From contig NZ_JAETGO010000035.1 of the NCBI RefSeq assembly GCF_016765695.1, positions 1 through 41,978 on the forward strand: a stretch of 41,978 nt of DNA, written 5' to 3'. The notes under the pieces are model-generated. The model searched no databases. It was given only the letters and a program-made list of their open reading frames with translations, and was not told the DNA's origin. Shown here piece after piece: positions 1 through 41,978 of this stretch. Both the position numbers and the translations under genes were made by a program. Within the stretch, counting starts at the first letter, position 1, and the number at the start of each line of letters is the position of its first letter. The stretch comes from Sporosalibacterium faouarense (GTDB lineage Bacteria > Bacillota > Clostridia > Tissierellales > VENL01).

Positions 1-1
1 G

Positions 2-736
2 ATGACTGTTAACAAGTCTAATTTATCAAAGTCAATGGAGAAACTTTCATCAGGTAAGAGAATAAACCGTGCAGCAGATGATGCAGCAGGATTATCAATC
101 TCTGAAAAGATGAGAGGACAGATTAGAGGACTAAAGCAAGCACAAAGAAATGCACAGGATGGTATTTCTTTAATTCAAACTGCAGAAGGTGCAATGGATG
201 AAGTGAGTAATATGTTAGTAAGGCTTAAGGAGTTAGCAGTACAAAAGGCTAATGGAACATATAACTCTGATGATCAGACTAATATAGCTCAAGAAATGAC
301 TGCTTTAGCTGATGAAATTGGTAATATTGAGACCAATACTAAGTTTAACAATACATCAATATTAGATGGTACTCAAACATTTGATATAGTTATTTCAGAT
401 TCTGATACAGTAGCATTAACTATAACTGCTGGTAATGTATCAACTGCTTCAGCTCTATCTTCTACATCTGTTACTTCAGAGATTGAAGCTTCTATAAACT
501 CTATTAACTTAGAAAGAGCTAAGCTAGGTGCACTTCAAAATAGACTAGAAAGTACAGTAAGAAACTTAGGAGCAACTTCTGAGAACTTACAAGCAGCAGA
601 ATCAAGAATTAGAGACGTAGACATGGCTTCAGAAATGATGCAGTTCACTAAGAATAACATCTTACAGCAAGCAGCTACTTCAATGATGGCGCAAGCAAAT
701 CAAGCTCCTCAAGGCGTGCTTCAATTATTAAGATAA
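2..736 (+). CDS. hag/fliC: Flagellin, 5' end cut by the window edge
   Basis: Structural protein of the flagellar filament. The visible 244 residues start inside the N-terminal D0/D1 helix; the conserved stretch MEKLSSGKRINRAADDAAGL sits only about 11 residues in. The usual MRIN start and about 15 residues are therefore missing upstream, and the ATG at base 2 is an internal methionine. The C-terminus (NNILQQAATSMMAQANQAPQ, ending in LLR) is the canonical D0 helix needed for export and polymerisation. At roughly 260 residues it is a short flagellin without a large D2/D3 domain. A Ser/Thr-rich stretch at bases 396-482 (about half of 29 residues are S or T) lies in the surface-exposed part and is a natural O-glycosylation target. 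This fits the sugar genes that follow. A terminator follows directly. Confidence 0.97.
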   Translation: MTVNKSNLSKSMEKLSSGKRINRAADDAAGLSISEKMRGQIRGLKQAQRNAQDGISLIQTAEGAMDEVSNMLVRLKELAVQKANGTYNSDDQTNIAQEMTALADEIGNIETNTKFNNTSILDGTQTFDIVISDSDTVALTITAGNVSTASALSSTSVTSEIEASINSINLERAKLGALQNRLESTVRNLGATSENLQAAESRIRDVDMASEMMQFTKNNILQQAATSMMAQANQAPQGVLQLLR

Positions 737-758
737 TCAAAAATTTTGTTGATAAATC

Positions 759-787
759 AAAAGAGACTCTGAAAAAGAGTCTCTTTT
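759..787 (+). terminator. Rho-independent terminator after flagellin
   Basis: A perfect 12-bp stem (759-770 with 776-787) encloses a GAAAA loop and ends in TTTT. It isolates the highly expressed flagellin transcript from the modification genes downstream. Confidence 0.9.
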
Positions 788-848
788 GAAATATTGACCC
801 TAATTAACAAAAATAGTATTTGCATGAAATAATGAGGAGGTTATCACT

Positions 849-1175
849 TTGAGTGGAAACATACAAGAACTAAAGAACTCAATTTTAGAACTTACTTTAA
901 ATATAACTAAAAGAATAAACGATATACATGATAATTTTTCAGATACAAATGAATTTGAAAATGATAGAGTGTTTTTTCTTATGGAAGATCTGAGTACTCT
1001 TTTTGATGGAATCAATTCTATTGTGGATGAAACTAATACCATAGACTTATTGGAGTTTAGCGAGAAACTTGGTATGATGATAGAAGCACTTGAAAGCAAT
1101 GATGAGTACTTATTCCATGATGTAATGATATACGAGTTGAAACCTGTTTTGGAAGGAATATATGAATCTATTTAA
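849..1175 (+). CDS. Small acidic helical protein of unknown function next to flagellin
   Basis: A 108-residue, acidic, all-helical-looking protein without signal peptide, membrane segment or cysteines. The start is TTG at 849, because GAGGAGG lies at 834-840 with 8 nt spacing. It sits between the flagellin terminator and the glycosyltransferase, 14 nt from the latter, so it is probably co-transcribed with it. I do not recognise the family. Size and helical character would suit a small chaperone or adaptor for flagellin or for the glycosyltransferase, but that is inference from context only. Confidence 0.75.
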   Translation: MSGNIQELKNSILELTLNITKRINDIHDNFSDTNEFENDRVFFLMEDLSTLFDGINSIVDETNTIDLLEFSEKLGMMIEALESNDEYLFHDVMIYELKPVLEGIYESI

Positions 1176-1189
1176 GTTGAGGTGTTAAA

Positions 1190-3127
1190 ATGGAACATAA
1201 ATATAAGTTAAGCATTTGTATGATTGTAAAAAATGAAGAAGAGAATATGCAAAGTTGTCTTGAGAGTATAAGTCCTTTGTTGGAAGACTCATTTGGTGAA
1301 TTGATTATTGTCGATACAGGTTCAACAGATGCTACCCCTCAAATAGCTAAGAGATACACTGATAAAGTATACTTTCATGAATGGAATAATAATTTTTCTG
1401 ATATGAGAAATATATCGTTATCATATGCAACAGGAGAATGGATTTTTATAATTGATGGTGATGAAGAGCTAGTAGATTGTGACAGATTAATTTACCTGTT
1501 AAATTCTATGGAAATTGAAAAATATAATACTATATCTATAATGACAAAAAACTACTTTTCTACAGATAATGATAAGGGATTTGCTTTAGCTACAGGGCTT
1601 AGAGTTTTTAGAAATGATGGAGAATTTCATTATGAAGGGTCTATCCACAATCAACCTAAGTTTAAGAACCCGATTTTAGGAGTAGACATTTACCTAGATC
1701 ACTATGGATATGCGGCAGATAGAAAAGAGGTAATGGAGAAAAAGTTTAAAAGGACTAGTACTATATTGAAGCAAGAATTAGAGAAAGACCCTGATAATAT
1801 ATATTATAGATATCAACTTGCCGTAAGCTATGATTCTCATCAGGAATATGATCTTGCATTAAATGAAGTTAGAAAAGCTTATGAAATTGCAAAGAAAAAG
1901 AAAGTTCTTGAACAAGGGCATGTCTATATATACGGATGTTATTCTAAAATAGCTTTTAATAATAAAGAATATATGGAAGCCATTAGAATTTGTCAAGAAG
2001 GATTAAAAATCCTTGAAGATAGTGTGGACTTAAGATATATATTAGCTAAATCTAAAAGTGAAATTGGTGAAAAGAAAGCTTCAGTTGAAGCATTTAGAGA
2101 CTATGTTGAATTTGCTGAAAAGTTTGATACTTTAGAAGTTTCAAAGAATCCATCTTTAGTAACCTTATATGCGTCTAGTAAGCATATTGATTTTGCCTAC
2201 ATGAATATAGGTAAAGATTATTTAATAAAAGAAAAATATCTAGAAGCCTATAAAACAATTAAAAAAATTCAAAATCATAAAACTAAGTCGATATTAATGA
2301 TAGAACCACTTATAAAGCTAAAAAAATTTAGTGAATTAAAATTTTATTATAAGCTAATAAAGAATGAAGATAAGCAATTATTAAACTTTATTAAACTATT
2401 GGAACAAGAAAAGAAGCAATTGTCAAAAGAGGAAAATGAAAAGATAGAGAAGCTACTTACAGGAAATAATACACATTACGAAATGCTAAATAAGATTAGA
2501 TGCTCAGAGAGTAAGATGAGAGAAAATCTTAAAAAGGAGTTTGCTAGACTGTATGATCTAAATAAGTTACCTGAATTTTATTGGAAAGTTCTTGAAATAA
2601 ATAAGAGCAATCTACGGTCAATGCTAACAATGTTTAAGAAAATTACAAATGCAAATCTGCAAGTATTTTTATCAGGATTAATAAATAATTCTAAAGAAAC
2701 GAGACAACAATTAAAAAACTATATTCTGAAAGAAGATATTAGAGAAAATGACTTTCATTCTAGTAGAATTTTTGTTTGTATTGCTGAGTCTTTAATGGAT
2801 TATAATGCTGACAAAAATTATGATAATGAAGAAGATACAATACAAGAAGATTTTGAAATATTCGAGATTTTTTTGAAAATAGGGTCAAATTATGTTAAAA
2901 ATCTATACAATGAAAGTAAATTCAAACTTCAGTGGCAGTTTATAGAAAATAGTCGTGATAAATTTTTTGTTTTAATGAATTTTGTAAATGAGGCTTTATC
3001 GAATAATAACGAAAAACTAGCAATCAAATATTTTAGAGATGCATATAGGATATATCCCAGTATGATTCGTTTTTTAAGGTATTATAAGAATCAAAACTTT
3101 TCAATAGATTTGATAAATGAAGAGTAA
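1190..3127 (+). CDS. GT2 glycosyltransferase with C-terminal TPR region, probable flagellin glycosyltransferase
   Basis: 645 residues. The N-terminus (about 5-120) is a GT-A fold family 2 glycosyltransferase: SICMIVKNEEENM, then VDTGSTDATPQI for nucleotide-sugar binding, and FIIDGDEEL carrying the metal-binding DxD-type motif. From about residue 200 it continues into TPR-like helical repeats and a long helical C-terminus with no membrane segment. GT2-TPR fusions are typical of glycosyltransferases beside Clostridia flagellin genes, where the TPR part is thought to bind the protein acceptor. GAGGTG precedes the ATG. It is the only glycosyltransferase in the island, suggesting a single sugar or a short glycan put directly on flagellin Ser/Thr. 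Function is inferred from family plus position. Confidence 0.88.
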   Translation: MEHKYKLSICMIVKNEEENMQSCLESISPLLEDSFGELIIVDTGSTDATPQIAKRYTDKVYFHEWNNNFSDMRNISLSYATGEWIFIIDGDEELVDCDRLIYLLNSMEIEKYNTISIMTKNYFSTDNDKGFALATGLRVFRNDGEFHYEGSIHNQPKFKNPILGVDIYLDHYGYAADRKEVMEKKFKRTSTILKQELEKDPDNIYYRYQLAVSYDSHQEYDLALNEVRKAYEIAKKKKVLEQGHVYIYGCYSKIAFNNKEYMEAIRICQEGLKILEDSVDLRYILAKSKSEIGEKKASVEAFRDYVEFAEKFDTLEVSKNPSLVTLYASSKHIDFAYMNIGKDYLIKEKYLEAYKTIKKIQNHKTKSILMIEPLIKLKKFSELKFYYKLIKNEDKQLLNFIKLLEQEKKQLSKEENEKIEKLLTGNNTHYEMLNKIRCSESKMRENLKKEFARLYDLNKLPEFYWKVLEINKSNLRSMLTMFKKITNANLQVFLSGLINNSKETRQQLKNYILKEDIRENDFHSSRIFVCIAESLMDYNADKNYDNEEDTIQEDFEIFEIFLKIGSNYVKNLYNESKFKLQWQFIENSRDKFFVLMNFVNEALSNNNEKLAIKYFRDAYRIYPSMIRFLRYYKNQNFSIDLINEE

Positions 3128-3300
3128 TGATTTGACTTCAATACTATAATTTTATGAATTTCTGTGATTAATCCTTGTATATCTTATGATAATAAATATT
3201 AGAAAAACAAAGTATTATAATGTTAATATATAACAAATGTACTTGGCAGTATATAGAAATATTAAAGATAATAAGTTAAAGAATTAGGAGTGCTTTTAAT

Positions 3301-4815
3301 ATGAAAAAAAAAAGCAACATACAGGGAAAATTAAATGGATTAAAAGATAGAATTAAGTTATTAATAGAACAGGGGTTACTTGAACAAGCAATGGGAATTA
3401 TAATTCAATATGAAAAGGTAGTGCCTAGAGATGTAGAGATACATTCAATGAAAGCTGTCATTTATATGATGAGTAATAAACTTGTAGAAGCAGAAAGAAC
3501 TTTAAAAGAAGGGTTAATGATAGATAAGTATAATTTTGACATACTCTATAATTTAGGATATGTATATAGCTTATCTGGAAGATACTATGAAGCTATGACT
3601 TCATATTATCTAGCTAAGCTTGAGACTAAAGATTTGCTAAGTATTGAAGATATTCAACAAGAAATTATGAAGATATCTTGTAAAATTAATAATGGGTGTG
3701 AAGCTCAAAATAAGCGTATAGAAAAATTTCGATTATCATTCAAAACTAAAGTTATTTTAGTGGGTAATAAAGATCAAGTAAATGAAGTGAGAGAAGAATT
3801 TGATCATGATTTTGTGATTGTCCGCTGTATAGATTTTTTAAATTCAGAAATTAAAGCAACAGATATTAACTTTAGAAAAGAATTAAAGAATTTAGACTTT
3901 GATTATATAGTTTTATTAAGTAAAGAAGATGAAGAAATACAAAGGCACAAAGAAATATTGAATAGGGTTGGTATATTAGAAAAGAAAATTTTTGAATATC
4001 ATAAGTTCAATTTTAATTTTGTAATAGAGGGGTTTGACTATAAATTATTACAATCACTAAAAAATGACAAAGTTGAATTAATTACAACAGGTTTATCATA
4101 TGCAGAAGTTGGAGTAGACGGTAAATTTCTTGAACGAAATTCAATTAATATTGCCTTATCTAGCCAAGATTTATTTTATGACTTTGAATTTTTTAAATTT
4201 GTGTACAATTTTAAATATATAAAAGAGAATCTCAAATATGCAATTATAAATTTAGGATACTATAGTTTTGACTATGATCTATCTAGAACATTTGAAAGAA
4301 CTAGAATACATAGATATTATCCATTATTAAAAACCACTCATAACTATGATAATGAGCTTGGGATCAGACTCATTAATAAAATGTATCATAGAGAAGTAAG
4401 CTCCAAAGCTTACCTGTCTAGCAGAATCTTTAAATCAAATAAGGTACTGGATTCTTCTTGTTCAGAGAAAGGAAAGAAGTATGCAATGTATCATTCTAGA
4501 ATGAATAGACCAAAGATTGTTAATGAAAATAAAAAAATATTTGATGAATTTATTAATTTTCTAATAAATAATAATGTAAAACCTATTATTCTAGTATGTC
4601 CAGTAAGTCAATACTATTATAAATATTCTTCATCGGATCTAAAAGGGAGATTTTATAAAATTATAAATGAATTTAAAAGACGATATGATTTTCAAATTAT
4701 TGATTTATTTAAGTCTAGCATGTTTAATGATGAAGACTTTTGGGATGATTCTCACTTAAATAATGAAGGCGCCAAAAAACTAACTATCTTTTTAGAGGAA
4801 AATATTGAATGGTAG
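3301..4815 (+). CDS. TPR protein with C-terminal SGNH/DltD-like domain, putative acyl-transfer enzyme
   Basis: 504 residues, with no obvious signal peptide. Residues about 10-110 form TPR-like helical pairs. The C-terminal half has features of the SGNH/GDSL hydrolase-acyltransferase fold. These are a TGLSYAEVGVD segment with Ser266 as possible nucleophile (block I), an INLGYYSFDYD segment, ILVCPVSQYYYK, and FWDDSHLNNEGAKKL with the Asp482-x-x-His485 pair of block V. DltD and the alginate and peptidoglycan O-acetyltransferases share this layout. The next two genes are a carrier protein and an AMP-forming ligase, i.e. DltC- and DltA-like partners, so transfer of an acyl group to flagellin glycan is a reasonable guess. 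Lack of an export signal argues for cytoplasmic action, unlike DltD. The 172 nt upstream hold no convincing promoter. Confidence 0.7.
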   Translation: MKKKSNIQGKLNGLKDRIKLLIEQGLLEQAMGIIIQYEKVVPRDVEIHSMKAVIYMMSNKLVEAERTLKEGLMIDKYNFDILYNLGYVYSLSGRYYEAMTSYYLAKLETKDLLSIEDIQQEIMKISCKINNGCEAQNKRIEKFRLSFKTKVILVGNKDQVNEVREEFDHDFVIVRCIDFLNSEIKATDINFRKELKNLDFDYIVLLSKEDEEIQRHKEILNRVGILEKKIFEYHKFNFNFVIEGFDYKLLQSLKNDKVELITTGLSYAEVGVDGKFLERNSINIALSSQDLFYDFEFFKFVYNFKYIKENLKYAIINLGYYSFDYDLSRTFERTRIHRYYPLLKTTHNYDNELGIRLINKMYHREVSSKAYLSSRIFKSNKVLDSSCSEKGKKYAMYHSRMNRPKIVNENKKIFDEFINFLINNNVKPIILVCPVSQYYYKYSSSDLKGRFYKIINEFKRRYDFQIIDLFKSSMFNDEDFWDDSHLNNEGAKKLTIFLEENIEW

Positions 4816-4846
4816 TTATTAATATATAAAATAGAGGAGAGTATGT

Positions 4847-5083
4847 ATGAAAGAACTAGAAAGTATAAGGAGATTTATTACAGATAATTTAATCTTACAA
4901 GATGTAGAAATAGATTTAGATACAGAACTTTTTAATTCAGGACTTATAGATTCATTTGCACTTTTAGACTTAGTTTGCTATATAGAAGATGAATTCAATG
5001 TTAAAATTAAAGACTATGAGATAGTTGAAAATAATGCAAATACTGTAATAAAAATTGGAGATATGATAAAAGAAAGGTTATAA
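4847..5083 (+). CDS. Acyl/peptidyl carrier protein, DltC-like
   Basis: A 78-residue acidic four-helix carrier protein. The phosphopantetheine attachment site is in FNSGLIDSFALLDL, with Ser36 following Asp35 at the start of helix 2. It resembles DltC and stand-alone carriers of modification clusters more than the DSLD-type fatty-acid ACP. GAGGAG precedes the ATG. The AMP-forming ligase starts 25 nt downstream and the SGNH protein ends 31 nt upstream, so the three are surely one transcript. Likely role: hold an activated acyl or aminoacyl group as thioester for transfer onto a sugar or protein. The bound group cannot be read from the sequence. Confidence 0.9.
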   Translation: MKELESIRRFITDNLILQDVEIDLDTELFNSGLIDSFALLDLVCYIEDEFNVKIKDYEIVENNANTVIKIGDMIKERL

Positions 5084-5108
5084 AACTTAGATGATGAGGA
5101 GTCAAAAA

Positions 5109-6674
5109 ATGTTTAATATGGGTGAATTTATATGCCGAAATACAAGTAATGATATTGCATTGGTTGGTGTTAATAAAAATGGAGACCCAAAGAAATATAG
5201 TTATTTTGATTTAGATAAGTATTCTAATCGTGCCGCAAATATGTTAATTAGTATGGGAATAAAAAAGGGAGATAGGGTTGTTGTCTGTGCTGAAAAAAAT
5301 CCTTACTTAATATTTATGATAATCGGAATATTAAAGGTGGGTGCAATATATAGTCCAATATTTACTAGCTCTGGGACTGAATCTTTTAATCAGAAAATTG
5401 AAGACTGCAAGCCCAAAATAATAGTCACTCAGAAGTACTTACTAAAAAAGATGCAGTTTTTAACCAAGAGGAATAATCATATAAACATTATTATAATGGA
5501 TGAAGATATGGGAGACGTAGATTTACATTACTGTCAAGTTTTATCTATAAAAGAGCTGTCTAAATTTGACTATAATTTTGAAGACTATAGTACTTTAGAA
5601 AATGATATTGCCATAATACACTATACATCAGGTACTACTTCTAAGCCTAAAGGAGTGGTACATATACATAAAGCTATTAAAAGGTATAAGTATACTATGA
5701 GAGAAGTATTTGGATTATCAAAACAGGATATGTACTGGTGTACTGCCAACCATGCATGGGTTACAGGCTCTACATATGGAATTCTGGGTCCACTAAGCAT
5801 AGGAGCAACTACATTAGTATTGGAGCCGGGATATAGAGCAGCACATATTTTAGATGCATTAGAAAAATATAACATTAAAATATGGTATACAGCCCCAACT
5901 TTATTACGTATGCTAATGAGGGAGAAACATGAAGTCTTTGAGCAATTTGAAAATAATTACTTAAAAAATATTTATTGTGTAGGGGAACCACTTAATGTTG
6001 AAACAATTCAATGGGTAGATGAAAAATTTAGTATTATTCCCAGAGATACTTGGTTTCAAACAGAGACAGGTAGCATTATAATTGCTAACGGTGAAAAAAC
6101 TAAAGTTAAGTTCGGTTCTATGGGAAGGCCTTTGAATGATGTCGAAGTTACCATATTAGATGATAATTATAAACCAGTAGTTGGAAATGTCGCTGGGAAT
6201 CTATGCATAAAAAAGAATTGGGAATCTATGTTTATTGATTATTGGAATAATGAAGATGTATATAATGAAAAGTTTGAAGGTGAATGGTATATTACAGGTG
6301 ATATTGCTTATTGTGATGAAGATGGATATTACTGGTTCAAGTCAAGAGCAGATGAAATAATAAATACAGCTGGTCATCTAGTTAGTCCATTTGAAGTAGA
6401 AAATTCAATTATAAAGCATCCTTTAATTCAAGACGTTGCAGTATTTGGAGTTAAAGATAGTGTATTAGGAGAAAAAGTGGTAGCTTTTGTTATAATGAAG
6501 AATAATACTCAATTAACAAATTCAATAAAAATGCAAATTAAAAGAATCGTTAGACAAGAAGTTATGCCATTTGCAGTGCCTCAAAATATAACAAGAGTTA
6601 ATGAATTCCCTAAAACTAATAGTGGAAAAATTTCAAGGCGTACTCTTAGGAAAATGGAAGAGAGAGCCAATTGA
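5109..6674 (+). CDS. AMP-forming acyl ligase, acetyl-CoA synthetase-like
   Basis: 521-residue ANL-superfamily adenylating enzyme. Visible motifs are HYTSGTTSKPKG (P-loop), WVTGSTYGILGPLSIGATTL, DTWFQTETGS, the hinge region GEWYITGDIAYCDEDGYYWF, and PKTNSGKISRR with catalytic Lys507. The spacing and wording follow acetyl-CoA synthetases rather than DltA or long-chain ligases. One difference is that DTWWQTETG reads DTWF here, and the second Trp closes the acetate pocket in true Acs, so a somewhat larger acid is possible. I place the start at ATG 5109 because GAGGAG (5096-5101) lies 7 nt upstream; the ATG at 5091 would overlap that site. It presumably charges the adjacent carrier protein, though CoA as acceptor cannot be excluded. 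Confidence 0.87.
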   Translation: MFNMGEFICRNTSNDIALVGVNKNGDPKKYSYFDLDKYSNRAANMLISMGIKKGDRVVVCAEKNPYLIFMIIGILKVGAIYSPIFTSSGTESFNQKIEDCKPKIIVTQKYLLKKMQFLTKRNNHINIIIMDEDMGDVDLHYCQVLSIKELSKFDYNFEDYSTLENDIAIIHYTSGTTSKPKGVVHIHKAIKRYKYTMREVFGLSKQDMYWCTANHAWVTGSTYGILGPLSIGATTLVLEPGYRAAHILDALEKYNIKIWYTAPTLLRMLMREKHEVFEQFENNYLKNIYCVGEPLNVETIQWVDEKFSIIPRDTWFQTETGSIIIANGEKTKVKFGSMGRPLNDVEVTILDDNYKPVVGNVAGNLCIKKNWESMFIDYWNNEDVYNEKFEGEWYITGDIAYCDEDGYYWFKSRADEIINTAGHLVSPFEVENSIIKHPLIQDVAVFGVKDSVLGEKVVAFVIMKNNTQLTNSIKMQIKRIVRQEVMPFAVPQNITRVNEFPKTNSGKISRRTLRKMEERAN

Positions 6675-6705
6675 ATAAAGGGATAAATTATGTAAGGAGG
6701 CTTAT

Positions 6706-7317
6706 ATGTCAACAAAAATAATATACCCTAATGTAATCTTAGGTAAAAATTGCATAATAGAAGATTTTGTCATAATAGGTAAGCCTTCCTCTGATGAAGA
6801 TGAAGATTTATCTACTGTGATAGGAGACAATGCAGTAATTAGATCCCATACTGTTATATATGCTGGTAATAAAATTGGACATAACTTTCAAACGGGACAT
6901 AATGTCATGATTAGGGAAAACAATAAGATAGGAAATAACGTAAGTGTTGGAACAGGGTCATGCATTGAGCATCACATTAAAATACGAGATAATGTAAGAA
7001 TTCATTCTCAAGTATTTATTCCAGAGTATACTACATTAGAAGAGGAATGTTGGATTGGACCTAATGTAGTATTGACTAACGCTAGGTATCCAAGATCAAA
7101 AAATGTAAAAGAAAAACTAAAAGGACCAATTATATCTGAAAAAGCTAAAATAGGAGGAAATAGTACAATTCTTCCTGGTATAAAGGTGGGAAAGAACTCT
7201 TTAGTAGGAGCTGGAAGTGTCGTTGTAAAGGATATTGGTGACGGCAAAGTTGTGGCAGGAAATCCAGCAAGAGTAATAAAGGAAATTGATGATATACAAG
7301 AATATAATCAGAGGTGA
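6706..7317 (+). CDS. Left-handed beta-helix sugar N-acyltransferase, WbpD/WlbB-like
   Basis: 203 residues of hexapeptide repeats (GKNCII, GNKIGHNFQTGHNVMI, GNNVSVGTGSCI and others) with a loop LTNARYPRSKN and the terminal signature GSVVVKDIGDGKVVAGNPAR. This is the trimeric left-handed beta-helix acyltransferase fold that uses acetyl-CoA or another acyl donor. WbpD/WlbB acetylate the 3-amino group of UDP-GlcNAc3NA, and the neighbours here are the aminotransferase, 6-dehydrogenase and oxidoreductase of that kind of route. The stop codon overlaps the ribosome binding site of the next gene, showing translational coupling to the aminotransferase. Because an acyl carrier and ligase are encoded just upstream, the donor could also be a carrier-bound acyl group rather than acetyl-CoA. 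Confidence 0.88.
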   Translation: MSTKIIYPNVILGKNCIIEDFVIIGKPSSDEDEDLSTVIGDNAVIRSHTVIYAGNKIGHNFQTGHNVMIRENNKIGNNVSVGTGSCIEHHIKIRDNVRIHSQVFIPEYTTLEEECWIGPNVVLTNARYPRSKNVKEKLKGPIISEKAKIGGNSTILPGIKVGKNSLVGAGSVVVKDIGDGKVVAGNPARVIKEIDDIQEYNQR

Positions 7318-7322
7318 TTCAT

Positions 7323-8447
7323 TTGAAAATACCATTCATGGACTTATCAGGAAGTTATCCTCAAATATATGATGAAGTGATGTTGAAAATAAAAAAGCAT
7401 ATTGATAATACTAGGTTTATTGGCGGAGAAGATATTAAGAAATTTGAAAAGAACTTCTCAGAGTACTGCAATGCTGAAAACACAATTTCCTGTGGAAATG
7501 GAACGGACGCTTTAATAATAAGCCTAAAAGCATTAGGAATAGGACCAGGAGATACTGTAATTACTGTTCCGAATACTTTTATAGCAACTGGTGAAGCTGT
7601 AACAGCTGTGGGTGCACAAGTTGATTTTGTTGATATAGAAGAAAAGACATATACAATGGATCCACAAAAATTGAAAGAATATCTACACAAGAACTCAAAT
7701 AAAAAAAATATTAAAGCAATCATTCCAGTACATATTTATGGGCAGATGTGTGATATGGAAAGATTAATGAAAATTGCAGAAGAATATAACTTATCAGTAG
7801 TTGAAGATTCCTCTCAAGCTCATGGAGCTAAATTTAAAGGTAAGGGACCTGGAGAATACGGAGATATTGCTACATTTTCATTTTATCCTGGAAAAAACTT
7901 AGGTGCCTTTGGAGACGGTGGAGCTATCGTATGTAATGATAAAGAACTTGCTGAAAAAATTCGAAAATATGCTAATCATGGTAGAGTAGATAAATATACT
8001 CATCAATTTGAGGGATATAACAGTAGATTAGATTCAATTCAAGCAAGTGTTTTGGATATCAAACTCAAGCATTTAGATGGGTGGAATGAGTTAAGAAGTA
8101 AAAAAGCTAAGTACTTTAGCGAGAAGCTCAAAGGCGTAAACTGTATTATTCCTTATACTGATAAAGATATATACAGACATGTTTATCATCTTTATGTTAT
8201 ACAGTCAGATAATAGAGACGAATTAAGAGAATTTCTTAAAGAAAAAGGGATATCTACAGGAATACACTATCCCTTACCTTTGCACCTTCAAGAGGCATAT
8301 AAGTATTTAGGTTATAAAGAAGGGGACTTTCCAACTACGGAAAGGATTGCGAAAAGAATAATAAGCTTACCATTTTGGCCTGAAATCAGGTATGAAGAAA
8401 TAGATGAGGTTGTTAATTCAATTAAATTATTTTTAAATAATAAATAG
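7323..8447 (+). CDS. DegT/DnrJ/EryC1 PLP-dependent sugar aminotransferase, WbpE/WlbC-like
   Basis: 374 residues, full length for the family. Motifs: PFMDLSGSYPQI at the N-terminus, SCGNGTDALIISLKALGIG, VEDSSQAHGAKFKGK, and FYPGKNLGAFGDGG with Lys191 as the PLP Schiff-base lysine, then GYNSRLDSIQASVL. These enzymes transaminate 3- or 4-keto nucleotide sugars with glutamate. Next to a WbpB-like 3-dehydrogenase and a WbpD-like acyltransferase, the expected reaction is 3-amination of a UDP-3-keto-uronic acid. The start is placed at TTG 7323, 6 nt after GAGGTG at 7311-7316. The upstream GTG at 7314 lies inside that site. Confidence 0.92.
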   Translation: MKIPFMDLSGSYPQIYDEVMLKIKKHIDNTRFIGGEDIKKFEKNFSEYCNAENTISCGNGTDALIISLKALGIGPGDTVITVPNTFIATGEAVTAVGAQVDFVDIEEKTYTMDPQKLKEYLHKNSNKKNIKAIIPVHIYGQMCDMERLMKIAEEYNLSVVEDSSQAHGAKFKGKGPGEYGDIATFSFYPGKNLGAFGDGGAIVCNDKELAEKIRKYANHGRVDKYTHQFEGYNSRLDSIQASVLDIKLKHLDGWNELRSKKAKYFSEKLKGVNCIIPYTDKDIYRHVYHLYVIQSDNRDELREFLKEKGISTGIHYPLPLHLQEAYKYLGYKEGDFPTTERIAKRIISLPFWPEIRYEEIDEVVNSIKLFLNNK

Positions 8448-8467
8448 TAGTGATGGAGGTGTAATCT

Positions 8468-9790
8468 ATGCATAGTATTGCGATTATTGGAACGGGATAT
8501 GTAGGACTAGTTACTGGAGCATGTTTATCAGATTTCGGTCTTAAAGTAACTTGTGTTGATAGAAGTGAAGATAAAATAGAAAAATTGAATCAAGGAGTAA
8601 TACCAATTTATGAGCCAGGATTGGAATATATTGTAGAAAGAAATTTTTATTATAAAAGGTTAGACTTTACCTTAGATATAGAGAAGACTGTAAAAGACAA
8701 TGATGTAATATTTATAGCTGTTGGAACACCCCCTCAAGGAGATGGTAATGCTGATTTACAGCATGTAAAATATGTGGCTCAACAAATAGGACAAAGTATG
8801 AATAGGTATAAAGTAATTGTAAATAAAAGTACAGTACCTGTAGGAACAGGAAAACTAGTTGAACAAATTATAAAAGATGAATTAAAAAAGAGAAAAGTAG
8901 ATTATGGGTTTGATGTAGTATCAAATCCAGAGTTCTTAAGAGAAGGCTCAGCTGTTCATGATTTTACTCATCCTGATAGAGTCGTAATAGGAACAGAATC
9001 CAATAAGGCAAGAAAAATTATGAGAGAAGTATATAGAGTACTGAATATTAATGAAGTTCCGTTTGTAGAGACAAATCTAGAAACTGCTGAGTTAATTAAA
9101 TATGCTTCAAATGCATTCCTTGCAATGAAAATTACATTTATAAATGAGATGGCTAATCTATGTGAAAATGTAGGAGCAAAGGTACAAGAAGTTGCAAGAG
9201 CAATGGGAAGAGACGGAAGGATATCATCTAAGTTCCTTCACCCTGGTCCAGGATATGGAGGGAGCTGTTTTCCTAAGGACACGAGAGCTTTAGTAGAAAT
9301 AGGGAAAAAGTATAATTCCCCAATTACACTTATTGAAACGACAATTGCAGCTAATGAAAGACAGAAAAACAAGATGGTAGAAAAGATACAAAATGAATTA
9401 AATGACCTTAAGGGCAAAACAATAGGAATATTAGGAGTTGCTTTTAAAGCTAATACAGATGATACTAGAGAATCTTCTGCATTAACCATAATGGAACAAC
9501 TAGCCAATAAAGGAGCTAAGATAAAGGTATATGACCCTTGTGCCATGGAAGAGGCTAAATGGAGGCTTAAGGAAATTGAAGATAAGGTTGAGTATTGTGA
9601 GGATGAGTATGAGGCAGTTAATGATTGTAATGCATTAGTGATTATTACTGAGTGGAATCAATTTAGGAATCTAGACTTAAGTAGGATAAAAGAGAGCTTA
9701 AAAGAGCCGTACTTTTTTGATTTTAGGAATATTTATTCAAGAGACAATATAGAAAAAAATGGATTTATATATATAGGAGTAGGACAATAG
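8468..9790 (+). CDS. UDP-sugar 6-dehydrogenase (UDP-glucose/UDP-GlcNAc type)
   Basis: 440-residue NAD-dependent enzyme oxidising the C6 alcohol of a UDP-hexose to the uronic acid. The N-terminal Rossmann motif is GTGYVGLVTGACLSDFG. The central part has NPEFLREGSAVHDFTHPDRV, and the active-site loop is PGPGYGGSCFPKDTRAL with catalytic Cys267. The GSCFPKD loop is the form seen in UDP-glucose dehydrogenases (Ugd/TuaD). UDP-GlcNAc and UDP-ManNAc dehydrogenases (WbpA, WecC) usually read GHCIxVDP. So the substrate may be UDP-glucose although the neighbours look like the WbpA-WbpB-WbpE-WbpD set. A GGAGGTG site precedes the ATG, 20 nt after the aminotransferase stop. Confidence 0.93.
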   Translation: MHSIAIIGTGYVGLVTGACLSDFGLKVTCVDRSEDKIEKLNQGVIPIYEPGLEYIVERNFYYKRLDFTLDIEKTVKDNDVIFIAVGTPPQGDGNADLQHVKYVAQQIGQSMNRYKVIVNKSTVPVGTGKLVEQIIKDELKKRKVDYGFDVVSNPEFLREGSAVHDFTHPDRVVIGTESNKARKIMREVYRVLNINEVPFVETNLETAELIKYASNAFLAMKITFINEMANLCENVGAKVQEVARAMGRDGRISSKFLHPGPGYGGSCFPKDTRALVEIGKKYNSPITLIETTIAANERQKNKMVEKIQNELNDLKGKTIGILGVAFKANTDDTRESSALTIMEQLANKGAKIKVYDPCAMEEAKWRLKEIEDKVEYCEDEYEAVNDCNALVIITEWNQFRNLDLSRIKESLKEPYFFDFRNIYSRDNIEKNGFIYIGVGQ

Positions 9791-9821
9791 CTATTAAAGT
9801 TTAAATGATAGGGGTGACATC

Positions 9822-10946
9822 ATGAAAAAGCTCAGCTTTGCAATAATAGGATGCGGTAGAATATCTTATAAGCATATAGATGCAATAATTGAAAATAATG
9901 ATTTGGCAAGACTTATTGCAACTTGTGACATTGTTATTGATAAAGCACATGCCAGATCGAAAGAATACTTAGAAAAGCTTCAAAAGAAAATTACAGACAA
10001 GGATTGTGATTTAACTACTCCACTAGTCTGTGACGATTATAAGTATATCTTGGCAAATAAGGATATAGATATAGTGTCAATTTGTACGGAATCTGGCAAA
10101 CATGCAGAAATTGCTATTGAAGCATTAAAATCTGGCAAACATGTTTTAGTGGAGAAGCCAATGGCACTATCTACAAAAGATGCTGATGAGATGATTTATT
10201 TGGCAAAATCTAAAAACTTAAAGTTAGGTGTTTGTCATCAGAATAGATTCAATCCTCCCATTCAAGAGCTAAGACAAGCTATAGATGAAGGAAGATTTGG
10301 TAAAATCTTTGCGGTAACAGCTAGGATATTATGGAATAGAAATAAAGAGTATTATACTCAGGCATCATGGCGAGGTACATTTGACCAAGATGGCGGTTGC
10401 CTGATGAATCAATGTATTCATAATATAGACCTATTACAATGGATGGTTGGACAACCGATAAAAGAAATTAATGGATTAGTAAATAATTATACACACCCAT
10501 ATATTCAAGCAGAGGATTATGGTAGCATTCAGCTAGAGTTTATAGATGGAACTATTGGCAACATAGAAGGAACAGTAGTTACTTATCCACAAAATTTGGA
10601 AGAAACATTAACTGTTTTAGGGGAAAAAGGAACTGTTGTTATCGGAGGAAAAGCAGTTAACGAAATTCTAGTATGGAATTTTGAGGATAGAAAAGATGAT
10701 TTGAATAATGTGCTACAGAGCTTTGATAATAAAATTGAAAATATATATGGAAATGGACATATTCCTTTATATACTGATTTCATGAATAGTATAAAAGAAG
10801 ATACTGAACCACTAATTAATGGCAAAGAAGGGAAGATAGCTATGTCTATTATTCTTCATTCTTATTTATCAAGTAAATATAAAAAGAGAGTGAAGTTTGA
10901 TATTAATAATATTATGCTAACAAAGCAAGGAGTTAAGGAGATATAA
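9822..10946 (+). CDS. Gfo/Idh/MocA oxidoreductase, WbpB/WlbA-like sugar 3-dehydrogenase
   Basis: 374 residues. The N-terminal Rossmann domain has AIIGCGRISYKH, then the family signature VLVEKPMAL with Lys112 in the catalytic position. QNRFNPPIQELRQAIDEGRFG follows, and the C-terminal sheet has SWRGTFDQDGGCLMNQCIHN, whose His is the usual second catalytic residue. The WRGT..DGG..NQ.IHN.DLL signature fits WlbA/WbpB, which oxidise C3 of UDP-GlcNAcA before transamination. It is the last gene of the island, with AGGGGTG before the ATG. After its stop comes a 170-bp A/T-rich gap that ends in the sigma-D promoter of flaG. Confidence 0.88.
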   Translation: MKKLSFAIIGCGRISYKHIDAIIENNDLARLIATCDIVIDKAHARSKEYLEKLQKKITDKDCDLTTPLVCDDYKYILANKDIDIVSICTESGKHAEIAIEALKSGKHVLVEKPMALSTKDADEMIYLAKSKNLKLGVCHQNRFNPPIQELRQAIDEGRFGKIFAVTARILWNRNKEYYTQASWRGTFDQDGGCLMNQCIHNIDLLQWMVGQPIKEINGLVNNYTHPYIQAEDYGSIQLEFIDGTIGNIEGTVVTYPQNLEETLTVLGEKGTVVIGGKAVNEILVWNFEDRKDDLNNVLQSFDNKIENIYGNGHIPLYTDFMNSIKEDTEPLINGKEGKIAMSIILHSYLSSKYKKRVKFDINNIMLTKQGVKEI

Positions 10947-11054
10947 GTTTTTTATTTTAGAGAATATTGCAGTAGCAAAACCTAAATATAAACATTAATT
11001 TGTCTTTCGTTAAGTATATATAGTAGATTAAATTCTTAAAGTCTTAAAAACAAT

Positions 11055-11081
11055 TAAACTATTGTAATTATTTGCCGATAA
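11055..11081 (+). promoter_or_regulatory. Sigma-D (sigma-28) flagellar promoter for flaG-fliD-fliS
   Basis: TAAA (11055-11058), a spacer of exactly 15 nt, then GCCGATAA (11074-11081). This matches the sigma-D consensus TAAA-N15-GCCGATAT with one difference. It lies 35 nt before the flaG start and shows that late flagellar genes resume here, with a transcript of their own. Confidence 0.88.
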
Positions 11082-11116
11082 TGTTTATAGAAGAATATTT
11101 GATTGGAGGCGCAATT

Positions 11117-11488
11117 ATGAATTTAGGAAGCATTGATATGTCAGTAAATGGAAACATACGGCAGGCTCAGGCTCAGCCTCAGCAGAATACTGTACATAAT
11201 AGAAAAGAGCAAAAAGGAAACGCTCCTAAAGAAGTTACGGTTTCTCTTCATGGTTCACAACCAAGTGAAGAGAAAATAATTAAAGCAATTGAATCGGCAA
11301 ATAAGAAGTTTGAAGTATACGATAGAAAATTAAAATTTTCAGTACATGAAAAAACTAATTCAATAATTGTAAAAATAGTTGATTCAAATACTGACGAAGT
11401 GATAAGAGAGATTCCACCGGAAAAAATATTGGACATGGTTGCCAATTTATTAGAAATGGCAGGAATCATAGTGGACGAAAAGGTTTAG
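11117..11488 (+). CDS. flaG: FlaG family flagellar protein
   Basis: 123 residues. The N-terminal third is polar and Gln-rich. The C-terminal half is the FlaG domain: LKFSVHEKTNSIIVKIVD, then VIREIPPEKILDMVANLLEM. FlaG (YvyC in B. subtilis) affects filament length and sits just before fliD in many Gram-positives, as here. The start is ATG 11117 with TTGGAGG at 11103-11109. An earlier in-frame start at 11072 is ruled out because it overlaps the sigma-D -10 element. fliD begins 31 nt downstream. Confidence 0.93.
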   Translation: MNLGSIDMSVNGNIRQAQAQPQQNTVHNRKEQKGNAPKEVTVSLHGSQPSEEKIIKAIESANKKFEVYDRKLKFSVHEKTNSIIVKIVDSNTDEVIREIPPEKILDMVANLLEMAGIIVDEKV

Positions 11489-11519
11489 TAAGAATGATAT
11501 TTGATAGGAGGAGAAAATA

Positions 11520-13979
11520 ATGTCTGATATGCTTAGAATTACTGGAATGGCAACTGGAATGGATACAGAATCTATAATTAAACAGTTAATGAGTGTAGAA
11601 TACAGTAGAGTAGATTCTGTAAAACAAAAAAAAGAATACGTCGAGTGGCAAACTGACGCATATAGAGAAATGACAAATCTCTTGAGGGGATTTAAGGACG
11701 AATACTTTAATATGTTAAATCCAAGTACGAACATGATGTCATCAAGTACCTTTGCAGCTTTTTCTACTTCAACGCAGGTAGGAGGAATAGACAGTAATGT
11801 TGTTACTGTTAAAGCAACTGGGTCAGCTAATGTTGGAACTCATACTATTAACAATATTAAGTTAGCTCAAAAAGCTTTATGGAGTAGTTCATCTTCAGTT
11901 TCAGATGTAATGACAGGGAATGCTATTAATTTTTCTAATTTAAAAGAAGGTAAATCCTTCAATATAACTCTAGATGGAAATACTAAAACTATAACTTTGA
12001 ATAGTACAGCTGCTGGAGCTACAACAGCAACTGGATTAGCCACAGAGTTACAAAGTTTAGTTAACGATGCTTTTGGAAGTGGAAGTATAGATATCTCTGG
12101 TAATGACGGAACAGGTACATTGAGTTTTCAGGCTAGTGGTCATACTTTAAATATTGAGAGTGCTTCACATACTTATTTAAGTGACTTAGGGCTAAACCAA
12201 AACCAAACGAATTCAATTACTGGTCAAGAACTAGATTTTTCTAGTGCAATTGATATTAGTGGGAATATAAAAATAGATGTAAATGGAACTGAAAAAGATG
12301 TTTCTATTGGTATAACTGGAGCCAGTACTATAGGGAGTTTTGTTACACAGCTTCAAACTGACTTGGATGTAGCTCTTGGAAATAATGTTGTGGAAGTAGT
12401 TAATGATGGGGATAGGGTAAAATTAGTATCTTATAATACTTCCGATGAAATAACAATTTTGTCAGGAGATACTCCAAATTCTATTGGTGACATTGGATTT
12501 GCCAGTGGACAGAAAATTAATAAACTTGAAGGTAATGTGAACTTAACTGCATCAGATTTAGGCAAAGAAATGGATATATTTGCAGATGGAACACAATATC
12601 ATATTGATTTAACTCAAGACTATACTGATATAGCTAGTTTAACAAGTGCTATTAATTCTCAGCTTTCAAGCCAAGGTGCTACTTTTACTGTATCAGATGG
12701 CGGTAGCGGAAATTTGATACTTAGTGGTACGGCTGGTCAAGAGATAAAAGTGGCTAATAGTACTGAAACCGTTGTAGATGATTTAGGATTCGATAATATT
12801 AGTAAAAATGTAATAGATTTAAAACTAAGTCTAAATGATTTAAACTTTGGGACAGATACTGTATTTAATAGTGGTAAAGTTGAGTTTCAGATTAATGATA
12901 CAAATTTTTCTTTTGATGAAACTGACTCCTTACAATACGTCATCAATCAGATAAATAGTAGTGATGCAGGTGTTACGTTAAGTTATAGTAGCGTATCTGA
13001 TAAGTTTGTATTACAAGCTGATAATGAAGGTGCCATGAACGATATATCATTAGGAGATTTAAATGGAACGAACTTTCTTAATGGTTCACTAAATTTAAAT
13101 CAGGTTACGGAAGGAACTGATGCGCAATTCACATTAGATGGTGTAGCTACTACTAGAAGTTCTAATAATTTTACAATAGATGGAGTTGAATATACCCTAA
13201 ACACTGAATATGATCCTAATGATACAGAAGGTTTAACTGACATATCTGTTAATGTAAATGCGGATCCAGATGAAGTATTTGATACTGTTAAGAAATTTGT
13301 AGACAAATATAATGAAGTAATATCTGAAATAAATTCTAAGCTCACAGAAGAGAAGTTTTATGATTATAAACCTTTAACGGAAGTTCAAAAGGGAGAAATG
13401 TCAGAAAAGGAAATAGAATTGTGGGAAGAAAAGGCTAAGAGTGGTATGTTAAGAAGTGATTCAATTCTTAGAAGTATTGTTAGCGATATGAGGAATGCCC
13501 TTTATGATGGAGTGGATAATGTTGGGATAAGATTATTTGACATTGGAATAACAACTAGTTCCAACTATAGGGATAGAGGGAAGCTAATAATAAATGAAGA
13601 TAAACTTAAAGAAGCACTTTCTAATAATTCTCAAGAAATTATGCAACTGTTTACCAATAAGGGTGATATGTACGGTGAAAAAGGAATCGCTAGTAAACTT
13701 AATGATATAATTGATAAAAATATTAGCACAACAAGAGGCGATGATGAGCTAAAAGGTAGATTGCTTGAAAAGGCAGGAATCGAAGGAGATACATCAGCAG
13801 TTAATAATATTTTGTTCTCTAAAATTCAGAACTATGATGAAATGATTAATGGACTACAAAGTGATTTAGCTGATAAAGAAGAATATTACTATAGTATGTT
13901 TGCAAGACTTGAGACCGCTATGGCTGAGATGAATTCTCAATCATCTTGGTTAGCATCACAATTTGGTGGAGGAATGTAA
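11520..13979 (+). CDS. fliD: Flagellar filament cap protein FliD (hook-associated protein 2), enlarged
   Basis: 819 residues, against about 500 in B. subtilis. The N-terminal FliD_N domain (MLRITGMATGMDTESIIKQL, VKQKKEYVEWQTDAYREM) and the C-terminal FliD_C domain (FDTVKKFVDKYNEVISEIN to the final coiled coil ADKEEYYYSMFARLETAM) are both intact. The extra length is in the middle. From about residue 133 there are four successive modules of roughly 95-105 residues (starting near 133, 236, 340 and 436). Each has a beta-rich 'DGxxxxI' segment, a helix resembling LQxxINxxL, and an ending like DLGL, DIGF or DLGF. These look like repeated flagellin_IN-type surface domains. FliD caps the growing filament and assists flagellin folding. 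AGGAGGAG precedes the ATG. Confidence 0.96.
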   Translation: MSDMLRITGMATGMDTESIIKQLMSVEYSRVDSVKQKKEYVEWQTDAYREMTNLLRGFKDEYFNMLNPSTNMMSSSTFAAFSTSTQVGGIDSNVVTVKATGSANVGTHTINNIKLAQKALWSSSSSVSDVMTGNAINFSNLKEGKSFNITLDGNTKTITLNSTAAGATTATGLATELQSLVNDAFGSGSIDISGNDGTGTLSFQASGHTLNIESASHTYLSDLGLNQNQTNSITGQELDFSSAIDISGNIKIDVNGTEKDVSIGITGASTIGSFVTQLQTDLDVALGNNVVEVVNDGDRVKLVSYNTSDEITILSGDTPNSIGDIGFASGQKINKLEGNVNLTASDLGKEMDIFADGTQYHIDLTQDYTDIASLTSAINSQLSSQGATFTVSDGGSGNLILSGTAGQEIKVANSTETVVDDLGFDNISKNVIDLKLSLNDLNFGTDTVFNSGKVEFQINDTNFSFDETDSLQYVINQINSSDAGVTLSYSSVSDKFVLQADNEGAMNDISLGDLNGTNFLNGSLNLNQVTEGTDAQFTLDGVATTRSSNNFTIDGVEYTLNTEYDPNDTEGLTDISVNVNADPDEVFDTVKKFVDKYNEVISEINSKLTEEKFYDYKPLTEVQKGEMSEKEIELWEEKAKSGMLRSDSILRSIVSDMRNALYDGVDNVGIRLFDIGITTSSNYRDRGKLIINEDKLKEALSNNSQEIMQLFTNKGDMYGEKGIASKLNDIIDKNISTTRGDDELKGRLLEKAGIEGDTSAVNNILFSKIQNYDEMINGLQSDLADKEEYYYSMFARLETAMAEMNSQSSWLASQFGGGM

Positions 13980-13999
13980 TCTTTAAGGAGGTAATATAT

Positions 14000-14389
14000 A
14001 TGGCAATGAGTAATCCTTATTCACAATATAAACAGAATTCAATTATGACTGCATCACCTCAAGAACTAAATATTATGTTATATAAAGGAGCAATGAAATT
14101 CATTAAGCAATCAATAATAGCTATTGATAAAAAAGAAATTGAAGTAGCTCATAAAAGTAACATTAGGGCTCAGGATATATTTATTCACTTTATGTCAATT
14201 GTCGATACAAATTATGAGGTTGGAAAAAACCTGTACAGTCTTTATGATTATATGCAAGATAGGTTACAGGAAGGAAATATAAAAAAAGACATTGAAATAT
14301 TACAAGAAGTCTATGATATGACTAATGAGTTAAAAGAAACTTGGGAAGAAGCAATGCAAATTACAAAAAAGAATAAGGTGAATATATAG
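14000..14389 (+). CDS. fliS: Flagellin export chaperone FliS
   Basis: 129-residue helical protein with the FliS hallmarks: NPYSQYKQNSIMTASPQELNI at the N-terminus, MLYKGAMKFIKQSIIAI and the second helix pair around ILQEVYDMTNELKETWEEA. It binds the C-terminal helix of flagellin in the cytoplasm and prevents premature polymerisation. AAGGAGG at 13985-13991 fixes the start at 14000, 20 nt after the fliD stop. An in-frame upstream extension would run into fliD and is not needed. Confidence 0.95.
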   Translation: MAMSNPYSQYKQNSIMTASPQELNIMLYKGAMKFIKQSIIAIDKKEIEVAHKSNIRAQDIFIHFMSIVDTNYEVGKNLYSLYDYMQDRLQEGNIKKDIEILQEVYDMTNELKETWEEAMQITKKNKVNI

Positions 14390-14390
14390 C

Positions 14391-14870
14391 ATGCAAGATA
14401 TAGAAAATGATTTAAGTCCTTTAATTCAATTACTAGAAGCAAAGTTAAATCTATTAGATGAAATATTAAAATTTACCCATAAACAAACAGAAGTGTTGCA
14501 GAGCCAGGAAATAGAAAGATTGGATCATTTAATAAAAAGTAAACAAAAAAGAATAGATAAGATAGATAGGCTTGATAAAGCTTTTAATAAGCAATTTGCA
14601 GGGATAAAGAAAAAATATGGTGTTGAAGAAATAGCAGAATTAGATATTGATAAGAGTCTAGTATCTGTACTTAAATCTGTTACAAAAAAGATTCAGAATA
14701 TAATTCATGCTATTTATGATATTGAGCAAGTTAATAAGGGATTAATTAATAAGAACTATAACGATGTTAAATCTAGACTTAAGAATATCAAGAAAGGTAA
14801 AAAACTTACTTCAAGTTATTATAAGCAGAGTACTCAAACCGATGGATACTTTATTGATCGTAAAAAGTAA
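14391..14870 (+). CDS. FlgN/FliT-like flagellar chaperone
   Basis: 159 residues, entirely helical and coiled-coil-like, beginning 1 nt after the fliS stop. The leading helix (LIQLLEAKLNLLDEILKFTHKQTEVL) followed by a lysine-rich helix pair fits the FlgN superfamily, whose members bind hook-associated proteins before export. In B. subtilis the gene in this slot is fliT, the FliD chaperone. By position this is the FliT equivalent and by sequence feel it is closer to FlgN, so I give no symbol. The last 20 residues are polar and probably disordered. A terminator follows. Confidence 0.78.
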   Translation: MQDIENDLSPLIQLLEAKLNLLDEILKFTHKQTEVLQSQEIERLDHLIKSKQKRIDKIDRLDKAFNKQFAGIKKKYGVEEIAELDIDKSLVSVLKSVTKKIQNIIHAIYDIEQVNKGLINKNYNDVKSRLKNIKKGKKLTSSYYKQSTQTDGYFIDRKK

Positions 14871-14885
14871 GGATTGAATAGTATG

Positions 14886-14916
14886 AAGGAATCATCCTAT
14901 ATGGGTGATTCTTTTA
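14886..14916 (+). terminator. Terminator of the flaG-fliD-fliS operon
   Basis: Stem GAATCATCC (14889-14897) with GGGTGATTC (14903-14911), one G-T wobble, TATAT loop, then a T-rich tail. It is also where the minus-strand yvyF-like gene approaches from the other side. Confidence 0.85.
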
Positions 14917-14936
14917 TTATTAATCAATTAGAATGG

Positions 14937-15164
14937 CTATTTCCCCGAAATAAACACTTTACCATCCCTAATATACTTTAAAATAAGGGATTTAGATACT
15001 CCAGTAGCATCAGATAACTCTATTATGTTTACATTGCTTCTTCCATATAGATAGTCTCTAATTTTTTTATAGGGATTATCCAATTCTTCTGAACATTTAC
15101 TACATAAAATATCCTTTTCACTTTCAAAAAGTTTTCCACATTTCTTACAATTAACCAAACTCAT
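14937..15164 (-). CDS. YvyF-like zinc-ribbon/HTH flagellar-associated protein
   Basis: 75 residues. The N-terminus is a zinc ribbon (CKKCGKLF and CSKCSEE, two CxxC knuckles). It is followed by a MerR-like helix-turn-helix (VNIIELSDATGVSKSLILKYIRDGKV). This two-part layout is that of the YvyF/TIGR03826 family, found in flagellar operons of Firmicutes, where B. subtilis yvyF lies just before flgM. Here it stands alone on the opposite strand, convergent with the fliS operon and facing away from hpf. GGTGGAG lies before the ATG on its strand. It could be a small regulator of late flagellar genes, but the family's biochemical role is not established to my knowledge. Confidence 0.8.
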   Translation of the reverse strand: MSLVNCKKCGKLFESEKDILCSKCSEELDNPYKKIRDYLYGRSNVNIIELSDATGVSKSLILKYIRDGKVFISGK

Positions 15165-15519
15165 AATATCTCCACCTTCAGAATTATTTTAAAATAATTA
15201 ATTGAGAAATATCTATTTATTATTAAATATAATCATATATATATACAATTATATTTGAATCCTAGAAGGCACCATAATAAGCAAAACCTTGTTACTAAAA
15301 CTATACTAAATAAATGTAGAAATGTAAACATTAATACAAATTCAAGTTTATTGTAATAAAATATAGTACTTTTGACCTATGAATAAGGCCTACATCTAGT
15401 ATCTGACAAATATTATCACCACAATAAAAAGAATAACTATAATTGTCAAAACTAACAGTAAATTAGCAAATTTAGGAATCAAATGTAAAATTAACAACTG
15501 TCCACTATTGATTCACACT
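15165..15519. other. A/T-rich intergenic stretch, no gene seen
   Basis: Left part of the 812-bp gap between the yvyF-like gene and hpf. It must contain the minus-strand promoter of the former, but no convincing -35/-10 pair stands out. There is no open frame with a ribosome binding site, no strong hairpin and no tRNA-like fold that I can see. Confidence 0.5.
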
Positions 15520-15631
15520 TTTTCCACAATATAGTTTGTGGATATATACTGTTTTCCACAGAGTTATTCACATTATCCACAGAAAACCTATATACTTATC
15601 CACAAAATTACAACCAAAATGGTGTGGATAA
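15520..15631. promoter_or_regulatory. Cluster of seven DnaA boxes
   Basis: Seven 9-mers close to TTATCCACA lie within 112 bp. On the + strand: TTTTCCACA (15520-15528 and 15552-15560), TTATTCACA (15564-15572) and the perfect TTATCCACA at 15573-15581 and 15596-15604. On the minus strand: an 8/9 match at 15537-15545 and a perfect one at 15623-15631. The segment is flanked on the right by a very A/T-rich stretch (15632-15730). There is no dnaA or dnaN in the window, and the flanking genes do not diverge from it. It is therefore more likely a DnaA-titrating or regulatory cluster than oriC. Confidence 0.8.
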
Positions 15632-15866
15632 CGAAATTAATAATTATGCAAAAGAATGAATAATATTTGTTGAATATGTTTTATTCTATCAAATTATAAT
15701 ATATATGTACGTAATAAAAGGAATATTTTGGTGACAAATTTCAAATAATTATAGAAATTTTTATAAAGTAAAAAAGATGTTAAATAATTTCTAGGGTGGG
15801 TATCATATATATAAACAAAAGAAATATTTATTTGATAAGGAAATTAACAAAATATTATGAAAATTG

Positions 15867-15894
15867 AAAGGATATTTTTAAGCAGATATAGAAA
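15867..15894 (+). promoter_or_regulatory. Candidate sigma-H-type promoter of hpf
   Basis: AAAGGATAT (15867-15875) fits the sigma-H -35 pattern RNAGGAWWW. After 12 nt, ATAGAAA (15888-15894) fits RNNGAAT with one mismatch. The same bases can also be read as a sigma-A promoter (TTGAAA 15864-15869, N17, TATAGA 15887-15892), so the assignment is not unique. In B. subtilis the hpf homologue yvyD is under sigma-H and sigma-B. Confidence 0.45.
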
Positions 15895-15976
15895 TATATA
15901 TATAAGAATTTTTATCATAATATAAAATAAATTTTCTTATCAATTGTAATTCTTAACTTGAAAGGAGTTGGAATTT

Positions 15977-16504
15977 ATGAAAATTACTGTTAGTGGAAAA
16001 AACATGGATGTTACAGATGCTCTAAGAAATACCGTAGAAAAGAAGTTGAATAAACTAGAAAAATATTTTAATGAGGATGTAGAGGTTAATGCTACAGTTA
16101 GTGTAGAGAAAAACAGACACATCTTTGAAGTGACAATTCCTTTTACTAAAAATATTTTAAGAGCAGAAGAAATTACTGACGATATGTATGCATCAATAGA
16201 TAGGTCAGTTGATATTCTAGAAAGACAAATAAGAAAACATAAAACAAAGCTTCAAAAAAGATTTCATAATGGAGATACTATTAGGTTTGAAAATGTTAGT
16301 CTATTACAAGAAGAAGATGATGAGCCTAAAATAGTTAAAACTAAGAAATTTGCTATGAAGCCAATGGATGAAGAAGAGGCAGTATTACAAATGGAATTGA
16401 TAGGTCATAGCTTCTTTGTTTTCAGAAATGCAGAAACTAATGAAGTCAATGTAGTTTATAAAAGAAAAGATGGAGATTATGGCTTAATTGAGCCAGAATT
16501 TTAA
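15977..16504 (+). CDS. hpf: Long-form ribosome hibernation-promoting factor
   Basis: 175 residues, the long HPF form typical of Firmicutes. The N-terminal RaiA/S30AE domain spans about 1-100 (MKITVSGKNMDVTDALRNTV, KKLNKLEKYFN, DIYASID-type beta strand and the basic helix RQIRKHKTKLQKRF). A linker leads to the C-terminal dimerisation domain (VKTKKFAMKPMDEEEAVLQM to YGLIEPEF). It binds the 30S decoding centre in stationary phase and joins two 70S ribosomes into the 100S dimer. AAAGGAG at 15961-15967 favours the ATG at 15977; a TTG at 15968 is too close. hpf just before secA and prfB matches the B. subtilis order. Confidence 0.95.
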   Translation: MKITVSGKNMDVTDALRNTVEKKLNKLEKYFNEDVEVNATVSVEKNRHIFEVTIPFTKNILRAEEITDDMYASIDRSVDILERQIRKHKTKLQKRFHNGDTIRFENVSLLQEEDDEPKIVKTKKFAMKPMDEEEAVLQMELIGHSFFVFRNAETNEVNVVYKRKDGDYGLIEPEF

Positions 16505-16536
16505 AATAGATTTTAAATAATATATAGAATGATAAG

Positions 16537-16562
16537 GACGAGGATTTTTTCCTCGTCTTTTT
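16537..16562 (+). terminator. Terminator after hpf
   Basis: GC-rich stem GACGAGG (16537-16543) with CCTCGTC (16551-16557), a T-rich loop and a TTTTT tail. It keeps hpf a single-gene transcript. Confidence 0.92.
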
Positions 16563-16685
16563 ATGTCGGGATTTTTCAAGAATATTATTATTATTCTGTT
16601 AAATGAGAAGGATTATCCAATATTTTATAGAATTATTTGTATAGAAGATAATTGGTAAGTCAAAGCTAAAAGGGGAGGGAAAATA

Positions 16686-17273
16686 ATGCTTATAGAGTTT
16701 TTAATTGCAGCAATAATTATAGGGGTTATTCGAGGAGGAAGCATAGCAAAATTAATTAGTTCATCATTCAATAAAATGATAGTTCTAATTTTAGCATTAA
16801 TAATATATATGAGTTTTATTCACTTTGCTATACGAGGATATGATTTGCTTTTAGATTATAGTTATATTATTTACATCGTTGTAAATATAATTCTCTTAGT
16901 TGCAATCGTATTAAATTATAAATATAGAGAAGTTTGGTTAATTTGTATTGGATTAATACTAAATATAATTTCATTTGTAGCAAACGATCAAAATATTATT
17001 TTTTCTGGAAAAGGACTTTCTTACATAGGACTGGAAGATGCAGCAAATCTCTTAACTAGAGAAGGAGCTAATTTACTGGCACCTTTAACTGATGCAACAA
17101 ATGCAAGTGTATTAAGTCACTTTATAGCGATACCAAAACCCTATATTTATCCACAGATTTTTAGTATAGGTGATTTATTAATAAGTTTGGGAGTATTTCT
17201 CTTAATTCAAACTATTATGTTTAATCAAGACATTGGAAATAATAAAATGCTTAATTTCAGATATAGAGGATAG
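16686..17273 (+). CDS. DUF5317-like integral membrane protein
   Basis: 195 residues with about five hydrophobic segments: near residues 1-14, 30-50, 56-78, 80-97 and a C-terminal one around GDLLISLGVFLLIQTIMF. A periplasmic or external loop between them contains GLEDAANLL and IAIPKPYIYPQIFSIGDLL. The PYIYPxIFSIGDxLI signature near the last helix is what I associate with DUF5317, a small membrane family of Clostridia and relatives with no known function. GGGGAGGG precedes the ATG. It has its own terminators on both sides, so it is a single-gene unit between hpf and secA. Confidence 0.8.
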   Translation: MLIEFLIAAIIIGVIRGGSIAKLISSSFNKMIVLILALIIYMSFIHFAIRGYDLLLDYSYIIYIVVNIILLVAIVLNYKYREVWLICIGLILNIISFVANDQNIIFSGKGLSYIGLEDAANLLTREGANLLAPLTDATNASVLSHFIAIPKPYIYPQIFSIGDLLISLGVFLLIQTIMFNQDIGNNKMLNFRYRG

Positions 17274-17309
17274 TGATAGACTCTTAACAATAATAAACAT
17301 AAAATAATC

Positions 17310-17351
17310 AAATCCAGTCTAAAGAATGGAAGTTCTTTCTGGATTTTTGTT
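17310..17351 (+). terminator. Terminator after the DUF5317-like gene
   Basis: AATCCAG (17311-17317) pairs with CTGGATT (17339-17345), extended inside by AAAGAA with TTCTTT across a small bulge, and followed by TTTTG. Confidence 0.8.
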
Positions 17352-17368
17352 TTGTATTTTTGGATTTC

Positions 17369-17397
17369 TTGCTACTTACAAATTTTAGTGATAAAAT
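17369..17397 (+). promoter_or_regulatory. Predicted sigma-A promoter of secA
   Basis: TTGCTA (17369-17374), 17-nt spacer, TAAAAT (17392-17397), with an upstream TG making an extended -10. It lies 35 nt before the secA GTG and after the preceding terminator. Confidence 0.6.
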
Positions 17398-17431
17398 ATA
17401 ATGATAGTATAAACTAGTGAGGTGAGATACT

Positions 17432-20173
17432 GTGAAATCAATTTTCGAGAAGATTTTTGGAAGCTACAGTGAAAGAGAAATAAAACGATTGGGACCGATT
17501 GTTGATAAGATTGAAGCTTTAGAAGATAATATGAGAAAGCTAAGTGATAGTGAATTAAAGAACAAAACCAATGAGTTTAAAGATAGACTTAAGTCAGGAG
17601 AGACCTTAGATGACATATTACCAGAAGCTTTTGCAGTTGTTAGGGAAGCTTCTGATAGAGTATTGGGATTAAGACATTATAGGGTGCAGCTTATCGGAGG
17701 TGTCGTTCTTCATCAGGGTAGGATAGCTGAGATGAAAACTGGTGAAGGTAAAACTTTAGTTGCAACTTTACCACTTTATTTAAATGCTCTGGAAGGTAAA
17801 GGAGCTCATCTAGTAACTGTAAATGATTATCTTGCATCATATCAAGGTGAAATGATGGGGAAGGTATATAATTTCCTAGGGCTTACTGTTGGTGTTATAG
17901 TTCATGGACTTAGTATTGAAGAAAGAAGAAAAGCATATGGTAGTGACATTACCTATGGAACTAACAATGAGTTCGGCTTTGATTATCTGAAGGATAATAT
18001 GGTTATATATAAGAAAGAGATGGTTCAGAGAGATTTGAATTTTGTTGTTATAGATGAGGTTGACAGTATATTAATAGATGAAGCAAGAACACCATTAATT
18101 ATATCTGGTAATGGAGAAAAATCAACAAAGATGTATTTTGCAGCAGAAACCTTTGCAAGGACATTGCAAGGTAGAAAAGCTGACCCTAATGAAAAGGGAA
18201 TGGATAAATTTGATAGAGAGTATAAAGAAGATGAAGATGCTGATTTTATTGTAGATGAAAAGGCAAGAACAGTTACATTAACCGATAGAGGGATTACGAA
18301 AGCAGAAAAATTCTTTAATATTGAAAACTATGGGGATATTGAAAATATGGAGATATCTCATCATATTAATCAAGCATTAAAGGCAAGAAACTTAATGAAG
18401 GTTGATATTGATTACGTTATTAAAGAAGGGGAAGTAGTAATAGTTGATGAATTCACTGGTAGACTTATGTTTGGAAGAAGATATAGTGAAGGATTACATC
18501 AGGCCATAGAAGCAAAAGAAGGATTAGATGTAAGAAGAGAATCAAAGACTTTAGCTACTATTACATTCCAAAACTATTTTAGAATGTATAACAAACTTTC
18601 AGGAATGACAGGTACAGCTAAGACAGAAGAGGAAGAATTTAGAGAAATATATAATGTTGACGTAGTTGAGATTCCAACTAATAAACCTGTTATAAGGGAA
18701 GACCATCCTGATGTTGTATATAAGAAAATGGAAGGTAAGTTTAAAGCAGTTGTTGAGGAAATAGCAGAGAAACATAAGAAAGGTCAGCCAGTTCTAGTTG
18801 GTACCATATCTATTGAAAAATCTGAATTGATAAGTAAGATGCTTAAGAGACTTGGAATTCCTCATGAAGTTCTTAATGCTAAGCAACATGAAAGAGAGGC
18901 TGAAATAGTAGCTCAGGCTGGTAGATTTGGTGGAGTTACAATTGCTACTAATATGGCTGGTCGTGGTACTGATATTATGCTAGGTGGTAATGCTGAATTT
19001 ACCGCTAAAATTGAGATGAGGAAAAAAGGATATAGTGAAGATGTCATTCACCAAGTAGACAGCTTTGCTGATACAAATGATGAAGAAGTTTTAGAAGCTA
19101 GAAAAACTTATAGAGAGCTATTAGATAAAGCTAAGGAAGAAATAAAAATAGAGCATAATAAAGTGTTAGAAGCAGGTGGTCTTCATATTATAGGTACAGA
19201 AAGACATGAGTCAAGACGTATTGACAACCAGCTTAGAGGACGTTCTGGACGTCAAGGAGACCCAGGATCTTCTAAATTCTATATATCTCTAGAGGATGAC
19301 TTGATGAGGCTTTTCACTGGAGATAGATTAAGACTTATGGTTGATAAAATGGGTATGCCTGATGATGAGCCTTTAGAACATGGTATGCTATCTAAATCTA
19401 TTGAGAGTGCTCAGAGAAGAGTTGAAGGTAGAAACTTCAATATAAGAAAGCATGTACTTCAATATGACGATGTTATGAATAAGCAAAGAGAAATAATATA
19501 TGCTGAGAGAAAGAAAGTTCTAGAGGGTGAGGATTTAAGAGATCATATATTCTCTATGGTTGAACAAATAATTGATGATGCAATTGAATTATATACTGCT
19601 AATAGCAAATATGCTGAAGAATGGAATATGAAAGGATTAGAAGAACACCTTGGAAAAGTATTCCTTCCTGAAGGAGCATTAGTGATAGACGATATTGAGA
19701 GTTTAACAAAAGATCAATTAAAATCCATGTTATTAGATATTGCTGGAAAGGCTTATGAGAGAAAAGAAGAAGAGATTACTGTGGAAAGAATCCGAGAGTT
19801 AGAGAGAGTAGTTTTATTAAGAGCAGTAGATAGTAAATGGATGGATCATATAGATGCAATGTCTCAGTTGAAACAAGGTATAGGTTTAAGAGCTATGGGT
19901 CAAGAGGATCCTGTAAGAGCCTATAAGGCTGAAGGATTTGACATGTTCCAAGATATGATTGAAAGCATTCAGCAGGACACAGTTAAATATCTTTTCAATG
20001 TAGAAGTCGAAGAAAAGGTTGAAAGAAAAAGAGTAGCAGAAATTACTGGCACTAGTCATGGTGGCGCTGAAGAGAATAAGCCTAAAACAGTAGTTAAGGG
20101 TAAGAAAGTTGGAAGAAATGAACCTTGTCCTTGTGGTAGTGGTAAGAAATATAAGAAATGTTGTGGCAGATAG
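17432..20173 (+). CDS. secA: Preprotein translocase ATPase SecA
   Basis: 913-residue motor of the Sec pathway, which pushes unfolded preproteins through SecYEG at the inner face of the membrane. Motifs in order: Walker A MKTGEGKT (about 101-108), [17 protein letters not shown]-box [18 protein letters not shown], the preprotein-binding domain, [33 protein letters not shown], and the C-terminal zinc motif [13 protein letters not shown] (SecB-type tail, also used for lipid contact). Length is at the long end for Gram-positive SecA. The start is GTG, 6 nt after GAGGTGA. prfB follows after 15 nt, as in B. subtilis, so the two are probably co-transcribed. Confidence 0.98.
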
Positions 20174-20188
20174 ATAAGGAGGATCATA

Positions 20189-21299
20189 ATGCTGGAATAT
20201 GAAAGCTATAAAGCTAGAATTCTAGAATTAACTGAAAAGATAGCTGAGGTAGGTGTTTCACTTTGACTTGCCTAGTTTAGAAAAGCAAGCTGAGGAATAT
20301 GATAAGAAAATGATGGAACCAGATTTCTGGGATGATAGTCAGAGCGCTCAGAAAGTAGTCCAAGAATCGAAAGCTATAAAAGATAAAATTGAAGAATATA
20401 AGAAAATTGAAAGTAGATTAGAGGATGTAGATGTATTATTGGATCTTGCTAAGGAAGAAGAAGAGGATTCTATGGCAGGAGAGATAGATAGTAATATAGA
20501 AGAAATCGAAATAGACTTGAAAGAATTGGAGATAAAAACTCTACTAAGTGGTGAGTATGATAAAAATAATGCTATATTATCAATACATTCAGGTGCAGGA
20601 GGTTTAGAGGCACAGGATTGGGCTGAAATGCTTTTAAGGATGTATAAAAGGTGGGCGGAGAGAAAGGAATATACTATTGATATCCTAGATATAATGCCAG
20701 ACACTGAAGGTGGTATTAAGAGCGCTACTTTGCTTATAAAAGGAATAAATGCTTACGGATATTTAAGAGCTGAAAGAGGAGTTCATAGATTAGTTCGTAT
20801 TTCACCATTTGATTCTTCTGGAAGGAGACATACATCCTTTGCATCGGTAGATGTTTTTCCAGAATTGGATGATGATATAGAAGTAGAAATAGATTCAAAC
20901 AATCTTAGAATAGACACCTATAGAGCAGGTGGAGCAGGTGGACAGCACGTTAATACCACAGACTCAGCTGTTAGAATAACTCATATTCCTACTGGAATTG
21001 TAGTTCAATGTCAAAATGAAAGGTCTCAGCATAGTAATAAAGCAACAGCTATGAAGATGCTTACTGCAAGACTCATTGAGTTAAAGGAACGGGAGCAGAA
21101 AGAGAAAATTGATGATTTGCAGGGACAATATAATCAGATAGCTTGGGGATCACAAATAAGATCATATGTTTTTCACCCATATAATATGGTTAAAGATCAT
21201 AGGACCAATGCAGAAACTGGTAATACAAATAGTGTAATGGATGGGTCTATAGATATATTTATAAATGAATATTTAAAAATGAAGGTAACAGAAAGTTAA
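20189..21299 (+). CDS. prfB: Peptide chain release factor 2, made by programmed +1 frameshift
   Basis: Recognises UGA and UAA stop codons and triggers peptide release. Translation starts at ATG 20189 behind AAGGAGG. It runs 25 codons to CTT (20261-20263) and meets an in-frame TGA (20264-20266). Slipping +1 at CTT-TGA-C continues at GAC 20265, giving a 369-residue protein. The coding join is 20189-20263 and 20265-21299. The second part contains the RF2 anticodon-like SPF tripeptide (RISPFDSSGRRH) and the catalytic GGQ loop (RAGGAGGQHVNTTDSAVR). The leader peptide and shift site match the autoregulation known for RF2: scarce RF2 favours the shift. It is not a pseudogene. Confidence 0.97.
20251..20267 (+). 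promoter_or_regulatory. RF2 recoding site (slippery CTT TGA C)
   Basis: The in-frame stop TGA at 20264 follows CTT and precedes C, the classic RF2 shift heptamer. A Shine-Dalgarno-like AGGTG lies at 20251-20255, five nt before the CTT. In E. coli the stimulatory AGGGGG is three nt away, so this element looks weaker and more distant. A second GAGGT is at 20246-20250. Confidence 0.92.
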
Positions 21300-21310
21300 A
21301 AAATTATGTA

Positions 21311-21340
21311 GTAAAAGCTCTAGGGAACTAGGGCTTTTAC
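21311..21340 (+). terminator. Terminator hairpin after prfB
   Basis: A 13-bp stem (21311-21323 with 21328-21340) with a GGAA tetraloop and one G-T wobble. The T-run is part of the stem and no clean U tract follows, so termination may be partial. Confidence 0.7.
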
Positions 21341-21434
21341 CATACTTAAATGATACTAAATCCCTATTGAAATAAATGGAAATTGCAATAAAATATTAAG
21401 GTAAATATATACTTTTTAAGTGGGTAATAGAAAC

Positions 21435-21462
21435 AAAAAAAATTCCTTTGCAGAAAGGAATT
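21435..21462 (-). terminator. Orphan minus-strand terminator-like hairpin
   Basis: AATTCCTTT (21441-21449) pairs with AAAGGAATT (21454-21462) around a GCAG loop. The A-run at 21435-21442 becomes the U tract only when read on the minus strand. No minus-strand gene ends here, so it may stop antisense transcription coming out of the chemoreceptor gene. Confidence 0.55.
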
Positions 21463-21577
21463 AACAGGTGAATATAGAATATATAAGTTATACGCTTCTT
21501 CGACATAATAATGGAAAATTTTAATAATTACATAATTTAGTATATGAATAACCTTTTTATAACAAGGGAGTGATTAG

Positions 21578-23767
21578 ATGGGTTTATTTCGTAAAAGAAA
21601 TAAGAAGAAAAAAATCAATGTTATTAGTAAGGTGCCAAAGAAAAAGAAGAAAGACAAAAAGTTAAATGTGGATAAAGCTATCAAAGAAACAAATAAAAAA
21701 GATAATGGCAATGCTAATAAGAAAATCAAAAAGAAAGAGAATAAAAAGACTGGCAAAAAATTGTCTAAAAATTCGAAAAGTATAAAATCTAAAAAGATAA
21801 AAAATCAGTTTACTGCTATCGTACTTATATTAACTATTTTACCTATAATAGCAATAGGATTTATTAATTATAATGTACAAGCTAATGATGCCGAGGAAAA
21901 TATTATTGCCTCAAATGAGACTATTGCTAAATCATTATCTGGTCAGGTTGAACTCTTTATTGAAAATTCATTTGAAGTTCTAAAAACCCTGGCAAATACC
22001 CATGATTTCATTAATATGGAGGGGAGAGAGCTTCAGAGGGTATTAACTAATACCGTTATCAATGTAGAAGATATTCAAACCCTTTATGTACTTGATGTTG
22101 AAGGTAATGAATTGTTTTCTACTAGAGGAAGTAGCGTAAAAGAAAATTTAAGTGATAGGGAATGGTTCATTGAAGGAATGAAAGAAGAGCAATATATTTC
22201 TCATTCCGATTTATATGCTAATTTACCTGGAGTAATGATTACAATACCTATAAAAGATAATTTAAATCAGAAGGTTGGACTATTGGCAGCCAATATTAGC
22301 TTGGAAAAGCTCACTGATTTAACAAATAATCATAGTGTTGGAAAAACTGGATTAGCATATGTTATAGATAAGAGAGGAACTATTATAGGACATCCTAATT
22401 TTGAAGAAAAGGTTCTTAAGCAGGTAAATGTAAAGTCTGAAGGTATAGAAGGGGCTATAGCAGCGCTTAACGATGATAAGGATACGCCAGGTAATACTAA
22501 GTATGAGAATGAAAAAGGAACAGATGTATTAGGAGTTTATAACAGAGTACCTTTAACTGGATGGTCAGTAATAATTGAACAAAATCAAAGAGAGATTAAT
22601 GAAGCTGCTGCTCAAGGTTTAACTAGAACATTACTTATTAGTGTTGGAGCAATAATTGCTATTATTTTTTTCTCAGCAATAGCTAGTAGAGCATTCTCAA
22701 AACCAATAATAGGATTAGCAGATGTAGCAAACAAAGTAGAATCTGGGGATTTCACCAACAAAGTGAAGGTAACCTCGAAAAATGAAATTGGACAATTACA
22801 GCATGCATTTAGTAAGATGGTTGAGTCGATGACGTTGCTTATTGCCAATGTAAGAGAGACATCTAATACTATTAAAGGGACTGCTGACCAATTAAATAAT
22901 AATACTAAGCTTACTGTCGATGCATCTTCACAGATTTCAGAGGTTGTAGAAGAAGTAGCTGCAGGAACTGATAGACAATTAAAAAGTGTTGATGAAACTT
23001 CTTCAATTGTAACGAATCTAGTTAGCAGTGTTAAAGATGTGGAAGATAGATCTAAATCAATACTTAAGGCCACTAATGAAGCCTCTGATATTGCGAATTC
23101 AGGAGCTAAGGATATAGATGAAACTAAACAGACGATGAATTCTATTGCAAGTAAAGTTAAAAAATCGGCAAGCCAGATATCAAATTTAAATACTCAAGTT
23201 GACGAAATAGGTAAGATTATTACCTTTATAGATAATATCGCTAAGCAAACTAATTTATTAGCATTGAATGCTGCTATAGAGGCAGCTAGAGCTGGAGATG
23301 CCGGTAAAGGTTTTACAGTTGTTGCTGATGAAGTAAGGACTCTAGCTGAACAAACCGGGGATGCTTTAAAAAATATTGTTGGAATTATCAATAAATTACA
23401 GAATGAAATGTCTATAGTACAACAATCAATGGAAGATGGAATAGATGAAGTAGATAAAGGTAACCAAGTAATAGAAAATACTACAGTATCCTTTGGTAAT
23501 ATAATGACAGAGACTACTAAGGTAGCCACAGCTGTTGGAGATTTCACTTCAATAGTTGAAGAGCTTTCTAGTGGTATGGAAGACATAGAAAGAGCCATTA
23601 GTCAAGTAAGCTCAGTATCTCAACAAACTGCTTCAGGTACTCAAACTGTATTGGCTAGCACAGAAGAGCAGCAATCAGCCCTTCATCATATTAATGAATC
23701 TACTGGGGTTCTAAATGAAATGGCCAATAAACTTGAGAGCTTGATTAAACAGTTTAAAATAGGCTAA
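21578..23767 (+). CDS. Methyl-accepting chemotaxis protein with a lysine-rich N-terminal cytoplasmic extension
   Basis: 729-residue chemoreceptor. The first 75 residues hold 32 lysines (runs such as KKKK and PKKKKKDKK). They precede TM1 at about 78-97, whereas ordinary receptors begin TM1 within the first few residues. An extracellular dCache-like sensor (about 100-345; [41 protein letters not shown]) leads to TM2 near 349-370 and a HAMP domain. The signalling coiled coil follows, with the hairpin tip [20 protein letters not shown] at about 552-571. Ligand is unknown; dCache domains bind amino acids and other small metabolites. It is a single gene with its own terminator. A poor sigma-D-like match (TATA-N15-TTCGACAT, 21480-21506) lies upstream. 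Confidence 0.95.
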
Positions 23768-23779
23768 GGATAACTAATG

Positions 23780-23805
23780 AAGACTAAGAGAAATCTTAGT
23801 CTTTT
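23780..23805 (+). terminator. Terminator after the chemoreceptor
   Basis: Perfect 10-bp stem AAGACTAAGA (23780-23789) with TCTTAGTCTT (23794-23803), GAAA tetraloop, T tail. Confidence 0.92.
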
Positions 23806-23820
23806 ACTCTATGCCATTGC

Positions 23821-23849
23821 TTGTAGGATTAGGATTAAAATTATATAAT
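23821..23849 (+). promoter_or_regulatory. Predicted sigma-A promoter of tex
   Basis: TTGTAG (23821-23826), 17 nt, perfect TATAAT (23844-23849), 38 nt before the tex start and directly after the preceding terminator. Confidence 0.65.
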
Positions 23850-23886
23850 GAAGTTATGAAAAATAAAAGGTAAGGAGTATAAGCAT

Positions 23887-26154
23887 ATGAATATTGCATT
23901 AAAATTAACACAAGAGTTTAATCTAAAGAAGTTTCAGGTAGAAAACACTATCAAACTTATTGATGAAGGGAATACTATTCCCTTTATTGCCAGGTATAGG
24001 AAAGAACAAACTGGTGAGTTAAGTGATGTAGTGTTAAGAGATTTAAATGAACGTTTAACTTATCTTAGAAATCTCGAAGGCAGGAAAGAAGAGGTCATTA
24101 GATTAATAGATGAACAGGATAAGTTGACAGAAGAGCTTAAGGGAGAAATACTTAAAGGAGAAACACTACAGAGAGTAGAAGATTTGTATAGACCCTATAA
24201 GCAAAAAAGAAGAACAAGGGCAACAAAGGCTAAAGAAAAAGGATTAGAGCCTTTGGCCAATATTATTCTTTCTCAAGAGTTGAATGAAGGTGATTTAGAG
24301 AAAATTGCAGAGCCATTTGTAGATGAAGAGAAAGAAGTAAATAGTATTAAAGAGGCCTATCAAGGGGCAATGGATATAATAGCTGAAATAGTATCTGATG
24401 ATGCAGAGTTTAGAGATATAATTAGGAAAATTACATATGATAAAGGAATTATAACTTCTAAGGCTGTAGATGATGAAGCTAATGATGTATATGAGATGTA
24501 TTTTGAGTATAAAGAGCCAGTTAAAAACATAGCAAATCATAGGATATTAGCCTTAAATAGAGGAGAAAAAGAAAAAGCTTTAAGAGTAAAAGTAGACTCT
24601 CCAGATGATGAAATTGTAGAAATATTAAAAAGTAAAATAATTACTAATAAGAAAGCAATAACTAAGGAATATCTAGAAGCAAGTATAGAAGATAGCTATA
24701 AAAGGCTTATATCTCCATCTATTGAAAGGGAAATAAGAAATAATCTTACTGAAAGAGCTGAAGAGGATGCTATAAAGGTATTTGCTCAAAATCTAAAGCC
24801 TTTATTGATGCAGCCGCCAATTAAAGGAAAGGTTGTAATGGGATTTGACCCAGCCTATAGAACTGGATGTAAGATAGCAGTAGTGGATGAAAGAGGCAAG
24901 CTCTTAGATTATACTACTGTATACCCAACAGCACCACAAAACAAGGTGGAAGAGGCAAAGAAGGAGCTTATTAATCTTATAAACAAATATGATATAGATA
25001 TGATTGCAATAGGGAATGGAACTGCTTCCAGGGAATCAGAAATGATAGTAGCAGATATGCTTAAGGAACTAGACAAAAGAGTATATTTTACTATTGTAAG
25101 CGAAGCAGGTGCATCGGTATATTCTGCCTCTAAAGTGGCCAATGAAGAATATCCTGATATAAATGTTTCTATAAGGGGAGCTATTTCTATAGCTAAAAGA
25201 CTTCAAGACCCTCTTGCTGAGCTTGTAAAGATTGATCCTAAGCATGTTGGAGTTGGACAATATCAGCATGATTTGAATCAAGGTAAGCTAGATGAATCAG
25301 TAAGTGCTGTAGTTGAAGATTGTGTAAATAGTGTTGGTGTAGACTTAAATACAGCTTCGGCATCATTATTAAAATATATTTCAGGTATATCCAATAGTGT
25401 AGCTAAAAATATAGTTAAGTATAGAGAGGAAAATGGCGGATTCAAAAACAGAAAAGGATTATTGAAAGTAAAAAGATTAGGAGAGCAAACATTTATACAA
25501 TGTGCAGGATTCTTAAGGGTTTCAGATGGTGATACACCTTTAGATAATACCTCAGTCCATCCTGAATCCTATGAGGAAACAATGAAGCTAATTAATAAAT
25601 TAGGATATACAATGGATGATATAAAAGAAGGAAAGCTTAAGGATATAGATGATAGAGTTGCTGATTATAGAGAAAATGGAAACGACACCGATAATACTAG
25701 TATTAATTCTTTAGAAGAGCTTAAAAAATTTAAGGATAATTTTAGAGGAGAAAAACAAACAAAAAGAATTAATATTAGTAAAAACTTAGAAGCACTTTCA
25801 AAAGAATTAGAAATAGGATTAATTACACTTAAGGATATAATAAAAGAGCTAAAGAAGCCAGGGAGAGACCCTAGAGATGAAATGCCAAAGCCAGTATTTA
25901 GAACAGATGTATTAAAAATGGAAGATCTTAAACCTGAAATGGTTTTAACAGGAACCGTTAGAAATGTAGTTGATTTTGGTGCATTTGTAGATATTGGAGT
26001 TAAGCAGGATGGATTGGTACATATATCTCACCTGAGTGATAAATTTGTTAAGAAACCAACGGATATAGTTTCAGTTGGTGATGTAGTCTCAGTTAGGATT
26101 CTAGATGTAGATCTTGATAGGAAAAGAATTTCTTTAAGCATGAAAGAAGCTTAA
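23887..26154 (+). CDS. tex: Tex family S1 RNA-binding protein
   Basis: 755 residues, close to the family's usual 720-780. The N-terminal helical Tex domain starts with FQVENTIKLIDEGNTIPFIA and RYRKEQTGELSDVVLRDL. A YqgF/RNase-H-like domain begins near residue 315 (VMGFDPAYRTGCKIAVVDERG). Tandem helix-hairpin-helix segments follow (VGVDLNTASASLLKYISGI, FKNRKGLLKVKRLGEQTF). The protein ends in an S1 domain at about 685-755 (GTVRNVVDFGAFVDIGVKQD, KRISLSMKEA). It resembles the bacterial counterpart of Spt6 and binds nucleic acids; roles in transcription and toxin gene expression have been described in other bacteria. It is a single-gene unit between two terminators. Confidence 0.96.
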   Translation: MNIALKLTQEFNLKKFQVENTIKLIDEGNTIPFIARYRKEQTGELSDVVLRDLNERLTYLRNLEGRKEEVIRLIDEQDKLTEELKGEILKGETLQRVEDLYRPYKQKRRTRATKAKEKGLEPLANIILSQELNEGDLEKIAEPFVDEEKEVNSIKEAYQGAMDIIAEIVSDDAEFRDIIRKITYDKGIITSKAVDDEANDVYEMYFEYKEPVKNIANHRILALNRGEKEKALRVKVDSPDDEIVEILKSKIITNKKAITKEYLEASIEDSYKRLISPSIEREIRNNLTERAEEDAIKVFAQNLKPLLMQPPIKGKVVMGFDPAYRTGCKIAVVDERGKLLDYTTVYPTAPQNKVEEAKKELINLINKYDIDMIAIGNGTASRESEMIVADMLKELDKRVYFTIVSEAGASVYSASKVANEEYPDINVSIRGAISIAKRLQDPLAELVKIDPKHVGVGQYQHDLNQGKLDESVSAVVEDCVNSVGVDLNTASASLLKYISGISNSVAKNIVKYREENGGFKNRKGLLKVKRLGEQTFIQCAGFLRVSDGDTPLDNTSVHPESYEETMKLINKLGYTMDDIKEGKLKDIDDRVADYRENGNDTDNTSINSLEELKKFKDNFRGEKQTKRINISKNLEALSKELEIGLITLKDIIKELKKPGRDPRDEMPKPVFRTDVLKMEDLKPEMVLTGTVRNVVDFGAFVDIGVKQDGLVHISHLSDKFVKKPTDIVSVGDVVSVRILDVDLDRKRISLSMKEA

Positions 26155-26162
26155 AAGTAGAT

Positions 26163-26183
26163 AAATTGCATAGTGCAATTTTA
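26163..26183 (+). terminator. Terminator after tex
   Basis: AAATTGCA (26163-26170) with TGCAATTT (26174-26181) around a TAG loop, then T. A second, longer-range pairing TCAGAGGAA (26196-26204) with TTCCTCTGA (26239-26247), followed by a T-rich tail, lies just downstream and may back it up. Confidence 0.65.
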
Positions 26184-26352
26184 ATAAAATAAATATCAGA
26201 GGAATTTATACAAAATGATAAAATTCTAATCAGTTAATTTCCTCTGAGAATTATTTTTCACTGAGAAAACTTTATATTAAAATTTTATAAAAAATATACT
26301 TAATTTGTAGATATGGGATTTTCTCAAAATAACATATGATAAGGAGGATAAA

Positions 26353-27654
26353 ATGAGCGATCTAAATCAGCATAATATTAAGGAGTACCAGCGTCGTTGG
26401 TTTATCTGGGGGATTCTTGCCCTAGCATACGTAGTTGTATTTTTTCACAGAGTTGCAGTTGGAGTAGTAAGAACTGAGTTAATTACAGATTTCAGTATTA
26501 GTGATGTTGAATTTGGCAACTTAGGATCAATGTATTTCTATGCATATATGCTTATGCAGATCCCTTCAGGCATACTAGCTGATACTTTAGGGGCAAGGAA
26601 AACGGTTACAATAGGTACATTACTAGCAGGTATCGGTTCAATAATATTTAGTATGGGACAGAGCATTACTGTCGGGTATATAGGTAGGCTTATAGTGGGA
26701 CTAGGAGTGTCTGTTGTATTTATATCAACGTTAAAAATATTATCTCAATGGTTTAAAGAAGATGAGTTTGGAAGGATGTCGGGTCTTACTTCATTTTTTG
26801 GCAATGGAGGATCATTATTAGCTCAATTCCCATTGGTACTAATGGTTTCATATATGGGATGGAGGATGTCTTTCACAACAATAGGTATTATAACTATAAT
26901 AATAGCAGCGTTAATATTTATCATTGTCAGGAATAGGCCTGAAGATGTTGGACTAAATCCAATAACTCTAAAGACTAGTACAGAGAAGGTTAGTGTTGGT
27001 AAGAGTATTAGTAGAGTTTTTTCAAATCCTAGGACATGGCCAGGATTCTTTATATTTGGTGGAATGTTTGGAACTATGATTTCCTTTATTGGAGCATGGG
27101 GAGTACCCTATATGATGCATATCTATAACGTTACTAAAGGAAAAGCATCTACTTTTACGATGACAGTTACAGTAGGACTTATGATAGGTAGTCTTGTAGT
27201 TGGAATTATTTCTGATAAGATTGGAAAGAGAAAGCTACCACTAATAGTGTTTTCCATAGTTTACCTATTAACTTGGATAATTCTACTTTTTGTGAATTCA
27301 GGCGATATGACCTTTGGATTTCTTTATGTATTGTACTTTATTATGGGCTTCTCTTGCTCAGGGTTTGTACTTTCTTGGGCATGTGCTAAAGAGGTCAACC
27401 CTCCAGACTATGCAGGTATATCTACAGGAACAGTGAATATGGGTGGATTTTTATTTGCAGCCATTATTCAGCCTTTAATAGGTTATATTTTAGATCATAA
27501 CTGGGCAGGTAAAATGCTGGAAGGAGCAAAGGTGTACAATATAGATTCATATAATAAAGCTTTTATGCTATGTTTAGTAGGAGCTATTATGGCTGTTCTA
27601 AGCGTAGTGTTTGTTAAGGAAACAAATTGCAAGAATATATATAATCATAATTAA
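26353..27654 (+). CDS. MFS transporter
   Basis: 433 residues with 12 predicted membrane helices in two six-helix halves. The loop 2-3 signature is GILADTLGARKTV; its counterpart in the second half is GIISDKIGKRKLP. The N-terminus is cytoplasmic with the typical EYQRRWFIWGILALAY entry into helix 1. It resembles the organic-anion and sugar-phosphate branch of the superfamily (HRVAVGVVRTELITDF), but no substrate can be read off. AAGGAGGA precedes the ATG. A strong terminator separates it from the hybrid kinase 200 nt downstream. The amidohydrolases further on suggest that the transported compound might be their substrate. Confidence 0.93.
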   Translation: MSDLNQHNIKEYQRRWFIWGILALAYVVVFFHRVAVGVVRTELITDFSISDVEFGNLGSMYFYAYMLMQIPSGILADTLGARKTVTIGTLLAGIGSIIFSMGQSITVGYIGRLIVGLGVSVVFISTLKILSQWFKEDEFGRMSGLTSFFGNGGSLLAQFPLVLMVSYMGWRMSFTTIGIITIIIAALIFIIVRNRPEDVGLNPITLKTSTEKVSVGKSISRVFSNPRTWPGFFIFGGMFGTMISFIGAWGVPYMMHIYNVTKGKASTFTMTVTVGLMIGSLVVGIISDKIGKRKLPLIVFSIVYLLTWIILLFVNSGDMTFGFLYVLYFIMGFSCSGFVLSWACAKEVNPPDYAGISTGTVNMGGFLFAAIIQPLIGYILDHNWAGKMLEGAKVYNIDSYNKAFMLCLVGAIMAVLSVVFVKETNCKNIYNHN

Positions 27655-27687
27655 GCTATGATTATAGAAGACAGGATTATTACAAGC

Positions 27688-27725
27688 AAAAGGCAACACA
27701 TCTATAAACAGATGTGTTGCCTTTT
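27688..27725 (+). terminator. Strong bidirectional terminator after the MFS gene
   Basis: A perfect 16-bp stem (27688-27703 with 27710-27725) with the 6-nt loop ATAAAC and TTTT/AAAA flanks. Confidence 0.92.
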
Positions 27726-27856
27726 AAAATTTAAGCTGTGAATTTAATTTTTAATATAATGAAGGATTTTGCATACTTTTATAGAAGTTTATCACGTGGA
27801 CTTATGGAATTGGATGTAATAAAAGGTAAATAATACAAAAGGGTGTAGGTGATGCT

Positions 27857-30100
27857 ATGGCTAATAATAAGGAAATCATAAAATATGAACCAGGAAAATT
27901 CTGTGGGGTTATAAGTTCTAGCTTAAGCTCACTAGAAGAAGGGGCATTGAAGAAGCTTATTCTACAATTGTTAAGAAAAAGAGGATGTTTAGTGTATGTT
28001 TATAATTCAATTGAAGATTTAAATCGAAAGGTTAAGATTTTTAAATCATGGAATCTTGATTACGAAGGCTTAGTAAGAGCGAATAGAATTATATATGTTT
28101 CGTCTCAAGAAAAATATCTAAATAATGGTGTTATTGATCATGATAAGATAATTAAATACTACAAAGATTTAATTGATAAATGTAGAAAAAACCAATATGA
28201 AGATATAATCTTTCTAGGAAGAAGAGATGGTTTCTATAGTAAACATGCAACTTTTAATGATATGGCAAAGTTTCACAGAAGAATTAAAGAATTATGTCAG
28301 CAGAAAGAAATTATGATTTTTACTACCTATATTGTGGATGTATTAAATGAGGAGAGATTTTTTGAGCTAATGCCATTGCACGACATGTTTATATTAGATG
28401 ATGATAATCAAAGCTATCTCTACTTGTCTGATAAATTTGAAGAGGTCAAGCTAGTATTTAAATTTCTTAGAAAGATGTTTATTGATAAAGCAGAGTTATA
28501 TAAAGATAAGAAGAAGCTTGAATTTCTCAATAAATTAATAATGAAGATATCCTATAAAGAAAGCCAAGGAGAACTTCTAAATGAAGCATTGAACACCATT
28601 TCTACAATTGTTGGAGCCGACTTTGGTTATATGCTGAGCTATAGTAAAGAGAAAAAACGTAATATAGTGGCTAGATATAATTTACCCTATGGTTTCCTAG
28701 AAGAACTTGAGAAATTAAGCTATGAAAAACATACTCCCCATAGATATTCATCAAATAATGTTATAGTGAATAACTCTAATGAATATATTAATCCAGTTAG
28801 ATACAAGATTGTCAAAATATTTGAAGTGAAATCTGTGATTGAGATTCCTATAAAAGAAGAAAATAAGGTTGCAATTGGTGCGATTTTTTTATTCTTTACT
28901 CAGAACAATGAGTTTATGACAAAACATGTTCCGTTTCTAGAAGCTGTTAGCAATACCCTTCTTGCATTACTAAAGAAGCATGAAGAAAGTGCTGAGCAGA
29001 AGAAAGAGTTAATTAAAGCAGAGAAACTAAAGAATCTTGGAGAATTGGCTGGAGGAATAGCCCACGATTTCAATAATATTCTAACTTCTATATTAGGTTT
29101 TTCTATTGTTGCATTGGAGCGTACTGATAATAAAGAAATGAAAGAATACTTAGAAATAATAAATCAGTCTGCTTTAGACGGTAGGGCTATAGTAGATAAA
29201 ATACAAACACTGACTAAAAAAAGAACTAATAAGATAAAAGAAATTGTTAATTTTAATAAGATTGTAGAAAGTTCTATACAGATGGCAAGACCCAAATGGA
29301 AGAATTTCTATGAGAGTAAGGGAGTAAAATTAGACCTTATTAGGGCATTAAATTCTCAAGGACATGTTTACTGTAATGAGCATGAAATAAGAGAGGGGAT
29401 ATTAAATATAATATTTAATGCTATGGATGCCATGGAAGAAGGTGGAAGTCTTAGGATTTCGACATATGATAAGGAAGATAAAGTTTATTTAGAAATAGAA
29501 GATAATGGAGTAGGTATGACTCAAGAGGTAAAGGAACAAATATTTGAACCTTTTTATAGTACAAAGGAAGCTAGAGGTACTGGACTTGGGTTAAGTATAA
29601 GTAAAGAGATATTTGAAGAGCATGGTGGAAAAATCGGAGTAGAAAGTAGGGAAAATTGTGGCACTAAATTCATTATTGAGTTTAAAAATCAAATTGGGCA
29701 GGGAGCAATTGAGAAGGAGAAATATACTATACCTACTTTTGACTCAATTAAATCACTGGTTGTAGATGATAAGGATAAGGTTGCAAGATCTCTTAAAGAA
29801 TTATTAGGTATGCTAGAAGTAAAAAGTGATATAGAAACAAATAGTGAAAAAGTCATTGAGAAGCTTTCTAACTCAAAGTATGATGTGATTTTCTGTGATT
29901 TAGCAATGCCTAAGGTAAGCGGATTAGACTTGGCCAAGCAAATAAAATTAGATTATCCTGAAACTAAATTTATTTTGATGACTGGATGGCCAGAAAATAT
30001 TAATGATGAATATTTAGATAAAATAGATTATATTCTAGAGAAGCCTTGCATGATAGAAGATTTAGCTAAGGCTCTAGATGAAGTAAAAAGTACATGTTAA
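27857..30100 (+). CDS. Soluble hybrid histidine kinase with MEDS-like and GAF sensor domains
   Basis: 747 residues with no membrane helix. Residues 1-200 resemble the MEDS/DcmR-type domain, related to RecA/KaiC-like folds (GVISSSLSSLEEGALKKLIL, CLVYVYNSIEDL). A GAF domain follows at about 235-375 (NEALNTISTIVGADFGYML). The HisKA H-box is GELAGGIAHDFNNILTSILG with His403. The ATPase domain shows NIIFNAMDAMEEGG, EDNGVGM and GTGLGLSISKEIF. A C-terminal receiver domain (LVVDDKDKVARSLKEL, FCDLAMPKVSGLDL) has the phospho-acceptor Asp681. No DNA-binding partner is encoded nearby, so the output is unknown. It lies between a transporter and two amidohydrolases and might sense the same metabolite. Confidence 0.92.
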   Translation: MANNKEIIKYEPGKFCGVISSSLSSLEEGALKKLILQLLRKRGCLVYVYNSIEDLNRKVKIFKSWNLDYEGLVRANRIIYVSSQEKYLNNGVIDHDKIIKYYKDLIDKCRKNQYEDIIFLGRRDGFYSKHATFNDMAKFHRRIKELCQQKEIMIFTTYIVDVLNEERFFELMPLHDMFILDDDNQSYLYLSDKFEEVKLVFKFLRKMFIDKAELYKDKKKLEFLNKLIMKISYKESQGELLNEALNTISTIVGADFGYMLSYSKEKKRNIVARYNLPYGFLEELEKLSYEKHTPHRYSSNNVIVNNSNEYINPVRYKIVKIFEVKSVIEIPIKEENKVAIGAIFLFFTQNNEFMTKHVPFLEAVSNTLLALLKKHEESAEQKKELIKAEKLKNLGELAGGIAHDFNNILTSILGFSIVALERTDNKEMKEYLEIINQSALDGRAIVDKIQTLTKKRTNKIKEIVNFNKIVESSIQMARPKWKNFYESKGVKLDLIRALNSQGHVYCNEHEIREGILNIIFNAMDAMEEGGSLRISTYDKEDKVYLEIEDNGVGMTQEVKEQIFEPFYSTKEARGTGLGLSISKEIFEEHGGKIGVESRENCGTKFIIEFKNQIGQGAIEKEKYTIPTFDSIKSLVVDDKDKVARSLKELLGMLEVKSDIETNSEKVIEKLSNSKYDVIFCDLAMPKVSGLDLAKQIKLDYPETKFILMTGWPENINDEYLDKIDYILEKPCMIEDLAKALDEVKSTC

Positions 30101-30114
30101 GTAAATTAATTTGG

Positions 30115-30143
30115 TTGAAGAAAAACTAAACAAAGGATATAAT
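30115..30143 (+). promoter_or_regulatory. Predicted sigma-A promoter of the amidohydrolase pair
   Basis: TTGAAG (30115-30120), exactly 17 nt, perfect TATAAT (30138-30143), 45 nt before the GTG start. The pair can be transcribed independently of the kinase gene. Confidence 0.7.
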
Positions 30144-30188
30144 ATTAATTAGAGTCACGAAATAAAATTAAAATAAGGGGGTATTGTT

Positions 30189-31349
30189 GTGCTTTTAATT
30201 AAAAATGGGAAGGTTTATACGATGACTGGGGAAGTCATAGAGAATGGAAGCATTTTAATAGAGAACGGAAAGATAAAGGAAATTGGCAAAGATATTGTGG
30301 CACCTTTAGATGTAGAAATAATAGATGCAGAAGGAAAAACAGTAATGCCAGGTTTTATTGATGCTCACTGTCATCTAGGTATGTGGGAAAGTGGAATTGG
30401 ATTTGAAGGTGATGATGGAAATGAAGCAGTTGACCCAGTAACACCTCATTTAAGAGCTATTGATGGAATAAATCCTATGGATATAACTTTTAAGGAAGCT
30501 CAACAAGGTGGTGTAACCTGTGCTTGTACAGGGCCAGGAAGTGCAAATGTAATTGGAGGACAATTTGCGGCTATAAAGACATATGGAGATCGAATAGATA
30601 ATATGATTGTTAAAGCTCCTTTAGCTATGAAGGTTGCCTTTGGAGAAAATCCAAAGAGAGTATATAATGGACAGAAAAAATCACCAACGACTAGGATAGC
30701 TACTGCGGCTATATTAAGAGAAACTTTATATAAAGCTAAGGAATATAATGAAAAACTTGAATTATCAAAAGATGATGAGTCTAAAAAACCTAAATTTGAC
30801 ATGAAGCTTGAAGCTATGGCTATGGTTATAAGAAAAGAAATTCCTCTTAAAGCCCATGCCCACAGAGCAGATGATATATTCACAGCATTAAGAATAGCAA
30901 ATGAGTTTGGTCTTGATATGACATTAGATCATTGTACAGAAGGACATTTAATAGCTGACTATTTAGCAAAAGAGGGAAAATCAGCAATAGTGGGACCTAC
31001 ATTTGGTCATAGATCAAAATTCGAGTTACAAAATACAAGCTTTGAAACTCCAAATGCCCTTAATAAAGCAGGTGTTAAGATTGCAATAACAACGGATTCT
31101 CCTGTTATACCACTGCAATACTTACCAATGTGTGCTGGATTGGCAGCTAAGGCAGGGTTAGATGAAATGGAGGCACTTAAGGCAATAACTATAAATGCTG
31201 CAGAAATCGCAGGGATAGCAGATAGAGTTGGAAGCTTAGAAGTAGGAAAAGATGCAGATATCGTAATATTTGAAGAAAATCCACTTATGGATGTTGGATG
31301 TGAAGCTTCGTTTACAATAATAGATGGTAAGATAGTTTATAAAAAGTAA
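30189..31349 (+). CDS. Amidohydrolase (imidazolonepropionase-like), copy 1
   Basis: 386-residue metal-dependent amidohydrolase. Metal ligands visible: PGFIDAHCHLG (HxH after strand 1), a possible bridging Lys in MKVAFGENPKR, PLKAHAHRADDI (strand 5 His), TLDHCTEGH (strand 6 His) and ITTDSPVIPL (strand 8 Asp). The N- and C-terminal strands form the small beta domain (LIKNGKVYTMTG and VGKDADIVIFEENPLM). Such proteins hydrolyse cyclic amides, ureides or dipeptides; the substrate here is not evident. The start is GTG behind GGGGG. A near-identical-length paralogue follows after 12 nt. Confidence 0.92.
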   Translation: MLLIKNGKVYTMTGEVIENGSILIENGKIKEIGKDIVAPLDVEIIDAEGKTVMPGFIDAHCHLGMWESGIGFEGDDGNEAVDPVTPHLRAIDGINPMDITFKEAQQGGVTCACTGPGSANVIGGQFAAIKTYGDRIDNMIVKAPLAMKVAFGENPKRVYNGQKKSPTTRIATAAILRETLYKAKEYNEKLELSKDDESKKPKFDMKLEAMAMVIRKEIPLKAHAHRADDIFTALRIANEFGLDMTLDHCTEGHLIADYLAKEGKSAIVGPTFGHRSKFELQNTSFETPNALNKAGVKIAITTDSPVIPLQYLPMCAGLAAKAGLDEMEALKAITINAAEIAGIADRVGSLEVGKDADIVIFEENPLMDVGCEASFTIIDGKIVYKK

Positions 31350-31361
31350 GGGGGGTAAAAG

Positions 31362-32522
31362 GTGCTATTAATAAAAAATGGGAAAATTTTCACTATAACC
31401 GGTGATATTATAAATAAAGGAAGCATACTTGTAGAGAATGGAAGAATTAAAGAAATTGGAAAGGATATAGTAGCTCCATTGGATGCAGAAGTAATTGATG
31501 CAGAAGGTAAAGTAGTTATGCCAGGATTTATAGAGGCTCATTGTCATTTAGGAATACATGAAGAAGGAATAGGCTTTGAAGGTAATGATGGTAATGAAGC
31601 AGTGAACCCTGTAACTCCTCATTTAAGAGGGATAGATGGAATAAATCCTATGGATGGAACATTGAAGGAAGCATATGAAGCAGGGATTACTTGTGCCTGT
31701 ACAGGTCCTGGGAGTGCAAATGTAGTTGGGGGACAGTTTGTAACTATAAAGACCTATGGTGATAGAGTTGATGATATGGTTGTTCAAAACCCTTCTGCAA
31801 TGAAGATTGCCTTTGGGGAAAATCCAAAGAGAGTATATAATAGTCAGAAAAAATCACCCACGACTAGGATGGCAGTAGCTGCTATTCTTAGAGAGACTCT
31901 ATTCAAAGCTAAAGAATACAATAAAAAGCTTGAGTTGGCTAAGGAAGATAAGTCTAAAAAGCCAGATTTTGATATGGAGCTAGATGCTATGGCAAAGGTG
32001 ATTAGGAAAGAGATACCATTAAAGGCCCATGCCCATAGAGCCGATGATATATTTACTGCAATAAGAATTGCCAAAGAATTTGATGTTGATATTACATTAG
32101 ATCACTGTTCAGAAGGACATATGATTATAGACCATTTGGTTGAAGAGGATAAGGCAGCTATAATTGGACCTACTTTAGGTCATAGGGGGAAATTTGAAAC
32201 AAAGAACAAGACCTTTGAGACTCCAGGGATTCTTAATAGGGCTGGAATAAAGGTGGCCATTACAACTGATGCTCCAGTTGTTCCATTACAGCATTTGCCC
32301 ATTTGTGCGGGAAAAGCAGTTGATGCAGGAATGGACGAAATGGAAGCATTAAGGGCTATAACTATTTATCCAGCTGAAATACTTGGGATTTCAGATAGAG
32401 TGGGAAGCTTAGAAATAGGAAAAGATGCTGATATTGTAATATTTGATGGTAATCCAATTTTGGATGTGGATTGTAAAACTTATGCCACAATTATAAATGG
32501 TAAAGTTGTATATAAGAATTGA
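31362..32522 (+). CDS. Amidohydrolase (imidazolonepropionase-like), copy 2
   Basis: 386 residues, co-linear with copy 1 from end to end without gaps. It is clearly similar throughout, so it arose by tandem duplication. The metal ligands are all kept: GFIEAHCHLG, PLKAHAHRADDI, TLDHCSEGH, TTDAPVVPL. Differences cluster in pocket-like segments: GMWESGIGFEGDD reads GIHEEGIGFEGND, the Asp before the first His is Glu, and TTDSPV reads TTDAPV. That suggests a related but distinct substrate rather than a recent redundant copy. The start is GTG, and the 12-nt gap contains its GGGGGG ribosome binding site. Both proteins should come from the promoter at 30115. Confidence 0.92.
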   Translation: MLLIKNGKIFTITGDIINKGSILVENGRIKEIGKDIVAPLDAEVIDAEGKVVMPGFIEAHCHLGIHEEGIGFEGNDGNEAVNPVTPHLRGIDGINPMDGTLKEAYEAGITCACTGPGSANVVGGQFVTIKTYGDRVDDMVVQNPSAMKIAFGENPKRVYNSQKKSPTTRMAVAAILRETLFKAKEYNKKLELAKEDKSKKPDFDMELDAMAKVIRKEIPLKAHAHRADDIFTAIRIAKEFDVDITLDHCSEGHMIIDHLVEEDKAAIIGPTLGHRGKFETKNKTFETPGILNRAGIKVAITTDAPVVPLQHLPICAGKAVDAGMDEMEALRAITIYPAEILGISDRVGSLEIGKDADIVIFDGNPILDVDCKTYATIINGKVVYKN

Positions 32523-32554
32523 GATAATTAGGCTGGAAGATTACATAATTATCA

Positions 32555-32583
32555 TTGACAAAAATTTAATTATGTGCAATAAT
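32555..32583 (+). promoter_or_regulatory. Sigma-A promoter of the FMN-controlled ribU transcript
   Basis: Perfect TTGACA (32555-32560), 17 nt, AATAAT (32578-32583), about 23 nt upstream of the riboswitch aptamer. Confidence 0.85.
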
Positions 32584-32605
32584 GTAGGTACAAATGAATA
32601 TTTGA

Positions 32606-32717
32606 ATCTTCAGGGCAGGGTGAAATTCCCGACCGGCGGTTATAGTCCGCGAACTGTATTAAACAGTTGACTTGGTGTGATTCCAAGACCGACAGTAAAG
32701 TCTGGATGGGAGAAGAG
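32606..32717 (+). ncRNA. FMN riboswitch (RFN element)
   Basis: Closing stem P1 is TCTTC (32607-32611) with GAAGA (32712-32716). Inside are the hallmark segments AGGGCAGGGTGAAATTCCCG, ACCGGCGGT, CCGACAGTAAAGTCTGGATG and GGGAGAAG. Together they form the five-armed junction that binds flavin mononucleotide. A variable arm (ACTGT/ACAGT) lies at about 32654-32669. High FMN should let the downstream terminator form and shut off ribU. Confidence 0.97.
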
Positions 32718-32760
32718 AATTGTACTTATTTAGAGTGCATTTAAGATGTATGGCAAATTA

Positions 32761-32790
32761 ACCCCTTGGAGATTTTCTTCAAGGGGTTTT
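32761..32790 (+). terminator. Riboswitch expression-platform terminator
   Basis: Stem CCCCTTGGAGA (32762-32772) with TCTTCAAGGGG (32776-32786), 3-nt loop, then TTTT. It lies between the FMN aptamer and ribU, indicating control by transcription attenuation. Confidence 0.9.
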
Positions 32791-32853
32791 AAAATTATTT
32801 AATATGCCTCCCATCAACACAATAAAAATATAATTTATTATGGAGGGATTATT

Positions 32854-33456
32854 ATGTTAGCAATAAATGAGAAAATGTCAACAAAGGTTATCACTAAGAT
32901 TTCAATTTTGTCAGTATTAGCTTTCCTTATAATGCTTATAGAAGCTCCTCTTTGGTTTACACCAGTATTCTTGAAAATAGATGCTAGTGATTTACCTGCT
33001 TTAATTGGAGCATTTGCATTGGGACCAATGGCTGGAGTAATGATTGAATTTTTGAAGAATTTACTGCACATAGTACTCAAAGGAACTGACACAGCTGCTG
33101 TAGGAGAATTAGCAAACTTTATTGTAGGTGGTTTATTCGTTTATACTGCAGGATATATTTATTATAAAAATAAGAATGTTAAGAGTGCAGTAATTGGTAT
33201 GGCCGTAGGGACAGTAGTAATGACAATAGGTATGGCTATAGCTAACTATTTTGTGTTGATACCATTCTATGTAAAGTTATATGGAATGCCGTTGGAATCA
33301 ATAATAGATATGGCTAAGGCAGTAAATAATTATGTTGTCGATTTAAAGTCTTTCATACTTTATACTGTGGTACCTTTTAATCTCATAAAGGGAATTATTG
33401 TATCATTAGTAACTTTAGTAATATATAAAAGAATTTCTCCTATACTTCATAGATAG
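32854..33456 (+). CDS. ribU: Riboflavin ECF transporter substrate-binding subunit RibU
   Basis: 200-residue membrane protein with about six hydrophobic segments. It is the S component that captures riboflavin and works with shared EcfA/EcfA'/EcfT subunits encoded elsewhere. Family features: the LAFLIMLIEAPLWFTPVFLKIDASDLPALIG stretch (in parts: FLKIDASDLPALIG) and the helix entry GAFALGPMAGVMIEFLKNLL. The AxxxA-type EcfT contact is not obvious. Control by the FMN riboswitch supports riboflavin as substrate. GGAGGG precedes the ATG. The gene is single and is followed by a very strong hairpin. Confidence 0.95.
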   Translation: MLAINEKMSTKVITKISILSVLAFLIMLIEAPLWFTPVFLKIDASDLPALIGAFALGPMAGVMIEFLKNLLHIVLKGTDTAAVGELANFIVGGLFVYTAGYIYYKNKNVKSAVIGMAVGTVVMTIGMAIANYFVLIPFYVKLYGMPLESIIDMAKAVNNYVVDLKSFILYTVVPFNLIKGIIVSLVTLVIYKRISPILHR

Positions 33457-33512
33457 GTTAATTAGGAAATGCAATGATATGAAATAACATATATAAGGAT
33501 TAAATTGATATG

Positions 33513-33568
33513 CTCTCCTTACAATAAATAGTTAAAATAATATAACTATTTATTGTAAGGAGAGTTTT
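33513..33568 (+). terminator. Very long terminator hairpin after ribU
   Basis: A perfect 22-bp stem (33513-33534 with 33543-33564) with an 8-nt A/T loop, followed by TTTTAAT. It is longer than any other terminator in this window. Confidence 0.85.
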
Positions 33569-33627
33569 AATATTGTGATATAATGCAACTAGGCTAACTA
33601 TTGAAATTAGAATCTTTATATAATGTA

Positions 33628-33656
33628 TTGTACATAAGGAACAATATGGATATAAT
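33628..33656 (+). promoter_or_regulatory. Predicted sigma-A promoter of tsaE-tsaB-rimI
   Basis: TTGTAC (33628-33633), 17 nt, perfect TATAAT (33651-33656), 36 nt before the tsaE ATG. A second possible start is an extended -10, TGATATAAT at 33576-33584, closer to the hairpin. Confidence 0.55.
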
Positions 33657-33691
33657 ATCATTAGGCTTTGAGATACGGAAAGGATGAAATT

Positions 33692-34150
33692 ATGTTTAAG
33701 ATTACTACAAAAGATCCTAAAGAAACTAAAGAATTAGGTTATGCTTTAGGGAAAATTTTAAAAGGTGGAGATGTTGTCTGTCTCATAGGTGATCTAGGTG
33801 CAGGAAAAACAACCTTGACCCAATCTATAGCTGAAGGGCTTGATATAAACGATTATGTGACTAGTCCTACCTTCACTTTGATAAATGAGTATGATGGTAG
33901 ATATCCCCTTTATCATTTTGATGTATATAGAATTAATGATGTAGAGGAAATGTACGACCTGGGCTATGAAGAATATTTTTATTCTGAAGGAGTGACATTA
34001 ATTGAATGGGCAAATTTGATAGAAGAAATGCTTCCTAAGGATAGATTGATTATAGAAATAAAAAGAGGAAAAGGAAATGAAGAAAGGGAAATACTAATTC
34101 AGGGAATTGGAGATAGATATAGAGAAATAATCAAGGAGTTGAAAAAGTAA
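33692..34150 (+). CDS. tsaE: tRNA t6A synthesis ATPase TsaE
   Basis: 152 residues, standard length. P-loop ATPase: CLIGDLGAGKTTLTQSIAEG (Walker A), then the family motif VTSPTFTLINEYDG, HFDVYRI and LIEWANLIEEMLP. It assists the TsaB-TsaD complex in adding the threonylcarbamoyl group to A37 of ANN-decoding tRNAs. The ATG at 33692 follows AAGGATG with suitable spacing; a TTG eight codons upstream is unlikely. Its stop codon overlaps the tsaB ATG by one base, indicating translational coupling. Confidence 0.96.
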   Translation: MFKITTKDPKETKELGYALGKILKGGDVVCLIGDLGAGKTTLTQSIAEGLDINDYVTSPTFTLINEYDGRYPLYHFDVYRINDVEEMYDLGYEEYFYSEGVTLIEWANLIEEMLPKDRLIIEIKRGKGNEEREILIQGIGDRYREIIKELKK

Positions 34151-34872
34151 TGAAAATACTAGCCATAGACACATCAAGCATAGTCGCAACCTGTGCAATT
34201 ATGGATGACGAAAAGCTCATAGGAGAATACATACTTAATCATAAGAGGACCCATTCCCAAAAAATAATGCCGATAATAGAAGAAATTTTATCAAGTTGTG
34301 ATCTTAAACCTGAGGATATAGATGTTTATGCTGCTTCAGTTGGACCAGGTTCCTTTACAGGATTAAGAATAGGAGTTGCAACAGTTAAGGGACTGGCTCA
34401 TGCAATGAATAAATCAGTAGTAGGTATATCTACGATAGAGGCATTGGCATTTAATATTCCATATTCAGAAGGGATAATAGTTCCAATGATGGATGCAAGG
34501 AGAGATAGGGTATATACTGGCATTTATAAATGGGAAGATGGAGATTTATGCGTTATAGAAGAGCCAGATGCAATAGAGGTTGAAGAACTATTAGACAAAT
34601 TATTAAAAAGGAATGAAAAGGTTATTGTAAATGGAGATGGAGCCATAGTATATAAGGATAAGATTATTGAAGGATTGGGAAGCAAAGTATTATTTGCTCC
34701 TAAATCTGTGAATATGGCTAGAGCTGCATCTGTGGCTGAATTGGCAATGGCTAAAGCTAAGATTGGAGATGTAACAAGCTTTATGGATCTGGTTCCAGAT
34801 TATTTGAGAAAATCTCAAGCCCAAAGAGAATATGATAAGAAAATGAAGCTCTGCGGTGAGAAAGATGAGTAA
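34150..34872 (+). CDS. tsaB: tRNA t6A synthesis scaffold protein TsaB
   Basis: 240 residues of the ASKHA fold. Signature stretches: KILAIDTSSIVATCAI at the N-terminus, SVGPGSFTGLRIGVATVKGL (conserved in TsaB), and VPMMDARRDRVYTGIY. TsaB lacks catalytic activity itself and bridges TsaD and TsaE in tRNA threonylcarbamoylation. It overlaps tsaE by one base and rimI by eight. tsaD, which often completes this cluster, is not next door. Confidence 0.96.
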   Translation: MKILAIDTSSIVATCAIMDDEKLIGEYILNHKRTHSQKIMPIIEEILSSCDLKPEDIDVYAASVGPGSFTGLRIGVATVKGLAHAMNKSVVGISTIEALAFNIPYSEGIIVPMMDARRDRVYTGIYKWEDGDLCVIEEPDAIEVEELLDKLLKRNEKVIVNGDGAIVYKDKIIEGLGSKVLFAPKSVNMARAASVAELAMAKAKIGDVTSFMDLVPDYLRKSQAQREYDKKMKLCGEKDE

Positions 34873-35314
34873 TATTAATATCCGTGAGATGACTGAAAAA
34901 GATATAGATCAGGTGTTGGAAATAGAAAGACTGTCTTTTACCACTCCCTGGTCTAGAGATGCTTTTGAATCAGAAATTAAAAAGAATCTTCTATCTAAAT
35001 ATATATTAGCAGAAAAAAATGAACAAGTTGTAGGATATGCTGGAATGTGGTTGATAGTTGATGAAATACATATTACGAATGTAGCGGTTCATCCTAACAA
35101 AAGAGGTGAAGGAATAGGAGATAAATTAGTTAGTAAAATAAGTGAAATTTGTAGAGATAGAGATATGAGAGCTATCACCTTAGAGGTTAGGAAAACTAAT
35201 GATGTAGCTAAATCACTATACATAAAGCATGGATTTAAAGAAGTAGGTATAAGGCCTGGATATTATAGTGATACAAACGAAGATGCAATAATCATGTGGA
35301 AGGAGTTAGGTTAA
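34865..35314 (+). CDS. rimI: Ribosomal protein S18 alanine N-acetyltransferase RimI
   Basis: 149-residue GNAT. INIREMTEKDIDQVLEIERL and FTTPWSRDAFESEI are the RimI N-terminal signature. The acetyl-CoA loop is VHPNKRGEGIGDKLV, with the motif LEVRKTNDVAKSLYIKHGF downstream and the family ending RPGYYSDTNEDAIIM. RimI acetylates the N-terminus of S18 and related substrates. The ATG at 34865 lies within the end of tsaB, after GGTGAG. A GTG three codons earlier is possible but overlaps that site. Confidence 0.95.
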   Translation: MSNINIREMTEKDIDQVLEIERLSFTTPWSRDAFESEIKKNLLSKYILAEKNEQVVGYAGMWLIVDEIHITNVAVHPNKRGEGIGDKLVSKISEICRDRDMRAITLEVRKTNDVAKSLYIKHGFKEVGIRPGYYSDTNEDAIIMWKELG

Positions 35315-35332
35315 AATAAAGGAGGAGTTGTT

Positions 35333-36016
35333 ATGGACAATAGTTATTATGAAGAACAAGAACCTTTAAATTGGTTTGAGAGATTAAAATATGTCTTTAC
35401 TAAACCAAGTAAATTATTTTCAAACTTAGTGCAGCATCCGAAAATTATATCACCATTACTTGCAATTGTAATAAGTATGGCTGTATTAATACTTATAAGG
35501 ATTAATCTATTTCAAGAATATATAGTGTCAACTCAGAATGAAGCCACTGGTATATTTAGTACAATCATATCAGTTCTTTCTTTTGCATTATTTCCTGTAT
35601 TAATTCTTCTTGTGAAAAGTAGAATTATTCATGGATTTGTTCCTATTTTTGGAGGAGATGCTAATTATAATCAGTTTTTATCAGTTATTGCATATTCATA
35701 CATACCTGTTATACTTGGAGAAACAATCATAGCCATTATTTCTTTGGTGCAGGGACAGTTTGATGTTTCTATATCCTTCGCTCAGCTATTGCCTCAATCT
35801 ATGGAAAGTGGTTTTTTATATGCAATATTAGCACAGTTTAATATTTTCACAGTATGGTATCAAATATTAGCTATAATTGGAGTATCATATGTATATGAAA
35901 TAAGTAAGAAAAAGTCAGCAATACCTGTTTTATTAACATGGCTATCATGGATATTAATAAATGGAAGTTTGCAGGTAATAATGTACTGGGTAGCAGATAT
36001 GCAGTCTCAAAGCTAA
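35333..36016 (+). CDS. YIP1-family integral membrane protein
   Basis: 227 residues. The soluble N-terminus LNWFERLKYVFTKPSKLFSNL is the usual lead-in of bacterial Yip1-domain proteins. Five hydrophobic segments follow (about 40-62, 75-95, 112-135, 165-185 and 195-215), including the motif FLSVIAYSYIPVILGETIIA. Bacterial YIP1 proteins have no established role. The gene starts 18 nt after rimI behind GGAGGAG and probably belongs to that transcript. It is followed by a terminator, and then the ECF sigma module. Confidence 0.85.
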   Translation: MDNSYYEEQEPLNWFERLKYVFTKPSKLFSNLVQHPKIISPLLAIVISMAVLILIRINLFQEYIVSTQNEATGIFSTIISVLSFALFPVLILLVKSRIIHGFVPIFGGDANYNQFLSVIAYSYIPVILGETIIAIISLVQGQFDVSISFAQLLPQSMESGFLYAILAQFNIFTVWYQILAIIGVSYVYEISKKKSAIPVLLTWLSWILINGSLQVIMYWVADMQSQS

Positions 36017-36042
36017 TTGAATAAAACTATAACTATAACTAT

Positions 36043-36076
36043 AAGGCGGGCTTATTTAGCTCGTCTTAATTTTTTA
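36043..36076 (+). terminator. Terminator after the YIP1 gene
   Basis: AAGGCGGGC (36043-36051) with GCTCGTCTT (36059-36067), two wobble pairs, 7-nt loop, followed by AATTTTTT. Confidence 0.82.
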
Positions 36077-36106
36077 AAATTTAATTTATAAAAAAGTATT
36101 TTTATT

Positions 36107-36134
36107 TCAGACAAATAGGAAATTACTTCGTAGT
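36107..36134 (+). promoter_or_regulatory. Candidate ECF-sigma autoregulatory promoter
   Basis: TCAGAC (36107-36112), a 16-nt spacer and CGTAGT (36129-36134) resemble the sigma-W-type pattern TGAAAC-N16-CGTA (4 of 6 in the -35, CGTA exact). It lies 32 nt before the sigma gene and after the preceding terminator, where an autoregulated promoter is expected. Confidence 0.5.
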
Positions 36135-36165
36135 ATTATTATGAAGGGAAGAAAGGAGGGGTCAT

Positions 36166-36744
36166 ATGAATGAACAGGACATTGATATTGTTAAGCGATG
36201 TCTGGAAGGAGATGGGAATTCTTTTGAAATACTGGTTACTAAGTATAAGAAGAAGATATATAATATAGCCTACAGATTTACAGGAAATAAAGATGATGCA
36301 ATGGATGTAACTCAAGAAGTTTTTATAAAGGCTTATAACTCTTTAAATCAATATGACCCAAAATACAAATTTTCTTCCTGGATATTAAAAATTACAACTA
36401 ATTATTGTCTAGACCAGAAAAAGAGAAAAAAAGTTGAGACCGTTGAGCTAAATACAGAGCTAGACAATAGAAGTACCACAACAAGCGCAGAGAATCTATA
36501 TATCCACAAGGAGAATAAAGCAGCTATAGCTAAAGCCATAGCCTCTTTGCCGGATAAGTACAGAGTACTTATAGTACTATATCATAATCAAAATCTTAGT
36601 TATAATGAGATATCAGAAACTTTAAAGCTACCTCTTACTAAAGTGAAAAATAGACTATATAGAGGTAGAAAAATGCTTAAGGAAGAATTAGAGAATGTTA
36701 GAAGGGAGGAAACTAAATGGACTGCCAAAAAGCTTCGATATTGA
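36166..36744 (+). CDS. ECF-type RNA polymerase sigma factor
   Basis: 192 residues. Region 2 is at about 20-90 (FEILVTKYKKKIYNIAYRF, DAMDVTQEVFIKAYNSL, FSSWILKITTNYCLDQKKRK). Region 4 is at about 125-180 (AIASLPDKYRVLIVLYHNQN, LSYNEISETLKLPLTKVKNR, LYRGRKMLKEEL). Regions 1 and 3 are absent, as in group 4 sigma factors; it is sigma-W/RpoE-like. The 3' end overlaps the anti-sigma start by 28 bases, so the two are translationally coupled. The gene set behind it is all membrane or surface proteins, so the signal is probably envelope stress. Confidence 0.95.
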   Translation: MNEQDIDIVKRCLEGDGNSFEILVTKYKKKIYNIAYRFTGNKDDAMDVTQEVFIKAYNSLNQYDPKYKFSSWILKITTNYCLDQKKRKKVETVELNTELDNRSTTTSAENLYIHKENKAAIAKAIASLPDKYRVLIVLYHNQNLSYNEISETLKLPLTKVKNRLYRGRKMLKEELENVRREETKWTAKKLRY

Positions 36745-37256
36745 TGATGGAATATATAGACGGAACAATAAATGAATCAGATAAAATTAGCTTACTAGGT
36801 CATATTGAAGAATGTGAAGACTGTAACGAAGAGTTTTCATTACTCGTTGAAAGCATAGATTTAGTTGAAAATATGGAAGAGTTAGAGCCTCCTGAAGACA
36901 TGGAAAACTTAGTTATGTCAAGTATTGACTTGAACAGATATAGCATTAAGACTAAAGTATGGAATATTACACTAGCTTTATTTGCAACAATAACAATTAT
37001 GATGGGAACTACAGCATATGTTGCCTATAGCAAACTAGGATTTCTAAAGGAGGTTTTTATAGCTTTAACTATTAAAGTAGTAAACTTTATTGTGCTTAAC
37101 TTACCTCAATTAATGTCTTTTATTGATGGTAATTTACTCTTAGTATTTATTTTGGGAATGGGAATTTTATCAATTCTGATGGGTTCAACTATAACAATTG
37201 CTGTAGCGGAAGTATATATAATTAAAAAGTTTGGACTTAAGTTAAGGAGGGGTTAG
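36717..37256 (+). CDS. Membrane anti-sigma factor with zinc-binding domain
   Basis: 179 residues. The N-terminal zinc-anti-sigma domain (MDCQKASILMMEYIDGTINE, then HIEECEDC with the HxxxCxxC ligands) should hold the sigma factor. Two hydrophobic segments follow (about 80-105, ITLALFATITIMMGTTAYVA; about 138-165, LLLVFILGMGILSILMGSTI). The ligand-free extracytoplasmic part between them is small, so sensing is likely delegated to partners such as the next gene. It begins inside the sigma gene, 28 bases before its end. Confidence 0.92.
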   Translation: MDCQKASILMMEYIDGTINESDKISLLGHIEECEDCNEEFSLLVESIDLVENMEELEPPEDMENLVMSSIDLNRYSIKTKVWNITLALFATITIMMGTTAYVAYSKLGFLKEVFIALTIKVVNFIVLNLPQLMSFIDGNLLLVFILGMGILSILMGSTITIAVAEVYIIKKFGLKLRRG

Positions 37257-37259
37257 AAA

Positions 37260-38297
37260 GTGAAAAGAATAAGAATCATTGCTAGTATATTAATTATATT
37301 AACCTTAATAACAGGAGTAGCATTAGCTTCAGAAAAAGTAGTGCATGGAGATAAAATAGCGTTATTTAAGGATATTAGAATCGAAGAAGGAACTAAATTA
37401 GATGGAGATATAATTGCGATTTTCTCTGATGTAGATATTGATGGTACAGTAGATGGAGATGTAATATCTATTTTCGGTAAAGTTAATCTCTTTGGAAATT
37501 TGGATGGAAATATAATATCAGTTTTAGGAAATATTGATATGGGAGAAAAATCTATAGTTACAAGGGATATGATTCAAATTACGATTGGAGATGATGATAG
37601 GCCTAATAGTGCAATTATTAGGGGTGAAGAAGTCACAATGAGACTATTTGAAAGTGAGATTTCAGGTATCTCTGCATTGATAATTTTCCTTGTTGCATTC
37701 TTTGCACTTAAAAATATATTTGGATTCATACTATCAGCTATTTTAGTTGCAGTAATACCAGAAAGAATGGACAAAATAACCTATGCTACATCTAATAGAA
37801 TAGGAAGACGTTTAGGAATAGGTATACTAGGGGTTATCGTATTCTATTCAGCATTAACCATATTAGGGGCAATAGTTATTGGAACACCACTGATACCTAT
37901 ATTATTAATATTAAGATGGTTATTAGGTCTTGGTGGAAATACTGCTGTTAAGATGGCTATAGGTAGAAAAGTAGGTAAAAAAGGTCAATGGTCAAGAATT
38001 ACTCAATTACTCGTTGGTAGTTTAATATATATGTTAATAGATATTACAATAATCTTAAAGCCTATATTATATTTTGGTAAACTGATTGGAATGGGAGCTA
38101 TTATTGATACAAAAATTGGAACTACAGAGTATTGGAGTAAAGATAGTGCTAAACATAGTGGAAATAATGAGGCACCAACATATACGGTAAAAGATGAAAA
38201 TGATAATAATAGAAGTGATGAAATACAAGATCAATTGAGCATTGAAGATAATAATATAGAAGATGATAATAGTACTCAAGATAATGATAAATTGTAA
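37260..38297 (+). CDS. Bactofilin-like (polymer-forming) membrane protein of the ECF sigma operon
   Basis: 345 residues. A signal peptide (1-24, ILIILTLITGVALAS) precedes a short beta-helix-like stretch of near-repeats (about 30-95: LDGDIIAIFSDVDIDGTVDG, DVISIFGKVNLFGNLDG, NIISVLGNIDMG). Three or four hydrophobic segments lie between about 135 and 270. The tail (about 290-345) is acidic, Asn/Asp-rich and probably disordered. The repeat style is that of bactofilin/polymer-forming domains, but here outside the membrane and fused to a membrane module. The start is GTG, 3 nt after the anti-sigma stop with AAGGAGGGG in its end. It could be the stress sensor or an effector; the sequence does not decide. 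Confidence 0.85.
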   Translation: MKRIRIIASILIILTLITGVALASEKVVHGDKIALFKDIRIEEGTKLDGDIIAIFSDVDIDGTVDGDVISIFGKVNLFGNLDGNIISVLGNIDMGEKSIVTRDMIQITIGDDDRPNSAIIRGEEVTMRLFESEISGISALIIFLVAFFALKNIFGFILSAILVAVIPERMDKITYATSNRIGRRLGIGILGVIVFYSALTILGAIVIGTPLIPILLILRWLLGLGGNTAVKMAIGRKVGKKGQWSRITQLLVGSLIYMLIDITIILKPILYFGKLIGMGAIIDTKIGTTEYWSKDSAKHSGNNEAPTYTVKDENDNNRSDEIQDQLSIEDNNIEDDNSTQDNDKL

Positions 38298-38435
38298 CGG
38301 TGATAGTATAAAGAAATATCTTGTTTAATTTCAGAGAGATATATTTAAACATGAATTAATTAGACTGAAAAAATATATTAGGTGTTTTGGTTAATTAGCA
38401 TAGAAGAGAAAAAGATTAAGAAGGAGGGCAGAAGT

Positions 38436-39332
38436 ATGAAAAGAGTTTTAGCTATAATTATGGTGTTTGTCATGATAAGTTTATCAGGATGCGTAATAGA
38501 TTTGGAAGATGGGCTTGAAATTGGTATAGGCGATGACCGGATTTCTATAGATGTAGGTGATGAGAATTTTGAACTTGGAGATTTAGAGACCTATAATCAA
38601 GATTTTGATATTGGTAATGAAGAAAGCCTAGATGTTGATATAAATGTAAGTGCTGCCAAGATAAATATAGAAAAAAGTGAGGATAAACTTTTTTCTGGTA
38701 GAGTAGAAAGTAATATTGTAGGCTTTGATCCGAGAATGGAGTTAGTAGGGAACAGCCTTTTAATCAAAGATAATTTTAAATATAGGTCCATAAGAAGCTT
38801 TAAGAATAATTGGGATCTTAAATTTACAGATCAATTGCCATTAAAATTTGATATCACTACTAATGCATCTAAAAATGACTTTGACTTTACAGGATTATTA
38901 ATTTCTAAGTTTAAACTTTATGCAAATGCCACTGACAATTATATACGTTTTGATGAAAAAAATAAAGAGAATATGGAAAGCTTTGAAATAGATGTTAATG
39001 CTGGTAATCTGGAGGTTTATGGACTAGGTGATGCAGGGCCTGAAGAGATTGAGATAGATGTCAATGCTGGTAAGATTGCTTTGGAATTTGGAGAAAACAT
39101 AGATAAAGATATGGAAATTTCAATAGAAGGTAACGCATCTCAAACCACACTAGATTTACCAGATAGTGTAGGAGTAAGCATTGAAAAGAGAAGCACACTT
39201 TCAAGTTTAGATATAGATGAGTCAGAATTTATAAAAGGTGAAGATGGCTACAAAAGTAATAATTATGAATCAGCAAAATATAAAATAGATATTGAGGTTA
39301 GAGGAACAGCTTTTAATTTGACTGTAAGATGA
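38436..39332 (+). CDS. Toast-rack/DUF4097-like beta-helical lipoprotein
   Basis: 298 residues. A lipoprotein signal peptide ends in ISLSGC with Cys19 as lipidation site. The mature part is a repetitive beta-rich protein. Segments such as LDVDINVSAAKINIEKSEDK, FDITTNASKNDFDFTGLLIS, FEIDVNAGNLEVYGLGDAG and EIDVNAGKIALEFG recur with the INAxAxxixI-type pattern of toast-rack or putative-adhesin (DUF4097) proteins. The ATG at 38436 follows AAGGAGGG; longer in-frame starts lack a site. It lies 138 nt after the bactofilin-like gene with no terminator between, so probably the last gene of the ECF operon. Confidence 0.85.
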   Translation: MKRVLAIIMVFVMISLSGCVIDLEDGLEIGIGDDRISIDVGDENFELGDLETYNQDFDIGNEESLDVDINVSAAKINIEKSEDKLFSGRVESNIVGFDPRMELVGNSLLIKDNFKYRSIRSFKNNWDLKFTDQLPLKFDITTNASKNDFDFTGLLISKFKLYANATDNYIRFDEKNKENMESFEIDVNAGNLEVYGLGDAGPEEIEIDVNAGKIALEFGENIDKDMEISIEGNASQTTLDLPDSVGVSIEKRSTLSSLDIDESEFIKGEDGYKSNNYESAKYKIDIEVRGTAFNLTVR

Positions 39333-39369
39333 AGAGTAAAATATTAGCAGGAAAATAAAAGGCATTGAA

Positions 39370-39415
39370 AAAAACCTCTCCTAAGCATATACTTATGCAA
39401 TTAGGAGAGGTTTTT
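39370..39415. terminator. Bidirectional terminator between convergent genes
   Basis: AAAAACCTCTCCTAA (39370-39384) pairs with TTAGGAGAGGTTTTT (39401-39415). An inner GCATA/TATGC stem sits on top, and there are A- and T-runs on both sides. It can end both the lipoprotein gene on the + strand and the coiled-coil lipoprotein on the minus strand. Confidence 0.92.
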
Positions 39416-39507
39416 ATTATTAAATATAATTTTCTTAAGAATCTTATTAAACTTCTAGGTTAAAGAGGCACTAATATCTTATCAATTCATAGTTTAAGTT
39501 GTATGAA

Positions 39508-40305
39508 TCAACTTATAAATACACAGTACTTGACTAACCATGAATTATCAACATATTTTAGAATGTAGTCATGACTGCTAATTAGATTATTTTCTGTATC
39601 ATAAGTGTTTACTTTATAATAAACCTCTAGATTTTTACTATCAGTATGATCGTATACTATATCTACGTGACCAAGGGCAGGGTCAGAGCCTGCTTCCCCA
39701 CCATAGGTATAAAGTCTTCCATCAATAGAAATATATTTAGGTAAAGATACTAGGTCTTCATATAAACTACCAGTAAATATTGTAGATAGTTTCTTGTTCA
39801 AATCATCTTTTGTTTTGAAATCTTCATCAGTTACAAGATAATAAGTCTGATCACCATGTTTTAATGCTGTATTCCAGTCATGCCGTAATGAAGAAATTCT
39901 AAATAAAGATAGCATTTCTTGAGCTCGTTGAAAAATGGCTTCAGCATCTTTGTGAGTTAAAATTACTATATCATTTTGTTGAGATTTTCCAGAGCTAGAA
40001 ATCGCAATACTTAAAGATTTGTTTTCTGATTCCAATTTAGAATTTCTTTCTTCTAAACTTAGATTCTTATTTTCTAGTTCCGTAATCCTATCCTTCAAGT
40101 TATCTATTTCTCTTTTTAATTCATTCGTTAAAGCTTTTGAAGTACTTAACTCATTATTAAGCTTGTCCCTTTGATTGTCTAATAGGTTTATTTCATTTTG
40201 CAATGAAGAATATTTTTCAATAGATACAGTTTCTGTAGAGTTACAGCCTATTAAAATTAAGGGTATAAGTAAGAATAATAAATTTAATTTACTTGAAACT
40301 TTCAT
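39508..40305 (-). CDS. Coiled-coil lipoprotein with a possible IseA-like C-terminal domain
   Basis: 265 residues. Signal peptide with lipobox ILIGC (Cys21). Residues about 28-95 are a long heptad-patterned coiled coil (LQNEINLLDNQRDKLNNELS, LKDRITELENKNLSLEERN). After a Ser/Gln linker, the C-terminal 150 residues form an alpha/beta domain (AEAIFQRAQEMLSLF, DDLNKKLSTIFTGSLYEDLV, GRLYTYGGEAGSDPALGHVD, ILKYVDNSWLVKY). Its strand order reminds me of the DL-endopeptidase inhibitor IseA/YoeB, but I am unsure. AAGGAGG on the minus strand supports the start at 40305 rather than 40326. It is divergent from the bactofilin-like gene at 40522. Confidence 0.85.
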   Translation of the reverse strand: MKVSSKLNLLFLLIPLILIGCNSTETVSIEKYSSLQNEINLLDNQRDKLNNELSTSKALTNELKREIDNLKDRITELENKNLSLEERNSKLESENKSLSIAISSSGKSQQNDIVILTHKDAEAIFQRAQEMLSLFRISSLRHDWNTALKHGDQTYYLVTDEDFKTKDDLNKKLSTIFTGSLYEDLVSLPKYISIDGRLYTYGGEAGSDPALGHVDIVYDHTDSKNLEVYYKVNTYDTENNLISSHDYILKYVDNSWLVKYCVFIS

Positions 40306-40396
40306 TAAGGGCCTCCTTCCTAACATGACTTTAAAGTAGGCTAGTTAGAAAATGTAGATCATCATATCCTCAAGCTTTCGCAAAACATCCTAACAT

Positions 40397-40462
40397 ATTA
40401 TAGAATAAATGTAAAATAATGAAATGTCAACAATTTATTGCTGTTGTTGAAATATTTATAAT
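40397..40462. promoter_or_regulatory. Divergent promoter region with an operator-like dyad
   Basis: A 7-bp inverted repeat TCAACAA (40427-40433) and TTGTTGA (40444-40450) lies just upstream of TATAAT (40457-40462) for the + strand gene. On the minus strand TTGACA (40430-40425) overlaps the left arm and faces TATTCT 17 nt away. A regulator binding the dyad could act on both genes. Confidence 0.4.
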
Positions 40463-40521
40463 TCACTTCTCATAACTATATAAAGTAGATATACAATATA
40501 TCAGCTATGGAGGTAATTAAG

Positions 40522-41259
40522 GTGAAAATCAAACTAATAATTGGATTAATTATTATAAATATTATACTGATAATTCCACAAACTGTTTTAGGTAATCCAG
40601 AGGATGATAGAGAAGGACTCAAGAGTATAGAAATTAATAAAGATATGAAAATAAACGATGATGTATTTGAATTTATAGATAGTTTTATAAATAAAGGAAT
40701 AATAGTGGGAGATCTTTTTGTATTAGGAAGAAAAATATACAATGAAGGAATTATTCATGGGGATATACTAGGAATAAGTTTATTTACTGAAATACTTGGA
40801 ACTATAAAGGGAGATGTAAGAATGGCAACAAAGTCCCTTAAAATATCGGGACCTGTATTTAGAAATGTGAGTGCTCTTGTAGATAAGTTTATTTTAGATA
40901 AATCTGGAGTGGTAGATGGAAGTATGACATTAATAGGGAATGAAGTTAAAATAGATGGCTTGATTGGTACTGACCTAAGAGGAAAAGCCAAAACTCTAAC
41001 AATAACTGGAGAAATAAAGGGAAATGTCGATATGGAAGTGGAGAAGGTAGTTTTTGGAACAAATGGAAAGGTATCTGGAGATTTTAACTATTCTGGTCAT
41101 GAAAAAATCATAATTCCGATGAGTAATATTAATGGTAGTATAAACTACGAAAAGAAAGAATCATTCTTTGAAAAAATTAAAATAAAAAAGAGTTTGAGAT
41201 ATTTTCAAGCGTTTAAGAATACATTGGACATATATATGAGAGTTTTTAGATGTATATAA
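40522..41259 (+). CDS. Bactofilin-like secreted protein lacking the membrane half
   Basis: 245 residues. Signal peptide (about 1-24, LIIINIILIIPQTVLG), then beta-helix-like rungs through about 215 (IIVGDLFVLGRKIYNEGIIH, GDILGISLFTEILGTIKGDV, VVDGSMTLIGNEVKIDGLIG, EIKGNVDMEVEKVVFGTNG). It resembles the protein at 37260 in its N-terminal style. The C-terminus breaks off after a basic helix (KIKIKKSLRYFQAFKN to RVFRCI) without the hydrophobic segments found there, so it may be truncated or a genuine short form. GTG 40522 is the chosen start: GGAGGT at 40509-40514, 7 nt spacing. No terminator follows. Confidence 0.78.
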   Translation: MKIKLIIGLIIINIILIIPQTVLGNPEDDREGLKSIEINKDMKINDDVFEFIDSFINKGIIVGDLFVLGRKIYNEGIIHGDILGISLFTEILGTIKGDVRMATKSLKISGPVFRNVSALVDKFILDKSGVVDGSMTLIGNEVKIDGLIGTDLRGKAKTLTITGEIKGNVDMEVEKVVFGTNGKVSGDFNYSGHEKIIIPMSNINGSINYEKKESFFEKIKIKKSLRYFQAFKNTLDIYMRVFRCI

Positions 41260-41322
41260 TAAATACTCCTATGAAATAATATTATTAAATTGTTTAAAAT
41301 TATGAATTGTAGGAGGGTATTT

Positions 41323-41544
41323 ATGGCTAATGGAAATAAAGATCAACTAATGAAAGTAGCTAAGAGCTGTAGTCAATATAACTTTGAAGAAGATTCTTCC
41401 TTAAGGTCAGATGTGTCAATAATGGGAGAAACAGCAAAGAGTTGTGAAAACTGCGTTCATTTTACAGCAGAACATAAATGCGATATTGACTTAATAGATA
41501 AAATACTCACAAATATGGCAATGGAGCTAGATGACGAGTACTAA
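41323..41544 (+). CDS. Small cysteine-containing protein of unknown function
   Basis: 73 residues, acidic, no signal peptide. It has four cysteines: one in KSCSQYNF and a trio in SCENCVHFTAEHKCDIDLID. The C-E-N-C-x9-C spacing looks like a small metal or redox site. I do not recognise the family. AGGAGGG at 41311-41317 fixes the start at ATG 41323; an upstream in-frame ATG at 41290 has no such site. A strong terminator follows. Confidence 0.75.
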   Translation: MANGNKDQLMKVAKSCSQYNFEEDSSLRSDVSIMGETAKSCENCVHFTAEHKCDIDLIDKILTNMAMELDDEY

Positions 41545-41578
41545 ATTTTAACAATTAAATATAGGTTATTACAATGTA

Positions 41579-41603
41579 AAAGGGGACAGAAACTGTCCCC
41601 TTT
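41579..41603. terminator. Bidirectional terminator
   Basis: Perfect 11-bp stem AAAGGGGACAG (41579-41589) with CTGTCCCCTTT (41593-41603) and a 3-nt loop. It serves the small + strand gene and the small minus-strand gene that converge on it. Confidence 0.92.
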
Positions 41604-41631
41604 AATTGTTATACTTGTTATCAGAAATGAA

Positions 41632-41805
41632 TTACCTTAGCTCTTTAGTATAGTCGCTATCTAATTCACTCATTACTTTCTGAGGTTTATCTTTTAATGC
41701 CATCATTAGGGCATAATCTCCATAATTTACTTCCTTTAGCATTGCATCTGAGACTATATTAGATTGAGATATCCTATTAAAGAAAGTGTTTTTTCTTTTA
41801 GCCAT
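41632..41805 (-). CDS. Small protein of unknown function
   Basis: 57 residues, basic N-terminus (MAKRKNTFFNRISQSN), then a mixed-charge helix-rich part (DAMLKEVNYGDYALMMALKD). No cysteine, signal peptide or membrane segment. On the minus strand AGGAGTG (41818-41812) lies 6 nt before the ATG at 41805; a GTG at 41814 falls in that site. It converges on the 41579 terminator, which supports it as a real gene. Family not recognised. Confidence 0.65.
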   Translation of the reverse strand: MAKRKNTFFNRISQSNIVSDAMLKEVNYGDYALMMALKDKPQKVMSELDSDYTKELR

Positions 41806-41847
41806 GGTTTTCACTCCTAAAGGTTAATTTACCTCTATATTTAGTAT

Positions 41848-41873
41848 CTAACAAAAGTGAATATATATGTTAG
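41848..41873. repeat. Inverted repeat upstream of the small minus-strand gene
   Basis: CTAACA (41848-41853) and TGTTAG (41868-41873), 14 nt apart, lie in the promoter region of the minus-strand gene. They may be an operator or chance. The remaining bases to 41978 show no gene. Confidence 0.3.
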
Positions 41874-41978
41874 TAAATTTTTCATATGAATCTTATAAGG
41901 AATGAGATGTTTAAAAGGAAGTGCTGTTGGAATTAACTAATCATATAATGAGATGTAACAAAATACTAAAAATGTTAC

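Follow-up and report, generated by a model that had tools for sequence, protein, structure and literature searches.

Could the chemistry of teichoic acid D-alanylation work inside the cell, on flagellin, with neither an MBOAT partner nor a membrane anchor? The question is raised by a trio of genes, encoding an SGNH protein, a carrier protein and an adenylating ligase, that lies beside flagellin in the window, by which we mean the whole stretch of 41,978 nucleotides analysed here. The features that matter for the argument are the following.

2 to 736, + strand: flagellin gene (Flagellin_N and Flagellin_C), cut by the left end of the window; the SGNH gene follows 2.6 kb downstream
1190 to 3127, + strand: GT2 glycosyltransferase with TPRs, likely a flagellin glycosyltransferase (PF00535 and TPR models)
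3301 to 4815, + strand: TPR-SGNH protein of 504 aa, candidate acyltransferase (PF04914 DltD, triad, no hydrophobic anchor)
3328 to 3675, + strand: its TPR module, spanning residues 10-125, which may dock flagellin (strong matches cluster near flagellin)
4021 to 4812, + strand: its SGNH domain, residues 241-504, of a soluble family akin to MBOAT-partnered SGNH proteins (alignment, hhalign, motifs)
4847 to 5083, + strand: DltC-like carrier protein of 78 aa, Ser36 at 4952-4954 (PF00550; DltC chains best in the PDB)
5091 to 6674, + strand: AMP-forming ligase of 527 aa, divergent and Acs-like, catalytic Lys513 at 6627-6629 (AMP-binding models)
6706 to 7317, + strand: beta-helix (hexapeptide) acyltransferase, likely a sugar N-acetyltransferase using acetyl-CoA (domain models; 66% homologue in genome G117)
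7314 to 10946, + strand: sugar-nucleotide genes for a DegT aminotransferase, a UDP-sugar dehydrogenase and a Gfo/Idh oxidoreductase (domain models)

Open reading frames and domains confirm the order SGNH protein, carrier, ligase beside flagellin, as a sequence-only reading had proposed, and the three genes follow one another on the + strand with gaps of only 31 nt (SGNH to carrier) and 7 nt (carrier to ligase). With the Dlt system (DltA, DltB, DltC, DltX and DltD, which serve teichoic acid D-alanylation) the trio shares a ligase, a DltC-like carrier and a DltD-like SGNH domain. It differs in having no MBOAT of the DltB type, no membrane anchor where DltD is anchored, a ligase that appears from its sequence to be Acs-like instead of a D-Ala DltA, and, in addition, a TPR module and a flagellin locus. 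In particular, six-frame translation of the whole window gave 0 MBOAT matches, and DltD had no match at E <= 1e-5 anywhere in the genome. In the SGNH protein itself, Pfam DltD (PF04914) covers only the C-terminal part, residues 414-490, at 24.6 bits against a gathering cut-off of 22.7. The triad named earlier, S266 (4096-4098), D482 (4744-4746) and H485 (4753-4755), is present and is kept in all nine aligned soluble homologues. The protein had also been described as bearing TPRs and lacking a signal peptide, and this holds: several weak TPR matches fall at residues ~54-104 (TPR_19 and TPR_17 barely above their cut-offs), and a Kyte-Doolittle scan found no strongly hydrophobic segment or membrane anchor, the best 19-residue mean being 1.33 overall and 1.01 in the first 60 residues.

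To which SGNH proteins is such a soluble protein related? Namely, the profile of the soluble proteins aligns with that of MBOAT-partnered ones over 260 columns (hhalign 99.6%, E 1.5e-24), and the MBOAT-partnered profile picks out DltD among PDB entries at E 5e-4. An MBOAT lies in the locus of 10 of the 11 weaker, membrane-anchored relatives that were checked (nine of nine weak relatives, G018 as well, and not G443, whose match is in a reading frame interrupted by stops), and none was detected beside the ten soluble SGNH proteins; as profile A2 was made from soluble members, the division of soluble from weak relatives by profile score is to some extent built in, while the MBOAT neighbourhood played no part in building the profile, and parts of the relative listing were limited to E <= 1e-12, so that weak relatives are under-sampled there. 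The SGNH locus of G516 sits on a 3 kb contig, too short for its neighbours to be judged. In the tree of SGNH domains, 7 of the 15 inner branches are open, soluble and MBOAT-partnered proteins form no clean clades, and the trios of the window and of G509, another genome of the same order, are neither joined nor separated; this lack of a clear branching order tells against a soluble relay, as does the hydrophobic peak of 1.79 in the soluble protein of G829, close to the MBOAT-partnered range of 1.85-2.63. No relative was found in the phage, plasmid and viral-contig collections searched (the phage search being made with the SGNH domain), and the scan of genome contigs yielded a single locus, in Clostridium ragsdalei, where the match is to the TPRs.

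The carrier matches PF00550 at 31.3 bits (cut-off 20.8), with the predicted Ser36 indeed present within LIDSFALL; its best NCBIfam model is DltC PRK05087, scoring 34 bits where the cut-off is 68, and its top PDB matches are DltC chains. The ligase matches AMP-binding (236.7 bits) and AMP-binding_C (71.5 bits), and its nearest NCBIfam model is the acetate--CoA ligase PRK04319, at 522.3 bits under the cut-off of 729 of this curated equivalog, whereas the DltA model is absent among its best 25 NCBIfam matches. In other words, the enzyme was rightly described as acetyl-CoA-synthetase-like and not DltA-like. The catalytic lysine was, however, misplaced at residue 507, which is Pro; it is K513, within the PKTNSGK motif, that corresponds to the catalytic Lys of Acs. 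In a comparison with 11 Acs relatives (those on the + strand among the 20 loci L087-L106), the ligase departs from 65 of their 175 invariant columns, 5 of the 65 being gaps in the window protein; the position of the acetate-pocket Trp is F322, a residue type found in three of the eleven. The ligase also retains the Arg corresponding to a CoA contact in Acs, and this, together with its nearness to acetate--CoA ligases, speaks against a soluble relay.

The grouping of the trio is more than chance, because it recurs beside flagellin in G509, where flagellin, SGNH protein, ligase and carrier are grouped on a 7.6 kb contig and the carrier (18.7 bits, slightly below the Pfam cut-off of 20.8) adjoins the ligase. 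There, the ligase is of the NRPS-A/DltA type, that is, of the carrier-loading kind, in contrast to the Acs-like ligase of the window, and it has Thr201 where amino-acid A-domains use Asp. In such domains, this Asp handles the amine of the substrate. Since the window ligase is Acs-like and Thr201 replaces the Asp in G509, D-alanylation by the trio seems the less likely reaction as judged from these residues; a small non-amino acid is the likeliest acyl group, and acetate may still be the substrate of the ligase.

Would the carrier be needed at all? One may suppose that the ligase is an acyl-CoA synthetase and that the SGNH protein O-acylates the flagellin glycan from acyl-CoA, the carrier having a side role or none. 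The SGNH protein may indeed use acyl-CoA, because carrier and ligase accompany only two of the ten soluble SGNH genes, none being detected at the other eight in a scan whose single-sequence carrier queries have low sensitivity (the window carrier missed that of G509); the closeness of the ligase to acetate--CoA ligases points the same way. Against it stand the position of the carrier (in the window between the SGNH gene and the ligase gene, in G509 adjoining that of the ligase), the carrier-loading kind of the G509 ligase, and the many departures of the window ligase from invariant Acs columns, so that we consider this account unlikely, albeit worth keeping in view.

A different possibility, which we hold to be rather unlikely, is that the SGNH protein is a hydrolase, working on the flagellin glycan as a trimming esterase or on the carrier as a clearing thioesterase, as hydrolases make up most characterised SGNH proteins. 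What argues against this, besides the kinship with MBOAT-partnered proteins, are two substitutions found in all nine soluble homologues: Ser or Ala stands at the block II Gly position, and an aromatic residue at the block III Asn position. In the window protein the block II residue is presumably S288, placed by the alignment and by the TesA numbering. PatB, a transferase, has Ser/Asn at the block II Gly position according to the available part of PMC12148441. The PatA/PatB MBOAT-SGNH O-acyltransferases described there resemble the window protein in a homologous SGNH domain, the triad and this Ser, whereas the window protein is soluble, has no MBOAT partner and comes with its own carrier and ligase. 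Structure adds little weight to either side. No convincing match came up when the sequences in the PDB were searched with the SGNH profile, and AlphaFold2 run without an alignment gave low-confidence models, with a mean pLDDT of 42.7 at full length and of 45.1 when the SGNH domain was folded, which is a further point against a soluble relay. Foldseek found no PDB match at E <= 0.001. The fold comparison with DltD and PatB that the sequence-only reading had in mind came out divided: VIA-align 2 on the pLDDT 45.1 model places PatB first (Z 8.6) and DltD 3bma at Z 5.8, but esterases lie within 1 Z of PatB, and in this weak comparison TesA-type thioesterases and esterases tie with it.

Another candidate user of the charged carrier, named alongside the SGNH protein at the outset, is the hexapeptide (left-handed beta-helix) enzyme at 6706, to which ligase and carrier would deliver an acyl group for N-acylation of an amino sugar, the SGNH protein having a separate role. 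The genes do adjoin in one run, and carrier-dependent N-acylation of flagellin viosamine in P. syringae is described in the accessible part of PMC3927599. However, a 66%-identical homologue in G117, likewise neighboured by DegT (63%) and Gfo (39%) genes, has no ligase or carrier detected within 20 kb (by the carrier scan of low sensitivity), and no hexapeptide-enzyme gene was found on the 7.6 kb contig of the G509 trio. Because of the G117 homologue, the beta-helix enzyme is on sequence grounds a poor candidate for using the carrier, and we regard this alternative as quite unlikely; of the two proposed users, the SGNH protein is the one we favour.

Is flagellin the target? Flagellin lies within 10 kb of six of the ten soluble SGNH genes, the window included. 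More specific is the TPR module: flagellin is nearby in 16 of the 20 genomes with a strong match to it, as against 1 of 14 for weak matches. The count excludes the window, C. ragsdalei and repeat hits at the already included loci of G117, G095, G359, G279 and G116, and flagellin was called in it at bits > 80 in one part and E < 1e-5 in the other. Strong matches with no flagellin nearby are those of G279, G231, G418 and G516 (on a 4.9 kb contig). At flagellin loci the module sits on unrelated catalytic domains, such as glycosyltransferases, methyltransferases and phosphotransferases, an association that is consistent with a putative role in flagellin docking. In FlmG, a TPR domain binds flagellins (PMC7591256, as far as its available text goes). 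Only the window protein carries a strong copy of the module: in a comparison of nine soluble SGNH proteins, just that of G022 has a match, and a weak one (E 0.07), and no Pfam TPR was found in those of G509, G755 and G829. Consequently, docking by this module would not be a trait of the soluble family, which tells against a soluble relay. The soluble members in G397 and G904 lie in glycan regions with no flagellin found in 20 kb, which counts against a soluble relay. That the trio acylates a non-flagellin target, such as a nucleotide sugar or surface glycan, its location reflecting the clustering of glycan genes, agrees with these two members and with TPRs being general protein-binding modules, but it is the least probable account, as the TPR module tracks flagellin loci across unrelated catalytic domains. 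The idea of cytoplasmic Dlt-like logic at a flagellin locus thus gains support from both the G509 trio and the TPR-flagellin association.

The reading that we tentatively favour, at slightly less than even confidence, is a soluble Dlt-like relay, in which the ligase charges the carrier and the cytoplasmic SGNH protein forms an ester on flagellin or on its glycan, with no part for DltB or DltX. The genes and motifs, the missing anchor, the absence of MBOAT from the window, the kinship with MBOAT-partnered proteins and the recurrence at flagellin are taken directly from sequence. From these we infer carrier charging, direct transfer, the acyl group and the acceptor. Namely, the ligase would adenylate a short carboxylic acid and load it, as a thioester, onto the carrier's phosphopantetheine arm at Ser36; before export, the SGNH protein would dock on flagellin through its TPR module; and Ser266 would take the acyl group from the carrier and hand it on to a hydroxyl, either on the glycan that flagellin carries or on the flagellin chain. 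An MBOAT/DltX-like relay would be unneeded because donor and acceptor are both cytoplasmic, and the trio would probably add its short acyl group intracellularly, before export. With more reserve still, we suggest a wider picture in which a TPR-held soluble SGNH protein acylates from a dedicated carrier after loss of the MBOAT partner, while ligases can be swapped, an Acs-like one serving one lineage and an NRPS-A-like one another, which would let the acyl group differ between lineages.

How new would this be? Carrier-dependent acylation in a flagellin sugar island had been thought unusual, yet islands with carriers, ligases and acyl enzymes are already reported for Pseudomonas syringae (PMC3927599) and Enterobacteriaceae (PMC4875605). 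In the portions of these papers at hand, the viosamine and enterobacterial islands share with the window an acyl carrier plus acyl-activating or fatty-acid enzymes, but these are FAS-like (VioS, VioR), LuxC/LuxE or CaiC, and no SGNH protein is mentioned. FlmG and the TPR-bearing flagellin glycosyltransferases (PMC7591256, PMC13317340) have, in the excerpts available, an N-terminal TPR on a cytoplasmic flagellin-modifying enzyme, whereas the catalytic part in the window is SGNH instead of a glycosyltransferase and its flagellin binding is putative. The type B flagellin glycan of C. difficile is capped by a taurine-containing peptidyl unit (PMC5207245, PMC5207246); as a Gram-positive flagellin glycan with an acyl or aminoacyl cap and a putative island ligase and acyltransferase it is comparable, but the available sections name an ATP-grasp ligase and a PF02388 acyltransferase, and mention no carrier or SGNH protein. 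Among the titles and abstract openings found in open-licence PMC, none describes a flagellin island with an SGNH or DltD-like protein, the words 'flagellin' and 'SGNH' co-occurring in PMC8286568, PMC10977779, PMC12345273 and PMC11796379. Within that literature, acyl carriers in flagellin islands are known already, and no such island came up with an SGNH protein that lacks an MBOAT and has a carrier of its own.

If the soluble relay is true, an MBOAT relay is dispensable for SGNH acyltransferases, which can draw their acyl group from a carrier. Dlt chemistry would then be separable from membrane topology, and the trio would offer a soluble system for testing carrier-to-SGNH transfer. What is more, the TPR module may mark flagellin-modifying enzymes in many Bacillota-like genomes of the searched phylum, here including an SGNH protein.

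The window opens within a flagellin gene, and its genes are arranged as follows.

Gene order in the window
2-736, flagellin; the window start lies within the gene
1190-3127, GT2-TPR glycosyltransferase
3301-6674, the trio: TPR-bearing SGNH protein, DltC-like carrier and AMP-forming ligase
6706, beta-helix acyltransferase
7314, DegT aminotransferase
8468, UDP-sugar dehydrogenase
9822, Gfo/Idh oxidoreductase
11072-14870, FlaG, FliD, FliS and FlgN, after the sugar genes

The sugar genes resemble those of the WbpA/B/E/D pathway, which leads to a 2,3-diamino uronic acid, with equivalog models scoring below cut-off. A 108-residue ORF at 849-1175, without significant Pfam match, lies between flagellin and glycosyltransferase. 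The SGNH gene is present in one copy in this genome, where no DltD match was found at E <= 1e-5. The catalytic residues named by the sequence-only reading are correct save one, namely Lys507 of the ligase: position 507 is a proline, and the catalytic lysine is residue 513. We propose that the ligase would charge the carrier and that the SGNH protein would esterify flagellin, or its glycan, in the cytoplasm without an MBOAT relay.

Relatives were sought with a domain alignment of five members (A2) in four overlapping genome sets: 249 genomes from the order, 398 from the phylum and, around two relatives, further sets of 198 and 146. Ten strong members (E <= 1e-20) were found: G000 (the window), G509, G516, G022, G222, G755, G829, G783, G397 and G904. 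Flagellin lies within 10 kb of the SGNH gene in six of them, at 2.6 kb in the window, 0.6 in G022, 2.8 in G509, 3.6 in G755, 6.6 in G783 and 8.2 in G829; in G222 a same-contig flagellin is about 19 kb off, the G516 gene is on a contig of 3 kb, and no flagellin was seen within 20 kb in G397 or G904. The G783 gene (L078 9541-10362), positioned between flagellin and FliD, is interrupted by several stops, which suggests that the modification was lost there. The open-ended 961-residue G516 protein (L043 1-2886) has a TPR-like start, fused to a kinase-like region, a methyltransferase and the soluble SGNH domain. In G829 (L077 9513-16804) the interval between flagellin and FliD holds the SGNH gene together with GNAT, methyltransferase, LicD, nucleotidyltransferase and aminotransferase genes, a set reminiscent of the C. 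difficile type A phospho-N-methylthreonine flagellin glycan.

An MBOAT gene adjoins the SGNH gene in all nine weaker relatives first compared (G456, G511, G402, G421, G636, G634, G630, G668, G965), and in 10 of 11 once G018 (present) and G443 (absent) are added; none was detected near strong members, save a chance-level fragment in the G022 flank (E 0.008, 57 aa). The two groups are homologous over 260 columns (profile comparison, 99.6%, E 1.5e-24), and the MBOAT-partnered group retrieves DltD from the PDB (E 5e-4). Hydrophobicity peaks at 0.80-1.79 in nine soluble proteins and at 1.85-2.63 in nine MBOAT-partnered ones, G829 (1.79) being close to the border. Q289 and D290 are unchanged in 9/9 soluble members, and D290 is absent from the partnered proteins (0/9). 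Two soluble proteins (L045 3932-5665, L076 9527-10663) match the C-terminal part of TIGR02171, a Fibrobacter lipoprotein family, at 27.9 and 41.7 bits (cut-off 544).

G509, which belongs to the same order, has a second trio; it lies on a 7.6 kb contig with all genes co-oriented on one strand.

Genes of the G509 contig
245-1138, flagellin
next, a hemerythrin-like ORF (by eye), then a chemoreceptor
3932-5665, SGNH protein
5658-7172, ligase
7174-7386, carrier

Its carrier has a DSL motif and scores 18.7 bits with PF00550, slightly below the 20.8 cut-off. The G509 ligase belongs with NRPS A-domains and DltA (TIGR01733 313.5 bits, cut-off 317.4; DltA PRK04813 280 bits) and is 22% identical to that of the window; the two loci thus share the set of SGNH protein, carrier and ligase at flagellin but not the type of ligase. 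In the SGNH tree the two sets are neither grouped together nor set apart. No ligase was detected in the flanking DNA covered for the remaining eight soluble members, and this rarity of the full trio (2/10) weighs against our reading.

Is the SGNH protein a hydrolase or a transferase? S288, five residues past N283, aligns with the block II Gly position of typical SGNH hydrolases (by TesA numbering). Seven of nine soluble members carry Ser at this position and the other two Ala, and all nine have an aromatic residue in place of the block III Asn (Y321 in the window protein). In PatB, block II Gly is replaced by Ser or Asn, which its authors tie to transferase behaviour (PMC12148441). These residues thus point towards a transferase, falling short of proof.

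The window ligase has best matches of 39% identity among 199 genomes, and its own genome holds no further match at E <= 1e-60. With residue roles as in Salmonella Acs, V224, T225 and V297 of the pocket agree with most Acs relatives, and the pocket Trp is replaced by F322, a substitution shared with 3/11 relatives; the pocket would fit a small acid. The ligase deviates at 65 of 175 columns invariant among these 11 relatives (50-90% identical pairwise), yet retains R488, aligned with a Salmonella Acs Arg that contacts CoA; predicted carrier loading is for this reason plausible only.

Residues 10-125 of the window SGNH protein match a TPR module carried by unrelated proteins, the ten scanned including GT2, GT1/GT4, methyltransferase, CDP-glycerol phosphotransferase and ATP-grasp domains. 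Where the module matches strongly (E <= 1e-10), flagellin lies within 10 kb of it in 16/20 genomes, against 1/14 for weak matches (Fisher p 5.9e-5). Fusions of the module to glycosyltransferase, methyltransferase, CDP-glycerol phosphotransferase or ATP-grasp domains stand nearly always beside flagellin (among them L041 3917-5674, L048 9902-12430, L049 9429-11456, L056 6778-10857, L116 3893-6850 and L121 9826-12069). FlmG binds flagellins through its TPR domain, which is required for their modification (PMC7591256), and TPR-bearing GT2 proteins of Clostridium are regarded as flagellin glycosyltransferases (PMC13317340). In light of this precedent and the proximity to flagellin, flagellin would be the cytoplasmic target of the window SGNH protein, and the module is possibly a general flagellin-docking module. 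That said, among nine soluble SGNH proteins only that of the window has a clear copy, the G022 match being weak at E 0.07, and Pfam finds no TPR in those of G509, G755 and G829, which counts against a general docking rule. The relatives without TPR and the Acs-like ligase also speak against our reading.

The sequence-only reading had offered either the SGNH protein or the beta-helix enzyme as user of the carrier. A G117 cluster adjoining flagellin encodes beta-helix, DegT and Gfo enzymes 66%, 63% and 39% identical to those of the window, with neither ligase nor carrier detected within 20 kb; this enzyme type thus seems independent of the trio, and the SGNH protein is the likelier user.

Earlier papers already describe flagellin islands with acyl carriers and ligases (PMC3927599, PMC4875605) and a peptidyl-capped flagellin glycan in C. 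difficile (PMC5207245); the open-access literature searched yielded no SGNH protein that bears TPRs, lacks an MBOAT and comes with a carrier and ligase of its own. In the Dlt system, D-Ala passes from DltC via DltB and DltX to DltD, a relay used because the acceptor lies outside the cell (PMC12148441). With flagellin still inside the cell, a soluble SGNH protein could accept the acyl group directly from the carrier; we infer this transfer, the acyl group and the acceptor alike. Where no carrier accompanies them, soluble SGNH proteins may draw on acyl-CoA as donor.
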